Position numbers and translations under genes: made by a program. A model generated the notes under the pieces. It did not search any database and had not been told where the DNA came from. It was given only the letters and a program-made list of their open reading frames with translations. 64,000 nucleotides of DNA from Oceanicaulis sp. GTDB lineage: Bacteria; Pseudomonadota; Alphaproteobacteria; Caulobacterales; Maricaulaceae. The stretch spans positions 1 through 64,000 of the forward strand of contig JAFIEB010000047.1 in the NCBI GenBank assembly GCA_020832735.1. The letters are read 5' to 3'. This document shows, one piece after another, positions 1 through 64,000 of the stretch (position 1 is its first letter; every line of letters begins with the position of its first letter).

Positions 1-21
1 TCTCCCCTATATCGCCCACCC

Positions 22-345
22 ATGAGCGATGATCCCTTCTCCGATCCGAACCGTCCCATCAATCCGGCTGACCGCAAGAAGCGGCTGACCTTCCGCGCCT
101 GGCGGCGGGGGTTCAAGGAGGCGGATCTGATCATGGGAAGGTTCGCGCAGGCGCGGCTGGACACGCTGTCGCCCGAGGAGCTGGACGCGTTCGAGCGCCT
201 GCTCGATGCGCCGGACACCGATGTGTACGCCTGGATCACCGGCGCGGCCGAGACGCCGCGCAATTACGACACGCCGGTGCTGGATGCGCTCAAAGCCTTC
301 CGCTTCCATGCCGATGCGGCGCTGGGTGATGGGCCGTCCGTTTAG
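22..345 (+). CDS. sdhE: Succinate dehydrogenase assembly factor 2 (SdhE/YgfY family)
   Basis: 107 aa; RRGFKEADLIMGRFAQ..LDTLSPEELDAFERLLDAPDTDVYAWITG is typical of SdhE. Confidence 0.85.
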   Translation: MSDDPFSDPNRPINPADRKKRLTFRAWRRGFKEADLIMGRFAQARLDTLSPEELDAFERLLDAPDTDVYAWITGAAETPRNYDTPVLDALKAFRFHADAALGDGPSV

Positions 346-444
346 GCCACACCGAATCACCTGCGCAGGCGATTCGCCTAACGCTTCCTTTACCCTCCCC
401 CGATAGCGTTGCGCCTTGTACGATCCGCAAAAGGCGGACGGTGG

Positions 445-768
445 ATGGAGATGGCGGTGAACGCGCTAAAGCGCTTCAGCCTGACGGTGGGACTGGCGGT
501 GTTCATCGCCTATCTCGGCTATCACGCCCTGCACGGGGAGCAGGGCGTGCTCAATCATGCGCGCATCCAGGCCCAGATCGCCTCGACCGAGGCCGAGCTG
601 GCGAGCGTGCGCGCCCAGCGCCTGCGCATGGAAGACCGGGTCGCAAGGCTCGACGACCGCACCGGCGCGGTGGATGTGGATTACCTGGAAGAGCGCGCCC
701 GCGCCGTGCTGCGCTTTGCTCACCCCAGCGAAATCGTGGTGCTGACCGAGGCCCCGCGCGGCAACTAG
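445..768 (+). CDS. Septum formation initiator (FtsB/DivIC) family protein
   Basis: N-terminal TM, coiled coil, ..DYLEERARAVLRFAHPSEIVVL; likely start ATG 445. Confidence 0.75.
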   Translation: MEMAVNALKRFSLTVGLAVFIAYLGYHALHGEQGVLNHARIQAQIASTEAELASVRAQRLRMEDRVARLDDRTGAVDVDYLEERARAVLRFAHPSEIVVLTEAPRGN

Positions 769-778
769 CTCTGCGGAA

Positions 779-1555
779 TCAGGTCTTCAAAGCCCCGAAC
801 ACGTCGCGCGTCAGGCGCGGATCGAAATGCTGGCCGCCATCCACGCACACGATCTGGCCCGAGACTGACGGGGTCTCCAGGAAATAGCGCAGCGTGCGCA
901 CCAGATCCGCCGGCTCCGGCCCGCATTTGAGCGGGTTGTCGTGATGCAGGCGCTCAAATTCTTCTTTGGAGTGATAGGGGCTGGGCAAGGTGAGCCCCGG
1001 CGCGGCGGCGTTGACCCGCACCTTGGGCGCCAGCGCCCGCGCCAGCATCTGCGTCAGGGTCATCAGCGCGGCTTTGGACAATGTGTAGGAGAAGAAATCC
1101 GCGTTGATATTGAACAGCTTGTAGTCCAGGAGGTTGAAGATCATCGCGCCGTCCGGCGCCTGCTTCGCGAACGCCTGACTCAGAAGCGCCGGCGCCAGCG
1201 CATTGGCGTCCATATGCCGGCGGAAGCTGTCGGCGGTGATTGTGTCGTGGGAATCGTCCTCGAACACCGAGGCGGAATTGACCAGCACGCTCAGCGGCCC
1301 CAGCGCCGCGTGCGCCGCATCGATCAGGCCCGCCGCCGCGTCCGGGTCCGACAAATCCGCCCCCAGCGCCGCCGCCCGGCCGCCGCCTGCGCGGATCGCG
1401 TCTGCAAACGCCTCGGCCTCCTCGCGTGAGGTGTTGTAATGGACCGCAAGCGCGTAGCCGTCCTCCACCAGCGCCTGCGCGAGCGCGCGCCCGATGGGTT
1501 TTGTTGCGGCGGTGACCAGGGCTGCGCCCTTGTGCGTGTCATGTCTGGCTGGCAT
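779..1555 (-). CDS. SDR family oxidoreductase (pteridine/dihydromonapterin reductase-like)
   Basis: ALVTAATKPIGRALAQAL Rossmann start, YTLSKAAL active site, adjacent to folB; start moved to MPARHDTHKG. Confidence 0.75.
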   Translation of the reverse strand: MPARHDTHKGAALVTAATKPIGRALAQALVEDGYALAVHYNTSREEAEAFADAIRAGGGRAAALGADLSDPDAAAGLIDAAHAALGPLSVLVNSASVFEDDSHDTITADSFRRHMDANALAPALLSQAFAKQAPDGAMIFNLLDYKLFNINADFFSYTLSKAALMTLTQMLARALAPKVRVNAAAPGLTLPSPYHSKEEFERLHHDNPLKCGPEPADLVRTLRYFLETPSVSGQIVCVDGGQHFDPRLTRDVFGALKT

Positions 1556-1647
1556 GTGCGCCTCCTCGCGGGCGCCAAGCCTGGTGTTCACACGCGCCCG
1601 GAGCGGGCATATAGCGTGTTTGACGCGCAAGAAAGAGGCGCCGCGCC

Positions 1648-2061
1648 ATGAAACTCGAACCTGTCCGCCCCGGCGCCGCCCCGGCCGCCCGCCCCGCCCA
1701 CTCGCAAGAACGCACCTGCGTGCGCGTGCGCGGCCTGCGTCTGGACGCGGAAGTGGGCGTATATGACTCAGAGCGCGGCCGGCGCCAGCCCGTGCGCATC
1801 GACCTCACCGCCGAGGTGGATTCCGGCGCCGCCTGCCCCTCCGGGCGCCTCACCGATGCGGTCAATTACGCAGCGCTGGCCGAAACCGTGCGCCAGATCG
1901 TGCTGGCCCGCCATCACGACCTCCTGGAAGACCTCGCCCAGACCATCGCCGACACCCTCTTCACCGACCCGCGCATCACGCGCCTGGCGCTGAGCATCGA
2001 CAAGCTGACGGCGCTGGATGATGCGGACAGTGTGGGCGTGAGTTTGGAGCGGTGGCGGTAG
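1648..2061 (+). CDS. folB: Dihydroneopterin aldolase
   Basis: VRGLRLDAEVGVYDSERGRRQPVRIDL...DAVNYAALAETVRQIV. Confidence 0.85.
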   Translation: MKLEPVRPGAAPAARPAHSQERTCVRVRGLRLDAEVGVYDSERGRRQPVRIDLTAEVDSGAACPSGRLTDAVNYAALAETVRQIVLARHHDLLEDLAQTIADTLFTDPRITRLALSIDKLTALDDADSVGVSLERWR

Positions 2062-2115
2062 GGGGTTTGCGCCCTCATCTGGCTCGCGGGCCGCTCTTGC
2101 GGTAAACTCTCGTCC

Positions 2116-2439
2116 ATGACCGCGCTCTCGCCCGAAACCGCCGCCCGCCTCGACTCGCTCGTACGCTCAGGCCGCTTCGCCAGCGCGGATGAGGCTGTGG
2201 CGTATGCGCTGGACCTGATTGAACGGCGCAAGGACGCGCTGGACGCCGCGCGCATCACACTGGACGACCTTCTGGACGACCGCCTGTCAGACGCTGTCGA
2301 CACGGACGTGACGCTCAGCCTGGCGGAGGTGAAGACGAGGCTCGACGCCCGGCTGGACGCACTCAGCGCTTCACCGAGAGAGCATGACATCACGCTGACG
2401 CTGGGTGATCTCGAATCACTCTACGATGCCCGCAGCTAG
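2116..2439 (+). CDS. ParD-like type II antitoxin (orphan)
   Basis: 107 aa; LSPETAARLDSLVRSGRFASADEAVAYALDLIERR (RHH/CopG-like N-terminus); ATG of a degraded parE overlaps its 3' end. Confidence 0.6.
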   Translation: MTALSPETAARLDSLVRSGRFASADEAVAYALDLIERRKDALDAARITLDDLLDDRLSDAVDTDVTLSLAEVKTRLDARLDALSASPREHDITLTLGDLESLYDARS

Positions 2440-2575
2440 CCGCAGGCTGGTCTGGACGCCCCGAGCCGGGGGCTCATCTTTTTCACATCTACCGGCATTC
2501 GCGCGATCAAATGGGGCGAAGCCCATGCCGACCTTTAGATCCATCAACTGTTTGGCCGTTATGCTTCGCCTGAAC
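2426..2575 (+). pseudogene. Degraded ParE-type toxin remnant
   Basis: MPAASRRLVWTPRA in frame from ATG 2426, then LFHIYRHSRDQ in the +1 frame after a G5 run, then WGEAHADL*IHQLFGRYASPER in the +2 frame with an in-frame TAG; then loses similarity. Confidence 0.6.
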
Positions 2576-3125
2576 GCAGCAAGCCCGTCTTGCCTGGATG
2601 CTGCGCCTTTGGGTTCTGGCGCCAGCTAAACTCCACCCTGACAGGGATGCGCCACTTTTTGGCAAGACGGTCAACTTCTTTCCAGCAGTCTTGCGCCGCC
2701 TGTCCTTGCACGGAAATTCCTAGGTCCGGGTGATATTTGAACCCTTCTTCGAGGTACTGTTCAGCTCTAGCTGGGATCGCGAGTTCGCGCACCAGCTTTT
2801 CTCCCTCCAAGCCCTTCGCTTTCACTTGCCCAATCATGGTGAGCAATATTGCCGACCAGTGCGGGCGGTGCAGCGCCTTTCCGTTAATCGAAGCGGCGAG
2901 CGGCTTGGTGAAGGACAGACCCGGTGCGCTGTCGAACACCATCGGGCCGCCGTTGGTCGTTATAGCCGCACTTTCCGGTACATCGTCGCGCTCCATGCCA
3001 AGCTGCTCCATAGCCTCTAACACGAGGCGGTCGATGGTCTCGCTAGGCGTTTTGGTCCCGAACCATGTCTTAAGGGTGCTCAGGTCAGCAAACGTTGCGT
3101 CGTTGATTCTAACTACTGGCATCAT
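2559..3125 (-). CDS. Hypothetical protein (MPVVRINDATFADLSTLKTWFGTKTPSETIDRLV...)
   Basis: Long ORF; track start is 3179, but GGAG-N6-ATG on the minus strand supports a start near 3125; lower GC than surroundings. Confidence 0.55.
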   Translation of the reverse strand: MMPVVRINDATFADLSTLKTWFGTKTPSETIDRLVLEAMEQLGMERDDVPESAAITTNGGPMVFDSAPGLSFTKPLAASINGKALHRPHWSAILLTMIGQVKAKGLEGEKLVRELAIPARAEQYLEEGFKYHPDLGISVQGQAAQDCWKEVDRLAKKWRIPVRVEFSWRQNPKAQHPGKTGLLRSGEA

Positions 3126-3150
3126 ATCCATCTCCATATAGCCGCGATAG

Positions 3151-3169
3151 GCGATATGTAACATATCGC
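3151..3169. promoter_or_regulatory. Perfect palindrome GCGATATG-TAA-CATATCGC upstream of the 2559..3125 gene
   Basis: 8-bp arms, 3-bp centre; second core copy ATATG-TAA-CATAT at 3188-3200, centre-to-centre 34 bp. Confidence 0.65.
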
Positions 3170-3187
3170 GCCAAAGCATTCAACTGC

Positions 3188-3200
3188 ATATGTAACATAT
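3188..3200. promoter_or_regulatory. Second operator-like copy ATATG-TAA-CATAT
   Basis: Same core as 3151-3169, 5-bp arms. Confidence 0.55.
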
Positions 3201-3255
3201 TGACATCTGTGGTGCCCCGCTGACGCGGCGCGCGCAGCACCCTATCTTGGCGCCC

Positions 3256-5166
3256 ATGGTCAAAGCCGCCCGACCCGATGCGCCGCCCATGGATGCGCAA
3301 GGCGACGCCGCCCCGGCGGGGGCGGCGGACGATGCGCGTTCGGGGCCGCAGATCATCGCCGATTACGTGAAGCAATTGCCAATGAAGCCCGGCGTCTACC
3401 GCATGTATGGCGCGGACGGCGAGGCGCTGTATGTGGGCAAGGCGAGACGGCTGAAAAACCGTGTGGCCAGTTACGCCAAGACCGGCGGTCACACCAACCG
3501 CATCGCCCTGATGATCGCGCTGACGCGGTCCATGGAGTTTGTGGTCACCAGCACCGAGACCGAGGCGCTCTTGCTGGAGGCCAACCTTATCAAGCGGCTC
3601 AAGCCGCGCTTCAACATCATCCTGCGCGACGACAAGTCGTTTCCCTACATCCTCATCCGCAGCGATCACGCCGCGCCGCAGCTGACCAAGCATCGCGGCG
3701 CGCGCAAGGCCAAGGGCGCCTATTTCGGCCCCTTCGCCAGCGCGGGCGCGGTGAACAACACGCTGAACACGCTGCAGAAGGCGTTCCTTTTGCGCACCTG
3801 TTCAGACAGCGTGTATGAGAGCCGCACCCGGCCCTGCATGCTCTATCAGATCAAGCGCTGCGCGGCGCCGTGCGTGGATTATGTGGACGAGGCCGAATAC
3901 GCCGCCCTGGTGGCCGACGCCGACAGCTTCCTGCGCGGGCGCTCCAACCAGCTGCGCGAGCAGCTCCAGGCCGAGATGACCGAAGCGGCCGAGGCCATGG
4001 ATTTTGAACACGCCGCCAAGCTGCGCGACCGCATCCGCGCCATCGCCGCGGTGACCACCCGTCAGGACATCAATCTGGACGGGGTGGAGGAGGCCGATGT
4101 GGTGGCGGTGCATTCAGAGGGCGGACGCTCGTGCGTGCAGGTCTTCTTCTTCCGGGCGGGTCAGAACTGGGGCAATCGCGCCTTCTATCCGCGCCATGAA
4201 GCCGATGCGGGCGAGGCCGGCGTGCTCGCCGCCTTCATCGCGCAATTCTATGACGACAAGCCCGCCCCGCGCCTGATCCTGGTGAGCCATGCGCCCGACG
4301 AGGCAGCCCTCCTGTCCGAGGCGCTGGCCCTGCGCGCCGGACACCCGGTAGAAATCCGCCAGCCCCAGCGCGGCGACAAGAAACAGCTGGTGGAACAGGC
4401 CGCCCACAACGCCCGCGAGGCGCTGGCCCGCCAAATGGCCGAAAGCGCATCCCAGGCCCAGCTCCTCAAAGGCGTCGCGCGGGTGTTCGGGCTGGAGGCG
4501 CCGCCAACGCGCATCGAGGTCTATGACAACTCCCACATCCAGGGCACGAACGCCCAGGGCGCCATGATCGTGGCGGGGCCGGAGGGGCTTGAGAAGACCG
4601 GCTACCGGCGCTTCAACATGAAGGGCGATGATGCAGCCACCGATGATGATTACGCCATGATGCGCGCCATGATGCGCCGGCGCTTTGCACGGCTGAAACG
4701 CGAGCGCGATGACGGCGCGCCGGCCCCCGATCTGGTGCTGATCGATGGCGGTAAGGGGCAGCTGTCCGCCGTTGAGGGCGTGATGGAGGAACTCGGCCTC
4801 ACCGACATCCCGCTGGCCGCTGTGGCCAAGGGGCCGGACCGCGATGCGGGGCGCGAGGTGTTCTACCTGCCCGGCAAGGCGCCGGTGCGCCTGCCGCCCA
4901 ATGATCCGGTGCTGTATTACATTCAGCGCCTGCGCGATGAGGCCCACCGCTTCGCCATCACCGGCCACCGCGCCCGGCGCCAGCGCCAGATCCGCGAAAA
5001 CCCGCTGGACGATATTCCCGGCGTGGGCGCCACGCGCAAGAGCGCGCTCCTGAAGCATTTCGGCTCGGCGCGCGCCATCGCCCGGGCCAATCTGGCCGAT
5101 CTGGAAGCCGTCGAGGGCGTCTCCAAAACCCTGGCGAGGACGATTTATGACCATTTCAACGAATAG
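3256..5166 (+). CDS. uvrC: Excinuclease ABC subunit C
   Basis: KQLPMKPGVYRMYGADGEALYVGKARRLKNRV (GIY-YIG), UVR motif, C-terminal HhH. Confidence 0.95.
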   Translation: MVKAARPDAPPMDAQGDAAPAGAADDARSGPQIIADYVKQLPMKPGVYRMYGADGEALYVGKARRLKNRVASYAKTGGHTNRIALMIALTRSMEFVVTSTETEALLLEANLIKRLKPRFNIILRDDKSFPYILIRSDHAAPQLTKHRGARKAKGAYFGPFASAGAVNNTLNTLQKAFLLRTCSDSVYESRTRPCMLYQIKRCAAPCVDYVDEAEYAALVADADSFLRGRSNQLREQLQAEMTEAAEAMDFEHAAKLRDRIRAIAAVTTRQDINLDGVEEADVVAVHSEGGRSCVQVFFFRAGQNWGNRAFYPRHEADAGEAGVLAAFIAQFYDDKPAPRLILVSHAPDEAALLSEALALRAGHPVEIRQPQRGDKKQLVEQAAHNAREALARQMAESASQAQLLKGVARVFGLEAPPTRIEVYDNSHIQGTNAQGAMIVAGPEGLEKTGYRRFNMKGDDAATDDDYAMMRAMMRRRFARLKRERDDGAPAPDLVLIDGGKGQLSAVEGVMEELGLTDIPLAAVAKGPDRDAGREVFYLPGKAPVRLPPNDPVLYYIQRLRDEAHRFAITGHRARRQRQIRENPLDDIPGVGATRKSALLKHFGSARAIARANLADLEAVEGVSKTLARTIYDHFNE

Positions 5167-5758
5167 CCCCCTGCGCCATCTGCCCAACGCGATCACGCTG
5201 GCGCGCATCGCCGCCGGGGTGTTTGGGGCCTATTGCCTGTTGCGCAGCGCGGGACAAGAGACCGAGAGCGCCGCGATGGCCTGGGGCGCGGCGGCGCTGG
5301 TGTTCTTTATCCTCGCCGCGCTGAGCGACTGGCTTGATGGCTGGCTGGCGCGGGTTCTGGATGCGCGCAGCGCGCTGGGCGCCCTCCTCGATCCCATCGC
5401 CGACAAGGTGCTGGTGGGCGCGTACTTGCTGGCCTTCGCCGCCATCAGCGGCTGGATGGTCTGGCTCGCCGCGCCGGTGGCGGTGATTGTGGGCCGCGAT
5501 GTGCTGGTCACGATCTTACGCTTCACCCGCCCCGCGCCCGCCACCCTCAACGTCACCGGCGAGGCGCGCACCAAGACAGCGCTGGCCATGATCATGACCG
5601 GCGCCCCCTTCGCCCTGGTGGCGCTGGACCTCTACACGCCCGTCACCCTGCCGCTGGACGCCTGGTTCTTCTACTGGGTGGGCGGGGTGTGGTTTATCGC
5701 CGTGCTGAGCGCCTGGACAGCGGTTCCGTATGTGCGGGGGGCGATGGGGCGGGGTTAG
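5147..5758 (+). CDS. pgsA: CDP-diacylglycerol--glycerol-3-phosphate 3-phosphatidyltransferase
   Basis: LPNAITLARI..; SDWLDGWLAR...GALLDPIADK CDP-alcohol phosphotransferase motif; overlaps the uvrC 3' end by 20 nt. Confidence 0.9.
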   Translation: MTISTNSPLRHLPNAITLARIAAGVFGAYCLLRSAGQETESAAMAWGAAALVFFILAALSDWLDGWLARVLDARSALGALLDPIADKVLVGAYLLAFAAISGWMVWLAAPVAVIVGRDVLVTILRFTRPAPATLNVTGEARTKTALAMIMTGAPFALVALDLYTPVTLPLDAWFFYWVGGVWFIAVLSAWTAVPYVRGAMGRG

Positions 5759-5761
5759 CCC

Positions 5762-7750
5762 CTACCCCTCCGCCTCGCTCAGCACGACCAGCGCGGCGCC
5801 GTCGCTCACCTGCGCGCCAGCGGCGGCGTTGACGGTTTCCACCACGCCGTCGCGCGGGGCGGCCAGGGCGTGTTCCATTTTCATGGCTTCGAGGACCACC
5901 AGGGTCTGACCCTTCTTCACCGTGTCGCCCGGTTTGACGGCGACGGAGAGGACCTTGCCGGGCATGGGGGCGAGGATGGCCGCGCCGCCTTCCAGCGCGT
6001 CGGCCTGGGCGGCGGGGTTGTATTCGGTGATGAGGTGGGTTTCGCCCTGGGCGGCCACCAGCGCGCCGCGCGATGGCCACAGCTCGAAGCGCGCGCTGAC
6101 CGGCTGGCCGTTCAGGCGCGCCGTGAACAGGCCCGGCTCAAAGCGCGGCTCGTCGAGCACCAGCGTCTCATCGCCCGCTTGCGCCTCCAGCGCGCCGTCA
6201 TTCAAGGTCAGGCGCACACCCACACGCGCGCCGGCGTGATCAAGGCCGACTTCAAACACCGGATCGCCATTGACCCGGAAGCCGTCGCGCACATCCCAGG
6301 GATCGCGCGCGGGCGCGGCCAGCGGCCCGCCGCCTGCGAGCGCCAGCGCCCCGGCGATCCAGCTCAGGGCCGGGGGTGATTTGGGGGCCAGCACGTCCAG
6401 GCGCTCGTCAATGAAGCGCGTGTCCACACGGGCCGCACGGAAATCGGGATGGGTCAGCGCGCGGCGCAGGAAGCCGGCATTGGTGCGCACAGGCCAGACG
6501 ACCGTGCGCTCATCCAGCCCCGCCACGAGCATATCAATCGCCGCCTCACGCGTGCCGCCATGGGCGATGAGCTTGGCGATCATGGGATCATAGTGCAGCG
6601 ACACCTCGCCGCCCTGCTCCACGCCGCTATCGGTGCGCACCCCTTCGGCCTCGCCCGGCAGGACCAGGCGGTCCAGCGGGCCGATGGAGGGCATAAAACC
6701 GGTGGCCGGGTCCTCGGCATAGAGGCGCGCCTCCATGGCCCAGCCCTTGATGGCGATGCGGTCCTGTTCGGGAACCGATCCGCCCGCGGCCACGCGCAGC
6801 TGCAGCTCCACCAGATCATAGCCGGTGATGGCCTCGGTGACCGGGTGCTCCACCTGGAGACGGGTGTTCATCTCCATGAAATAGAAGCCGTCTTCGCGCA
6901 AAGGCCCGGACCCGTCGACGATGAACTCCACCGTGCCGGCTCCGACATAGTTCACGGCCTCGGCCGCGCGCACGGCGGCCGAGCACATGGCGGCGCGCAC
7001 ATCGGGCGTCATGCCTGGCGCCGGGGCTTCCTCGATGACTTTCTGGTGGCGGCGCTGCAGCGAGCAGTCGCGCTCGAAGAAGTGCACTACGCGCCCGCGC
7101 CGGTCGCCGAACACCTGCACCTCGATATGGCGCGGGCTGGTGATGAATTTCTCGATCAGCACGCGCTCATCGCCAAAGCTCGACGCGGCCTCGCGCTGAC
7201 AGCTGGCGAGCGCCTCGGCGAAGGCGCCGGGCGCGTCCACCTTGCGCATGCCCTTGCCCCCGCCCCCGGCGACGGCCTTGATCAGGACCGGATAGCCGAT
7301 CTTGCCCGCTTGCTCGGCCAGAAAGTCCGGGTCCTGATTTTGCCCGTGATAGCCCGGCGTCACCGGCACCCCGGCCTTTTCCATCAGCGCCTTGGCGCGG
7401 TCCTTGAGGCCCATCGCATCGATGGCTTCAGGGTCGGGACCGACGAAGATGATCCCGGCCTTCTGGCAGGCGCGGGCGAAATCGGCGTTCTCCGACAGAA
7501 ATCCGTAGCCGGGATGAATGGCGTCGGCGCCGGTCTGTTTGGCCGCCTCCAGAATCGAATCGGCTTTCAGATAGCTCTCGCGCGCCGGCGCGGTGCCCAG
7601 GCGCACCGCCTGCCCGGCCATGCGCACATGGGGGGCGCGCGCATCAGCGTCGGAATACACCGCCACCGTGGCGATGCCCATGCGGTGCGCGGTGCGCATG
7701 ATGCGGCAGGCGATCTCGCCCCGGTTCGCGATAAGCAGCGTCTTGATCAT
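5762..7750 (-). CDS. Biotin-dependent acyl-CoA carboxylase alpha subunit (likely methylcrotonyl-CoA carboxylase alpha)
   Basis: LIANRGEIACRIMRTAHRMGI; VLEAMKMEH biotin site; next to methylglutaconyl-CoA hydratase-like gene. Confidence 0.9.
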   Translation of the reverse strand: MIKTLLIANRGEIACRIMRTAHRMGIATVAVYSDADARAPHVRMAGQAVRLGTAPARESYLKADSILEAAKQTGADAIHPGYGFLSENADFARACQKAGIIFVGPDPEAIDAMGLKDRAKALMEKAGVPVTPGYHGQNQDPDFLAEQAGKIGYPVLIKAVAGGGGKGMRKVDAPGAFAEALASCQREAASSFGDERVLIEKFITSPRHIEVQVFGDRRGRVVHFFERDCSLQRRHQKVIEEAPAPGMTPDVRAAMCSAAVRAAEAVNYVGAGTVEFIVDGSGPLREDGFYFMEMNTRLQVEHPVTEAITGYDLVELQLRVAAGGSVPEQDRIAIKGWAMEARLYAEDPATGFMPSIGPLDRLVLPGEAEGVRTDSGVEQGGEVSLHYDPMIAKLIAHGGTREAAIDMLVAGLDERTVVWPVRTNAGFLRRALTHPDFRAARVDTRFIDERLDVLAPKSPPALSWIAGALALAGGGPLAAPARDPWDVRDGFRVNGDPVFEVGLDHAGARVGVRLTLNDGALEAQAGDETLVLDEPRFEPGLFTARLNGQPVSARFELWPSRGALVAAQGETHLITEYNPAAQADALEGGAAILAPMPGKVLSVAVKPGDTVKKGQTLVVLEAMKMEHALAAPRDGVVETVNAAAGAQVSDGAALVVLSEAEG

Positions 7751-7832
7751 GGCGTTTCCCGGTCAGGAGAGAAGGCAGGCTTCAGACTGGGCGCGGTTTT
7801 GGGCGATGCGCCCGCCAGGTGCAAGCGCGCGG

Positions 7833-8630
7833 TCAGTTCTTCACCCACCAGGGCTTGCGCTTCTCCAGGAAGGCGGCCAGCCCCTCGCGCCCCTCATCGC
7901 TGACGCGGCGGTCGGCGATTTTGTGGGCGGTCTTGCGCATCAGCCCGTCATCAATGTCCTCGCCCGCCACCATGTCGATCAGCGCCTTGGCGTCGCGCAC
8001 CGCGCCCGGAGCCGCGTCGAAGGCCAGCTTGGCGATGTGCTCCATCATGTCGTCCAGGTCCTCGGCGCTGTCGACAACATACTGGGCCAGGCCGATTTTA
8101 TGGGCGAACTCGCCGTCAAACCCCTCGCCGGTGACGAACAGGGCGCGGGCGTAGCGCGGCCCGATGGCGCGCACCACGAAGGGCGAGATGGTGGCCGGCG
8201 TAAGGCCCAGGCGCACCTCGGAGAAGCGGATTTTCGCGTCCTTGACCGCCACGGCCATGTCGCAGGCGGCCATCAGCCCGGCGCCGCCGCCCATGGCCGC
8301 GCCATGGACCAGCGCCACGGTGATCTGGGGCAGGTCGTAGAGCCGGTGCAGCATGCGCGCCAGGCCCAGCGCATCGTCCTCATTATCTGCGCGCGTCCAG
8401 TCGGCTGCCGCCTTCATCCAGTCGAGGTCGGCGCCGGCCGAAAAGCTGCGCCCGGCGCCGCGCAGGAACACGATGCGGACCTGGGCGTTGGTGCGCAGGG
8501 TTTCGAAGATGTCGGACAGCCGTGCGATCACATCGGCGTTGAAAGCGTTGTGCTTGTCAGGCCGGTTCAGTGTGATGATGGCCGCGCCGCCTGGCGTGAC
8601 ATTGAGCAATACGTCTTGAACATCGGCCAT
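7833..8630 (-). CDS. Enoyl-CoA hydratase/isomerase, methylglutaconyl-CoA hydratase-like
   Basis: ITLNRPDKHNAF; FSAGADLDWMKAAA; GAAMGGGAGLMAACD. Confidence 0.85.
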   Translation of the reverse strand: MADVQDVLLNVTPGGAAIITLNRPDKHNAFNADVIARLSDIFETLRTNAQVRIVFLRGAGRSFSAGADLDWMKAAADWTRADNEDDALGLARMLHRLYDLPQITVALVHGAAMGGGAGLMAACDMAVAVKDAKIRFSEVRLGLTPATISPFVVRAIGPRYARALFVTGEGFDGEFAHKIGLAQYVVDSAEDLDDMMEHIAKLAFDAAPGAVRDAKALIDMVAGEDIDDGLMRKTAHKIADRRVSDEGREGLAAFLEKRKPWWVKN

Positions 8631-8723
8631 GGCGAGCTCTCCTTGTTTGAAGGCAGAGCTTTAGCGCGCCCCCGGCGCAAGGCCAAGGCGCGTGACCAAG
8701 GAGACCTGCGCGCCGGACGCACA

Positions 8724-8758
8724 GGGACCGCCAGGGCGCTCTGGCGCCCGGCGGTCCC
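8724..8758 (-). terminator. Strong GC hairpin downstream of the 8782..9159 gene
   Basis: GGGACCGCC-a-GGGCGC-TCTG-GCGCCC-GGCGGTCCC: 15-bp stem with one bulge; no T-tract. Confidence 0.5.
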
Positions 8759-8781
8759 GTGGTAACGGCGCGAAGGCCTGC

Positions 8782-9159
8782 CTAGCGCGGCAGGACGATC
8801 GACTTGAGGATGAACAGCACCGTAATGCCGATCAGATAGGCCACAGCCGCAAAGGCCACGTATTGCAGATAGGCCATGTCGGTGACGGGGGGCATTTCAA
8901 ACCCGGCGCCCGCACGCACCATGGGCAGCGCGATATCGACCACGACATGGACGATCGTGCCAACCACGGTGAAAATCAGAATGGCGCCGAACTGCTGCAT
9001 AAGCAGCGCCATGACCAGGGCGATCACGCCCATTTGCAGGCCCAGGAACATCCAGTTGATTTCCCCGCCCGCCGTATGCGGTCCGTAAGCCGCCACGCCT
9101 TCCAGAAGCCAGCTCCAGATCGGCGCGACATAACCCCAGATCATATCCACGATTTCCAT
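8782..9159 (-). CDS. Small integral membrane protein, paralogous to 9323..9640
   Basis: 125 aa, three hydrophobic segments; shares xFxVxxTxVHxVVDxxLP...YVA...YLxxI...LKxxxLxR with the next gene. Confidence 0.6.
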   Translation of the reverse strand: MEIVDMIWGYVAPIWSWLLEGVAAYGPHTAGGEINWMFLGLQMGVIALVMALLMQQFGAILIFTVVGTIVHVVVDIALPMVRAGAGFEMPPVTDMAYLQYVAFAAVAYLIGITVLFILKSIVLPR

Positions 9160-9322
9160 AATATTCCCCTCGCTCCACGGCCTCCCTCGGACCGTTCACA
9201 CGGTGGCAGACTGCCCGAAGCTTAACAGAATGCAAGGAAAAATAAACCTGTTCACCTTCCGTTAAGGAAGCTTGCGTGACCTGAACAACACGGTTTGGGC
9301 CCCATCCGGCAAGGCTTCATGG

Positions 9323-9640
9323 TTAACGCCGAAGCAGCACACGCTTGAGCAAGGCGAGGATCAGGATCACCACCAGATAGCCCGCCAGCAACACAGCCAC
9401 ATAGCGCCAGAACGGCAATTCCAGCACCTGAGGCAGGACCAGCGGCGAGCGCCCGGTGAGGACCGGAAGCAGCGTGTCGACCACCAGATGGACCAGCGTG
9501 GCGGCCACCACGAACATGGGGATGCGCGCCAGATTGGGCAGCAACACCGCCGCGACCAGGGCGATGATCAGCCCCTGAACCGCATTGACTTCATTGAATC
9601 CGGTACGGAAAAAATTCAGCAGATCCTGCAGCAGTTCCAT
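9323..9640 (-). CDS. Small integral membrane protein, paralogous to 8782..9159
   Basis: MELLQDLLNFFRTGF...; start chosen at internal Met. Confidence 0.6.
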   Translation of the reverse strand: MELLQDLLNFFRTGFNEVNAVQGLIIALVAAVLLPNLARIPMFVVAATLVHLVVDTLLPVLTGRSPLVLPQVLELPFWRYVAVLLAGYLVVILILALLKRVLLRR

Positions 9641-9715
9641 CCGGCCCTCCCCTCGCCTTTTGGTTAACGCCAGCATTGCCGGTTTGGCGGGCCGGATCAA
9701 GACTGATCCAGGGCA

Positions 9716-10297
9716 TTATCGCGCCTGTGCACCCAGTTTGCGCGCGTCCTCCAGCATGCGGGCGCGGCGCTCGGCGCTGCCCTCGACCATTCCGAAGACG
9801 GTGCTGCGCACCGGGCTGAACCCGGCCAGGCCCAGAATGCCGGTCTCCAAAGCTTTCAGCGAGTGAGAGCGAAAAAACAGGCGGTATGCGAATTCCGGCA
9901 TGCCCATGGTGACGATCACGCGCGCCGACTTGCCCCTCATCTTGCGCGCCGGCCATTGCGAGGAGTCCGAACCGGTGTCGAGGAAGAAATTCTCCCGGCC
10001 CAGTTGCTCCAGCAGCGCCTTGGTGCGCGCAGGCATAGTACCCAGCCAGAGCGGATAGATCAGCACCAGATGATCCGAAGCGCTCAGCGCATCCTGCACG
10101 GCGCGCACGGCGTCCGGCGCAGGCGTGGAAAAATCATGCGCCCGGGTCAGGAAGCCGTAATCGATGGCGCCGGCGTCGAACCGGCTGACCGTATGGCCAG
10201 CGCTTTCCGCCCCTGCCTGACAAGCGTCCGCCAGAGCGTGGCAAAACCGCTCGGGCGCGGGGTCGGGATGGGCGTTGATCAGACAGATCCGGGTCAT
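9716..10297 (-). CDS. Flavodoxin-like NAD(P)H (quinone) oxidoreductase
   Basis: ICLINAHPDP...; LVLIYPLWLGTMPARTKALLEQL. Confidence 0.8.
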   Translation of the reverse strand: MTRICLINAHPDPAPERFCHALADACQAGAESAGHTVSRFDAGAIDYGFLTRAHDFSTPAPDAVRAVQDALSASDHLVLIYPLWLGTMPARTKALLEQLGRENFFLDTGSDSSQWPARKMRGKSARVIVTMGMPEFAYRLFFRSHSLKALETGILGLAGFSPVRSTVFGMVEGSAERRARMLEDARKLGAQAR

Positions 10298-10343
10298 GGG
10301 CGCGGCTCCTGCAGCAAGCCTTCAGTCTACACCACGTACGCCC

Positions 10344-11390
10344 TCACTGCGCCAGGAAGCTCATCTCCTGATCATCCGCCAGCGGGGCGAACCACCCTGA
10401 CGTGTCGTGAACCGGCTCGGCCCAGCGCGGCGCGTTGTCCTTGTCCATGATGACTGCGCGCACACCCTCATAGAAGTCCGAACCGTCCGCGAGAAAACGC
10501 ATGGAGACCCGAAGGTCCTGGATCATCACATCGCGGAAGCTCAAGTCCGCGCCGCGGCGCAGGGCGGCGAGCGTCACCTGGCAGGCGGTGGGTGATTTGG
10601 AGGCCAGCACCTGCAGCTGGCGATGCGACCAGGCATCGCCGGCCGACTGGAGCCGCGCGGCGATGGCGCTGAGCTCATCTCCAGCGAACGCGATATTGAT
10701 CAGGCCGCGCGTCAGCGCCAGATCGCTGGCGCCCGCATCGCCGCCGAACCGGTCCAGCAACGCCTCGATCTGCTCGCCGTCATTATCCAGCGCGGAGCCC
10801 TCCAGAGCCTCGATCAGCGCGCCTTGCTGATCGCTGGGCACATAATGGGTCGCCACGCCGGTGAGGATGCAGTCGGCCGCTTTGAGGCGCGCGCCGGTCA
10901 GGCCCATCCAGGTCCCGATCTCGCCGGCCAGGCGCGGCAGGAAGTACGCGCCGCCCACATCGGGATGAAAGCCGATGCCGGTCTCGGGCATGGCGAAAGT
11001 GGTCTTGTCGCCCGCCACGCGGAAATCGCCATGCACAGAGACGCCGACCCCGCCGCCCATGGTGATGCCGTCGATGAGGGCGATATAGGGCTTGGGATAT
11101 TCCTGTATCAGCGTGTTGAGCCGGTATTCGTCGCGCCAGAAGCGCCAGGCGCGCCCGTCGCCCGCCTTGCCGCTTTCGGCCAGCATGCGGATATCGCCGC
11201 CGGCGCAGAACCCCTTCTCGCCCGCGCCGTCCACCACCACGGCCTTCACCGACGCATCCTCGCGCCAGTCCAGCAGCGCCGATATCATGCCATCGACCAT
11301 GTCCTGATTGAGGGCGTTGAGCGCCTTGGGGCGGTTCAGCGTGATGCGGCCGCAATCGCCGGCGCGGCGGATGATCAGATCATCGGTCAT
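10344..11390 (-). CDS. Enoyl-CoA hydratase/isomerase family; 3-hydroxyisobutyryl-CoA hydrolase-like
   Basis: ITLNRPKALNALNQDMVDGM; GAGEKGFCAGGDIRM; GITMGGGVGVSVHG; ~348 aa as in HIBCH. Confidence 0.85.
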   Translation of the reverse strand: MTDDLIIRRAGDCGRITLNRPKALNALNQDMVDGMISALLDWREDASVKAVVVDGAGEKGFCAGGDIRMLAESGKAGDGRAWRFWRDEYRLNTLIQEYPKPYIALIDGITMGGGVGVSVHGDFRVAGDKTTFAMPETGIGFHPDVGGAYFLPRLAGEIGTWMGLTGARLKAADCILTGVATHYVPSDQQGALIEALEGSALDNDGEQIEALLDRFGGDAGASDLALTRGLINIAFAGDELSAIAARLQSAGDAWSHRQLQVLASKSPTACQVTLAALRRGADLSFRDVMIQDLRVSMRFLADGSDFYEGVRAVIMDKDNAPRWAEPVHDTSGWFAPLADDQEMSFLAQ

Positions 11391-11403
11391 GGGTCAGTCC
11401 TGT

Positions 11404-11826
11404 TCAGCGCAAATCCAGACATGGCGCGCCCGCAAGCGCAGACGCCTTGACCAGCCCCGCATCGCGCGTCGCCAGCGGGGCGTCAAGGTCCAGCGCGAGG
11501 GCGAGATAGGCGGCGTCGAAGAGGGAGAGGTTTTCAGTCAGGCCCAAGTCTATCAGCCCGGCGATCTGGCGCCGTGTCAGGCAGGGCCATGTCTCAACAT
11601 CCAGCAAATCGAGAGCATCAACCAGGGGCGCGGCATTTGTCTTGTGAGCGCGCGCATAGCGGACCACCAGATTATAGGTTTCCCAAAGAAAAATGTCTGG
11701 CGCCACGAAGCGCGCGCCGGAATTCGGGTCCAGCAGCGCGCGGGACGCGGGCGTCTCCTGAGACGGCAACACAAGAGACGCCGCAGCCGATGCGTCCAGC
11801 ACAATTACGCCAGACCGCCCGGTCAC
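11404..11826 (-). CDS. PIN-domain toxin (VapC-like)
   Basis: IVLDASAAASLVLP; LFDAAYLALAL; LATRDAGL; 4-nt overlap with upstream antitoxin. Confidence 0.8.
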   Translation of the reverse strand: MTGRSGVIVLDASAAASLVLPSQETPASRALLDPNSGARFVAPDIFLWETYNLVVRYARAHKTNAAPLVDALDLLDVETWPCLTRRQIAGLIDLGLTENLSLFDAAYLALALDLDAPLATRDAGLVKASALAGAPCLDLR

Positions 11827-12257
11827 GAGCGTATCAGCTCCTTAAGTTCCTCCCAGCTCATCGCATCAAGTTCGGGATCGGGTTCCATCTGGGCCTGCAG
11901 CGCCTTGATCTTCTCCAGCAGCTCCGGCCCCGACAGCTTGCGCGGCCGCGGCTCGGGACGTTTGGCGCCGGACAGGCCCATCAGGCTGGCGCGCATGCGA
12001 TCACGCAGGCCGGGATCGGCCTTGAGCATCGCTTCGGCCTCGGCATAGGGATCGGCCCCGGGGACGGGTTCATTCCCGAAAGCAGCCTGCCGGTCGCCAT
12101 CGGCCACGCCGCGAGCGGCGCCGGGCGCCTGCGCGCCGTAGATCGTCGCCACCGGCTTGCCGTGGCGGGTGATCACCAGCGGCTCGCCGGTCTCCTCCAG
12201 CTCGTCGAGCAGGCGCGACAAATGGGTTTTGGCTTCCAGCACGCCGACATATTTCAT
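11823..12257 (-). CDS. Phd/YefM (VapB-like) antitoxin
   Basis: MKYVGVLEAKTHLSRLLDELEETGEPLVITRHGKPVATIYG. Confidence 0.8.
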   Translation of the reverse strand: MKYVGVLEAKTHLSRLLDELEETGEPLVITRHGKPVATIYGAQAPGAARGVADGDRQAAFGNEPVPGADPYAEAEAMLKADPGLRDRMRASLMGLSGAKRPEPRPRKLSGPELLEKIKALQAQMEPDPELDAMSWEELKELIRS

Positions 12258-12272
12258 GAGCCTGCGCTCCCG

Positions 12273-12320
12273 ATTCTGGTCAGATGTCTGACCAGAATTC
12301 TGACCAGAATTATGGTCAGA
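12273..12320. promoter_or_regulatory. Operator array upstream of the VapBC-type operon
   Basis: ATTCTGGTCAGA-TG-TCTGACCAGAAT (12273-12298, perfect 12-bp arms), then TCTGACCA-GAATTA-TGGTCAGA (12299-12320). Confidence 0.8.
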
Positions 12321-12334
12321 ATACACGCAAGACG

Positions 12335-13471
12335 CTATTTCAGCAATTCGCGCGCAATGATCACGCGCATGATCTCGTTTGTCCCTTCGAGGATCTGGTG
12401 GACGCGCAGATCGCGCACGATGCGCTCGATTGGGTAGTCTTTCAGATAGCCGTACCCGCCATGGATTTGCAGCGCGTCATTGGCGATGCAAAAGCCCAGA
12501 TCGGTGGCGAAGCGCTTGGCCATGGCGCAATACATCGGCGCGGACGGGTCCTTGCGGTCCAGCGCGTCGGCGGCGCGCAAGAGCATGAGCCGGCTGGCGT
12601 CGAGCTCGGTGGCCATGTCGGCGAGCTTGAACTGGGTGGCCTGGAACTCGGCCAGCGCCTTGCCGAACTGGCTGCGCTCTTTCGCGTAGGCGATGGCCAG
12701 ATCCGTGGCCTCCGCCGCCCCGCCCAGCGAACACGCGCCGATATTGATGCGCCCGCCATTGAGACCGTTCATGGCCAGCAGGAAGCCCTGCCCCTCCTCG
12801 CCCAGACGGTTGGCCGCCGGCACGCGGCAATCTTCGAACGACACCACAGCGGTGGGCTGGGAGTTCCAGCCCATCTTCTTTTCATTCGCCCCGAAAGACA
12901 GCCCCGGCGTCCCCTTCTCCACCACGATGGCCGAGACGCCCTTGGCGCCGTCGCCGCCCGTGCGGCACATGACGATGTAGAGATCGCTCACCCCGGCCCC
13001 TGAAATGAAGGCTTTCGCGCCGTTGATCACATAATCATCGCCGTCGCGCACGGCTTTGGTGCGCAGGCTCGCCGCGTCCGAGCCCGAGCCCGGCTCGGTC
13101 AGACAATAGGAGCCGATCATGTCCATGGCGGTGAGGCTTGGCAGCCAGCGCTGGCGCTGGTCCTCATCGCCCCAGGTGTCGATCATCCAGCTGACCATGT
13201 TGTGGATGGAGATGAAGGCGGCGGTGGACACACAGCCGCGCGAGAGCTGTTCGAAGATCAGCGCGGCGTCCACACGGCTCAGGCCCGATCCGCCCACATC
13301 CTCGCGCGTATAGATGCCGGCGAAGCCCATGGCGGCGCTGTCTTTGAGCACAGCGACGGGGAAATGCTTCTCCTCATCCCAGCTGGCGGCATGGGGTTTG
13401 AGCCGGTCGCCGGCGAACTTGCGCGCGGCGTCCTGGATCATCGCCTGTTCTTCGGTGAGTTCGAACCGCAT
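12335..13471 (-). CDS. Acyl-CoA dehydrogenase (isobutyryl-CoA dehydrogenase-like)
   Basis: [76 protein letters not shown]. Confidence 0.9.
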
Positions 13472-13550
13472 GGGAAAACCTCCTAGACAAGGGGCGCGCG
13501 GGCGGGTGTGGTGCGCCAGCAAGACCTTACGCAGCGCGAGATACAACGTC

Positions 13551-14534
13551 ATGGCCCAGTTTCCCACCACCCGTCTGCGCCGGATGCGCCAGCATGACTG
13601 GTCGCGCCGCATGATGCGCGAGAACAATCTGACCCCCGATGACCTGGTCTGGACGCTTGTGGTCACCGACAAGGCGCACAGCGAACCGGTGGCCTCCATG
13701 CCCGGCGTGACCCGGCTCACAATCGCCGATGCGGCCAAAGCCGCCGTGGAGGCGCGCGCCCTTGGCATTCCGGCCATCGCGATTTTTCCCCATGTGGACC
13801 CGTCGCTGAAAAACGCGCACGGCAGCCAGGCGGATAATCCGGACGGGCTGGTGGCCCAGGCCATCAAGGCCATGAAGGACGCCGCGCCGGAAGTGGGAAT
13901 TATCTGCGATGTCGCCCTCGATCCCTTCACCGATCACGGCCATGACGGGCTGATCGAGAATGGCGTCATCCTCAATGACGCCACGGTGGAGCGCCTGTGC
14001 TCACAGGCCCTCACCCAGGCGCGCGCGGGCTGCGACGTGATCGCCCCGTCCGACATGATGGACGGGCGCGTGGGCGCCATCCGCGCGGCGCTGGACGCGG
14101 AAGGCTTCCAGCACGTGATGATCCTGTCCTACGCGGCCAAATACGCCTCGGCCTTCTACGGCCCCTACCGCGACGCCATCGGCAGCGCCGCAGCCCTCCA
14201 GGGCGACAAGAAGACCTATCAGATGGACCCGGCCAACACCGATGAAGCCCTGCGCGAGGTGGAACTCGACATCGCCGAGGGCGCAGACATGGTGATGGTG
14301 AAACCCGGCCTGCCCTATCTCGACATTGTGGCGCGGGTGAAGACCGCCTTCGCCCTGCCCACCTTCGTATTCCAGGTCTCGGGCGAATACGCCATGATCG
14401 AGGCGGCCGCCGCCAATGGCTGGATCGACGGCGAGCGCGCCATGCTGGAAAGCCTCTTGGCGTTCAAGCGCGCAGGCGCGGACGGGGTGCTGACCTATTT
14501 TGCGCCAAAGGCGGCGAAAATCCTGAATGGCTAG
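13551..14534 (+). CDS. hemB: Delta-aminolevulinic acid dehydratase (porphobilinogen synthase)
   Basis: TTRLRRMR..; [44 protein letters not shown]. Confidence 0.95.
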
Positions 14535-15663
14535 GCGCCCCGAAACCCTCGCCGCCCAGGCGCTGCACCGGATCGACGCGCAGACCGGGGCGGTCATCCC
14601 GCCCGTCCACACGGCGACCACCTATGCGCGCGGCGCCGGCAACGCCCTCATCGGCGCCCATGATTATCTGCGCCCGGAAGGCCCGACCCAGGCCCATGCC
14701 GCCGACATCCTCGCCGCGCTGGAAGGCGGCGCGGGCGCGCGCCTGTTCGCCTCGGGCCTCGCCGCCGCCATGGCGGTGTTCGCCACGCTCAAACCCGGCG
14801 CCCATGTGGCCGCCCAGACCAAGATGTATTACGGCGCAAAGAAGCTCCTGCATCATCTTGAATCCAAGGGCGTTATCGCCCTCACCCTGTTTGATCCCGA
14901 TGACCCGGACGCGCTGGCGCGCGCCGTGCGTCCGGGCGCTACGGAGCTTGTCTGGATCGAAACGCCCGCCAACCCGCTCTGGTCGCTGGTGGATATCGCG
15001 CGCGCTGCAGAGATCGCCCATGGCGCCGGCGCTGTGCTGGCGGTGGACGGCACCTGCGCCCCGCCCTGCACCACGCGCGCGCTGGATCTGGGCGCGGATA
15101 TGGTGATGCATTCGGCGACCAAATACCTCAACGGCCACAGCGATGTGCTGGCCGGCGCGGTGATCACACGAGACATCAATGAACGCTGGCAGGCCCTGTG
15201 CGATCACCACGCCCTCACCGGCGCCGTGCCCGGCCCGTTTGAAGCCTGGCTGCTGATCCGGGGCCTGCGCACCCTGTTCGTGCGATTTGAGCGCCAGAGC
15301 GCCAATGGGCTGAGGGTGGCTGAGGCGCTAGAGGGACACCCGGCTGTGTCCCACGTGCTCTATCCCGGCCTGCCCGATCACCCCGGACACGAAATCGCCG
15401 CGCGCCAGATGACCGGCGGATATGGTGGGCTGCTGTCGATCCGGCTCAACGGCGGGGCGCCAGCAGCCGCGCGCCTGTGCGCCGCCACGGACGTTTTCAT
15501 CCAGGCCACCTCCATCGGCGGGGTGGAAAGCCTGATCGAACACCGCAAACCCATCGAAGGGCCATTGAGCCCCACCCCGGACGATCTGGTGCGCCTGTCC
15601 TGCGGCATCGAGGCGGCGGACGATCTCATTGATGATCTTAACGAGGCACTTGGCCGGATCTGA
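14527..15663 (+). CDS. metC: Cystathionine beta-lyase
   Basis: VHTATTYARGAGN..; HSATKYLNGHSDVLAGAV PLP lysine motif; overlaps hemB by 8 nt. Confidence 0.85.
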   Translation: MARRPETLAAQALHRIDAQTGAVIPPVHTATTYARGAGNALIGAHDYLRPEGPTQAHAADILAALEGGAGARLFASGLAAAMAVFATLKPGAHVAAQTKMYYGAKKLLHHLESKGVIALTLFDPDDPDALARAVRPGATELVWIETPANPLWSLVDIARAAEIAHGAGAVLAVDGTCAPPCTTRALDLGADMVMHSATKYLNGHSDVLAGAVITRDINERWQALCDHHALTGAVPGPFEAWLLIRGLRTLFVRFERQSANGLRVAEALEGHPAVSHVLYPGLPDHPGHEIAARQMTGGYGGLLSIRLNGGAPAAARLCAATDVFIQATSIGGVESLIEHRKPIEGPLSPTPDDLVRLSCGIEAADDLIDDLNEALGRI

Positions 15664-15669
15664 TCTTCC

Positions 15670-16302
15670 TCACACCTGCCCGCTCGGCCTTGCTCGGCAC
15701 GCCTCACGCCAGGCCGCCAGCGCTTTGAGTTCGGGTTCAGGCTCCATCTTCACCCACCCAGCAAAGTCGACGAAGACCAGCGCGGAGATGTCGGCGAAGC
15801 TGAAGGCGTCGCCGGCGAGCCAGGGGGTTTCACGCAGGCGTTCGTCCATCACCTTGAAGAATCGCTCGCCGCGCGCGCGGCCGCGTTCGGCGAGTTCGGG
15901 GATTTGCGGGACGGGGTCGGGGCCGGGCAAGGCGCGGTCTTTCAGGGCTTTGGAGGAGTTGCGCAACACCTCCATGATCGCCATCAGCCCCTCGCTTTCC
16001 ACCCGCCAGACCCATTCGGCCGTGCGCGCCTGCTCCAGCGGGGAGCGGCCGAGCAAAGGCGGGTCGGGGTAGAGCGCTTCGAGATAGCGCACGATAGACG
16101 CGTTATCGCACAGCGCCTCGCCGTCTTCGGTGACCAGCACCGGCACGGTGCAGCGCGGATTGAGGGCGCGGAAGCTTTCGGAGAAATGCTCGCCGGCGCG
16201 CAGATCGATCTCCACCCGCTCCACATCCACGCGCTTTTCCGCGATCACCATGCGGGCGCGGCGCGGCGAGGGGGCGGTGGCGCAGTCATAGAAAGTCATC
16301 AT
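15670..16302 (-). CDS. Glutathione S-transferase family protein
   Basis: MMTFYDCATAPSPRRARMVIAEKRVDVERVEIDLR...; GDAFSFADISALVFVDF. Confidence 0.85.
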   Translation of the reverse strand: MMTFYDCATAPSPRRARMVIAEKRVDVERVEIDLRAGEHFSESFRALNPRCTVPVLVTEDGEALCDNASIVRYLEALYPDPPLLGRSPLEQARTAEWVWRVESEGLMAIMEVLRNSSKALKDRALPGPDPVPQIPELAERGRARGERFFKVMDERLRETPWLAGDAFSFADISALVFVDFAGWVKMEPEPELKALAAWREACRARPSGQV

Positions 16303-16321
16303 GGGGCCGGGTTTCCTGATG

Positions 16322-18058
16322 TCATGAGAATTGCGGCGGGCGCTCGTCCGCGACGCCCAGGCGCGCTTCAATCGCCGCGCCCAGCGCCAGGATCACGCCT
16401 TCTTCATAGAGCGGCGCCCACAGGCTGGTGGCGTAAGGCACGCGGTGCAAGACCCCGCTGTCGTCGGCCGGCTGGCCGAAGATGGTACGGGTGGGCGCCT
16501 CGATAAAGCCGGAGCGGAAGGCCAGCTGCGGGTGGCCGGTATAGTTGGTGATGAGCAGCATGGACCCGGCGAAATTCGGCCCGATCACCGCGTCGAGGCC
16601 GGCAAAACGCGCGTCCATCATCTCCATCGCCTCGCGGCGCAGCCGGTCGGCATTGATCAGGTCCACCGCCGAGAGGAAGCGCGTGCGCCGCCATGTATTG
16701 GGCCAGGCCGCATCGTCCTGCCAGCGCAGGCGTTCATCAAGGCCCTCCAGGGTCAGATGCTCGAACGCAGCTGCGGCTTCGGCTTCAAGCTGCATCAGCA
16801 TGGCGTCCCAGGGCCGGTCGTCGACCTCGAACGGGACCAGCTCCACGCCCAGGCTGCGCGCCGCCTCCAGCGCGGCGCGGTCGGGATCGGCGCCGTTTTC
16901 AAACCAGTCCGGATTATAGCCCACGCGCAGGCCCGTCAGGTCGCGGGTGAAGTCGGCTTCAAAGCCGTGATTGCGGCTGGCCGGATCGCCATCATCGCCG
17001 CCATTGAGGGCCGCCAGCACCAGGGCGGCGTCGGGCGCCGAGCGCACGATGGGCCCGATCTTGTCGAGCGACCAGCACAGGGCCATGGCGCCCGTGCGCG
17101 CGACGCGCCCGAAAGTGGGCCGCAGGCCCGTGGATCCGCAGCGGTGGGAGGGCGAGACGATGGAGCCCAGCGTTTCGGTCCCGATGGCAAACGCGCACAG
17201 GGCCGCCGCCGTGGCCGAAGCGGGACCGGCGGACGAGCCGGAACTGCCTTCGGCCGGATTGAACGGATTGCGCGTCACCCCGTCAAACCAGATGTCTCCG
17301 TAAGCAATCGCGCCGCTGGTGGCCTTGCCCAGCAGCACCGCGCCGGCCTCTTCCAGGCGCCGGGCGATCACGGCGGTCTCATCCGCGACACGGTCTGAAT
17401 AGACGGTCGCGCCCCAGGTGGCGGGCAGGCCCTCCACATCGATAATGTCTTTGAGCGCATAGGGGATGCCGTGCAGGGGGCCGCGCACCCGGCCTGCGGC
17501 GCGCTCGGAATCGCGGGCGGCGGCTTCGGCGCGGGCGCGGTCCGCGCTGACATGGACGAAGCATTCCAGCTCATCGGCGTGCGCCTCGATGCGGGCGAGA
17601 TAAAGCTCGGTCAGCTCGGCGCTGGTGATCGCGCCGCGGTTCATCCAGGCGGCCAGCCTCCACACCGGCGCATAGGCGATGTCGACAGGATTGGAGGGCA
17701 GAGCCCCGGGATCAGCGGGCAGGCCGGTGACTGCATCGCTCTGCTCGCGGAAATCACGGCCAGGCAGGCGCGGATCGAAGATCAGGCCGGGGTGCAGCCC
17801 ATTGGGCTTTTCAAGCGCGCGCAAACGCTCGGCGCGCGCCTGCCAGGCTTCGAGACCCGACATCATCTGCTCGCGCTGGGCCGGGGTGTAACTCACCCCT
17901 GCCAGCGTCTCGGCGCAGGCCAGCGTGTTGGCGCTCAACCCTTCAGGGCGGGCGGCCGGCGGCGCGCACGCGGCCAGCGCGCTTCCGGCCCCGGCGCCGG
18001 CCATCAGGGCGAGCACGCCGCGGCGCGTCGCGGGCGGGAATGGCGTTTGACGTGTCAT
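16322..18058 (-). CDS. Exported amidase (amidase-signature family) with Tat/lipoprotein-like signal
   Basis: TRRGVLALMAGAGAGSALAAC signal; GPLHGIPYALKDIIDV; NPAEGSSGSSAGPASATAA. Confidence 0.85.
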   Translation of the reverse strand: MTRQTPFPPATRRGVLALMAGAGAGSALAACAPPAARPEGLSANTLACAETLAGVSYTPAQREQMMSGLEAWQARAERLRALEKPNGLHPGLIFDPRLPGRDFREQSDAVTGLPADPGALPSNPVDIAYAPVWRLAAWMNRGAITSAELTELYLARIEAHADELECFVHVSADRARAEAAARDSERAAGRVRGPLHGIPYALKDIIDVEGLPATWGATVYSDRVADETAVIARRLEEAGAVLLGKATSGAIAYGDIWFDGVTRNPFNPAEGSSGSSAGPASATAAALCAFAIGTETLGSIVSPSHRCGSTGLRPTFGRVARTGAMALCWSLDKIGPIVRSAPDAALVLAALNGGDDGDPASRNHGFEADFTRDLTGLRVGYNPDWFENGADPDRAALEAARSLGVELVPFEVDDRPWDAMLMQLEAEAAAAFEHLTLEGLDERLRWQDDAAWPNTWRRTRFLSAVDLINADRLRREAMEMMDARFAGLDAVIGPNFAGSMLLITNYTGHPQLAFRSGFIEAPTRTIFGQPADDSGVLHRVPYATSLWAPLYEEGVILALGAAIEARLGVADERPPQFS

Positions 18059-18282
18059 CGGTTTCCCCCTCGTCTGACCGGGCGCATTCAGATCAGGTTC
18101 ACCCGCGCCCGCGTTAAGCTTCATGAACGGGTGCGCCGCACGGCGCGTCAAGCCGGACAATGGACAGACCAATTGTGGCGAAGCAGCCCCAAATGTCCTC
18201 CAAATCGCCCTTGTTCCGGACCAATCGGCTGCTTGGTTAACACAAAGGGCTGAAGACTCACTTTGTACTGAAGGGGCTGAAC

Positions 18283-19266
18283 ATGCGTGACGCGATCGGA
18301 AACAGAACCGCCATGAGAAGCGAATACCGCCTGCGCCGTCCATTGGCCGGAGCGCAAGGCGAGGATGGCGAGGTGCTGGAGCAGAAACCCGGCGTCGACA
18401 ACCGGCTCGATGCGGCGTGGAAAAACGCGGCGGCCGCGTTTTCCGCCTACACCGATTTTCGCGCGCGCCACAAAGTCCAGCGCGCCGCGTCCTATCCCGA
18501 CAGCCACATCATGCATTTCTCGATCCTGGCGGCCCTGGTGCTGTTTGAGGGTCTGGCCAACGCCTACTTCTTCTCCAAGGGCTCTGATCTGGGCCTCCTG
18601 GGCGGCTGGATCCAGGCCATCACGGTGGCCTTCACCAATGTGATCGCCGCCTTCTTCCTGGTCGGGTTCCTGGGCCTGCGCCTGTTGCAGAACCCGGTCA
18701 GCCGGCCGTTCTCCTTCTGGGCCGCCGTGGTTGGCGTGCCGCTGGCGCTGGCCTTCATCGTGTTTTTGAACTTCTCTGCCGCGCACTATCGCGACCTGCT
18801 GGAAGTGCAGGCGGCGATGATGACGATGAACGGGGAGTTCGCGCCCAATGGCGAGGTCCTGACCCCGGTCACCCGCGCCCTGACCTTCCAGCCTTTCGAG
18901 ACGCTCGAAGCGCTGCTCTTGTTCATCCTGGGCATCACGTTTGCGGCCATCGCCGCCTTCAAGGGCGCTACTTTCGATGATTCCCTGATCGGGTACGGCG
19001 CGGTCCAGCGCCGGGTGGTGGCCGCTTCGGCCCATCTGTCCGAGCTGATGAAGCGCCAGTACCGCAAGGACGACGCCGACGAGGTGACGCTGGCCAAGGC
19101 TGAAGAGCTCAAAGAGCGGATGGATGAATTCTTCGCCCGCGATTACGAACACTCCGCGGCCCGCTATGACGCCATGGCCAGCCGCCGCTCGAACGGCGCT
19201 GGCGGCGCGGATGCGGGCTATGACCCGGCCTATGATCACGAGCCGCCGCCTTACGCGCGCAGCTAG
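18283..19266 (+). CDS. Predicted multi-pass membrane protein (about 4 TM) with cytosolic coiled C-terminus
   Basis: Four hydrophobic blocks by eye; charged C-terminal helix; followed by vWA-like protein. Confidence 0.6.
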   Translation: MRDAIGNRTAMRSEYRLRRPLAGAQGEDGEVLEQKPGVDNRLDAAWKNAAAAFSAYTDFRARHKVQRAASYPDSHIMHFSILAALVLFEGLANAYFFSKGSDLGLLGGWIQAITVAFTNVIAAFFLVGFLGLRLLQNPVSRPFSFWAAVVGVPLALAFIVFLNFSAAHYRDLLEVQAAMMTMNGEFAPNGEVLTPVTRALTFQPFETLEALLLFILGITFAAIAAFKGATFDDSLIGYGAVQRRVVAASAHLSELMKRQYRKDDADEVTLAKAEELKERMDEFFARDYEHSAARYDAMASRRSNGAGGADAGYDPAYDHEPPPYARS

Positions 19267-19343
19267 GGTCTCTTGGCCGGGGGTGGCGCGCGCGGCTCCG
19301 GCGCGGCACACTATGGTTAACGCCAGCGGAGGGGGAGCACGCC

Positions 19344-20135
19344 ATGCGATCGAAGGACCTGATAGGCCTGTTCAATATTCTGGTGGTGATCGCCGTGCTG
19401 GGCGCCATCAGCTATGCGGCCATCTCCCTGCAGCCGGCCGAGTATGATTCGGACACGCTGTGCCTGGCCGGAGAACAGCCGCCCCATGTGGTGGTCATGA
19501 TCGACCGCACCGAGGTGATCTACACCCCCGCCCAGGCCAACCAGATTCGCCAGACCATCATCGATGCGCGCAATGCGCTGGAGATCGGCGAGCGGCTCTC
19601 GGTCTACGAGCTCAATCATCGCGGCGAGATCCGCAACACCAACCGGTTCTCGGTGTGCAATCCGGGCCGGGGCGACCAGATCAACCCGCTCTACCGCAAT
19701 CCCCAGCGCGTGCAGGCGCGCTATGACGCCCTGTTCGAGCGCCCGCTGGATCAGGCGCTGGAGGGGTTGTTCGACCTGATCGACTCCCCCGTCACCCCGC
19801 TGCTGGAATCGCTGGCCGAGCTAGGCACGCGGCCCGAATTTGACCGCACCACGCCGCGCCGGCGCGTGGTGCTGATCTCCGACATGTTCCAGAACACGCG
19901 CCTCTACACCGTCTATGGCTGGACGCGCCAGGATCTGGAAAACCGTTTGCCCCATCCGGTCGAGGTGGCCAACGCGATCCGCGACCAGTATGGCGAGGTG
20001 CTGCGGGGCGTGGAGCTGGACGTGTATTATGTCGACCAGCCCGGCTGGAGCGCACGCGAACGCGCCGTCATCCGCGCCCACTGGCGCGAGATATTCCGCG
20101 AGCTGGGCGTGCGCGACCGCTGGACGGAATTCTAG
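19344..20135 (+). CDS. Predicted membrane-anchored/exported vWA-like protein
   Basis: N-terminal TM; PHVVVMIDRTEVIY...; RRRVVLISDMFQNTRLYTVYG resembles a vWA fold with atypical MIDAS. Confidence 0.55.
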   Translation: MRSKDLIGLFNILVVIAVLGAISYAAISLQPAEYDSDTLCLAGEQPPHVVVMIDRTEVIYTPAQANQIRQTIIDARNALEIGERLSVYELNHRGEIRNTNRFSVCNPGRGDQINPLYRNPQRVQARYDALFERPLDQALEGLFDLIDSPVTPLLESLAELGTRPEFDRTTPRRRVVLISDMFQNTRLYTVYGWTRQDLENRLPHPVEVANAIRDQYGEVLRGVELDVYYVDQPGWSARERAVIRAHWREIFRELGVRDRWTEF

Positions 20136-20152
20136 AACGGTTTCAGCAAAAC

Positions 20153-21121
20153 TCAGTCATTCGCGCTGGCGGCGGCGTCGATCTCGCTGGCGGTGAAGGA
20201 CCATTCGCGATTGCAATACTCGCAGGTCATCGCCACCGAGCCGTCGGCGCGGCTCATATGCTCGCGATCATCGCTGGGAAAGCGCGCCAGCAGGCGGGCC
20301 AGCGCCGCGCGCTCGCAGCTGCACCGGCGCGGCGCGGGGCGGCCTGGCTCCACGCGCACGCCATCCTCATGAAACAGGCGGAACAGGACCTGACCGGCGG
20401 TGAGCCGGGGATCGAGCAATTCATCATCGCCCAGCGTGTCGAACAGGGCGCGGGCGTGGTCGAACGCGTCCTGGGTGTCGCCGCGCGCATCGTCGCCGGC
20501 GATGCGCTGGATCAGCGCGCCGCCCGCGCGCCACACCGTGCGCCCGCCTTCGAGCATCTCACGCCCCACCGCCAGGCGCAGGCGCGTGGGCGTCTGTTCG
20601 GACTGGACGAAATAATGCGCGGCGCTGTCGGCCAGCGTGCCGCTGGTGATCGCGGTGACGCCCTGATAGCGCTCCATGCCCGGACCGGGATCGATGGTCA
20701 TGGCGAAATGGCCTTCGCCCAGCAGATCGCGCGCGCCGGTGCGGCCGGCGGCCTCGAGCGCCGCCACCGCGCCGGCGTCAAACTTGGCGTAGGCGCGCAC
20801 GCCCTGGCCGGGCACGAAATCGGCCACCACGAACGCCACCGCGCCCGTGCCCTCGATCTGGCGCCCGCCTGAGTCCGGGCCGCTGGCCTGGATGATCAGC
20901 TTGCCGTCGAATTTGAGCGAATCCCCGATCAGCACCGCCAGCAGCGCGGCCTCGCCCACCAGGCGCGCCACGCTGTCGGGATAGGCGTGCGCGGACAGGA
21001 TCGCGTCAGCCGCCGCGCCCAGGCGGGCCAGGCGCCCGCGCACGGGGCGCCCTTCCAGCTGGAAGCCGGTGACGCGGTCATCGCCCGCGCCGGTCTCGTC
21101 AGGCGCGCCTGCGGGCGTCAT
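20153..21121 (-). CDS. hslO: Hsp33 redox-regulated chaperone
   Basis: C-terminal CSC...CEYC zinc/redox motif; Hsp33 core. Confidence 0.9.
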   Translation of the reverse strand: MTPAGAPDETGAGDDRVTGFQLEGRPVRGRLARLGAAADAILSAHAYPDSVARLVGEAALLAVLIGDSLKFDGKLIIQASGPDSGGRQIEGTGAVAFVVADFVPGQGVRAYAKFDAGAVAALEAAGRTGARDLLGEGHFAMTIDPGPGMERYQGVTAITSGTLADSAAHYFVQSEQTPTRLRLAVGREMLEGGRTVWRAGGALIQRIAGDDARGDTQDAFDHARALFDTLGDDELLDPRLTAGQVLFRLFHEDGVRVEPGRPAPRRCSCERAALARLLARFPSDDREHMSRADGSVAMTCEYCNREWSFTASEIDAAASAND

Positions 21122-22302
21122 TGCGGCTCCAGCGCGCCCAGCGCGGCGTCCAGGGCCGCCACCGCCTCGCGCACATGGGTCTCGTCAATGATCAGCGGCG
21201 GCGCCAGACGGGCCACATTGTCCCCGGCCGCGCCCATCAGCAGGTGATGCTCGCGCGCCTTGGCCGCCAGCGACTTGTTGACATAGCCGTCCTTGAGCTT
21301 GAGCCCGATCAGCAGGCCGCGCCCGCGCAGCTCGGCCACCTTGCCTGAATGGGCGTCGACCAGCCCCGACAATTGCTGGCGCAGCGTGTTGGCGATCGCT
21401 GTGACGTGATCGAGAAAGCCCGGGCGGGTCAGTTCGTCATAGACCGCATTGCCCACAGCCATGGCCAGCGGATTGCCGCCGAAGGTCGATCCGTGCGTGC
21501 CGATCTTCATGTGCGCGCCGGCCGCGTCGGTGGTCAGGCACGCGCCCATGGGGAAGCCCCCGCCCACGCCCTTCGCTACGGCCATGATATCGGGCTGGGC
21601 TGACCCCGCCCACTCATGGGCCCACAGCTTGCCGGTGCGCCCGGCGCCGCTTTGCACCTCGTCATAGATGAGTAAAAGGCCATGTTCGTCGCACAGCTCG
21701 CGCAGGCCCCGCAGGCAGACGTCCGGCACGGCGCGTACGCCGCCCTCGCCCTGCACCGGCTCGATCAGAATCGCGGCGGTTTCCTCGGTGACCGCGGCCT
21801 TGAGCGCGTCATGATCGCCGAACGCGACCTGATCAAAGCCCTCCATGCGCGGGCCGAAGCCTTCGAGATAGGCCGGATTGCCGCCCGCATTGATCGCCCC
21901 GAACGTGCGCCCGTGAAACGCGCCGGTGAAGGTGATGATGCGGTAGCGGTCCGGCCGGCCGTTGGCGAAGTGATAATGGCGCGCGGTTTTCAGCGCGCAC
22001 TCCATCGCCTCGGTTCCCGAATTGGTGAAGAACACCCGGTCAGCAAAGCTGTCGCGGCAGTATTTCTCCGCCAGCTCGATCTGGCCGGGAACCCGGAACA
22101 TGTTCGACGTATGCCACAGCGTTTCAGCCTGGGCTTTCAGCGCGGCCACCGCGGCCGGGTGGCAATGGCCCAGCCCGTTCACTGCGATGCCGGAAATGAA
22201 GTCGAGATAGCGCGCGCCGCCGCGCGCGTGCAGGTAGGCGCCCTCGCCGCGCTCGAAATCAATGTCCGGCGGCGAATAGGTGTCCATCAGCGGTCTGGCC
22301 AT
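21118..22302 (-). CDS. argD: Acetylornithine/succinyldiaminopimelate aminotransferase
   Basis: FISGIAVNGLGHCHPAAV; FTNSGTEAMECALKTAR; LLIYDEVQSGAGRTG; 4-nt overlap with hslO. Confidence 0.9.
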   Translation of the reverse strand: MARPLMDTYSPPDIDFERGEGAYLHARGGARYLDFISGIAVNGLGHCHPAAVAALKAQAETLWHTSNMFRVPGQIELAEKYCRDSFADRVFFTNSGTEAMECALKTARHYHFANGRPDRYRIITFTGAFHGRTFGAINAGGNPAYLEGFGPRMEGFDQVAFGDHDALKAAVTEETAAILIEPVQGEGGVRAVPDVCLRGLRELCDEHGLLLIYDEVQSGAGRTGKLWAHEWAGSAQPDIMAVAKGVGGGFPMGACLTTDAAGAHMKIGTHGSTFGGNPLAMAVGNAVYDELTRPGFLDHVTAIANTLRQQLSGLVDAHSGKVAELRGRGLLIGLKLKDGYVNKSLAAKAREHHLLMGAAGDNVARLAPPLIIDETHVREAVAALDAALGALEPQ

Positions 22303-22351
22303 GCATGCCCCCAAAAGGTGTGCGACAGACCCTGATCTAGGCCCCTTTGGT

Positions 22352-23212
22352 TCAGCTCTTCAAGCGCCAGCCGGAGCGCAATAGCAGATAGCACGCGGTG
22401 ATGAGCCCCAGATTGAGCGCTGCGGTGACCGCCACGCCGATGAGAAGATTGCTGTCGCCCGCCCCGATAAAGCCGTAGCGGAAGCCGTCGATCAGGAAGA
22501 AGACCGGGTTGACGTGGCTGATCATGTAGAAGGGCTCGGGCAGGATTTCCACCGAGTAGAACGTGCCCGACAGGAAGGCCAGCGGCATGATGATGAAGTT
22601 GGTGATCACGGCCAGATGGTCGAACTTCTCCGCCCACAGCCCGGCCATCACCCCGATCACGCCCATCATCAGCGCCGCCGACAGCCCGAAATAGGCCACC
22701 GCCCAGGGGTGCGCCACGCTCATATCGACAAACGGCGCAATGCAGATCGCCGTGGCCAGCCCCACCAGCACGCCGCGCGTCACCGCCCCGCCGATGAAGG
22801 CCGCCGCCAGCTCCGACGGCGACAGCGGCGGCATCAGGAAATCGACGGTGTTGTTCATCATCTTCGCCCCGATCAGCGAGGAGGATGAGTTGGCGAAGGC
22901 GTTGTTGAGCACGCCCAGCATGACCAGGCCCGGCGCCAGGAAGCTGGAATAGGCCACGCCCAGAATCTCGCCGCGCTGGGCGCCGATGGCGATGGAGAAC
23001 ACGATCATGAACAGGAGCGAGGTGACCACCGGCGCCAATACGGTCTGGAAATGCACCTTCAAAAAGCGGCGCACCTCCTTCTTGTAGAGCGTCCACAGCC
23101 CCAGCCAGTTGACCGGCCCGAAGGCGCGCGGGCGCAGGGAGGCGTGCGAATCGACGGGCGTATCCTGCTGCGCGGCGCCGGGCCGGGATGCTGGCGCGTT
23201 CAGATCATCCAT
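22352..23212 (-). CDS. ABC-2 type transporter permease
   Basis: WTLYKKEVRRFLKVHFQTVLAPVVTSLLFMIVFSIAIG; FLSGTFYSVEILPEPFYMISHVNPVFFLIDGFRYGF. Confidence 0.85.
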   Translation of the reverse strand: MDDLNAPASRPGAAQQDTPVDSHASLRPRAFGPVNWLGLWTLYKKEVRRFLKVHFQTVLAPVVTSLLFMIVFSIAIGAQRGEILGVAYSSFLAPGLVMLGVLNNAFANSSSSLIGAKMMNNTVDFLMPPLSPSELAAAFIGGAVTRGVLVGLATAICIAPFVDMSVAHPWAVAYFGLSAALMMGVIGVMAGLWAEKFDHLAVITNFIIMPLAFLSGTFYSVEILPEPFYMISHVNPVFFLIDGFRYGFIGAGDSNLLIGVAVTAALNLGLITACYLLLRSGWRLKS

Positions 23213-23342
23213 GAAGCCTCTCCTTGCCCGAAGCGCGCAGGCGCGGCGCGCCCAGCCGGGATGGGCCCCTGTCTAGCATGGCGCGCGCAGGCGCGGCGCC
23301 CCCGGGCCGCAGACGGGCGGGAAGCCGGACGTCCGGGTGCGA

Positions 23343-26300
23343 TCAAATCAGCTCCACCTGCGCCACGCCGTCGAGCCCTTTGAGCGCGGCGCGCGCCACC
23401 GGATCGACGGCGTGATCGCCCGGCAGGCGCAGCTCGGCCTGGCGGCCGTCGGCCAGCGCCATCACCAGATGCACCCGCCCGCGAGGGCCGGGGCGCACGC
23501 GCGCATGCTCCAGGCGCGCGCGCACGCCCTCGAGCGGCTCGGGTCCGTCAAGATGAATGCGCAAGGCCCGCCCGTCCGCCTCGAAGGCGGCGGTGTCGAT
23601 GGCCTCGGCGCTCTCCATGATCAGGCGCAGCCCCTCCTCCTGCTCCTCGATCTTCATCGCAGCCAGCACCGCCGCGCCCGGCTCCAGCCGGTCGCGGACG
23701 GAAAACAGGATTTTGGGCGGGACCAGCGCCTCGAACTCGCCAGACGGGTCGGACAGGGTGAGGAAGGCGAATTTCTCGCCCGAGCGGCGCGACACCTTCT
23801 CCTGGCGCCGGCGCACGATGGCCGCCATGCGCGCGGCGCGCACGCCTTCCGCGGCGCGCGCGGGCAGATCGGCGAACAGCACCACGCCGCGCCGCGCCAG
23901 CCCGTCACGCAGATCATCGAGCGGATGACCTGACAGATAGAAACCCACCGCAGACAATTCCTCGTCAAGCCGGCGCACCGGGTCCCATATCTCCCCGTCG
24001 GGCAGGCGCGGGCGCTGCAGGCCGGGCGCTGCGGCGCCCGGGCTGGAACCGCCGAACAGGGAGGCCTGCGCGCTCTCGCGCTCGGTCAGGGCGTGCTGGG
24101 AGAAGGCCAGAAGCGTCTCGGCGGCGGCCAGCGCGCGCGCGCGGTCCGGCTCGATGCTGTCGAACGCGCCGGCCCGGGCGAGGTTTTCAAACCCGCGCTT
24201 GTTGACCTGGCGCGGATCGACCCGCTCGGCGAAATCGAACAAATCGCGGAACGGCCCGCCCTCCTCGCGTACGCGCGCCACGTGCTCCATGGCCGAGAAG
24301 CCGACATTGCGCACGGCGCCCAGCCCATAGCGCACCGCGCCGTCCTCCACCGAGAAATCGGCCTGGGAGCGGTTGACGTCAGGGGGCAGCACCGCGATCC
24401 CCATGCGCCGCGTCTCCTGGAAGAACACGGCGAGCTTGTCGGTATTGGTGCGGTCAAGGCTCATCAGGGCGGCCATGAAGGCGACCGGATGATTGGCTTT
24501 GAGCCAGCCGGTGCGGTAGGCGATGACGGCGTAGGCGGCCGCGTGGGACTTGTTGAAGCCGTAGCCGGCGAACTCGTTGACCAGATCGAAAATGGTGGCC
24601 GCGCGCACCGGCGGCACGCCGCGTTCCTTCGCGCCCTCGAGGAAGCGGACGCGCTGCTGATCCATCTCCTCTTTCTTCTTCTTGCCCATGGCCCGGCGCA
24701 ACAAATCCGCCTCGCCCAGCGAATAGCCCGACAGGATCTGGGCGATCTGCATCACCTGTTCCTGGTAGATGATGATGCCGTAGGTCTCTTTGAGCACCGG
24801 CTCCAGATCGGGATGGAGATAGTCGAGCTCGGCCCGTCCCGCCTTGCGGTCGACGAAGCTGTCGATGTTCTTCATCGGGCCGGGACGGTAGAGCGAGATC
24901 AGCGCGATGATGTCCTCGATCGTGTCAGGCTTCACCTTGCGCAGCGTGTCGCGCATGCCCGAGCTTTCCAGCTGGAACACCCCGATGGACGAGCCTGCGG
25001 CGAGCAGTTCAAACGTGGCCGGATCATCAAAGGTCAGGGTTTCGAGATCGGGACGCGGCGCGCCGGCCGCCTCGATATAATCCAGCGCGCGCTCGATCAC
25101 GGTCAGGGTTTTCAGGCCCAGGAAGTCGAACTTCACCAGGCCCGCCGGCTCGACCCATTTCATGTTGAACTGGGTGGCGGGCAGGTCGGCGCGCGGGTCC
25201 TGGTAGAGCGGCACCAGCTCGGTGAGCGGCCGATCGCCGATCACCACCCCGGCCGCATGGGTGGAGGCGTTGCGGTTGAGCCCCTCAAGCTGCAGCGCCA
25301 CCTCGATCAGGCGCGCCACCATGGGATCGCCGTCGCGCAGCTCCTGCAGCCGGCTCTCGCTCTCCAGCGCCTGGGCCAGCGTGACCGGGGCGGCCGGATT
25401 GGCCGGCACCAGCTTGGCGATGCGGTCCACCAGCCCGAAGGGCAGCTGCAGCACCCGGCCGACATCGCGCACCGCCGCGCGCGCCTGCAGCGTGCCGAAC
25501 GTGATGATCTGGGCCACCCGGTCCGCGCCATAGCGCTGCTGCACATAGCGGATCACCTCTCCCCTGCGGTCCTGGCAGAAATCGATATCGAAGTCGGGCA
25601 TCGACACGCGTTCGGGATTGAGGAAGCGCTCGAACAGCAGGCCGAACCGCAAGGGGTCGAGATCGGTAATGGTCAACGCCCAGGCCGCCAGCGAGCCCGC
25701 CCCGGAGCCGCGCCCCGGCCCGACGGGAATGCCCTGGGACTTGGCCCACTGGATGAAGTCCGACACGATCAGGAAATAGCCGGGAAAGCCCATGGACTCG
25801 ATGACGGAGAGCTCGAAATCGAGCCGCGCCTCATAGGTCTCGCGCGGCGCGGCCGGCTCGTTGCGCTCAAGGCGCGCCTCCAGCCCGGCGCGGGCGCGCG
25901 CGCGCAGCTCTTCAGCCTCGTCACGTCCGCCTTCGGTGGGAAAGCGCGGCAGGATCGGCGCGGCGGTGCGCACCCGCACCGCGCAGCGCCGGGCGATCTC
26001 CACCGTAGCGTCCAGCGCCTCGGGCAGATCGGCGAAGCGTTCGGCCATCTCGGCGCCGGACTTGAAATAGTGCTCCGGCGTCACCGTGCGCCGGTCGCTC
26101 TGGCTGACATAGCTGCCTTGCGCGATGCACAGAAGGGCGTCATGGGCGCCGTGCTGTTCGGGCCGGGCGAAGAAGGGCTCGTTGGTGGCCACAAGCGGCA
26201 GGCCGCGCGCATAGGCGCGGTCGATGAGATAATCCTCCGCCGTCAGATCATCGGGGCGGCCATGGCGCTGAAGCTCGAGATAGAGCCGGTCGCCGAACGC

Positions 26301-26795
26301 CGCCGACAATCGGTCCAGCAGCGCATCGGCGGGACCTGTGCGTCCGGCGCAGACCAGGCGGTTGATCAGCCCGTCATAGCCGCCGGTCAGGCAGATCAGG
26401 CCGCCCGCGCGCTCCAGCACTGCGTCCAGGCGCACATGGGCCGGGTCGGAGGGCTGGATATCCAGCCAGGCCGAGGAGGCCAGCGCCATCAGATTGGCGT
26501 AGCCCTCTTCGGTCTGCGCCAGCAGGACCAGCGTGCCGTCAGGCCCGCCGCGCTCGCCGGTGCGGGCCGGCTCGATCTCGACCGAGAGCGTGCATCCGAT
26601 AATGGGCTGCACCCCGGCGTCCGAGAGGTATTCGGAATACTCCAGCGCGCCGAACAGATTATTGGTGTCGGTCAGCGCCGCGGCGGGCATGTCATGGGCG
26701 CGGCACAGCTCGGCGATCTCGCCGATGCGCAGCGCCCCTTCCAGCAGCGAATAGGGCGAGCGCACACGCAAATGGATGAAGGGGCGCTGGCTCAT
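23343..26795 (-). CDS. dnaE: DNA polymerase III subunit alpha
   Basis: PHP domain [38 protein letters not shown]; about 1150 aa. Confidence 0.97.
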
Positions 26796-26889
26796 GGGAC
26801 GGGTCTCCGCGCGGCGGGGGGATTCGCTCACCGCGCAACTCTAGCCGAGGCCGGGCGCCGGGGTCAGCCCGCCCGGTCAGCCCGCACCC

Positions 26890-26982
26890 TTAAGCGGCCA
26901 TGGCCGCCGAGACGGGCAGGGCGAGCGTGACGAAGCCGGCGATCACGGCGGCCGAGGCGATGTCTTCAATGAGGCTGCGCAT
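26890..26982 (-). CDS. Small hydrophobic 30-aa peptide MRSLIEDIASAAVIAGFVTLALPVSAAMAA
   Basis: ATG..TAA, 31 codons; GAAGGA RBS upstream; promoter-like TTGACG-17-AAACAT with near-SOS boxes. Confidence 0.5.
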   Translation of the reverse strand: MRSLIEDIASAAVIAGFVTLALPVSAAMAA

Positions 26983-27019
26983 GGCGGATGTCCTTCAGAT
27001 AACGCCGCATAGCGCGGCT

Positions 27020-27069
27020 ATTCCTGTTTTGTTCCGCTGCATGTTTTCCCTTTTTGTTCTCCACGTCAA
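27020..27069 (-). promoter_or_regulatory. Putative LexA-regulated promoter of the 30-aa sORF
   Basis: Minus strand: TTGACG (27069-27064), 17-bp spacer, AAACAT (27046-27041); GAAC-N7-GAAA (27059-27045) and GAAC-N7-GAAT (27034-27020), each one mismatch from GAAC-N7-GAAC. Confidence 0.45.
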
Positions 27070-27265
27070 GCGCGAATCGTGCGAGCGCCATGATGATTCT
27101 CAAAGCTGTGGAAAATCGGGGGCTTGGCCGACAGCGCGCCCACGCAGCCCACCTGTGCATGGCAATGGCCGACTGATCCACTTGCATATCGGTCGATCAA
27201 ATAGAACGGGTTGAAAACAGCTCAACTCGTCAGATATAGCCCGCGTAGAATACCGAATCTATAAA

Positions 27266-28630
27266 TTACCAGTATATCGCAACGACCTCGACATCCAAAA
27301 GATGCGCATCATTTGGCTTAGGGTTTTCTCTAAAGTGTTCTTGTGGCTGACCACTTGGCTCGCTATCCACCGGAAATAGGGGCAGATCAAGCGCCGTTCT
27401 GACTTTCTCACGGATGGATAGGTCATCAGTAGCGCTAATTTTTAATTGAACAAACGACGACACAATATCTCTGGTTTGCGCGAATGCGATTCTCTGCCCT
27501 TCAGCAGTGTCGTTATTAACCTTCATTTGCGCAATTAACCTATCTATCTCATTTGAATCACCATCAGAGATGGTGAGCTCGCAATGAGAAATTAAATTGT
27601 CCTTGTATCTGGCCAGCGCAAGCCTCAGCTGAGACTCTTTGGGGTCAGTCTTCGGTTCTGCGTGACCTGATTGGATCATTGCATTCCGACTCGCAGATTC
27701 AATTTGTGACGCCAGATCCGGAGCGAATTCACGAAAAATATCTGCTACTTTAATTGGATTCCAATCAGCCTGGAGCCCCGTCTTAGAGATCCTGCACAAC
27801 ATAGTAAATTCATTCTCCGCAAAAAGTATTCTTCTCAAATCCTTCCAATAAGCCAGATGCTCTGTCACCCCAACAATTTTAAGCGGTCTTGATATTATAT
27901 CGGTTAAATCAATTGCGTCGTTATGAACAATGCAATATTGATCTTGATGATTAATTACCGAGTATTGCGAGACCTCACCATCTATTGGAATTAGGCCGGC
28001 GAGCAATTTACTTATCAACTTATTCGCGTTCTTTGCATTATAAACGTCCGAAAATCGCACTTGATTCATGAATAGCGTCGGGCTTTCATCAAACATTTCT
28101 GAGAACTCCGCAATCATAGTGCTTATCTGAAAAATGTATGAAGCGGAAAGCTTAACTTTAAACTCTACTAAATCGCCCCTTATTAGATCTGACGAGATAT
28201 AAATTGAGCCCTCAGGTTTTTCATTGAAAAGCTGATCAATAGTTGGGTATTTTTTGTTCACTTCAATCGGATGAATGCGTTTCAGATCTCTTATTTTATG
28301 AAGTTCGCGAAATAACGATTGCGCGTTCGCTTTGCGAACTGTCTGGAGTGCGCTGCTATTGGAAGTTTGAAATCTCGAATTGAGCTCTGCCGACGGGAGT
28401 GCCGGGGCTCCAGTCGAAACTTTGCTGCCGACTTCTGCAAGGAATTCCTGCTCCGATTGAGCGACAATATTTTCAGTTTGCTCCCCTTTTTGAGATGCCA
28501 AGAGGCTAGCTAGGCTGACCTCATCCAAATAGACGAACTCTCGTAGAGGCTCTTTCGCCCTTTCTTGGGTGATGCCAGCCGACGACGGACCAAAGGCAAT
28601 CCAAGGAGCCCTTCGAGTAAATCTAATCAT
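27266..28630 (-). CDS. DUF6414-like protein, partner of AAA+ ATPase
   Basis: N-terminal REFVYLDEVSLASLLASQKGEQTENI...; AT-rich; start MIRFTRRAPW overlaps the upstream ATPase 3' end by 8 nt. Confidence 0.55.
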   Translation of the reverse strand: MIRFTRRAPWIAFGPSSAGITQERAKEPLREFVYLDEVSLASLLASQKGEQTENIVAQSEQEFLAEVGSKVSTGAPALPSAELNSRFQTSNSSALQTVRKANAQSLFRELHKIRDLKRIHPIEVNKKYPTIDQLFNEKPEGSIYISSDLIRGDLVEFKVKLSASYIFQISTMIAEFSEMFDESPTLFMNQVRFSDVYNAKNANKLISKLLAGLIPIDGEVSQYSVINHQDQYCIVHNDAIDLTDIISRPLKIVGVTEHLAYWKDLRRILFAENEFTMLCRISKTGLQADWNPIKVADIFREFAPDLASQIESASRNAMIQSGHAEPKTDPKESQLRLALARYKDNLISHCELTISDGDSNEIDRLIAQMKVNNDTAEGQRIAFAQTRDIVSSFVQLKISATDDLSIREKVRTALDLPLFPVDSEPSGQPQEHFRENPKPNDAHLLDVEVVAIYW

Positions 28631-29864
28631 CTCTTCTCGCCCGCACCTTGCTACGCTCAGGCCGACGTGCAACTCGTTCATAGGCTTGCGCAAAATCCTC
28701 TGAGGCAATCAACTTGCGCCCATCCCCCGCCGCAATCAGAGCGGCTTCTGTCCAAATTGAAGAAAGTCGAGCGGCCGACCAGTTATGAGTTCTCAGCGCA
28801 ACATCCCATAATGGAAGGTCTGCGGCACAAGATATCTTGCGGGTTCCTGTCTTCAGTATCTCCCAACGATCAACGACAGTCGGAAGGCCAAATTCAATCT
28901 CCCAGTCGAACCGGCCTGGCCGCATCAGTGCCGGGTCAAGCGCCTCAGCTCGATTTGTTGCGGCGATAACGATTGTAGCATTCTTACTGGAATCGAAACC
29001 ATCCATTAGTGTAAGGAATTGAGCCACAAGCCGCCGCGACGACTCATGCGTATCACCTGCCCTGCTTTCACCAATGCTATCAATTTCGTCAAAGAATATG
29101 ATCGCCTTTCCCGCTTCAGATTTGTTTGCATGCTCGAAAATTTTTCGCAGAATATCCTCTGTATCGCCAACCCACTTAGTGACTATTTCCGGGCCGCTAA
29201 TATCGTAAAAGTCTGCGCCAGATTGCTGCGCAATAATTCTCGCTAAATGCGTTTTACCAGTTCCGGGCGGACCGGTAAAAAGAATTCCTTTGATTGGACG
29301 AGCGCCAATCTCGTCCAATTCTGCTCGACGCTCTAGCTGTGTTTCGATTAATTGCTTAGCTCTAGCAACAACATCGCGATACCCACCAAAATCGTCGAAC
29401 GTTAATCCGTCTTCTTTCGGCTTAAATAAGAAGGAGGCAGGAGAAACGTCTTCGTCTGATGGATGTAACCGCACACGTATCGGCTGATCAGAGAGAATTC
29501 GCTGAATTACTGACGCACCATCGACCTCGACGGTCGCATTTTTCTGCACTGGGAAGCCCTCAGGATTGGACAGCGGTAGCAAGGTGCTCCCGAATTCCCC
29601 TAAAATTGTACCATTCTCCAAAATATCCCTCACAACAGAAACATGTAAACTGCGCGGCCAAGCATCATTGGATACCTGTTTCCATCTCCCGCCAGACGAA
29701 AATATTACATCGCCCTTCTCTAATGCATCCGAATCTACACCACTTATTTTAGCTGTTCGCCCATCTGTTAAACGCAAGAAAACCGTTCCAGTTTCCTCAT
29801 CAATGTACGTGACCTTCATCAGGTCACCTATTTCTTTCTCTTCTAACTCTACATCTGGGTTCAT
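28623..29864 (-). CDS. AAA+ ATPase (CDC48/proteasomal-ATPase-like) with N-terminal beta-rich domain
   Basis: Walker A GPPGTGKTHLAR, Walker B KAIIFFDEIDSIGESR, sensor/Arg finger ATNRAEALDPALMRPGRFDWEI. Confidence 0.85.
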   Translation of the reverse strand: MNPDVELEEKEIGDLMKVTYIDEETGTVFLRLTDGRTAKISGVDSDALEKGDVIFSSGGRWKQVSNDAWPRSLHVSVVRDILENGTILGEFGSTLLPLSNPEGFPVQKNATVEVDGASVIQRILSDQPIRVRLHPSDEDVSPASFLFKPKEDGLTFDDFGGYRDVVARAKQLIETQLERRAELDEIGARPIKGILFTGPPGTGKTHLARIIAQQSGADFYDISGPEIVTKWVGDTEDILRKIFEHANKSEAGKAIIFFDEIDSIGESRAGDTHESSRRLVAQFLTLMDGFDSSKNATIVIAATNRAEALDPALMRPGRFDWEIEFGLPTVVDRWEILKTGTRKISCAADLPLWDVALRTHNWSAARLSSIWTEAALIAAGDGRKLIASEDFAQAYERVARRPERSKVRARRDD

Positions 29865-29955
29865 AATTGCATCATGGTCGTGATATCGGAAGAAAAATTC
29901 TTGGCCAACGCTTATTCAATTTTTCCGTGCATCCAAGGTGCCGTAACGGGTCGGA

Positions 29956-29973
29956 TGTCATACCTATATGACA
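29956..29973. promoter_or_regulatory. Palindrome TGTCATA-CCTA-TATGACA upstream of the AAA/DUF6414-like operon
   Basis: Perfect 7-bp arms, 4-bp spacer, about 92 bp upstream of the ATPase start. Confidence 0.5.
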
Positions 29974-30025
29974 GGCGTGCCGATCGCTATAGTCGCGTCG
30001 AAGAAATTTGGCTGACTGAACCCAC

Positions 30026-30718
30026 TCACCCCTCCGCCACCCACGGCGTCAGCCGGCCGTTTTCCACCGTCACCACCCGGTCCATGCGTGCGGCGAGCGC
30101 GAGGTTGTGGGTGGCGATCAGGGCGGCGGCGCCGGCCTCGCGGCAGGCGGCGGCGAGCGCGTCGAAGACCTGGTCGGAATGGGCCGGGTCGAGATTGCCG
30201 GTGGGCTCGTCGGCGAGCACCACGCGCGGATTGTTGACCAGCGCCCGGGCGATCGCCACGCGCTGCTGCTCGCCGCCCGACAGCTGGCCCGGACGGTGGG
30301 TCAGCCGCCCGCCGAGCCCCAGCGATTCCAGACGCGCGCGCGCCGCGTCGCGCGATGCGCGCACCCCCTGCCCTGCAATGCGCAGCGGCAGGGCCACATT
30401 CTCCAGCGCGTCGAGCTCGGGCAGGAGATGGTGGAACTGGTACACAAACCCGATCTCGCGCCGGCGCAGCGCGGTGCGCGCGCGCTCGCTCAAGGCCAGC
30501 CCGTCCTGCCCGGCGATGAAGACCTGGCCGGCCGTGGGCGTCTCCAGCAGGGCGGCGGCATGCAGCAGCGAGGACTTGCCCGAGCCTGACGGCCCGACCA
30601 GCCCGACCAGCTCGCCGGAATAGAGGTCAAGCTCGGCGCCGGTGAGCACTTCCAGGCGCTCGGCCCCGGTCTCGTAAATGCGCGTCAGGGCGCGGATGGA
30701 CAGGACCGGCTCACTCAT
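30026..30718 (-). CDS. lolD: Lipoprotein-releasing ABC transporter ATPase
   Basis: GLVGPSGSGKSSLLHAAALLETPTAGQVFIAG; LSGGEQQRVAIARALVNNPRVVLADEPTGNLD. Confidence 0.92.
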   Translation of the reverse strand: MSEPVLSIRALTRIYETGAERLEVLTGAELDLYSGELVGLVGPSGSGKSSLLHAAALLETPTAGQVFIAGQDGLALSERARTALRRREIGFVYQFHHLLPELDALENVALPLRIAGQGVRASRDAARARLESLGLGGRLTHRPGQLSGGEQQRVAIARALVNNPRVVLADEPTGNLDPAHSDQVFDALAAACREAGAAALIATHNLALAARMDRVVTVENGRLTPWVAEG

Positions 30719-32042
30719 TGCGCAGCGCCTCCACCGGGTCGATGCGCCCGGCCCGCCAGCTGGGGAAGAGCGTGGCCAGCAGCGCCATCGTAAAGCCCCA
30801 CACCGAGACGAACGCCACTTCGGTCCAGTCCACCCGCGCCGGCAGGCGGTAAAGCTTGTAGACGGTGGGGTCGAAGATATTCACGCCGGTCATAAGCGCG
30901 ATGCCGTCCTGGATCGGGCCGATGAACGCCACGAAGATCAGGCCCAGAATAATCCCGCAGGCGGTCCCGAACGAACCGATGGCGGCGCCCGCGATCAGGA
31001 AGATGCGCATCACCGCGCCGCGCGTCGCGCCCATGGTGCGCAAAATGGCGATGTCGCGGGTCTTGTTCTTCACCAGCATGACCACGCCGGAAATGATGTT
31101 GAGCGCCGCAATCGCCACGATGATCGACAGGATGAGGCGCATGGCGATGCGCTCCACCTGCAGCGCGTTCCAGAAGGCGGCGTTCTCGGCGCGCCAGTCA
31201 TAGACCACGGTCCCGGGCGGCGCGATGGCGTGGATGCGCGCCATCGCCGCTTCGGGCGCGTCGGGATTGTTCAGGCGCACGTCGATATAGTCGCCCGCCA
31301 CAGAGCGGTTGAAGAACAAGGCGGCCTGTTCGATGGGCATGTAGATCAGGATGGAATCGAGATCCTGAACCCCCACTGTGATCACCGCGCCCACCAGATA
31401 GGATTTCGAGCGCGGCGCCACGCCCAGCGCCGTCTGGGCGCCGCGCGGCGTGACCAGGGTCACCTCGTCGCCGGCGCTCACGCCCAGGCGCGCCGCCATG
31501 GCCGTGCCGATGGCGATGATGTCGCCGCCATGGCGCCCCTCGCCGAAGCCCTCGGCCGATCCGGCCACGATGCCGCCGCCCGCCTCGGCCACGCCGCCCG
31601 CGCCGGTGACAATGTCAAAATTGACGAAATCCGAGGCGCGTACCCCGTTGACCTGGGCAAAGGCGGCCTGGCCGCTCGCCGAGGTGACCAGCGCCTGGCC
31701 CAGCGTCACCGGTCCGGCCTGGCGCACGCCTTGAAGCGCGGCGATGGCGTCGGCCAGATCGCTGGTCTGGCTGTTGAGATCATGGGGCAGCTGGACATAG
31801 ACATGGGGCTGCACGCCCAGAAGCCGGGTCAGAAGCTCGTGGCGGAAGCCGTTCATGATCGACATGACGGCGATCAGCGCGGTGACCGCCAGCATGATGC
31901 CGATGAAGGAGATGGTCGCCACCAGGGTCACGCCGGCCTGCTGGCGCCGGGCGCGCAGGTATCTGAAGGCGAGCATGAACTCAAAGCCGCTGAACGGCCT
32001 GGCCCCGCCTGCCTGCTTGGCTGCGCGCCCGGCCTTGCTCAT
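30711..32042 (-). CDS. Lipoprotein-releasing ABC transporter permease (LolC/LolE)
   Basis: [59 protein letters not shown]; overlaps lolD. Confidence 0.92.
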
Positions 32043-33370
32043 GCCGGACGCCCCGCCGCGGCGCGCGCCACCGCGTCAGACAAGCTCAGCTCCGCGCGCT
32101 CTCCGGTGGCGCGGCGCTTGATCTCCACCTTGCCCTCTTTGAGCCCGCGCGGCCCGATCACCAGCTGCCAGGGCAGGCCGATCAGGTCCATGGAGGCGAA
32201 TTTCGCGCCCGGCCGGTCGGCCGTGTCGTCCAGCAGCGGATCAAGCCCGGCCAGCGACAGCGCCTCATAGGCCGCCGCACAGGCCGCATCGGTGTCAGGA
32301 TCGCCGGGTTTGAGATTGATGATCCCCGCCCCGAACGGCGCCACGGCGTCCGGCCAGATAATGCCCGCCTCGTCGTGATGGGCCTCGATGATCGCGCCCA
32401 TCAGGCGCGACACGCCCACGCCGTAAGAACCCATATGCACCGCCCGGTCCTGACCGTCGGGATGGGTGACGAAGGCTTTCATGGGCTCAGAATACTTGGT
32501 CCCGAAATAGAAGATATGTCCCACTTCGATGCCGCGCGCCGACAGGCGGCGCTCTTCAGGCGTTTCGGCCTCGAAGCGCGCCTGGTCATGCATTTCCTCG
32601 GTGGCGGCGTAGAGCGCGGTGCGCTGATCGACCAGAGCCTGCAGATCGCTGTCAAAGTCCACGCCCGGGCCGGGCGCGCCCATGTCGATCAGATCGCTAT
32701 CGCAGAACACCTCGCTCTCGCCGGTCTCGGCCAGGATGATGAATTCATGGCTGAGATCGCCGCCGATGGGCCCGGTGTCGGCGCGCATCGGCACGGCTTT
32801 GAGCCCCATGCGCGCGAACGTGTTGAGGTAGGCCACGAACATGCGGTTATAGGCCGCGCGCGCCGCCGCCTCGTCCAGATCAAACGAATAGGCGTCCTTC
32901 ATCAGGAACTCGCGCCCGCGCATGACGCCGAAGCGGGGCCGGATCTCGTCGCGGAACTTCCACTGGATGTGATAAAGATTCTTGGGCAAATCCTTGTAGG
33001 ACTTGCAGTAATTGCGAAAGATGGCGGTCACCATCTCCTCGTTCGTGGGTCCGTACAGGAGGTCGCGCTTGTGGCGGTCGGTGATGCGCAGCATCTCCTT
33101 GCCATAGGCGTCATAGCGCCCGCTCTCGCGCCACAGATCGGCAGGTTGAAGCGTCGGCATCAGAAGCTCGATGGCGCCGGCGCGGTTTTGCTCCTCGCGC
33201 ACGATCTGCTCGATTTTCCTGAGCACTTTCAGGCCCATGGGCAGCCAGGCGTAAATCCCCGCCGCCTCCTGGCGGATCATGCCCGAACGCAGCATCAGCC
33301 GGTGCGAGACGATCTGGGCGTCCGCAGGGGTTTCTTTCAGGACGGGAAGCAGAAATCGGCTGAGGCGCAT
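32039..33370 (-). CDS. proS: Prolyl-tRNA synthetase
   Basis: [61 protein letters not shown]. Confidence 0.95.
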
Positions 33371-33456
33371 GGCGGCGGACGGTCCGTCTGGAGGTCTGGT
33401 TCAGCGTCGAGCATTAGACCGGCGCGCCCGCAAGAACAAGGCGCGCGCGTACGTCT

Positions 33457-33672
33457 TCAGCGATCCTCGCCCTGCTCCTGCGCCATGCGGTCCAGCGACG
33501 CTTTGAGGCGCCGGAAAAAGATGACGTTGAGCACCCCCACCGCGCCGATCACGATCAGCGTGATCCCCACCGCCGTCAGCCAACCCGCCTCGCCCAGGCG
33601 CCCGCTGGCCATAAGTGCGCCGAAAATGGCCAGAAGCCCGAAGGCGGGAATGAGGAGGCGTACGAGGGTCAT
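33457..33672 (-). CDS. Small membrane protein (71 aa)
   Basis: Two hydrophobic segments; 4-nt overlap with upstream ORF. Confidence 0.5.
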   Translation of the reverse strand: MTLVRLLIPAFGLLAIFGALMASGRLGEAGWLTAVGITLIVIGAVGVLNVIFFRRLKASLDRMAQEQGEDR

Positions 33673-33938
33673 GAGGATTGGTCCTTCTCATCCACGCCCA
33701 ACACGCCGGGCTTGTCCAGCGCGTCAGCGATGCGCGACAGGTATTCGATGAGAACGGCGAGGAACAACAGGATCAAGGAGTATGGCAGGACCAGAAAGCT
33801 GAACCAGGCCGTGCTCGTTTGACCGGCCAGAAGAACGTATCCGATCTCACCCAGAACGAAGAGCACGCTCAACAAGGCTATGAAACCCGCGACGCGTGCG
33901 ATCGAATTGGTGAAGAACCGCCTGAATGCCGCTTTCAT
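33669..33938 (-). CDS. Small membrane protein (89 aa)
   Basis: Shares ARV..xIALLxxLxxL...LAVxxEYxxRI with 34207..34530; 4-nt overlaps both sides. Confidence 0.55.
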   Translation of the reverse strand: MKAAFRRFFTNSIARVAGFIALLSVLFVLGEIGYVLLAGQTSTAWFSFLVLPYSLILLFLAVLIEYLSRIADALDKPGVLGVDEKDQSS

Positions 33939-34210
33939 CGGGAGCCCTCCTTGGCCTCGACTAGCGCTCTCAGCCGCGCCGAAATCCGCGCCAGATGGAA
34001 TATGATCACGCCTGTCATGATCAGACCCGCCCCGGGAGCGAGAAACCGGACGAGGTCACTTACTTGGTGGATCGGCCCCCAGCCGACCACAAGCCCGGTC
34101 CGACCGAGATCGACAAAATACAGAGCATAATCTAATAGATAGGCCACAAAGCAAGCCAGCCCCGCCAGCACAAAGACACCGCCTGGAGGTTTGAGGAGGG
34201 GATGAGTCAT
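33935..34210 (-). CDS. Small membrane protein (91 aa)
   Basis: Hydrophobic segments, C-terminal FHLARISARLRALVEAKEG; 4-nt overlaps both sides. Confidence 0.55.
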   Translation of the reverse strand: MTHPLLKPPGGVFVLAGLACFVAYLLDYALYFVDLGRTGLVVGWGPIHQVSDLVRFLAPGAGLIMTGVIIFHLARISARLRALVEAKEGSR

Positions 34211-34530
34211 TCGCCCTCGCTGCGCTCAAGTTCACGCTGGGCGCGGATGCGGTGGAAGTCCGATGATATACGCGCGGCATACTCCACGATCACCGCCAGA
34301 GCCAAAACGAAAAACGCGAGGGCCAGCGAATTGACGATGCCGAACACGGTGAATTGCGCCGGGCCCATACCGCTCCAGTTTTCAGGTTCCGTATTGAAAT
34401 AGGTGACCAGGTCAATAACCTGAATTGTGACCGCAAACAGGCTGTATAAGAACTGAAGGAGCGCAATCACCGCTCCCACCCGCGCCAGCGGATGGTTGAA
34501 GAAAGCGAGCGCTCTCGCCATCACCACCAC
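34207..34530 (-). CDS. Small membrane protein (107 aa)
   Basis: [20 protein letters not shown]...[15 protein letters not shown]; overlaps the gatA 3' end by 10 nt. Confidence 0.55.
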
Positions 34531-35999
34531 TTCTCCGGCCTCGCCGTAAACCCCGCGGCGCGTTCCAGTGCGCCGGCGACGGCGAACATGGTTTCCTCGT
34601 CCAGCGCCGGGGCGATCACCTGCAGGCCCAGCGGCAGGCCGGACTTGTCCAGTCCCGCCGGAACGCTCATGGCCGGAATGCCGGCGATATTGGCGGTGAC
34701 GGTGAAGATGTCGTTGAGATACATCTCGATCGGGTCGGCCTTGGCTTTCGACCCGATCTCGAACGCGGCGCTGGGCGTGGCGGGGGTGAGGATGGCGTCC
34801 ACCTTCTCAAACGCAGAGGTGAAGTCTTCATAGATGCGCCGGCGCACTTTCAGCGCCTTGAGATAGTAGGCGTCGTAATATCCCGCCGAGAGCACATAGG
34901 TGCCAATGAGGATGCGGCGCTGCACCTCCCGGCCAAAGCCCGCGGCGCGGGTCTTTTCATAGGTTTCGGTGAGGTCGCCGCCCTCCACCCGCGCGCCAAA
35001 GCGCAGGCCGTCATAGCGCGCCAGATTCGACGAGGCCTCGGCCGGCGCGATGATGTAATAGGCTGGCAGGGCGTACTTGGTCATGGGCAGGGAGATATCG
35101 ACGATCTCGGCGCCCTGCGCTTCCAGCCATTTGGCGCCCTCGCGCCACAGCGTCTCGATCTCGCCGAGCATGCCGTCGACGCGGTATTCCTTGGGGATGC
35201 CGATGCGCAGCCCCTTCACCGGCCGGTCCGCGGCGGCGGCGAAGTCCGGGACCTCGCCCTGATAGGAGGTGGAATCCTTCGGGTCATGGCCTGACATGAC
35301 CTGGGTGAGCAGCGCCGCGTCCTTCACCGTTTTGCCAAACGGCCCGGGGTGGTCCAGCGAGCTGGCGAACGCCACCACGCCCCAGCGCGAGCAGCGGCCA
35401 TAGGTCGGCTTCACGCCCACAAGGCCGGCGAACGCGGCCGGCTGGCGGATCGAGCCGCCTGTGTCCGTGCCCGTGGCGCCATAGCTGATCCCGGCGGCCA
35501 GCGCCGCGGCCGACCCGCCCGAGGAGCCGCCCGGCGTCAGCTTGGCGTCAGAGCCTGTCGCCCGCCACGGATTGACCACCGGCCCGGTGGCCGCGGTCTC
35601 GTTGGACGAACCCATGGCGAATTCGTCCATGGCGGTCTTGGCGAAGAACACCGCGCCCGCGTCCCACAAATTCTGCGTGACGGTGGATTCGTATTCCGGC
35701 TTGAAGCCCTTGAGGATGTTGGACGAGGCCGTGGTCTCCACGCCCTTCACCGCAAACAGATCCTTGATCGCGACCGGCACGCCCTCCAGCGCCCCGCCCT
35801 CGCCTCTGGCCAGGCGCGCATCGCTGGCCCGCGCCATGTCGAGCGCGCGCTCACCATCAATCACGGTGAAGCAATTGAGCGGACCTTGCGCAGCCTCCGC
35901 CGCCGCCACCGTCGCCTCAGCCAGCTCCACGGCGGAGAATTTTTTGGCGCGCAGGCCGTTTACGGCTTCGTGCAGGGAGAGAGAGGAGAAATCAGTCAT
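34521..35999 (-). CDS. gatA: Asp-tRNA(Asn)/Glu-tRNA(Gln) amidotransferase subunit A
   Basis: [56 protein letters not shown]. Confidence 0.95.
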
Positions 36000-37089
36000 C
36001 TGTTTTGCTTTCGTCCGGTTCGGCGCTGGCTGGAAGCTTGATGTTTAAAGCGTCCGTTATATCGGGCGCAGGCATCGGCGTTGCTGGCGTGCGGATCGCC
36101 GCTTCCAGTGCCGCAAGGGCTTTGGCAGGGAATTCCTCTTCATAGGTCTCATAAAAGGCGTCAACGCCCATCTCGTCTCGTATCCCGGCCAGCATTGAGC
36201 ATACGGCGCAGACGAATACGTTCGTGTTCACGCTGAAGGAAGCCATGTTCCCATAGTGGGTATGCTCGATACTAACACGCAGCACACAGCGCCTCTCATA
36301 AAAGGTGGAATGTTCAATATCCTCAGTCTTGATAGCAATCACAGTGTGTCCGGGCTCATGCTCCGCTGTGATATCGACAGGCGCATCGCGTCCCGTGGCA
36401 ATGGCCAGAGCGGCTGCAGCGAAATCATTGAACGTAGCGCGTATATGGCTAACGCCTTCGATCCGGGTCACGCCGGCATCGGTATGGATGTCAATGTCAA
36501 CCCAGCCGAAATCAGAAAATTCGCAGCGGATTTCAAAACGATCCGTGTCTGACGGTGGCGTTTGTGTTGTAAGACGCCGAAGATGGACAGCGGGCGCTTC
36601 GCGAGCCGCCATTATGGCGCGGACAGCGCGATAGGGAAAATTCAACCATAGCGGTGCCCCGTTGTCGCTGGCGTCCAGCTCCTGCGCCGCCAGGATGGCG
36701 TCCACCACAGAACCGGCAAGGACGTCGCGCGTCATGCTAATGCGCGTCACCGGCTCCGTTTCAAGGGTCTCCTTGCGCCAGGGGTCCCCCTCCAGAATGT
36801 CGATTTGCATCCGGTCCAGCGGCGCTCTGGAGTCATGGCGGGACCGGAGCACCCATCCGCCTGGTTCGATATCGAGCCTCACCAGCGGCGGGTTATTTGT
36901 GCTGTGGGTCACCGTAGCGGCGTAAACCCCCAGCAGCGCGAGCGATTCAAATGGCAGAGCCGCATTGGTGAAGTCATCAAGCACGATCGTCTCGCCGCCC
37001 GCCTCAATGGTGAGCGTCCAGCCTGTAGTTCCCACGCGGGAGAAGCGCATGAGCGGGACGTGTCCGTCTGGAAGGTCCAGAACCCGCAT
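35992..37089 (-). CDS. Hypothetical protein with two related halves, inside the gatC-gatA operon
   Basis: 365 aa; repeat signature GW..xI...x..F.xFx.AAL...A........xxIEPG; overlaps the gatA start by 8 nt. Confidence 0.55.
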
Positions 37090-37199
37090 CAGCCCTGCGC
37101 CCGGAGTGCTGCCACATACGGCTCAGGACACGGCCGGTTCGTTGCGCTCCCGGCGGCGGTGAGGACGCCAATGAACCACCAGAGCCGCGCCATTTGCCC

Positions 37200-37487
37200 C
37201 TACTCCACGCTCTTGGGCACCACGAAAAAGCCTTCCTCGGCCTTGGGCGCATTGGTCAGGATCGCGTCGCGCACGCCGCCGTCTGTCACCGCGTCCTCGC
37301 GCAGCGGCAGGGCGCTGAGCACCGGCGTGGTCATCGGCTCGGCGCCGGCCACATCGACCTCGTCGAGCTGCTCGACCCATTTGAGAATGCCGTTGAGCTC
37401 AGCCGTAAGGGCGGCGATGCGGTCGGCAGGCTCGGCGATGCGCGCCAGCTTGGCGATGCGGCGCACGTCGTCAGGGGTCACCGGCAT
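37200..37487 (-). CDS. gatC: Asp-tRNA(Asn)/Glu-tRNA(Gln) amidotransferase subunit C
   Basis: MPVTPDDVRRIAKLARIAEPADRIAALTAELNGILKWVEQLDEVDVAGAEPM. Confidence 0.92.
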   Translation of the reverse strand: MPVTPDDVRRIAKLARIAEPADRIAALTAELNGILKWVEQLDEVDVAGAEPMTTPVLSALPLREDAVTDGGVRDAILTNAPKAEEGFFVVPKSVE

Positions 37488-37661
37488 GGGCGGGTCTCCG
37501 GAAAAATAAGGGCGGGCGTCAGTGAACAGGCTCTCGCGTCGAGTAGCAATCGCCGTGTTGCGGCGCAAGGCGAAGCGTCGGCGCCGGACGGGTTTGCGCT
37601 CTGGCTGCGGCGCTCTAGGTTGTCGCCTGACATAAAGACCAAAAACCAAGGGGAGGCGGGC

Positions 37662-38537
37662 TTGGCCCATACGACAATCACGCTGGAGCGCGACGGGCCG
37701 CTGGCGGTCATCACGCTGAACCGGCCAGAGGCGATGAACGCCTTCACGCTTGCAATGGGCGAGGAGCTGCGCGCCGCCTTTGACGAGACCGACGCGGACG
37801 CCAGCGTGCGCGCGGTGATCGTGACGGGATCGGGCAAGGCGTTTTGCGCCGGCGCCGATTTGTCCACGGGGGCGGAAACCTTCAACGCGGTGTCCCAGGC
37901 CAATGCCAGCGGCACGCTGGACGACCGAGATCCGCAATGGCGCGATTCCGGCGGCATGCTGAATTTGCGCATCTTTGACAGCCAGAAGCCGGTGGTGGCC
38001 GCCATCAACGGCGCTTCGGTGGGCATTGGCGCCACCATGATCCTGCCCATGGATGCGCGCATTGGCCTCAAGGGTGCGAAATTCGCCTACCCCTTCACAA
38101 AGCGCGGCATCGCCTGGGACGGCTGCGCCAGCTGGTTCCTGCCGCGCATTGTGGGGGTGGAGACGGCGCTGGACTGGGGCCTGTCGGGGCGGACCTTCCT
38201 GGCTGAAGAAGCGCTGGAGGCCGGTCTGGTCAGCGCGCTGGCCGATACACCCGAAGGCGTGATGGAGCTCGCGCGCGAGCGGGCGATGCGCTTTACGGAT
38301 GGCGCCGCGCCGGTGTCGGTGGCGATGAACCGGCGCCTGTTGTGGCGGATGCTGGGCGCGTCTCATCCCATGGACGCGCACCGTCTGGAAAGCCGCGCGA
38401 TATTGCACCGGGGCATGAGCCCGGACGCGGTGGAAGGCGTGATGAGCTTTCTGGAAAAGCGCGCCGCGGCGTTTCCCGGCGAGGTTCCAGGCGGCTATCC
38501 GCCGGGCTGGCCCTGGGACGCGGATCCGGACTACTGA
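37662..38537 (+). CDS. Enoyl-CoA hydratase/isomerase family protein
   Basis: ITLNRPEAMNAFTLAMGEEL; GKAFCAGADLS; likely TTG start 37662 behind GGGGAGG. Confidence 0.8.
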   Translation: MAHTTITLERDGPLAVITLNRPEAMNAFTLAMGEELRAAFDETDADASVRAVIVTGSGKAFCAGADLSTGAETFNAVSQANASGTLDDRDPQWRDSGGMLNLRIFDSQKPVVAAINGASVGIGATMILPMDARIGLKGAKFAYPFTKRGIAWDGCASWFLPRIVGVETALDWGLSGRTFLAEEALEAGLVSALADTPEGVMELARERAMRFTDGAAPVSVAMNRRLLWRMLGASHPMDAHRLESRAILHRGMSPDAVEGVMSFLEKRAAAFPGEVPGGYPPGWPWDADPDY

Positions 38538-38651
38538 CCCGGGGCTGCTGACCTTTTGACGCAGCGCGGTGCAAAACATTTTGATTGCCGAACGCATATC
38601 CCTACAACCGCACATGGCGCATTGACGCGCTCCAGCGGAGGCTGAGTTCCC

Positions 38652-39896
38652 GTGCGCCTGACCTCTCCTGACCCGAAGCGGCCGTCCCTGACGACGGTCG
38701 AGCTGATCGCCATGGTTGGCGCGCTGATGGCGCTCAATGCGCTGTCCATCGACATCATCCTGCCCGCGCTGGGCGTGACCGGCGAGGCGCTGGGCGCGCC
38801 GGGCAATGAGCGCCAGCTGATCATCACCGCCTATGTGTTCGGCTTCGGCGCCGCCCAGATCCTGTTCGGCCCCCTCGCCGACTCGCTGGGCCGCCGGCGC
38901 GTCCTGCTGGGCGCGCTGATCGCCTATCTGGCCGCCACGGCGCTGTGCATCGCCGCGCCCGACATGACGCTGATGGTGATTGCCCGCTTCCTGCAGGGCG
39001 TGGCGGCGGCCGCGACGCGCGTGGTGGCGGTGGCGGTGGTGCGCGATCTGGTCTCGGGCCGGCGCATGGCCGAGATCATGTCGTTCGCCATGACCGTGTT
39101 CATGATCGCGCCGATTCTGGCGCCGGGGATCGGCCAGCTCATCCTGTTCGTGGCGCCCTGGCCGGCGATCTTCGCGGCCCTGTTCGTCATGGGCGCAGTG
39201 CTGACGGTCTGGATGGCGGTGCGCCTGCCTGAAACCTTGCGCGTCGAGCACCGCATTGCGCTGAGCTGGGCGTCAGCCTGGCGCAATTACGTGCTGGCCG
39301 CGCGCCACCGGATAACGCTGGGCTATATGATGGCCGCAGCGCTGATCTTCGGGGCGCTGTTCGCCTTCATCGCCACATCCGAACAGGTGATGGCCGAGCT
39401 TTATGGCCTGGGCGTCTGGTTTCCGGTAGCGTTCGGCGCGGTGGCGCTGGGGCTGGCGGGGGCCAACATCATCAATGCGCGCATCGTGCGCCGGCTGGGC
39501 ATGCGGCGCATCTCCCACGCCGCGCTGGCCGCCTTCACCGCGATCAATCTCATCCATCTTGTCATCGCGCTGGCGATGCACCCGCCCTTCTGGCTTTTCT
39601 ACACGCTTCTGAGCGCAGCCCTGATGCTGTTTGCGATGATGGGCGCGAACTTCTCCGCCCTGGTCATGGAGCCGGCCGGCGAGCGCGCGGGCGTCACCGC
39701 AGCGCTGTACGGATCGGTCACGTCCATGTCCGGCGCCGCCCTCGGCACGGTGATCGGCCTGGCCTATGACGGCACGGTGGCGCCGCTCATTCTGGGCTTT
39801 GTGGTGATGGGCGCGGGCGCGATGGCGATCGTATTCTGGACCGAGCGCGGCGTGATGTTCGGCGTGGGCGATCCGCTGGAGGACCGCGAGCCCTGA
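38652..39896 (+). CDS. MFS multidrug efflux transporter (Bcr/CflA family)
   Basis: 12-TM-like; ALNALSIDIILPALGVTGEALG; GPLADSLGRRRVLLGALIAYL; GTG start. Confidence 0.85.
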   Translation: MRLTSPDPKRPSLTTVELIAMVGALMALNALSIDIILPALGVTGEALGAPGNERQLIITAYVFGFGAAQILFGPLADSLGRRRVLLGALIAYLAATALCIAAPDMTLMVIARFLQGVAAAATRVVAVAVVRDLVSGRRMAEIMSFAMTVFMIAPILAPGIGQLILFVAPWPAIFAALFVMGAVLTVWMAVRLPETLRVEHRIALSWASAWRNYVLAARHRITLGYMMAAALIFGALFAFIATSEQVMAELYGLGVWFPVAFGAVALGLAGANIINARIVRRLGMRRISHAALAAFTAINLIHLVIALAMHPPFWLFYTLLSAALMLFAMMGANFSALVMEPAGERAGVTAALYGSVTSMSGAALGTVIGLAYDGTVAPLILGFVVMGAGAMAIVFWTERGVMFGVGDPLEDREP

Positions 39897-39922
39897 TCAC
39901 GCCGGGCCCGGCGCCCCGGCGT

Positions 39923-40813
39923 TCAGATTCCGTCTGTCAGGGACTCTGGCGTCAGCGCGCCATCCAGGCGCCAGCCCGCCCCCTCGCCCTGCGCCAGCAG
40001 ATCGCTGAGCCAGGGCAAAAGCGCCAAGAGATCGCCTTCCAGCGTATGGGGCGGATTGACCACCACCACGCCGGCGCCCGCCAGCTTGCCCTCTGTCTCC
40101 AGCTCACGCACCCACAGATCGGCGCGCAGGATTTTGTCAGGATCAAACGCCTGCTCAAACAGCAGCCATTGCGCCAGGCCGGTGTCGAAGCGCTCGCTGG
40201 ACCACAAATCCTTGAGCGGACGCCAGAAAATATAGGTCCCGGTCGGCCATCGCTCCAGCCCCGTGCGGGCGGCGCGCGCCATCGCCACGAACTCGTCGCG
40301 CTGCTCGAACGGTGGATCGATCATCACCAGCCCGCGCCGTTCGCGCGGCGGGACCAGAGCGCTCACCGCCCTGTAGCCGTCGCGCCGCTCGGCCTTGACC
40401 CGCGCATCGCGGACATAGCGCTGATCGAGCGTGCGGCAGTCGGCCTCGTGCAGTTCGCACAGATGCATCCTGTCGTGGGGGCGCAGGATCGATGCGGCAA
40501 TGTCGGGCGAGCCGGGATAGGCGCTCAGCGCGCTGTCAGGGTTGGCGGCGCGCACCGCGGCGAGCCAGGGGGCCAGCGCGGCTTCAACCGGCGCGGGACG
40601 CTGCGCCTCCATGACGCGCGCCACGCCGCCCTGCCATTCGGGGCTGCGCCGGGCGGCGTCGCAGGTGAGATCATAGCGCCCGATCCCGGCATGGGTGTCG
40701 ATAAAGCGAAACGGTTTGTCCTTGCGGGTGAGATGGGTCAGGCACAGCGCCAGCGCGGCGTGCTTGAGCACGTCGGCGAAATTGCCGGCATGAAAGGCGT
40801 GGCGATAATTCAT
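39923..40813 (-). CDS. rlmJ: 23S rRNA (adenine(2030)-N(6))-methyltransferase
   Basis: [38 protein letters not shown]. Confidence 0.9.
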   Translation of the reverse strand: MNYRHAFHAGNFADVLKHAALALCLTHLTRKDKPFRFIDTHAGIGRYDLTCDAARRSPEWQGGVARVMEAQRPAPVEAALAPWLAAVRAANPDSALSAYPGSPDIAASILRPHDRMHLCELHEADCRTLDQRYVRDARVKAERRDGYRAVSALVPPRERRGLVMIDPPFEQRDEFVAMARAARTGLERWPTGTYIFWRPLKDLWSSERFDTGLAQWLLFEQAFDPDKILRADLWVRELETEGKLAGAGVVVVNPPHTLEGDLLALLPWLSDLLAQGEGAGWRLDGALTPESLTDGI

Positions 40814-42297
40814 GACGCCCGGTTTACCGGGTCCGCGCTACGCTGTGGAGGCTCTTGAGCGGCGCGCAGGGTGACTTCAAACACCGCGCCCGCCGCACCT
40901 GAATCGGCCAGAATCACATCCCCGCCCATGGCCCGCGCCAGTTCGCGCGCGATCGACAGGCCCAGCCCTGCGCCGCCCTTGGCGCCGCTGCGCCCGAAGG
41001 GCTCGAACAGCGTTTCCCGCACGTGATCGGGCACGCCCGGCCCGGTGTCGCTGACGGCGATCACCACATGACCGCCCTCTTCGCGCGCCAGCGCAGCGCT
41101 CACCGCCCCGCCGCCCTCCATGGCCTGAATGGCGTTGCGGAACAGATTGAGGAAAATCCGGTGCAGGTGATCGGGATCGGCCTGGACGGCCAGCGCATCA
41201 TCGATCCGGTTATCCCAGTCCGCACGGCCCGTGGCGGCCATCGCGTCGCCCGCCGCCTCGTCCAGCGCCGGGCGCAGCTGTATCCGGCTGAATACCGGCG
41301 CGCGCTCCTGCGCGCGGCCGAATTCCAGCGTCTCCTGGCACAGGCGCACGCCCCGGTCGACGGCCCGCACCAGGCGCGCGCCCATATTGGCCACACGCGA
41401 ATCCTGGCTCATCGCCAGCCGGTCGGACACCAGCTGGGCGCTGGCCAGCACATTGCGCAGATCGTGATTGATGCGCGCCACCGCCCCGCCCAGGGCCGCC
41501 AGGCGCTCGCGCTGGCGGAAGGCGGCGCGCACTTCGTCCTGCATGGCGGCCAGCGCGGTTTCCGCCTCGCCGATCTCGTCGCGCCGCCCCGACGGGGTGA
41601 AGGCCAGCGCCGGATTGCCGGGGTCCTTCTGGAACGCCGTGATGGCCATGGCCAGACGGCGCATGGGGCGCACGAAAATGACCATCAGCACGCCGTACAG
41701 CAGCACCCCGGTAACGCCCGCGATAAACAGGGACAGCCAGAAGATCCGCACCGAGAACGCGATCAGATCATCGCGCAAGCCCGCCTCGGGCACGATCACG
41801 CTGATCTGTTCGTCCGGCCGGGTGCGCGGCGCGGCAACGATGCGGATATGGCGCCCCTCGGGCGCGAAAAACGTGCCCCACAGGGCGATCTGGCGCTCGA
41901 TCAGCGTCTCGCGCATCAGGTTCGCGACGATCAGGTTGGACACCTCGACCTCGCCGCCCAGCACCAGCTCGTTGACCCCGCCATAGACGCGCGCCACCGC
42001 CACGGCGTCAGCACCGGCCAGAAGCTCGCGCACCCGCGCCTCGCTCAGCCCGTCGGCTTCAGCGGTCTCGGCCGCCAGCGCGGCCAGATGGGCGGCCTCG
42101 GCGCGCACGGCCAGCCATTCGGTGCGGAAACTGGACGCGGAGGGGAAGAAGATCATCACCTCGGCGACCATCACGAACAGCACCGAGAAGATCAGGAGCT
42201 TGCCCGGCAGCGAGCGCACTGCGCCCACAGCGCGCGCCGCGCCCGCCTGCATCCAGGCGGCCGGGCCGGTCGTGCGCCGCTCGCGGTCAGTGCTCAA
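40810..42297 (-). CDS. Sensor histidine kinase (HAMP, HisKA-like, HATPase_c)
   Basis: [20 protein letters not shown]-box; [52 protein letters not shown] overlap with rlmJ. Confidence 0.88.
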
Positions 42298-42320
42298 TAC
42301 GCAGGCCTCCTTGCGCGGCC

Positions 42321-43742
42321 TCAGTGAAACACGGTCAGCACGCCCGCCAGCGCCTTGGCGAACGGGCCGAACACGGTTGGCTCATAATACTTGCCCGCGG
42401 CGCGTTTGAAGACCTCTCCGCGCGTTGGATACGGCGCCACCACGCTGGTCAGGTCGCGCACCGTGCCGCCGCGCGCCATAACGGCGCTGGCGATCTGGAT
42501 GAGATCATCGGCGCGCGCGCCGGCCGCATGGGCGCCAAGAAGCTTCGCTCCCTTGCCGATCACCAGCTTCACGCCGCCGCGCGTATCACTCTCTGCAATC
42601 GCCCGGTCATTCTCGGAAAACGGCCAGCTCGACACCTTCACCTTATCGCCATGGGCGGCGCGCGCTTCGGCCTCGGTCAGGCCGACGCCCGCCAGCGGCG
42701 GATCGGTGTAGACCGCCTGCGGGATGGGCTGGGAGGACTGGCGCGTGAGCAGGCCGAAATAGAGATTGCGGATGATCACCGAGCCATGCCAGCCGGCCAG
42801 GTGGGTCAGCCCGCCCTTGCCCGCGATATCCCCCGCCGCCAGCACGCGCTTGTTACTGGTGCGCAGCCGGTCATCCACGATCAGCCCGCGCTCGTCTGTC
42901 TCGACGCCCGCCGCTTCCAGATTGAGGCCGTCGAGTACCGGTTCGCGCCCGGCGGCGACAAGAAGATGGCTGCCGCTGACAGTCCGGCCATCGGCAAGCG
43001 TGAGCGTGATGGCGCCCGCTCCGCCCGAGGCGCTGACCGCCGCCTGGCCGGCGATCACCGTCACGCCGTCCTCTTCCAGCGCCTCCAGCGCCAGCGCGGC
43101 GTGGTCAGGCTCAAACCGGGCGAGCGGCGCTCCCGCCTCGATCAGCGTCACTTGCGAGCCCAGCCGGACAAAGGCCTGGCCGAGCTCGGTTCCAATGGGG
43201 CCGGCGCCCAGAATGATCAGGTGTTCAGGCAGGCTCTCCAGCGACCAGATGGTTTCATTGGTCAGGTAGGGCAGGTCTTTCAGTCCCTCGATGCCCGGAA
43301 TGCGCGCGCGCGTGCCGCTGGCGATGACGATGCGCCTGGCGGTGACTGACACGGTGTCGGATTCCAGCGTGCGCGGCCCGGCGAAGCGGGCGCGCTCGCG
43401 CACCACGGTCACGCCAAGTCCCTCAAACCGCTCCTGGCTGTCATTGGGTTCGATGGCCGCGATGGCGGCGCGAATCGTCTCGCGCACGCGGGCGAAATCG
43501 ATGCGCTTTAATTCAGCCTCGACGCCCCAGCGGGCGGCTTCGCGCACGCCGTGGGCCTTGTGAGCGGCGGTGAGAATCGCCTTGGACGGCACGCAGCCGT
43601 AATTGAGGCAGTCCCCGCCCATCTCGCCGGCTTCGAACAAGACCACCTTGCGCCCGAGCATGGCCGCGCCCGCCGCGGTGACCAGCCCGCCTGCGCCCGC
43701 GCCGATAATGGCCAGATCGGCCTTCATATTATTGCGGCTCAT
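42321..43742 (-). CDS. FAD-dependent pyridine nucleotide-disulphide oxidoreductase (mercuric reductase/lipoamide dehydrogenase-like)
   Basis: DLAIIGAGAGGLVTAAGAA; GGDCLNYGCVPSKAILTAA redox disulphide. Confidence 0.88.
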   Translation of the reverse strand: MSRNNMKADLAIIGAGAGGLVTAAGAAMLGRKVVLFEAGEMGGDCLNYGCVPSKAILTAAHKAHGVREAARWGVEAELKRIDFARVRETIRAAIAAIEPNDSQERFEGLGVTVVRERARFAGPRTLESDTVSVTARRIVIASGTRARIPGIEGLKDLPYLTNETIWSLESLPEHLIILGAGPIGTELGQAFVRLGSQVTLIEAGAPLARFEPDHAALALEALEEDGVTVIAGQAAVSASGGAGAITLTLADGRTVSGSHLLVAAGREPVLDGLNLEAAGVETDERGLIVDDRLRTSNKRVLAAGDIAGKGGLTHLAGWHGSVIIRNLYFGLLTRQSSQPIPQAVYTDPPLAGVGLTEAEARAAHGDKVKVSSWPFSENDRAIAESDTRGGVKLVIGKGAKLLGAHAAGARADDLIQIASAVMARGGTVRDLTSVVAPYPTRGEVFKRAAGKYYEPTVFGPFAKALAGVLTVFH

Positions 43743-44497
43743 GCCTGGTCCCCATTAGCCGCCGGCGGCGCCTTGCCGGTCAGGCGTTTGTAGATGAAGG
43801 GCGCGAAGCCCACGACCGCAAACACCGCCATGGCGGCGAGCAGTTCGGGCGTCAGCAGATCAAAGAGGCTCGGCACGCCGCCCGCCACCTGGTTGATGGT
43901 CGAGCCCAGCGTCGCGTAGACATAGCCCAGCGGAATCACCCCGATCAGCGTGCCCAGCACGTAGGCGCGCAGCGGCACGTTCAAGAGCGCGGTGGCCAGA
44001 TTGATGCCGAAAAACGGCAGCACCGGAATCAGACGCAGGATCAGCACATAGGTGAAGGCGTCACGCGAAAACCCCTTCTGCAGCCGCGCCACATAGGAGG
44101 GGAATCGCTCGCGCACCCAGTCGGCGAAGGCGTAGCGCGCGGCCAGGAAGATGATCGTCGCGCCGATGGTGGAGCCGATCACCGCCACCGCCGTGCCCGC
44201 ATACGGACCGAACAAAAAGCCCGCCCCGATGGTGAACCAGACCGCGCCGGGCACCGAGATCGACACCGCCAGCGCATAGACCACCCCGTAAATGAGGAGC
44301 GCAATCAGGAAATTGGCGCGCACCCAGACATCCAGCTCGCGAAGGAGCGCCTGCGCCGCCTCCGGGTTGAGATAGCGCCCTCCCCCCGCCAACAGGAACA
44401 CGGCCAGGCCCGCAGCCAGCACGGCCAGCGGGATGAGACGGCGCCAGAGCGGCGTGCGCACGCGCTGAACGGGTTCGGCGGGGTCTATCTCTGTCAT
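43739..44497 (-). CDS. TVP38/TMEM64 (VTT) family membrane protein
   Basis: SVPGAVWFTIGAGFLFGPYAGTAVAVIGSTIGATIIFLAAR; RLIPVLPFFGINLATALLNV. Confidence 0.85.
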   Translation of the reverse strand: MTEIDPAEPVQRVRTPLWRRLIPLAVLAAGLAVFLLAGGGRYLNPEAAQALLRELDVWVRANFLIALLIYGVVYALAVSISVPGAVWFTIGAGFLFGPYAGTAVAVIGSTIGATIIFLAARYAFADWVRERFPSYVARLQKGFSRDAFTYVLILRLIPVLPFFGINLATALLNVPLRAYVLGTLIGVIPLGYVYATLGSTINQVAGGVPSLFDLLTPELLAAMAVFAVVGFAPFIYKRLTGKAPPAANGDQA

Positions 44498-44704
44498 GGC
44501 GGTCGAAATTCCTTGAGCAATGCCTGAATGCACGCTCGCATATAGAGGCATTTGCTGACACAAGAGAGTCACTCGCACGCGCGCCGCCATCACCGTCGCG
44601 TGAAGCGCCGCCCGGCTTGACTTGGAACCCGCTCACCCGTATCAACCGCGGCTCGCATTTGGACGCCGCCGACGCGCGGCCGTCCCTGTTACGGAGCAGG
44701 ACCC

Positions 44705-44839
44705 GTGAAACGTACATTCCAGCCTTCCAAACTGGTGCGCGCGCGCCGTCACGGCTTCCGCGCCCGCATGGCCACCAAGTCGGGCCGCCTGGTCATTGCG
44801 CGCCGCCGCGCCAAGGGGCGCAAGCGGCTGTCCGCCTGA
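44705..44839 (+). CDS. rpmH: 50S ribosomal protein L34
   Basis: [47 protein letters not shown] start, so not in the ORF track. Confidence 0.95.
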
Positions 44840-45237
44840 TTACCCTGACCAGGCTCCCGGCCTATCCCGATCGCGCCGCACGGGTGACCGAGCGGCGCGA
44901 TTTTTTACGTGCGCGCGACGGCGTGCGCGCCGCCCGTCCGGGCGTTGTGGTGCAGGCCTTCGCCCGCCCCGGCGACCCGCAAGGACCGGCACGCGCGGGC
45001 TTCACCGCCACGCGCAAGATCGGATCGGCGGTGGTGCGCAACCGCGCCCGGCGCCGTCTGCGCGAGGCGGTGCGGCTGCTTCTGCCCCTCCACGGCGCGC
45101 CGGGAACCGATTATGTGTTCATCGCGCGCGCCGCTACACCTGCGCGGGCCTGGACGTCATTGCTTGACGATGTCGAAAGCGCGTTGATAAGCCTCGCCCC
45201 GCGCGTGCGGGCCGTCCGGAGTTCCGATCCGGCCTGA
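44836..45237 (+). CDS. rnpA: Ribonuclease P protein component
   Basis: [44 protein letters not shown]; no ATG at the N-terminus, start uncertain (CTG 44836 / ATT 44839 / GTG 44884). Confidence 0.85.
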
Positions 45238-45261
45238 GGCGCCATACTGGCCTGGAAAAGG

Positions 45262-47340
45262 ATGTCCGCGCCCATGGGTGACCCGAGCAACACGCGCAAT
45301 CTGATCCTGTTTTTCGTCTGCATCATGGGCGTGCTGCTGCTGTACGACCTGTTCGTGATGCAGCCGGCCTCGCGTGAACGTGCGGCGCGCGAACCCGCCC
45401 AGGTGTCCGAACAGGCCGCGCCCCCCCGCGACGACGCGCCCGAAGCGCCCGATGCGGACTTCGCCGTGGACACCCCTGCGGTCGGCCTGACGCGTGAAAG
45501 CGCGCTGTCGCGCTCTGAACGCATCGAGATCCGCACCCCCGCCCTGTCCGGCACTCTGGGCCTGACCGGCGCCCGGCTCGATGACCTGCAGCTCCTGCGC
45601 TACGACACCGAGGTCAATAGCGGCGTTCCGATCACCCTGCTGAACCCGGAAGGCGCGCCGAACGGGCATTACCTGTTTTCCGGCTGGATCGGCGGATCGG
45701 ACGCCCCGTCCGGCCTGCCCGCCCTCAACACGCGCTGGCGCCTGGTTGAAGGACGCCAGCTGACGCCAGACACACCGGTCGTGCTGGAGCACCGCGCCGG
45801 CGATCTGGTGTTCCGACGCACCATCTCGGTGGACAACGATTATCTGTTCACCTTCACCGACACCGTCACCAATACCGGCGCCAGCGCCGTGTCGCTGCGC
45901 CGTTTCGGCGTGGTCAGGCAGGAGGACAGACCACCGGGCCTGTTGAACTTCTTCATCCTGCATGAAGGCGCGGTGGGCGTGGTCGGCGACCGCCTGGTGG
46001 ACCGCAAGTTCAACAATCTGGAAAGCGACCGTCTGATCGAGCGCACCGGCGCAGGCGGCTGGATGGGCTTCACCTCCAAATACTGGCTCGCCGCCACGGC
46101 GCCCGAAGGCCAGCCGGAGATTCGCGGCCAGTTCCGCGTGCTCGACCGGCCCGGCCCGCCGGTGTTCGAGGCCAATTATCTGGGCGAACCGGTCGCGGTC
46201 ATGCCCGGCCAGACCCTCACCGACACCAGCTTGATGTTCGCCGGGGCGAAATCCTCCTCGCTGCTGTCGCGCTATGAAAACGAGGCGGGCATTCCGCGCC
46301 TCTCTCAGGCCATCGACTGGGGCATGTTCTGGTTCCTGACCCGGCCGTTCTTCGCGATCATCCATTATTTCTACGGCCTGATCGGCAATTACGGCCTGGC
46401 GCTGATGTTGTTCGTGCTGCTGATCAAAATCCCGCTCTTCCCGCTCAACAACCGCGCCTTCGCCTCCATGGCCAAGATGCGCGCCGTGGCGCCGAAGATG
46501 ACCGAGATCCGCGAGCGCCATAAGGACAATCCCCAGGCCCAGCAGCAGGCCATGCTGGAGCTCTACAAGCGCGAGAAGATCAATCCGCTGGCCGGCTGCC
46601 TGCCGATCCTGCCCCAGATCCCGATCTTCTTTGCGGTCTACAAGACCGTGTTCATCTCGCTGGACGCTCGCCACTCACCCTTCTTCGGCTGGATCCAGGA
46701 CATGTCGGCGCCTGATCCGACGACGATCTGGAATTTGTTCGGCCTCTTGCCCTACGACCCGTCGGGCGTGCCGATCATCTCCAATCCCTATCTCTCAATC
46801 GGCGTATGGCCGATCATCATGGGCCTGACCATGTGGGCGCAGATGAGCCTGAACCCGCCCCCGCCTGACAAGATCCAGCGCCAGATCTTCGCCTTCCTGC
46901 CGGTGGTGTTCACCTTCGTACTGGCGCCCTTCGCCGCCGCGCTGGTGATCTACTGGGCCTGGAACAACACGCTGACAGTGGCCCAGCAATACATCATCAT
47001 GCGCCGCCAGGGGGTCCAGACCGAGCTGGACAAGGCTATCGCCCGCCTGCGCGCCAAGATGAAGGGCGAGCCCGAACCGGACTTCTCCGAACCCGCCAAG
47101 GCCGGCGCCTCGCTGCCTGAAAAGGCCGCCGCGGCGACGTCCACAGCGCTCAAGACCGCCCGCCCCGCCGATGTGTCTGAAACTGATGACATGCCTGAGG
47201 ACGATGACGCGCCCGACGGGGACAGCCCGGCGAAACCGGCGCCGGCCAGGCCTTCGGGCGGCGCGCGCACCCGCTCCAATCCCGCCGCCAAGAAAAAGCG
47301 CTCGGGCGCATCGCGGCGCAAACCGGGGGGCAGGCGCTGA
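45262..47340 (+). CDS. yidC: Membrane protein insertase
   Basis: NLILFFVCIMGVLLLYDLFVM; KINPLAGCLPILPQIPIFFAVYKTVF. Confidence 0.95.
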   Translation: MSAPMGDPSNTRNLILFFVCIMGVLLLYDLFVMQPASRERAAREPAQVSEQAAPPRDDAPEAPDADFAVDTPAVGLTRESALSRSERIEIRTPALSGTLGLTGARLDDLQLLRYDTEVNSGVPITLLNPEGAPNGHYLFSGWIGGSDAPSGLPALNTRWRLVEGRQLTPDTPVVLEHRAGDLVFRRTISVDNDYLFTFTDTVTNTGASAVSLRRFGVVRQEDRPPGLLNFFILHEGAVGVVGDRLVDRKFNNLESDRLIERTGAGGWMGFTSKYWLAATAPEGQPEIRGQFRVLDRPGPPVFEANYLGEPVAVMPGQTLTDTSLMFAGAKSSSLLSRYENEAGIPRLSQAIDWGMFWFLTRPFFAIIHYFYGLIGNYGLALMLFVLLIKIPLFPLNNRAFASMAKMRAVAPKMTEIRERHKDNPQAQQQAMLELYKREKINPLAGCLPILPQIPIFFAVYKTVFISLDARHSPFFGWIQDMSAPDPTTIWNLFGLLPYDPSGVPIISNPYLSIGVWPIIMGLTMWAQMSLNPPPPDKIQRQIFAFLPVVFTFVLAPFAAALVIYWAWNNTLTVAQQYIIMRRQGVQTELDKAIARLRAKMKGEPEPDFSEPAKAGASLPEKAAAATSTALKTARPADVSETDDMPEDDDAPDGDSPAKPAPARPSGGARTRSNPAAKKKRSGASRRKPGGRR

Positions 47341-48005
47341 CCGATCCTTCGGACTCAGATGCGGATCTGGACGCCGCCGCGCGCATCGAGGCGGGCCGGC
47401 GCCTGTTCGCAGGCCCTTGCGACTTCATGCTGGGCGTGACGGCGCTTGACGTCCTGCCGCCCGCCGACCTGCCCGAAATCGCGTTTGCGGGCCGGTCCAA
47501 TGTGGGCAAGTCGTCGCTGATCAATGCGCTGACCGGGCGCAAGTCGCTGGCGCGCGCCTCCAACGAGCCCGGGCGCACGCGCGAGCTCAATTTCTTTGAT
47601 CTGGGCGGCCGGATGCGCATCGTCGACCTGCCCGGCTACGGCTTCGCCAAGGCGCCCAAGCCGGTGGTCGAGCGCTGGACCGCGCTGACGCAGGATTATC
47701 TGCGCGGCCGGGTCAACCTCAAGCGCGTGCTCTTGCTGATCGACGCGCGGCACGGCATCAAGCCTGTGGACGAGGGCGTGATGAAAGCGTTCGACATAGC
47801 CGCCGTGATCTATCAGCTGGTGCTGACCAAGGCTGACAAGCTCAAACCGGGCGAGGCCGCCGCGCGCCAGGCCGAGACCCTGAAGCGCGTGGAGCGCCGC
47901 CCCGCGGCCCATCCTTATGTCGCGCTGACCTCCAGCGCCAAGCAGGACGGCATCCCCGAACTGCGCGCCGAACTGGCTGCGCTGGCTCTGGAGGCGCGGC
48001 CATGA
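47337..48005 (+). CDS. engB: Ribosome biogenesis GTPase YihA/YsxC/EngB
   Basis: GRRLFAGPCDFMLGV...EIAFAGRSNVGKSSLINALTGRK; conserved N-terminus lies upstream of ATG 47427, so a non-ATG start near the yidC stop is likely. Confidence 0.88.
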   Translation: MTDPSDSDADLDAAARIEAGRRLFAGPCDFMLGVTALDVLPPADLPEIAFAGRSNVGKSSLINALTGRKSLARASNEPGRTRELNFFDLGGRMRIVDLPGYGFAKAPKPVVERWTALTQDYLRGRVNLKRVLLLIDARHGIKPVDEGVMKAFDIAAVIYQLVLTKADKLKPGEAAARQAETLKRVERRPAAHPYVALTSSAKQDGIPELRAELAALALEARP

Positions 48006-48982
48006 GAGTCGCTCTGGCTGCGCTGATCCTCGCCGCATCGCTCGGCGCGCCGGCCGCGGCGGGCGAGGTGTGCAATGAAACCAGCTTCATGCTCGACGTC
48101 GCCAAGGCCTGGCGCACGCCCTCTGGCCTGGCCGCCGAGGGCTGGACGCGGATCGCGCCGGGCGGCTGCGCGCAGATCGGGCCGGGCGCTGAAACCGACC
48201 AGTTTCTGTATGCGCGCTCCACCAACGCCTATCTGGGCGGCGTGCGCGAATGGCGCGGCTCGCTCGAGGTGTGCGTCGACGATACCGATTTCGCCTTCGA
48301 GGGCGTGGCCGACTGCGCCGCACTGGGCCTGCACAGCCGCCCGTTCCGCCGCCTGAGCGAGGCCGAACGCTCCCGCGCCGTGCTGGTGGAGCTGGACGAT
48401 TTCGGCGACCGGGCCGAGGAGGCCGGGCTGCAGCGCCTGTTGCAGGCCAACGGCTATGACATCCGCCTGATCGACGGCTTCGCCGGGCGGCGCACCCGGC
48501 GTCAGGTCGCCGCGTTTGAGGCCGATTATGGCCGCGAGTTCGGCGCGGACCGGGCCGGATTGATCGAGACCCTCCACGCCCGGGCGCTGGAGCGCAATAA
48601 CCGCGCCGGGCTACGCGTGTGCAATGACGCCGCCGAGCCGATGGCCGCGGCGTACGCCCGCCAGCAGGACGATGGGGTTCAGGTGCGCGGCTGGTGGCGC
48701 ATCGAGCCGGGCGCGTGCGCGCGCCTGATCTCCGAGCGCATCGAGCCGGGCCAGACCCATGTGCATGTGCGCCTGCTCGACGATCGCGGCGAGCGCCTGC
48801 TCAGCGGCGCCAACACGCCCTTCTGCGTCGCGCCGGGCCGGTTCATCAATGACAATCCCGAAGGCTGCGAGCGCCTGGGCTTCCAGCTTGCCGGCTTCCG
48901 GCCGGTCCCCGCCCCGGACGCTGAAACCGGCGGCGTGACCCTGCGCCTGACCGGCCCGGATTTCGAGGAGAGCGGACCATGA
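48002..48982 (+). CDS. Exported protein with two DUF1036-like domains flanking a PG-binding-like segment
   Basis: VCNETSFMLDVAKAWR.. and VCNDAAEPMAAAYARQ..; centre LQRLLQANGYDIRLIDGFAGRRTRRQVAAFEADYG. Confidence 0.7.
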   Translation: MRVALAALILAASLGAPAAAGEVCNETSFMLDVAKAWRTPSGLAAEGWTRIAPGGCAQIGPGAETDQFLYARSTNAYLGGVREWRGSLEVCVDDTDFAFEGVADCAALGLHSRPFRRLSEAERSRAVLVELDDFGDRAEEAGLQRLLQANGYDIRLIDGFAGRRTRRQVAAFEADYGREFGADRAGLIETLHARALERNNRAGLRVCNDAAEPMAAAYARQQDDGVQVRGWWRIEPGACARLISERIEPGQTHVHVRLLDDRGERLLSGANTPFCVAPGRFINDNPEGCERLGFQLAGFRPVPAPDAETGGVTLRLTGPDFEESGP

Positions 48983-49692
48983 GCGCCCGGCCCGGCCCGG
49001 GCGCGCCCGCGCTGGGCGCCAAGGACGCCTGGGTGTTCGATCTGGACAACACGCTCTACCCCGCCGACACGGCGGTGATGAGCCAAGTCGATATTCGCAT
49101 GACGCAGTTTGTGATGCGCCTGCTGGACGCAGACCGCGAGACGGCGCGCGCGGTGCAGAAACGCTACTGGCGCGAATACGGCACCACGCTCAACGGGCTG
49201 ATGAGCAATCACGACGTCAATCTGGGCGAATTCCTTGATTTCGTTCATGATGTCGACCACTCGGTCATCACCCCCAACCCCGAGCTCGCCGGCCATGTGG
49301 CGGCGCTGGAAGGCCAGCGTGTGGTGTTCACCAACGGCTCGCGCAAGCACGCCGAGAAGGTGATCGACCGGCTGGGCCTGAACGGCTTGTTCGACGATCT
49401 CTATGACATCGAGGCGGCGCAATACCTGCCCAAGCCCCACCGGGCGAGCTTTGAGCGCTTCACGCGCCATTTCGCCATCACGCCGCACAGCGCGGTGATG
49501 TTTGAAGATTCACCGGCCAATCTTGAAACGGCTGCCGATATGGGCTTCACCACCGTACTCATCCGCGCGAGCGCCGAAGACCCGGACGGCCACACCGCCG
49601 GCCCCGGCGCGCATCCGCCCCATGTTCACTACGCCGCAGACTGCCTGACCGGGTTTCTCGGCCAGCTCCGCGCCGCCAGCTCCAGAGCCTGA
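48979..49692 (+). CDS. HAD-family pyrimidine 5'-nucleotidase
   Basis: [51 protein letters not shown]. Confidence 0.88.
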
Positions 49693-49696
49693 TCCC

Positions 49697-50524
49697 ATGA
49701 CCCAAGCCCTCAAAGACGCCATCGACGCCGCCTGGGAGGCGCGCGCCGCCCTTGACGTGAACACGAAGGGCCCCGAGCGCGAGGCGGTGGAGACGGCGCT
49801 GGCCCTGCTCGACAGCGGCGCCGCGCGCGTGGCATCACGAGAGGGCAATGGCGACTGGATCGTACATGAATGGCTGAAGAAAGCCGTGCTCCTGTCCTTC
49901 CGGCTCAACCCCAACACCCTCATCGCCGGCGGGCCCGGCGAGGGGCCGTGGTGGGACAAGGTCGCTTCAAAGTTTGAAGGCTGGGGCGAGGCGGAATTCA
50001 CCGCGGCGGGCTTCCGGGCCGTGCCGCCGGCCGCCGTGCGCCGGGGCGCGCACATTGCGCGCGGCGCCGTGCTGATGCCCTCCTTCATCAATTTCGGCGC
50101 CTATGTGGACGAAGGCGCGATGATCGACACCTGGGCCACGGTCGGCTCGTGCGCCCAGATCGGCAAGAATGTGCACATCTCCGGCGGCGCCGGGATTGGC
50201 GGCGTGCTCGAACCGCTGCAGGCGGCGCCCGTGATCATCGAGGATGACTGCTTCATCGGCGCCCGCGCCGAGGTGGCCGAAGGCGTGATCGTGCGCGAGG
50301 GCGCGGTTTTGTCCATGGGCGTCTATATCGGCGCCTCGACCAAGATCGTGGACCGCGCCACCGGCGAGGTGATGCGCGGCGAGGTGCCGGCCTATTCGGT
50401 GGTGGTGCCCGGCGCCCTGCCCGACCCCAAGGGCGGCCCGTCGCTCTACTGCGCCGTGATCGTCAAGCGAGTCGACGCTCAGACAAGGTCAAAGACGAGC
50501 ATCAACGCCCTGCTCAGGGATTGA
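49697..50524 (+). CDS. dapD: 2,3,4,5-tetrahydropyridine-2,6-dicarboxylate N-succinyltransferase
   Basis: [62 protein letters not shown]. Confidence 0.95.
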
Positions 50525-50556
50525 GGAGGGGGCGGCGTCCGCCTCCCCCCTCAGCC

Positions 50557-51291
50557 CTAGCGCCGGAAATACTCGAAATTGTCTCCCCTCAGGCCGACAA
50601 AGCATCTTTGCGAGTAGCCATAACGCCGCAGCACGCCCAGCGCCTGCCGGGCGCCGGCTTCATTATCGCCGAAATCGATCCGGCGCGTGTTTTCGTTGAT
50701 GCGCCTGGTGCTGCCGAAGGGCGGGGTCGGATTTCCCAGCACCAGCTGCCAGCCGCCGCCAACGCGCCGGACAGCGGCGGTTTCAGCGCTGAAGGCCTGG
50801 CAGTACTCGCCTCTGAGCTGCCCCTCCGGGGCTTCCTGGCCTGCCAGATGATACGTCATGGGCGGATTGGGCCTGCCGATATAGCAGGTCCGCGTGAAGC
50901 CGTAGTGCTGAATGATCTCCAAAGTGCGGTTGGCCCGGGCCCGGGCATTCCCCAGATCCCACAGCCATCGATCCCCATCCACGATCTTCCAGCGTCCATC
51001 ACGGCGCGCCACCGCCAATCGGTCCGGACGCACCGGCAAACAATCCTCACGCTGAAGGACGGGAATCTCCAACGGCTGCACCGTCGGGCGTTGAACTTGC
51101 GGCAGCGGGCGCATGGCCTCTTGCTGAGCGCTCTGCAGCACAAACATTTGTCCGCTGCGCTCCTGATCACCGCCGGCGGCTTCAGGGTCGGCCCATGCCC
51201 CGGCTGCAAACGCCACGAAAGCTGTGGCGGTCACGCACAATATCCTGTGAACAAAAATGGCGCTTCTCCCTCTGTCGCGCGGCCATCTCAA
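50557..51291 (-). CDS. Exported hypothetical protein with two related repeats
   Basis: Signal peptide; repeat ending NRTLEIIQHYGFTRTCYIGRPNPPMTY / RQALGVLRRYGYSQRCFVGLRGDNFEYFRR. Confidence 0.6.
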   Translation of the reverse strand: MRWPRDRGRSAIFVHRILCVTATAFVAFAAGAWADPEAAGGDQERSGQMFVLQSAQQEAMRPLPQVQRPTVQPLEIPVLQREDCLPVRPDRLAVARRDGRWKIVDGDRWLWDLGNARARANRTLEIIQHYGFTRTCYIGRPNPPMTYHLAGQEAPEGQLRGEYCQAFSAETAAVRRVGGGWQLVLGNPTPPFGSTRRINENTRRIDFGDNEAGARQALGVLRRYGYSQRCFVGLRGDNFEYFRR

Positions 51292-51602
51292 GGACGTGAA
51301 CGGCCTTAAGTTAAAAGCTATTATGCGCTACATCTCCGAGTCAATCGCAAAGCGATTTATTGTTATTCCATGATGCTTGATGGGCTTTTTATTTGCCTGA
51401 CCTCTATTATCGGAGGTTGCGCTCCGCTAGATTTCAGCGCCGACAACTATACAGGGATGCAAGCCTGCGGGCGGGGTTTGCGCGGCCCGGTTCGCCCTCG
51501 ACAGGCTCAAGGCCCCGTCCCGTCGCCCGCGCGCCTCAACGCCGCAGGCCGGACACGCAAGCCCCATGGCGCCACGGCGCGTTTCGCCCTAAATCTGCGC
51601 TC

Positions 51603-52766
51603 ATGTCACAACCGCCCGCTCCGCCCGACCCCATCCCCCTCGCCCGCCGCCTGATCCAGGCGCCGTCGGTGACGCCCGCTGACGCCGGCGCGCTGGACGT
51701 GCTGGAAGGCGCGCTGACCGCGCTGGGCTTTGCCTGCACGCGCTATCCCTTTGGCGATGTGAACAATCTCTACGCAAGGCTGGGGACAGCCGAGCCGGTG
51801 TTCTGCTTTGCGGGTCATACAGACGTGGTGCCCCCCGGCCCCGATGCGGCCTGGACCCACCCGCCATTCGCCGCCGAGATCGCCGATGACCAGCTGTGGG
51901 GGCGCGGCGCGGCGGACATGAAGGGCGCGATCGCGGCCATGACCGCAGCGGTGGAGGCGTATCTCGCCCTCCACGGCGCGCCGAAGGGCTCCATCGCCTT
52001 CCTGATCACCGGCGACGAGGAAGGCCCGGCGATCAACGGCACGAAGAAGCTGCTGGAAGCCGTGCATGCCCGCGGCGAGCGCTTTGATCACTGCCTGGTG
52101 GGCGAGCCCACCAATCCTGCCCATGTCGGCGACACGATCAAAGTGGGCCGGCGCGGCTCGCTCAATGGCGTCATCACCGTGACCGGGCGTCAGGGCCATG
52201 TCGCCTATCCTGAACGCGCCGACAATCCGATCCCGCCCTTGCTGGCGCTATTGAACCGCCTCACCGCCCGGCGCCTGGATGACGGCGCGCCCCACTTCCA
52301 GCCCTCCAATCTGGAGGTGACCAGCATTGATGTGGGCAACGCGCCCCATAACGTGATCCCGGAAGCGGCCCGGGCGAAGCTCAACATTCGCTTTAACATC
52401 GCCCACCAGGGCGCTGATCTAAAAAGCTGGATCGAGGATGAAGCTGCTGCCGTGCGCGCCGGATTCAACGGCCGGATTGATCTGGACCTGACCGTCACCG
52501 GCGAGGCCTTCCTGACCGACCAGCCCGCCTTCACCGACCTGCTGAAAAGCGCCGTCATCGAGGTGACGGGCAAGGCGCCCGCGCTGACCACAGGCGGCGG
52601 CACGTCGGACGCGCGCTTCATCAAGGATTACTGCCCGGTGGCAGAATTCGGCCTTGTCGGCGCGACCATGCACCAGATCGACGAACGCGTGCCGGTGGCC
52701 GACATCACCCTGCTGGCCGCCATCTACACCCGCATTCTCGAGCGCTATTTCGAGGCTTTCGCCTGA
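51603..52766 (+). CDS. dapE: Succinyl-diaminopimelate desuccinylase
   Basis: [70 protein letters not shown]. Confidence 0.95.
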
Positions 52767-53341
52767 TGCGCTCCATGCTGGCCGAGACGAATCTGCGCGT
52801 GCGCGGCGTGTTCGCCATGCTGGCTTTCCGCCCAGGCTGGCGCGGTCATTTCGATATCACGCCGCTGGGCGTCGGGCGCTCGTTCAACGGCGTCATCCTG
52901 GCCCTGCCGGCCTTCTATCTGATGGTGGCGGGCATCAATGCGCTGGTCAGCGCCAATCCGGCCCTCTACGGCCCGGATGCAGGCACCGGCTTTGGCGAAG
53001 CTGCACTCGCCTGGCTGCGCATCTGGGGGCTGTTCCCGCTCACCGCCTTCCTGACCGTCGCCATTCTCGGCATCCGCGAACGCCTGGGCGCCTGGGTGGC
53101 GGTGCATAACTGGGCGGTCTTCGTGCTGTTGCACATTCAGGCCCTGATATGGGTACTGCATCTGGCGGGCCTGGCCAACGCGGCCGCCGTTCAGGGCCTG
53201 CTCGGGATTTACGGGCTGGCGCGCTATTACGTGCACTGGCGCGTGGCCCATGGCGCGCTGGGCCTGCCGCCGGTGATGGCGGGGGCAGCAGCGGCCATCC
53301 CGCTGGTGATCGAAGCGATGGTGCTGGCGATGCTGGCTTAA
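52766..53341 (+). CDS. Predicted membrane protein
   Basis: 191 aa, several hydrophobic segments; overlaps the dapE stop. Confidence 0.65.
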   Translation: MRSMLAETNLRVRGVFAMLAFRPGWRGHFDITPLGVGRSFNGVILALPAFYLMVAGINALVSANPALYGPDAGTGFGEAALAWLRIWGLFPLTAFLTVAILGIRERLGAWVAVHNWAVFVLLHIQALIWVLHLAGLANAAAVQGLLGIYGLARYYVHWRVAHGALGLPPVMAGAAAAIPLVIEAMVLAMLA

Positions 53342-54078
53342 GCGTAGCGCACGAACGCCAGATACAGCCCGTCCGGCGGCGCCACGGGCCCGCAGCGCGT
53401 GCGGTCGGCGGCGGCCAGCGCACCGGCGAAATCGCCCACCGACCATTTGCCATTGCCCACCTCCACCAGCGAGCCGGTGATGGAACGCACCTGGCGGTGC
53501 AGGAAGCTGATCGCCTCCACATTGATGCGCACTTCCCCGTCCACTTCGCGCACGGCGATGGCGTCAATGGATTTGACCGGCGTCTCCGCCTGGCAGCGTG
53601 CATCGCGGAAGGTGGTGAAATCGTGCATCCCCACCAGCGACTGGGCCGCCTCATGCATCGCCGCCACGTCCAGCGCGCGCGGCGTGCGCCAGGCCCGGCC
53701 CGCCTCCAGCGCCAGGCGCGCGCGGCGCGGAATGATGCGATAGACATAGCCGCGCCTGACCGCCGAGAAGCGCGCGTGAAACCGGTCATCCACGCGCCGC
53801 GCCGACAGCACCGAGATCGGGTCGGGGCCCAGATAATGGTTCAGCGCATCGCGCACCTTGCCTGGCGCCAGATCCTTTTCCAGATCCACATGGGCGCTCT
53901 GGGCCAGCGCATGGACCCCTGAGTCTGTCCGCCCGGCGCCGTACACCTCGCGCGGCCCCCCGTCGAGCGCCGCCATAGCCCGCTCCAGCGCCGCCTGAAC
54001 CGACGGGCCGTTATCCTGACGCTGCCAGCCCACAAAGGGCCGGCCGTCATATTCTATGGTGAGGTGATAGCGCGGCAT
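53338..54078 (-). CDS. truA: tRNA pseudouridine(38-40) synthase
   Basis: YHLTIEYDGRPFVGWQRQDNGPSVQAALERA; YGAGRTDSGVHALAQ. Confidence 0.95.
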   Translation of the reverse strand: MPRYHLTIEYDGRPFVGWQRQDNGPSVQAALERAMAALDGGPREVYGAGRTDSGVHALAQSAHVDLEKDLAPGKVRDALNHYLGPDPISVLSARRVDDRFHARFSAVRRGYVYRIIPRRARLALEAGRAWRTPRALDVAAMHEAAQSLVGMHDFTTFRDARCQAETPVKSIDAIAVREVDGEVRINVEAISFLHRQVRSITGSLVEVGNGKWSVGDFAGALAAADRTRCGPVAPPDGLYLAFVRYA

Positions 54079-54079
54079 G

Positions 54080-55012
54080 TCAGCTCAACCGCGTTCCGGC
54101 CGGCACAGCTGTCCCGCGCAGGAACTCATCCGCCTCCATCACGCCCCGGCCCTCGCGCTGCAGCCGGGTCAGGCGCACCGCGCCGCGCCCGCAGGCGATC
54201 AGCAGGCGGTCATCCAGCACCGCGCCAGGCTCGCCCTCGCCGCGTTCGGGAACAGCGAAATGGACCTTCACCCGCACCTCGCCCTTCGCGCCCGGCAGCG
54301 CGAACCAGGCGCCGGGAAACGGCGACAGGCCGCGAATCATGTCGGCGATCTCGCCAGCCGGGCGCGCCCAGTCGATCCGGGCCTCCTCGCGCGTGATCTT
54401 GCGCGCGTAGGTGACGCCATCCTCAGACTGCGGCGCAGCGCTCAAAGAGCCGCGCTCCAGCGCCGCCAGCGTGCGCGGCCACAGCATCGCGCCCACCTGC
54501 ATCAACCGGTCGTGCAACGATCCGGCGGTGTCGGTCTCATATATCGGCACGGTCTCGCTCATCAGGACCGGCCCGGTATCGAGCCCGGCCTCCATCTGCA
54601 TGATCTGCACGCCGGTCATCTCGTCGCCAGCCATGATGGCGCGCTGGATCGGCGCCGCTCCGCGCCAGCGCGGCAGCAGCGAAGCATGCAGGTTGAGGCA
54701 GCCCAGATGCGGCGCATCCAGCGCGCGCCGGGGCAATATCTGGCCATAGGCCACCACGCACGCCGCATCGAGATCGAGCGCCTCGAACGCCGCCAGCACG
54801 TCACCGTCACGGAAGCTGTCTGGCGTAAAGACCGGCAATCCCAGCTGCTCTGCCAGCTCATGCACCGGCGTCTTCGCGCTCGCCTGGCCGCGCCCGCGCG
54901 GGCGCTCGGGCTGGGTGTAGACCGCCACGATTTCGTGGCCCGCCCCGGCGATTTCCGCCAGGGAGGCGGCGGCGAAGGCGGGCGTTCCCATGAAGGCGAG
55001 GCGAAGGCTCAT
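54080..55012 (-). CDS. fmt: Methionyl-tRNA formyltransferase
   Basis: [46 protein letters not shown]. Confidence 0.95.
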
Positions 55013-55203
55013 ATTTCTCGGTATCGCTCTGTCTGGCAGGTCGCCGAACTGATAGCCGCGCGCGCGGCCTTTGGCCACCGGATGGGGCGAGACGTACTGC
55101 GCCCAACGCCTGGCCGTTCGTTCCTGCTCTCATTCGCCACCGTCGGCACTTGTGCCAACATGACGGATTTGGCAATGTTCCGGAAAGCAACGAGGGGAAC
55201 ATC

Positions 55204-56298
55204 ATGTCACTGATCCGGCCTGCCGCCGCCGCCGCCTTAATCATCGCCGCACCCATAGCCGCGCATGCATTGTATAATTCAGAGAACGACACCCAAACTC
55301 CGGTTGTTTCATCTTCTTATTTTGAAAATCACACAACCGGCGCGGCGAAAAGCCTGTCGGGCGCACTGACCCAGCCTGATTTCACTTTACAGCCAACTTA
55401 CGGAACGGTGTCGCTCCGGTCGGGTTTCACACCGGACCCCCATGTCGTTGACATTGCGGCGGGTGGTGAAGTTCAGGCGCGGCGTGCGCTGGAAGGCTAC
55501 ACGATCGGGCACGCAGGCGACCGGCGGTGCCGGGGACATATCCACGAAGCGCCCGATTTGCGCCTGCGCTTCGAAGCCGGCCGGACGCTGCCACTGATCA
55601 TCCGGGCCAATGCCGAGTTTGATACCACGCTGGTGGTCAATGGTCCCGACGGCACGTGGTATTGTGACGACGATAGCGGTCCGGGCGTGCAGGCCGAACT
55701 CCATTGGGACAATCCGCAATCGGGTCAGTACGATATCTGGGTCGGCGCCTTCACGTCGGCGCGCAATTTCGATCCTGCGGTTATCGAGATCTCCGAACTG
55801 GCGCGCAGCGGCGGTTCCGGCGGCGGAGGATTTGGCGGCGGGTTTGGCGGCGGCTCGGCCAGCGGCCTGGACTTCACACGGCCGGCCCTGAACGGCGTCA
55901 TCAGCCTGCAGACCGGCTTCACGCCGGATCCGCGTACGGTCAATGTGACCGCGCGCAGCCAGGTCTCTGTCTCAAGTGCGTTATCCAACGCCAATGTGGG
56001 CAATACCGGCGATGGCCGCTGCCGCGGGCACACCGGCCAAGCGCCTGACCTGTCCGTCCAGTATACGGCGGGCGACTTCTTCCCCCTGGTCGTGCGCGCC
56101 ATCGCCAGCTACGACACCACGCTGGTGGTCAACGCGCCGGACGGCAGCTGGCACTGCGACGACGATAGCGGCCAGGGCGTGCAGGCCGAGCTGGTGTTCG
56201 ACCGGCCGCGCAGCGGACGCTACGATATCTGGTTCGGCAGCTTCTCATCCAACCGTGACGGGCAGCGCGGCCGGATCGAGATTTCAGAACTCGACTGA
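55204..56298 (+). CDS. Exported protein with two tandem copies of a ~120-aa domain joined by a Gly-rich linker
   Basis: Signal peptide; SLRSGFTPDP..CRGHIHEAPD..DTTLVVNGPDGTWYCDDDSGPGVQAEL..SGQYDIWVGAF repeated; linker GGSGGGGFGGGFGGGSASG. Confidence 0.7.
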   Translation: MSLIRPAAAAALIIAAPIAAHALYNSENDTQTPVVSSSYFENHTTGAAKSLSGALTQPDFTLQPTYGTVSLRSGFTPDPHVVDIAAGGEVQARRALEGYTIGHAGDRRCRGHIHEAPDLRLRFEAGRTLPLIIRANAEFDTTLVVNGPDGTWYCDDDSGPGVQAELHWDNPQSGQYDIWVGAFTSARNFDPAVIEISELARSGGSGGGGFGGGFGGGSASGLDFTRPALNGVISLQTGFTPDPRTVNVTARSQVSVSSALSNANVGNTGDGRCRGHTGQAPDLSVQYTAGDFFPLVVRAIASYDTTLVVNAPDGSWHCDDDSGQGVQAELVFDRPRSGRYDIWFGSFSSNRDGQRGRIEISELD

Positions 56299-56334
56299 GC
56301 CCGGCCGGGCGTCTCGCCCGGATGGGAGACTTTG

Positions 56335-56365
56335 GAGCCGGGCGCACGACACGTGCGTCCGGCTC
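56335..56365 (+). terminator. Hairpin terminator-like structure after the 55204..56298 gene
   Basis: GAGCCGG-G-CGCACG-ACA-CGTGCG-T-CCGGCTC: 14-bp stem with one G-T pair. Confidence 0.5.
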
Positions 56366-56460
56366 TGTACGTTTGGGCCAGGCGTTTCCCCCCTCAGCCT
56401 TGACGCAGGCGCGTCCGGGCGGCCAACTGTCGCCTTCATGTCTCGGGGAGGGGCTCCATC

Positions 56461-58563
56461 GTGATTCATCTCATTGCAATGGCCGGCGCGGCTGTTTCGC
56501 TCATGGCTGCGGCCCAGGACGCGCCTGATCTGCCGGCTTCACCGGAAATCGCCCCAGTTACACCGTATGAGGACCCGATTTCACCAGATGAAACGGGGTT
56601 TGAACCAGATGAAAGCGGGGTCAATCCCCGCCTCACCCCCCTCGTCTGTCCCTTCAAGGGCGAGATCGAGTATGAGCCCGGCGAGATCAGCTGCGGCGTG
56701 ATCACCGTCCCTGAAAACCGCGAGCGGGCCGGTACGCGCCTGATTCAGCTGCACTATGTGCGCATCGCCCCCACCGGTGAGGACGAGAGCGAGCACCGCG
56801 AGGACCCGGTCATCTACCTCACCGGCGGCCCCGGCGTGGGCGTGGACGCCTATGTGGGCCGTCTCAAGGACCACCCCGTCGCCGAGACGCGCGCGCTCTA
56901 CATACTGGAACAGCGCGGCATTGGCGCCAGCACGTCTTTCTGCCTGCAATTCAATGCGATAGACCCCGGACTTAATGCGGCGCGCGATCTTGATGAAATG
57001 TCGATCGCCAATGCCGAGCGCACCGCGCTGTGCTTCCGCGAGGCCGCCGAGCAGGGGATAGACCTTTCCGGCTACAACACGGTGGAGAACGCCCGCGACG
57101 TGCGCGCCCTGCGCGAGGCGCTGGGCTATGAGGCCTGGAATGTCTGGGGCATTTCCTACGGCTCGCATCTCGGCCAGATGCTGCTGCGCACCGATCCCGA
57201 CGGCGTGCGCGCCCTGGTGCTGGACGCCATCGTCCCCAACGATCTGGCGGGACTGTTTGATTGGACACGGATTTTCGACACGCTGGTGGCGAATTTCACC
57301 GGCGATTGCTCCGGCGCGAAAGCGTGCGACGACCTTGAAGCGCGCCTGTTCGCCGCCATGGATAGCCTGCGCGACGACCCGGTCATCCTGCCCGCCGCCG
57401 ACAGCGAAATGGCCCCCGGCGGAGAGGTGTGGCTGCCGCCCGCCCTTTTGGTCTATCTGCCCTTCTCACTAGCCTATGAGGAGGCGACCTATCCCTTCAT
57501 CCCGGCAGTGATGTCCAACCTCTCCGACGCCCTCACCCGGCGGGACCAAGTGGTGCTCGACGGCCTGGCGGTCGCCTTGTCCGGCGGCATGGGGCCAGGC
57601 GGCGGGATGTCTATGTCGCCTGGCATGTCGGCGGCCGTGCAGTGCAATGACGGCTATGTGCAGGGCGAGTTGGCCGCCGCCGAGGCCAGCGCCGGCAGCC
57701 GCTGGCATGGCCTGGTGGTGTCGCTCCCCGGCGCCCAGCGCGCCGTTCAAGTGTGTGAAGAGGCTGGGCTTTCCCCGCGTCCGCGCGATGAGTACGCGCT
57801 GGTCCAGAGCGATGTGCCGACCCTGATCGTGAACGGCGCGTGGGATCCGATCACCCCGCCCTCGCTGGCGGTCTACATCCATGGAGCCATGCCCGGCACG
57901 CGCTATGTGGAAGTGCCCTATGCCGGTCACGGCCCCACCCGCTCCATGCCCGAATGCAGCGCCCAGGTGATGCGCGACTTCTTTGATACGCGCGATCTCG
58001 ACGGCCTCGACGCATCCTGCCTGGAAGAAGGCCCCGGCGCGCCGGCCTATGAGGATCTGGTCTGGAGCACGGCCCTGTATCGCGCCCTCGCGCGCACGCC
58101 GGACGCGCCCGGGTCCTTTACCGCGCCGGCGATCTGGGCGGGCCTGCCCATGCTGATCCTGCTGCTGGGCGTCCTGATCATCCCGCTTGCCGTCATCGCC
58201 CGCATGATCGACCGGCGCCCGGCGGCCGAGCTTGGCGCCCTGACCGGCGGCGCCCGCCTGACCGCCTGGCTGGCCGGGCTCAGCGCCCTGACCGGAGCGG
58301 GCCTGATCGGCGCGGGCGCGGCGCGACTGGCCGAAGACGCCGACGCCGCCCTGATCGCCGGATTCGCCGCGCCAGCAGGCGCGGGGATGTGGCTGTTGCT
58401 GGCCTCCGGGCTTCTGGGGCTGGCCAGCCTTGGCCTCCTGGCGCGCACGGTTCTGACCGGCGACCGGGTGCGGGTCGGCTCGCTGACCGGCCTGTTTGCC
58501 ATGGGCGCAAGCGCGCTTGCGGTCACCGCCTTCGCCCTGGCCTGGGACCTGACCCCGTTCTAG
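56461..58563 (+). CDS. Alpha/beta hydrolase (TAP-like/proline iminopeptidase-like) with C-terminal multi-TM region
   Basis: YLTGGPGVGVDAY; VWGISYGSHLGQMLLR nucleophile elbow; TLIVNGAWDPITPP; four hydrophobic segments at C-terminus; GTG start. Confidence 0.8.
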   Translation: MIHLIAMAGAAVSLMAAAQDAPDLPASPEIAPVTPYEDPISPDETGFEPDESGVNPRLTPLVCPFKGEIEYEPGEISCGVITVPENRERAGTRLIQLHYVRIAPTGEDESEHREDPVIYLTGGPGVGVDAYVGRLKDHPVAETRALYILEQRGIGASTSFCLQFNAIDPGLNAARDLDEMSIANAERTALCFREAAEQGIDLSGYNTVENARDVRALREALGYEAWNVWGISYGSHLGQMLLRTDPDGVRALVLDAIVPNDLAGLFDWTRIFDTLVANFTGDCSGAKACDDLEARLFAAMDSLRDDPVILPAADSEMAPGGEVWLPPALLVYLPFSLAYEEATYPFIPAVMSNLSDALTRRDQVVLDGLAVALSGGMGPGGGMSMSPGMSAAVQCNDGYVQGELAAAEASAGSRWHGLVVSLPGAQRAVQVCEEAGLSPRPRDEYALVQSDVPTLIVNGAWDPITPPSLAVYIHGAMPGTRYVEVPYAGHGPTRSMPECSAQVMRDFFDTRDLDGLDASCLEEGPGAPAYEDLVWSTALYRALARTPDAPGSFTAPAIWAGLPMLILLLGVLIIPLAVIARMIDRRPAAELGALTGGARLTAWLAGLSALTGAGLIGAGAARLAEDADAALIAGFAAPAGAGMWLLLASGLLGLASLGLLARTVLTGDRVRVGSLTGLFAMGASALAVTAFALAWDLTPF

Positions 58564-58570
58564 CGCGGGA

Positions 58571-59332
58571 TCAGGCCTCACTCAGGCCGGTTGAGGTCCC
58601 AGTCATAGGCATGGCGAACAATGCGCGGATTGGCCGAGATCGCTGCGCCAGCTCCGGCTCGGCGTAGGCGAGCAGGTGCGCGATGACCCCTGAATCATCG
58701 CCGCCAAAATCCTCCTGATACCATTTGTAGATCCGTGAAATGACGAGACCCTGATCGGTAACGGTGACGCCGCGCGGATGGTTCACATAGGCGCGGGCGG
58801 CGGCGTCCAGGTCCTCATCCAGAGTATGCGCCCGCCAGGCGCGGGTGCGGATGTCCGGACAGCCGATGGAGGCGCAATTGACCGCGTAGTGCACCAGCGC
58901 CGCCTCGAATTGCGGGCGCATGATTGCATGCTCGATGTCATCGAGCGACAGCGCTATGCCCTCCACCGTCACCCGTTCGGCGCCCCAGGGCCCGATGGAG
59001 AACAGGGTCGGCCGCACCTGCCGGATCGACCGCGACGGGTTTTCGTCCACGATCAGCCGCACGGTCACGGCATTGTAAAGATTGGCCCAAAACGCAAATT
59101 GCGCGTCAGGCTCCTGAGCGCTCACCTCCATCGCCTCCAGCCTGGCGATATACGCCTCCAGCGCCGTGCGGTCCGTTTCATCCCCGCGCAGCCGGTCATA
59201 ATCGAAGCGCTCCACCCCGTCCGGACCGGGCGTCACATAGGCGCCCAGAATCCGGTCCCAGGGGGCGTGGACATCATCGGCCAGGGCCGGCGCGGTCATG
59301 AACAGGGCCATCATAAGGGCGATCAGGCGCAT
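58571..59332 (-). CDS. DUF547 domain-containing exported protein
   Basis: Signal peptide; QFAFWANLYNAVTVRLIVDENP; FEAALVHYAVNCASIGCPDIR. Confidence 0.8.
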   Translation of the reverse strand: MRLIALMMALFMTAPALADDVHAPWDRILGAYVTPGPDGVERFDYDRLRGDETDRTALEAYIARLEAMEVSAQEPDAQFAFWANLYNAVTVRLIVDENPSRSIRQVRPTLFSIGPWGAERVTVEGIALSLDDIEHAIMRPQFEAALVHYAVNCASIGCPDIRTRAWRAHTLDEDLDAAARAYVNHPRGVTVTDQGLVISRIYKWYQEDFGGDDSGVIAHLLAYAEPELAQRSRPIRALFAMPMTGTSTGLSEA

Positions 59333-59461
59333 GGGGTCTCCAGTCTGCCGGGCCATCACCCCGAAGATAGGACGTCAACCGCCCTTCGGTCTTGCCAGAG
59401 CGCGCAATCTCGCCAGTTTGTGCATCAGGCTCACGCCCCCGGCATAGCGAGGGACCCCGTC

Positions 59462-60334
59462 ATGACCGACCCTGTCCGGCGAAGCATCGCCCTGCCCGGC
59501 GGCGAGATCGCCGTGCTCGCCTGGCCGGCGCCGGAGCGCCCGCGCCTGCTCGCCGCCCATGGCAACGGCCTTAACGCCATGAGCCTGAAAGCCATGCTCG
59601 GCCCGCTGGCGGGCCGGTTCGACATCGTGGCGGCTGATCTGCGCGGCCATGGCCGGACGACCCTGCCCGCCAATCCTGAAACTCACCACAGCTGGGAGAC
59701 TTACGCGAGAGACCTGCAGCAGCTGATGCAGACTCTGGACCGGCCTGCCGATCTCCTCGCTGGCCACTCGATGGGCGCGGTGAGCCTGTTGCTGGCGGCC
59801 GGGGCCATGGACGATCCGCCCCCACTGGCTCTGATCGAGCCGGTGGTGCTGGCGCCATATATCTACTGGGCCGCGCACACGCCGGCCTGGCCGGTGTTCC
59901 GCGCCCGCATCGGCCTGGGCGACCGCGCCCGGCGGCGCACCAATGCCTGGCCCTCGCGCAAGGCGGCTCTGGACCGCTACAGCGCCAAGGCGCCGTTTGA
60001 CGCCTGGGCGCCGGGCGTCCTGGAGGACTATCTCGAAGACGGGCTGACCGAGCGCGCGGATAGCTGGCGCCTGGCATGCGACCCGGCCTGGGAGGGCGCC
60101 AATTTCGAAGCCTGCCGCCATGATCTGATGGCCGCGGCGCGGCGCGCGGGAAGCCGCCTGCACGTGCTCAAGGCCGCCCGGGGCTCCACCGTGATCAATG
60201 CGCGCGGGCTGGAGCGGCGCGGCGCACGGATCAGCACGCTCGACGCCGTCAGCCATCTGGCCCCCATGGAGGCGCCCGCCCGCTGCGCCAGCTGGATCGC
60301 TGATGTCGCCCGGAGCGAAGGCGTTCTGGACTGA
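59462..60334 (+). CDS. Alpha/beta hydrolase
   Basis: RLLAAHGNGLNAMSLKAML; LLAGHSMGAVSLLLAAG. Confidence 0.8.
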   Translation: MTDPVRRSIALPGGEIAVLAWPAPERPRLLAAHGNGLNAMSLKAMLGPLAGRFDIVAADLRGHGRTTLPANPETHHSWETYARDLQQLMQTLDRPADLLAGHSMGAVSLLLAAGAMDDPPPLALIEPVVLAPYIYWAAHTPAWPVFRARIGLGDRARRRTNAWPSRKAALDRYSAKAPFDAWAPGVLEDYLEDGLTERADSWRLACDPAWEGANFEACRHDLMAAARRAGSRLHVLKAARGSTVINARGLERRGARISTLDAVSHLAPMEAPARCASWIADVARSEGVLD

Positions 60335-60407
60335 GGCGCCGGACGGCGGGGAGGCTCCGGCATGGCCCGCCGCCTGCGCCGATCCCGGGCTATTGGCTGG
60401 TGGGGAT

Positions 60408-61718
60408 CTAATCGCCGCGGCGCGCCTTGCGCAGCGTGCGCCAGCGCTCCAGGCGCTCTTTGAGCTGTGCTTCGCGGCCGTGCTCGCCGGGGCGGTAAAA
60501 GACCGGGCGCTCGGTCATGTCTTCGGGAAAATAGTCCTGGCCCGACACCCCGCCGGCCGCGTCGTGATCGTATTCATAGCCTGCCCCATAGCCTTCAGCC
60601 TTCATCAGCTTGGTCGGGGCGTTGAGGATGTGCTTGGGCGGGCTTAGCGAGCCCGTGTCCCTGGCGCTGCGCACCGCCGCTTTCCAGGCTTTGTAGACGG
60701 CGTTGGATTTGGGCGCGCAGGCGAGATGGACCACCGCTTGCGCCAGCGCCAGCTCTCCTTCAGGGCTGCCCAGAAAATCATACACGTCCTTGGCCGCCAG
60801 CGCGGCGTGGACGGCGCCGGGATCGGCCAGGCCGATATCCTCATTGGCCATGCGCACCAGGCGCCGGGCGAGAAACAGCGGGGCCTCGCCCGCCTCCAGC
60901 ATGCGCGCCAGCCAGTACAACGCCGCATCCGGGTCCGAGCCGCGGATCGATTTGTGCAGCGCGGAGATGAGATTGTAATGCCCGTCGCCGGTCTTGTCGT
61001 AGATCGGCGCGCGGCGCTGCACGAGCTGGCCGAGCCCGGCCGGGTCGAGCGGCGCATCGGGATCGGCGGCAAACACCTGTTCGGCCAGGTTCAGAAGAAA
61101 GCGCCCGTCCCCGTCGGCCATGGCCATCAGCGTCTGGCGCGCCGCATCATCCAGCGGCAGGGTGCGGCCCTCCTTGCTTTCAGCACGCGCCAGCAACAGC
61201 TCCAGTGCAGGCGCGTCCAGGCGCTTGAGCACCAGCACCTGACAGCGCGACAAAAGCGCGGCGTTCAGCTCAAAGCTCGGGTTTTCGGTGGTGGCGCCCA
61301 CCAGCGTGACCACGCCTTCCTCCACCACGGGCAGGAAACCGTCCTGCTGGGCGCGATTGAAACGGTGAATCTCGTCCACGAACAGCAATGTGCCCTGCCC
61401 CGCCGCGCGCCGGGCGCGGGCGCGCTCGAACGCCTTTTTGAGATCGGCCACGCCGGAAAACACCGCCGAGAGCGGCTCGAAGGCCAGCCCGGACGCCTCG
61501 CTCAACAGGCGCGCAATGGTGGTCTTGCCCACGCCGGGCGGCCCCCACAGGATGATGGAGGAGAGCTGGCCGCGCGCCAGCATGCGCCCCAGCGGCGCAT
61601 CGGCGGCCAGCACATGGTCCTGGCCCACCACCTCGTCCAGCGTCTGCGGCCGCAGGCGGTCGGCCAGCGGGCGCGGGGCGGCGGCTTCAAGACCGGCGGA
61701 CTGGAACAGATCGCTCAT
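60408..61718 (-). CDS. rarA: Replication-associated recombination protein A (MgsA/RarA AAA ATPase)
   Basis: [64 protein letters not shown]. Confidence 0.95.
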
Positions 61719-61795
61719 GGGTGCGACTATGGCGGCGCGCTGCTGCGGCGACAATGCGCCCGGCACAGGAGCGCCGGACATTGCAGCGCCAGACC

Positions 61796-62227
61796 ATGGG
61801 GGACGCCATGCCGCAACCGGATGCGAAGCGCTCTGCGCTGGCGCCCTATCTGTCGGTGAGCGCCGGCAAGAAGGCGCTGGCGCTATACCGCGCAGCCTTC
61901 GACGCCGAGATCGTCTATGTCTACGAGCATGAAGGGCGGATCGGCCATGCGGAGCTGAGGATCAATGGCGCCGGACTATATCTGGCCGACGAGTACGCCG
62001 AGCTGGAGGCCGAGATCGGCATGGTCGCCCCGCCCACGCTGGGCGGGCGCACCACGGTGACGATCCATCTTGATGTGGACGATTGCGACGCCTGGCACGC
62101 ACGCGCCACAGGCGCGGGCTGCACGACAGTGCGCACGCCAAGCGACGAGTTTTACGGCCGCCACGCCAAGGTGCGCGATCCGTTCGGCCATGTCTGGGCG
62201 TTTGTGACGCCGGCGCAGCGCGGATAA
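61796..62227 (+). CDS. VOC family (PhnB/glyoxalase-like) protein
   Basis: LAPYLSVSAGKKALALYRAAFDAEIVYVYEHEGRIGHAELRI; DPFGHVWAFVT. Confidence 0.8.
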   Translation: MGDAMPQPDAKRSALAPYLSVSAGKKALALYRAAFDAEIVYVYEHEGRIGHAELRINGAGLYLADEYAELEAEIGMVAPPTLGGRTTVTIHLDVDDCDAWHARATGAGCTTVRTPSDEFYGRHAKVRDPFGHVWAFVTPAQRG

Positions 62228-62232
62228 CCCCC

Positions 62233-62427
62233 TCAGCCGCGCACGCCGAAATGCTCGCTGGCCAGCATGAGCGCGCCCAGCCCACCGGCGATCACGGCGG
62301 CATAGCCGAACCAGGGCTCCCAGTTCATCGCAAACGCCAGCGCCAGAACGCCCAGCCCCGCCAGCACAGGCAGGGCCCATTTGAGCAGGGTGAATGGCGT
62401 GATCGGCTTGCGCGTCGGGGTGGTCAT
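62233..62427 (-). CDS. Small membrane protein (about 64 aa)
   Basis: TFLLKWALPVLAGLGVLALAFAMNWEPWFGYAAVIAGGLGALMLA-like two-TM ORF; start at internal Met. Confidence 0.45.
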   Translation of the reverse strand: MTTPTRKPITPFTLLKWALPVLAGLGVLALAFAMNWEPWFGYAAVIAGGLGALMLASEHFGVRG

Positions 62428-62515
62428 CAAAAGCTCCGCCTTCTTGCAGCGCGGCGCGGTTTCCAATCGGCGCGCCTTTTGTGTATATGGCGCGCCACGC
62501 TCAGGTCAGGAAGCC

Positions 62516-62890
62516 ATGTCTGCACTCGTTCTGGAAATCTCGAAGGACTTCGCCTTCGACGCCGCGCACCATTTCACCCATAAGGATGCGTCCCATCCGT
62601 TCTCGCGGATGCACGGCCATTCCTTCGCCGGCACAGTGACGCTGGCGGGCGCGCCTGCGGCCGAAAGCGGCATGGTGCTTGATTTCTGGGAGATCGACGC
62701 CGAGATCGCCAAGCTGCGCGACCAGCTCGACCACCGCCTGCTCAACGAGGTGGAGGGGCTGGAGCATCCATCCCTCGAAGCCATCGCGCGCTGGGTGTTC
62801 GAACGCCTCGACCCGGTCCTGCCGGGCCTGGTGAGCGTGGAGATCCGCCGGCCCAGCTGCGGGGAAAAAGCGCTGGTGCGCCGCGCCTGA
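62516..62890 (+). CDS. queD: 6-pyruvoyl-tetrahydropterin synthase / 6-carboxytetrahydropterin synthase family
   Basis: KDFAFDAAHHF; RMHGHSFAGTVTLAG; GMVLDFWEIDAEI..LDHRLLNEV. Confidence 0.88.
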   Translation: MSALVLEISKDFAFDAAHHFTHKDASHPFSRMHGHSFAGTVTLAGAPAAESGMVLDFWEIDAEIAKLRDQLDHRLLNEVEGLEHPSLEAIARWVFERLDPVLPGLVSVEIRRPSCGEKALVRRA

Positions 62891-62922
62891 AACGCGGCCT
62901 CATTCACCACCGCAAAGCAAAA

Positions 62923-62950
62923 AGCCCCGCGCGATCGCTCGCGCAGGGCT
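62923..62950 (-). terminator. Rho-independent terminator of rpmF
   Basis: Minus strand AGCCC-T-GCGCGA-GCGA-TCGCGC-G-GGGCT followed by TTTTTG. Confidence 0.75.
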
Positions 62951-62974
62951 CCCAGGCTCCCCGGCTTGGCCGGA

Positions 62975-63157
62975 TCAGTCTTCTTTCGGCGTCAGTATCT
63001 GCTTGCCGCGATACATGCCGGTTTTCAGGTCGATGTGGTGCGGGCGGCGCAGCTCGCCGGTGTCCTTGTCCTCGACATAGGCCGTCGTGGAGATGGAATC
63101 GTGCCCGCGGCGCATATTGCGCTTGGACGGAGAGGTTTTGCGCTTGGGGACCGCCAT
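62975..63157 (-). CDS. rpmF: 50S ribosomal protein L32
   Basis: [22 protein letters not shown]... Confidence 0.95.
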
Positions 63158-63334
63158 GGGTCTCTCCCTTGAATTCGTCAGTGAACCGGGTTTCGCCCGC
63201 GCCTTGAAAAGGCATGCGCGAATGAGCGGCGGGTCATACCGGTTTCGCGCCGGGCTGGCAATGGGGACTGTGCGGATGGGGATCACGCAAGCGGCTATCT
63301 GAGAGGCCTTCGACAGCGGCCCGCACCCCTCACC

Positions 63335-64000
63335 CTAAACCAGCCTCGAATGCTCGATCGCCGCCGCCACGAAGCTTGCAAACAGCGGATGGGGTTCGAA
63401 GGGCCTTGATTTGTATTCGGGGTGGAATTGCACGCCGATGAACCAGGGGTGGTCGGCGTATTCCACGATTTCGGGCAGCACGCCGTCGGGCGACAGGCCG
63501 GAGAAGATGAGGCCGGCGGCTTCCAGCTGCTCGCGCCAGGCGATATTCACCTCATAGCGGTGGCGGTGGCGTTCCTGGATTTGCGCTTCCCCATAGATTT
63601 CGCGCACGCGCGAGCCGTCTTTGAGCGCCGCAGGAAAGGCGCCCAGGCGCATCGTGCCGCCTAAGTCCCCGCCGGCATAGCGGCGCACGGTCTCGTTATC
63701 CTTCACCCATTCGGTGAGCAGGCCGACGACCGTCTCCTTGGGCGCGCCGAACTCCGACGTGCCGGCGCCTTCGACGCCGGCCAGATGGCGCGCCGCCTCG
63801 ATGACCGCCATCTGCATGCCGAAACAGATGCCGAAATACGGAATTTTCCGCTCGCGCGCGAACTTCGCAGCGGCGATCTTGCCTTCGGCGCCGCGCTCGC
63901 CGAACCCGCCAGGCACCAGAATGGCGTGGACATCCTCCAGCGCGGCGAAATTGTCAGGCGTCTCGAACTGGCTGGCGTCGAGCCAGCGCACGCGCACCTT
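63335..64000 (-). CDS. pyrG: CTP synthase, C-terminal glutaminase part (truncated by window end)
   Basis: [67 protein letters not shown]. Confidence 0.95.

Follow-up and report, generated by a model that had tools for sequence, protein, structure and literature searches.

The closest analogues of the gene pair described here are the Iet and Dodola systems. In Sgi/Iet, the ATPase IetA serves as the antitoxin for the subtilisin IetS (PMC5006074; PMC8562856); Iet is listed as anti-phage in PADLOC and NCBIfam and described as a toxin–antitoxin system in PMC5006074. Dodola, composed of DolA and the ClpB-like DolB, protects S. thermophilus broadly by no known mechanism (PMC12322248, PMC11514479), and integrated Dodola slowed the growth of this host (PMC12322248).

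The pair that we analyzed lies in a window of 64,000 nucleotides (the whole stretch examined, positions 1 to 64,000 of contig JAFIEB010000047.1 of Oceanicaulis sp.). Like Iet, it is a two-gene operon in which a single-AAA ATPase gene comes first and a dedicated partner second, carried on mobile DNA. Unlike Iet, the partner is a DUF6414 protein instead of an S8 protease, and the ATPase resembles PADLOC IetA (1.8e-32) and NCBIfam IteA (3.2e-25) over the AAA module only. Membership of the Iet family by profile was rejected, since the NCBIfam score was 89 against a 510-bit cut-off and the subtilisin was replaced by DUF6414. With Dodola, the pair shares a two-gene layout that combines an AAA+ unfoldase-type ATPase with a small protein of no assigned function. 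However, the ATPase here is of the classic AAA (Cdc48/PAN) type and not of the ClpB type, and its similarity to DolB covers the P-loop only (E 0.051 over 22 residues). Dodola membership by profile was likewise rejected: the PADLOC DolA profile matched neither gene 2 nor any other DUF6414 protein scanned, long or short, and DolA was found in none of 387 genomes from the class of G419. DolA may be annotated as DUF6414 and may carry this domain; the pair is possibly a motor-swapped relative of Dodola.

The partner has no model in PADLOC 2023 or NCBIfam 2026, current defence annotation leaves the two-gene unit uncalled, and a full-text literature search found no paper that names DUF6414.

An AT-rich insertion between dnaE and lolD

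Base composition and comparison with relatives both set the cassette apart from its surroundings. In 500-bp windows, the GC content was 0.38–0.54 at about 27000–30000 and roughly 0.57–0.74 on either side; that of the two-gene pair was 0.462, versus 0.669 in the remaining window. The description of an AT-rich region in high-GC surroundings is thus borne out. By blastn, homology to the closest congener (G013, locus L174) ended at 27128 and restarted at 30026, at the lolD stop codon, which indicates an insert of approximately 2.9 kb. The sequence-only reading had placed the insert at 27190–29980; the region was correct, and the insert (Table 1) reaches slightly further on its left side. No tRNA or integrase gene accompanied the insert, and no convincing target-site duplication or flanking repeat bracketed it. 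In a promoter scan, promoter-like sites were not above those in shuffled sequence, and terminator-like sites were within one s.d.

Table 1. Features of the cassette and its flanks (coordinates in the window)
Feature	Coordinates	Strand	Basis
Flank dnaE (DNA polymerase III alpha)	23343..26831	-	homologues adjoin lolD in congeners
AT-rich inserted cassette	27129..30025	.	non-homology limits vs G013 (blastn to L174), GC profile
Gene 2, long-form DUF6414 protein, 454 aa	27266..28630	-	PF19952 4.6e-48, AlphaFold2 model
C-terminal strand LDVEVVAIYW-COOH, residues 445-454	27269..27298	-	DSSP strand 444-453
Long-form-specific region, residues 361-440, mostly helical	27311..27550	-	occupancy, model helices
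Gene overlap, 8 nt	28623..28630	-	coordinates; homologous genes nearly always overlap or almost touch
Gene 1, single-AAA ATPase, 413 aa	28623..29864	-	PF00004 8.1e-43, AlphaFold2 model, Foldseek
Pore loop 1 KWVG, residues 230-233	29166..29177	-	aromatic in 48/50
Walker A GPPGTGKT, residues 198-205	29250..29273	-	G198, G201, G203, K204, T205 invariant 50/50
Flank lolD	30026..30718	-	adjoins dnaE in congeners

Of 14 further genomes from the genus, 11 have dnaE and lolD side by side, separated by a short spacer. Eight of these congener gaps were measured: seven were 272–351 nt and one was 617 nt. In the wider family, lolD lies upstream of dnaE with a gap of about 107–675 nt in 22/29 sampled loci, and none of the 14 congeners has DUF6414. 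These comparisons bear out the proposal that the cassette breaks a conserved synteny, and the absence of the pair from congeners means that it does not occupy this site in all relatives.

At this insertion point, the closest congener has an AT-rich gene pair of another kind (L174, 1912-4818). One member is a C5-cytosine methyltransferase of 383 aa (MTase_II 6.7e-95; match to a solved structure at 1.1e-85), and the other is a 571-aa protein with weak similarity to PD-Lambda-5_A, whose N-terminus is perhaps a GHKL-type ATPase as judged by sequence. This second pair may itself be a defence cassette. At a single site, two sister species therefore carry two-gene cassettes that are unrelated to each other. 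The horizontal acquisition that had been suggested for our pair is shown by its absence from congeners, the clean junctions, the GC contrast and the unlike cassette that the closest congener has at this site. The idea that the dnaE–lolD gap is a defence hotspot throughout the family was unsupported; outside the two sister species, its other occupants comprised a membrane protein and a stretch that is rearranged or IS-like.

The ATPase and its DUF6414 partner

The product of gene 1 consists of a beta-rich N-domain (residues 14–125) and an AAA module (residues 155–400). Its AlphaFold2 model (pLDDT 89) gave the 26S proteasome Rpt subunits and p97 N-D1 as the best Foldseek matches. In an alignment of 50 ATPases, K204, D259 and E260 of the nucleotide site, N304 of sensor 1, the arginine fingers R315 and R318, and the DG of the DGF in the ISS motif were present in 50/50, and residue 231 of the pore loop was W in 39, Y in eight and F in one. 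The motif set of a classic AAA unfoldase (Walker A/B, sensor 1, SRH arginines, pore aromatic and ISS) is complete. The protein thus carries every motif of a threading unfoldase, and would be expected to unfold proteins as an ATP-driven hexamer.

The AAA module, the pore aromatic, the ISS, the two arginine fingers and the beta-rich N-domain are shared with Cdc48/p97, PAN and Mpa/ARC. In contrast to these proteins, the ATPase would form a single AAA ring, has a fixed DUF6414 partner and lacks a proteasome tail. Only one AAA match was found in the 413 aa, as against the two modules (D1 and D2) of Cdc48/p97, and the C-terminus, KVRARRDD, is variable among homologues and lacks the HbYX motif.

Gene 2 encodes a full member of the DUF6414 family. 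PF19952, the sole Pfam family in the protein, matched at full length (profile positions 1–283) with 164.8 bits against a 25-bit cut-off. The AlphaFold2 model had a pLDDT of 81 and a pTM of 0.63, with a core above 90 and 229 residues at or above 90. A search of this model against the PDB gave no fold match (best E 0.42), and a search against viral structures gave no match below E 0.06. The F-x-Y-L-D start is found across the family, including the solo forms and short forms found independently, whereas the conservation of REFxYLD at the N-terminus within the genome-scan set stems in part from the pattern used for searching. No catalytic motif was apparent among the invariant residues of gene 2.

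The ATPase-linked members of the family are approximately 140 residues longer than the others. Residues 361–440 had an occupancy of 0.00–0.26 in short forms versus at least 0.70 in long forms, and a second gain of the long forms, an insert at residues 221–245, was missing from most solo forms. The long forms also end in Tyr-Trp: Y453 and W454 were invariant in 49/49 aligned long forms as the exact end of the protein, and the C-terminal pattern A-[IMLV]-Y-W was present in these 49 sequences from bacteria and archaea. The model shows this end as one of the strands that make up the core sheet, and not as a free tail.

A final tryptophan is also frequent among haloarchaeal short forms that lack an ATPase (L111, L151, L154, L155 and L156; ends AIYW, AIWW, GLFW, AIHW and AVFW), so that the terminal tryptophan is older than, or independent of, the link to the ATPase. 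Since L111 ends in AIYW, a terminal YW can occur outside the ATPase-linked forms.

As far as the two genes themselves are concerned, the sequence-only reading was accurate. The lengths, the minus strand, the 8-nt overlap and the KVRARRDD end are as described; the Walker A/B motifs, Arg fingers and beta-rich N-terminus are borne out by the 50-sequence alignment and the model; and assignment to a CDC48/Mpa-like unfoldase type is supported by the motifs and by the match of the model to Rpt and p97. Its term “DUF6414-like” identified the second protein correctly and understated the case.

Distribution, mobility and neighbourhoods of the pair

A genome scan with DUF6414 sequences alone yielded 58 loci in Alphaproteobacteria, Actinomycetota, Chloroflexota, Acidobacteriota, Ignavibacteriota, a Dormiibacterota bin and haloarchaea. 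The ATPase gene lay directly upstream in 57 of these, mostly overlapping by 1–14 nt; the sole exception was the short form L111. The scan used nine seeds, all of them ATPase-linked, and one N-terminal pattern, and its sample therefore favours the ATPase-linked branch. Pfam-based surveys, which remove this seed bias, detected DUF6414 of any form in 8/399 Pseudomonadota, 25/399 Actinomycetota and 22/151 Halobacteria genomes. In these surveys, the ATPase accompanied 17 of the 18 long forms (at least 390 aa) and one of the 31 short or partial reading frames, the latter being a long form truncated by the end of its contig. The only long frame that lacks the ATPase (L146) resembles a short form whose start has been over-extended. 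There are two forms of DUF6414: the long one is nearly always found beside the ATPase, and the short one stands alone.

The pairwise identities of the ATPase and of DUF6414 were correlated (r 0.936; Mantel test on 43 loci, with 0/2000 permutations as high). The ATPase and DUF6414 are a real unit, and the earlier proposal of a dedicated two-component module is borne out by both the adjacency in 57/58 loci and this co-divergence; homologues of the second gene do co-occur with the ATPase.

The pair is also mobile, as evidenced by the conserved empty site, the clean junctions, low GC, carriage on plasmids and a nested tree. Plasmid copies were found in Novosphingobium, Rubrobacter, Tsukamurella, Streptomyces, Corynebacterium and haloarchaea, and every copy inspected had the ATPase gene directly upstream. 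The GC content of the pair was more than 0.03 below that of its flanks in 39/54 loci and above it in 0/54. In the DUF6414 tree, Actinomycetota are nested with Pseudomonadota, and haloarchaea stand apart.

Most homologous loci stand alone, outside large defence islands. Defence genes were among the four nearest genes at no fewer than eight loci, a raw count that has no matched background; these included Gabija (L059 and L066), restriction systems of type I (L072 and L076), type III (L098) and type IV (L087), an MkoC-like gene (L073) and PDC-M23B (L093). In the phage collection, a solo DUF6414 gene was found in the P2-like Vibrio phage 10N.286.54.E4_PE001 between the CI-repressor and integrase genes, a position that is a defence hotspot of P2-related Vibrionaceae phages (Rousset 2022, PMC9122126). 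By our reading of the sequences, the solo genes L115 and L116 follow repressor-like genes in prophage-like regions.

Overall, the pair has the marks of a defence system in being patchy, mobile and near defence genes or hotspots. The sequence-only reading proposed a candidate undescribed, defence-like system. The first part holds, since it has no model in PADLOC 2023 or NCBIfam 2026 and the literature searched does not describe it; the defence role is circumstantial, since it relies on solo DUF6414 in a hotspot and beside repressors, on defence genes near some copies and on the methyltransferase cassette at the same point.

Solo short DUF6414 genes lie beside prophage repressor-like genes in L112 (4998-5915), L115 (5216-6112) and L116 (5029-5871), a placement reminiscent of superinfection-exclusion genes. 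The family phrog_9699, whose function is unassigned, matches two solo forms (L112 and L040). Inspected by eye, the solo gene of L113 (5526-6602) sits among small genes that share its strand, one of them with an FRG-like sequence, in an arrangement that resembles the cassettes of an integron.

Proposed mode of action, alternatives and a neighbouring reading frame

We consider the cassette to be a two-gene conflict module that moves horizontally and is most likely directed against phages; a ring of the unfoldase would act through a dedicated DUF6414 partner. We assign this reading a probability of roughly 0.6. A defence function would best explain the observations taken together. Gene order, co-divergence and the long-form-specific region indicate that the partner is fixed to the ATPase, and we infer that the two proteins form a physical complex. 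The ring of gene 1, of the classic AAA type, would grip polypeptides via its aromatic pore loops and pull them using ATP. The helical region peculiar to the ATPase-linked form of gene 2, perhaps together with the invariant Tyr-Trp, would couple the partner to the ring, a step that we offer as conjecture. The DUF6414 core would recognize an infection-specific target, and the solo short forms in prophages are supposed to do likewise. The ATPase would then unfold or dismantle the partner-bound complex with no need of a protease. We thus favour a direction of action in which DUF6414 is the recognition part and the ATPase is the motor that pulls the recognized complex apart. The pair has a threading ATPase but no protease, and neither proteasome nor HslV subunits occur in three of the carriers, which argues for unfolding or remodelling over degradation.

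The main rival assigns other roles. In a pair of the IetA/IetS or SgiA/SgiT kind, DUF6414 would be a toxic effector that the AAA protein holds or remodels in an inactive state, and infection or plasmid loss would free it and stop growth. Architecture and gene order match those of IetA/IetS, in which IetA is the antitoxin (PMC5006074, PMC8562856), the ATPase matches PADLOC IetA and NCBIfam IteA over the AAA module, and integrated Dodola slowed S. thermophilus growth (PMC12322248). Plasmid carriage also speaks for it, and mobility and AT-richness, which are typical of plasmids, fit toxin–antitoxin or maintenance modules too. However, short DUF6414 occurs ATPase-free in phages, prophages and genomes, suggesting that the core is not obviously lethal alone, and its invariant residues display no apparent catalytic motif. 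We regard this reading as unlikely; it is the strongest of the alternatives.

A housekeeping or stress proteostasis factor carried on mobile DNA, with DUF6414 as its substrate adaptor and no role against phages, is improbable. The AAA module is close kin of PAN, Cdc48 and FtsH, but the low frequencies in the Pfam surveys, the absence from congeners, the mobile contexts and the solo relatives in prophage immunity regions all speak against it. That the pair is a proteasome- or HslV-linked regulatory particle, with the Ile-Tyr-Trp end of the partner as an HbYX-type docking tail, is hardly credible: the invariant A-[IMLV]-Y-W of the 49 long forms does fit hydrophobic-Tyr-X, but no PF00227 (proteasome/HslV) subunit was found in the Microbacterium, Leucobacter and Chloroflexi carriers (three genomes), the only match in the Oceanicaulis sp. 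genome is short (~171 aa) and looks like HslV, and the modelled tail forms a strand of the core sheet. Dependence on a proteasome or HslV is accordingly rejected for those three carriers, which supports the sequence-only reading in its preference for a dedicated partner over a link to the proteasome.

Few prokaryotic immune systems are known to act by protein unfolding. Returning to the anti-phage reading, we tentatively suggest a wider one: the pair may represent an undescribed immune system of bacteria and haloarchaea in which a proteasome-independent unfoldase of the Cdc48/PAN type dismantles viral complexes through a DUF6414 adaptor of unsolved fold, DUF6414 being a general virus-recognition fold used alone (short) or linked to a motor (long). 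If this is true, unfoldase-based defence would be present in both bacteria and archaea, and a role would be assigned to a family for which the literature search gave no paper. The occurrence of the DUF6414 partner both with and without the motor would then provide a natural experiment.

Between dnaE and the cassette, a reading frame for a 30-aa hydrophobic peptide, MRSLIEDIASAAVIAGFVTLALPVSAAMAA (26893-26982, minus strand), is kept in most congeners examined. SidA of Caulobacter is a 29-aa inner membrane protein (PMC4211646), and by analogy the 30-aa frame may encode a SidA-like SOS-induced division inhibitor. Tandem GAAC-N7-GAA[AT] motifs at 27020-27059, ahead of this frame, resemble alphaproteobacterial LexA boxes.
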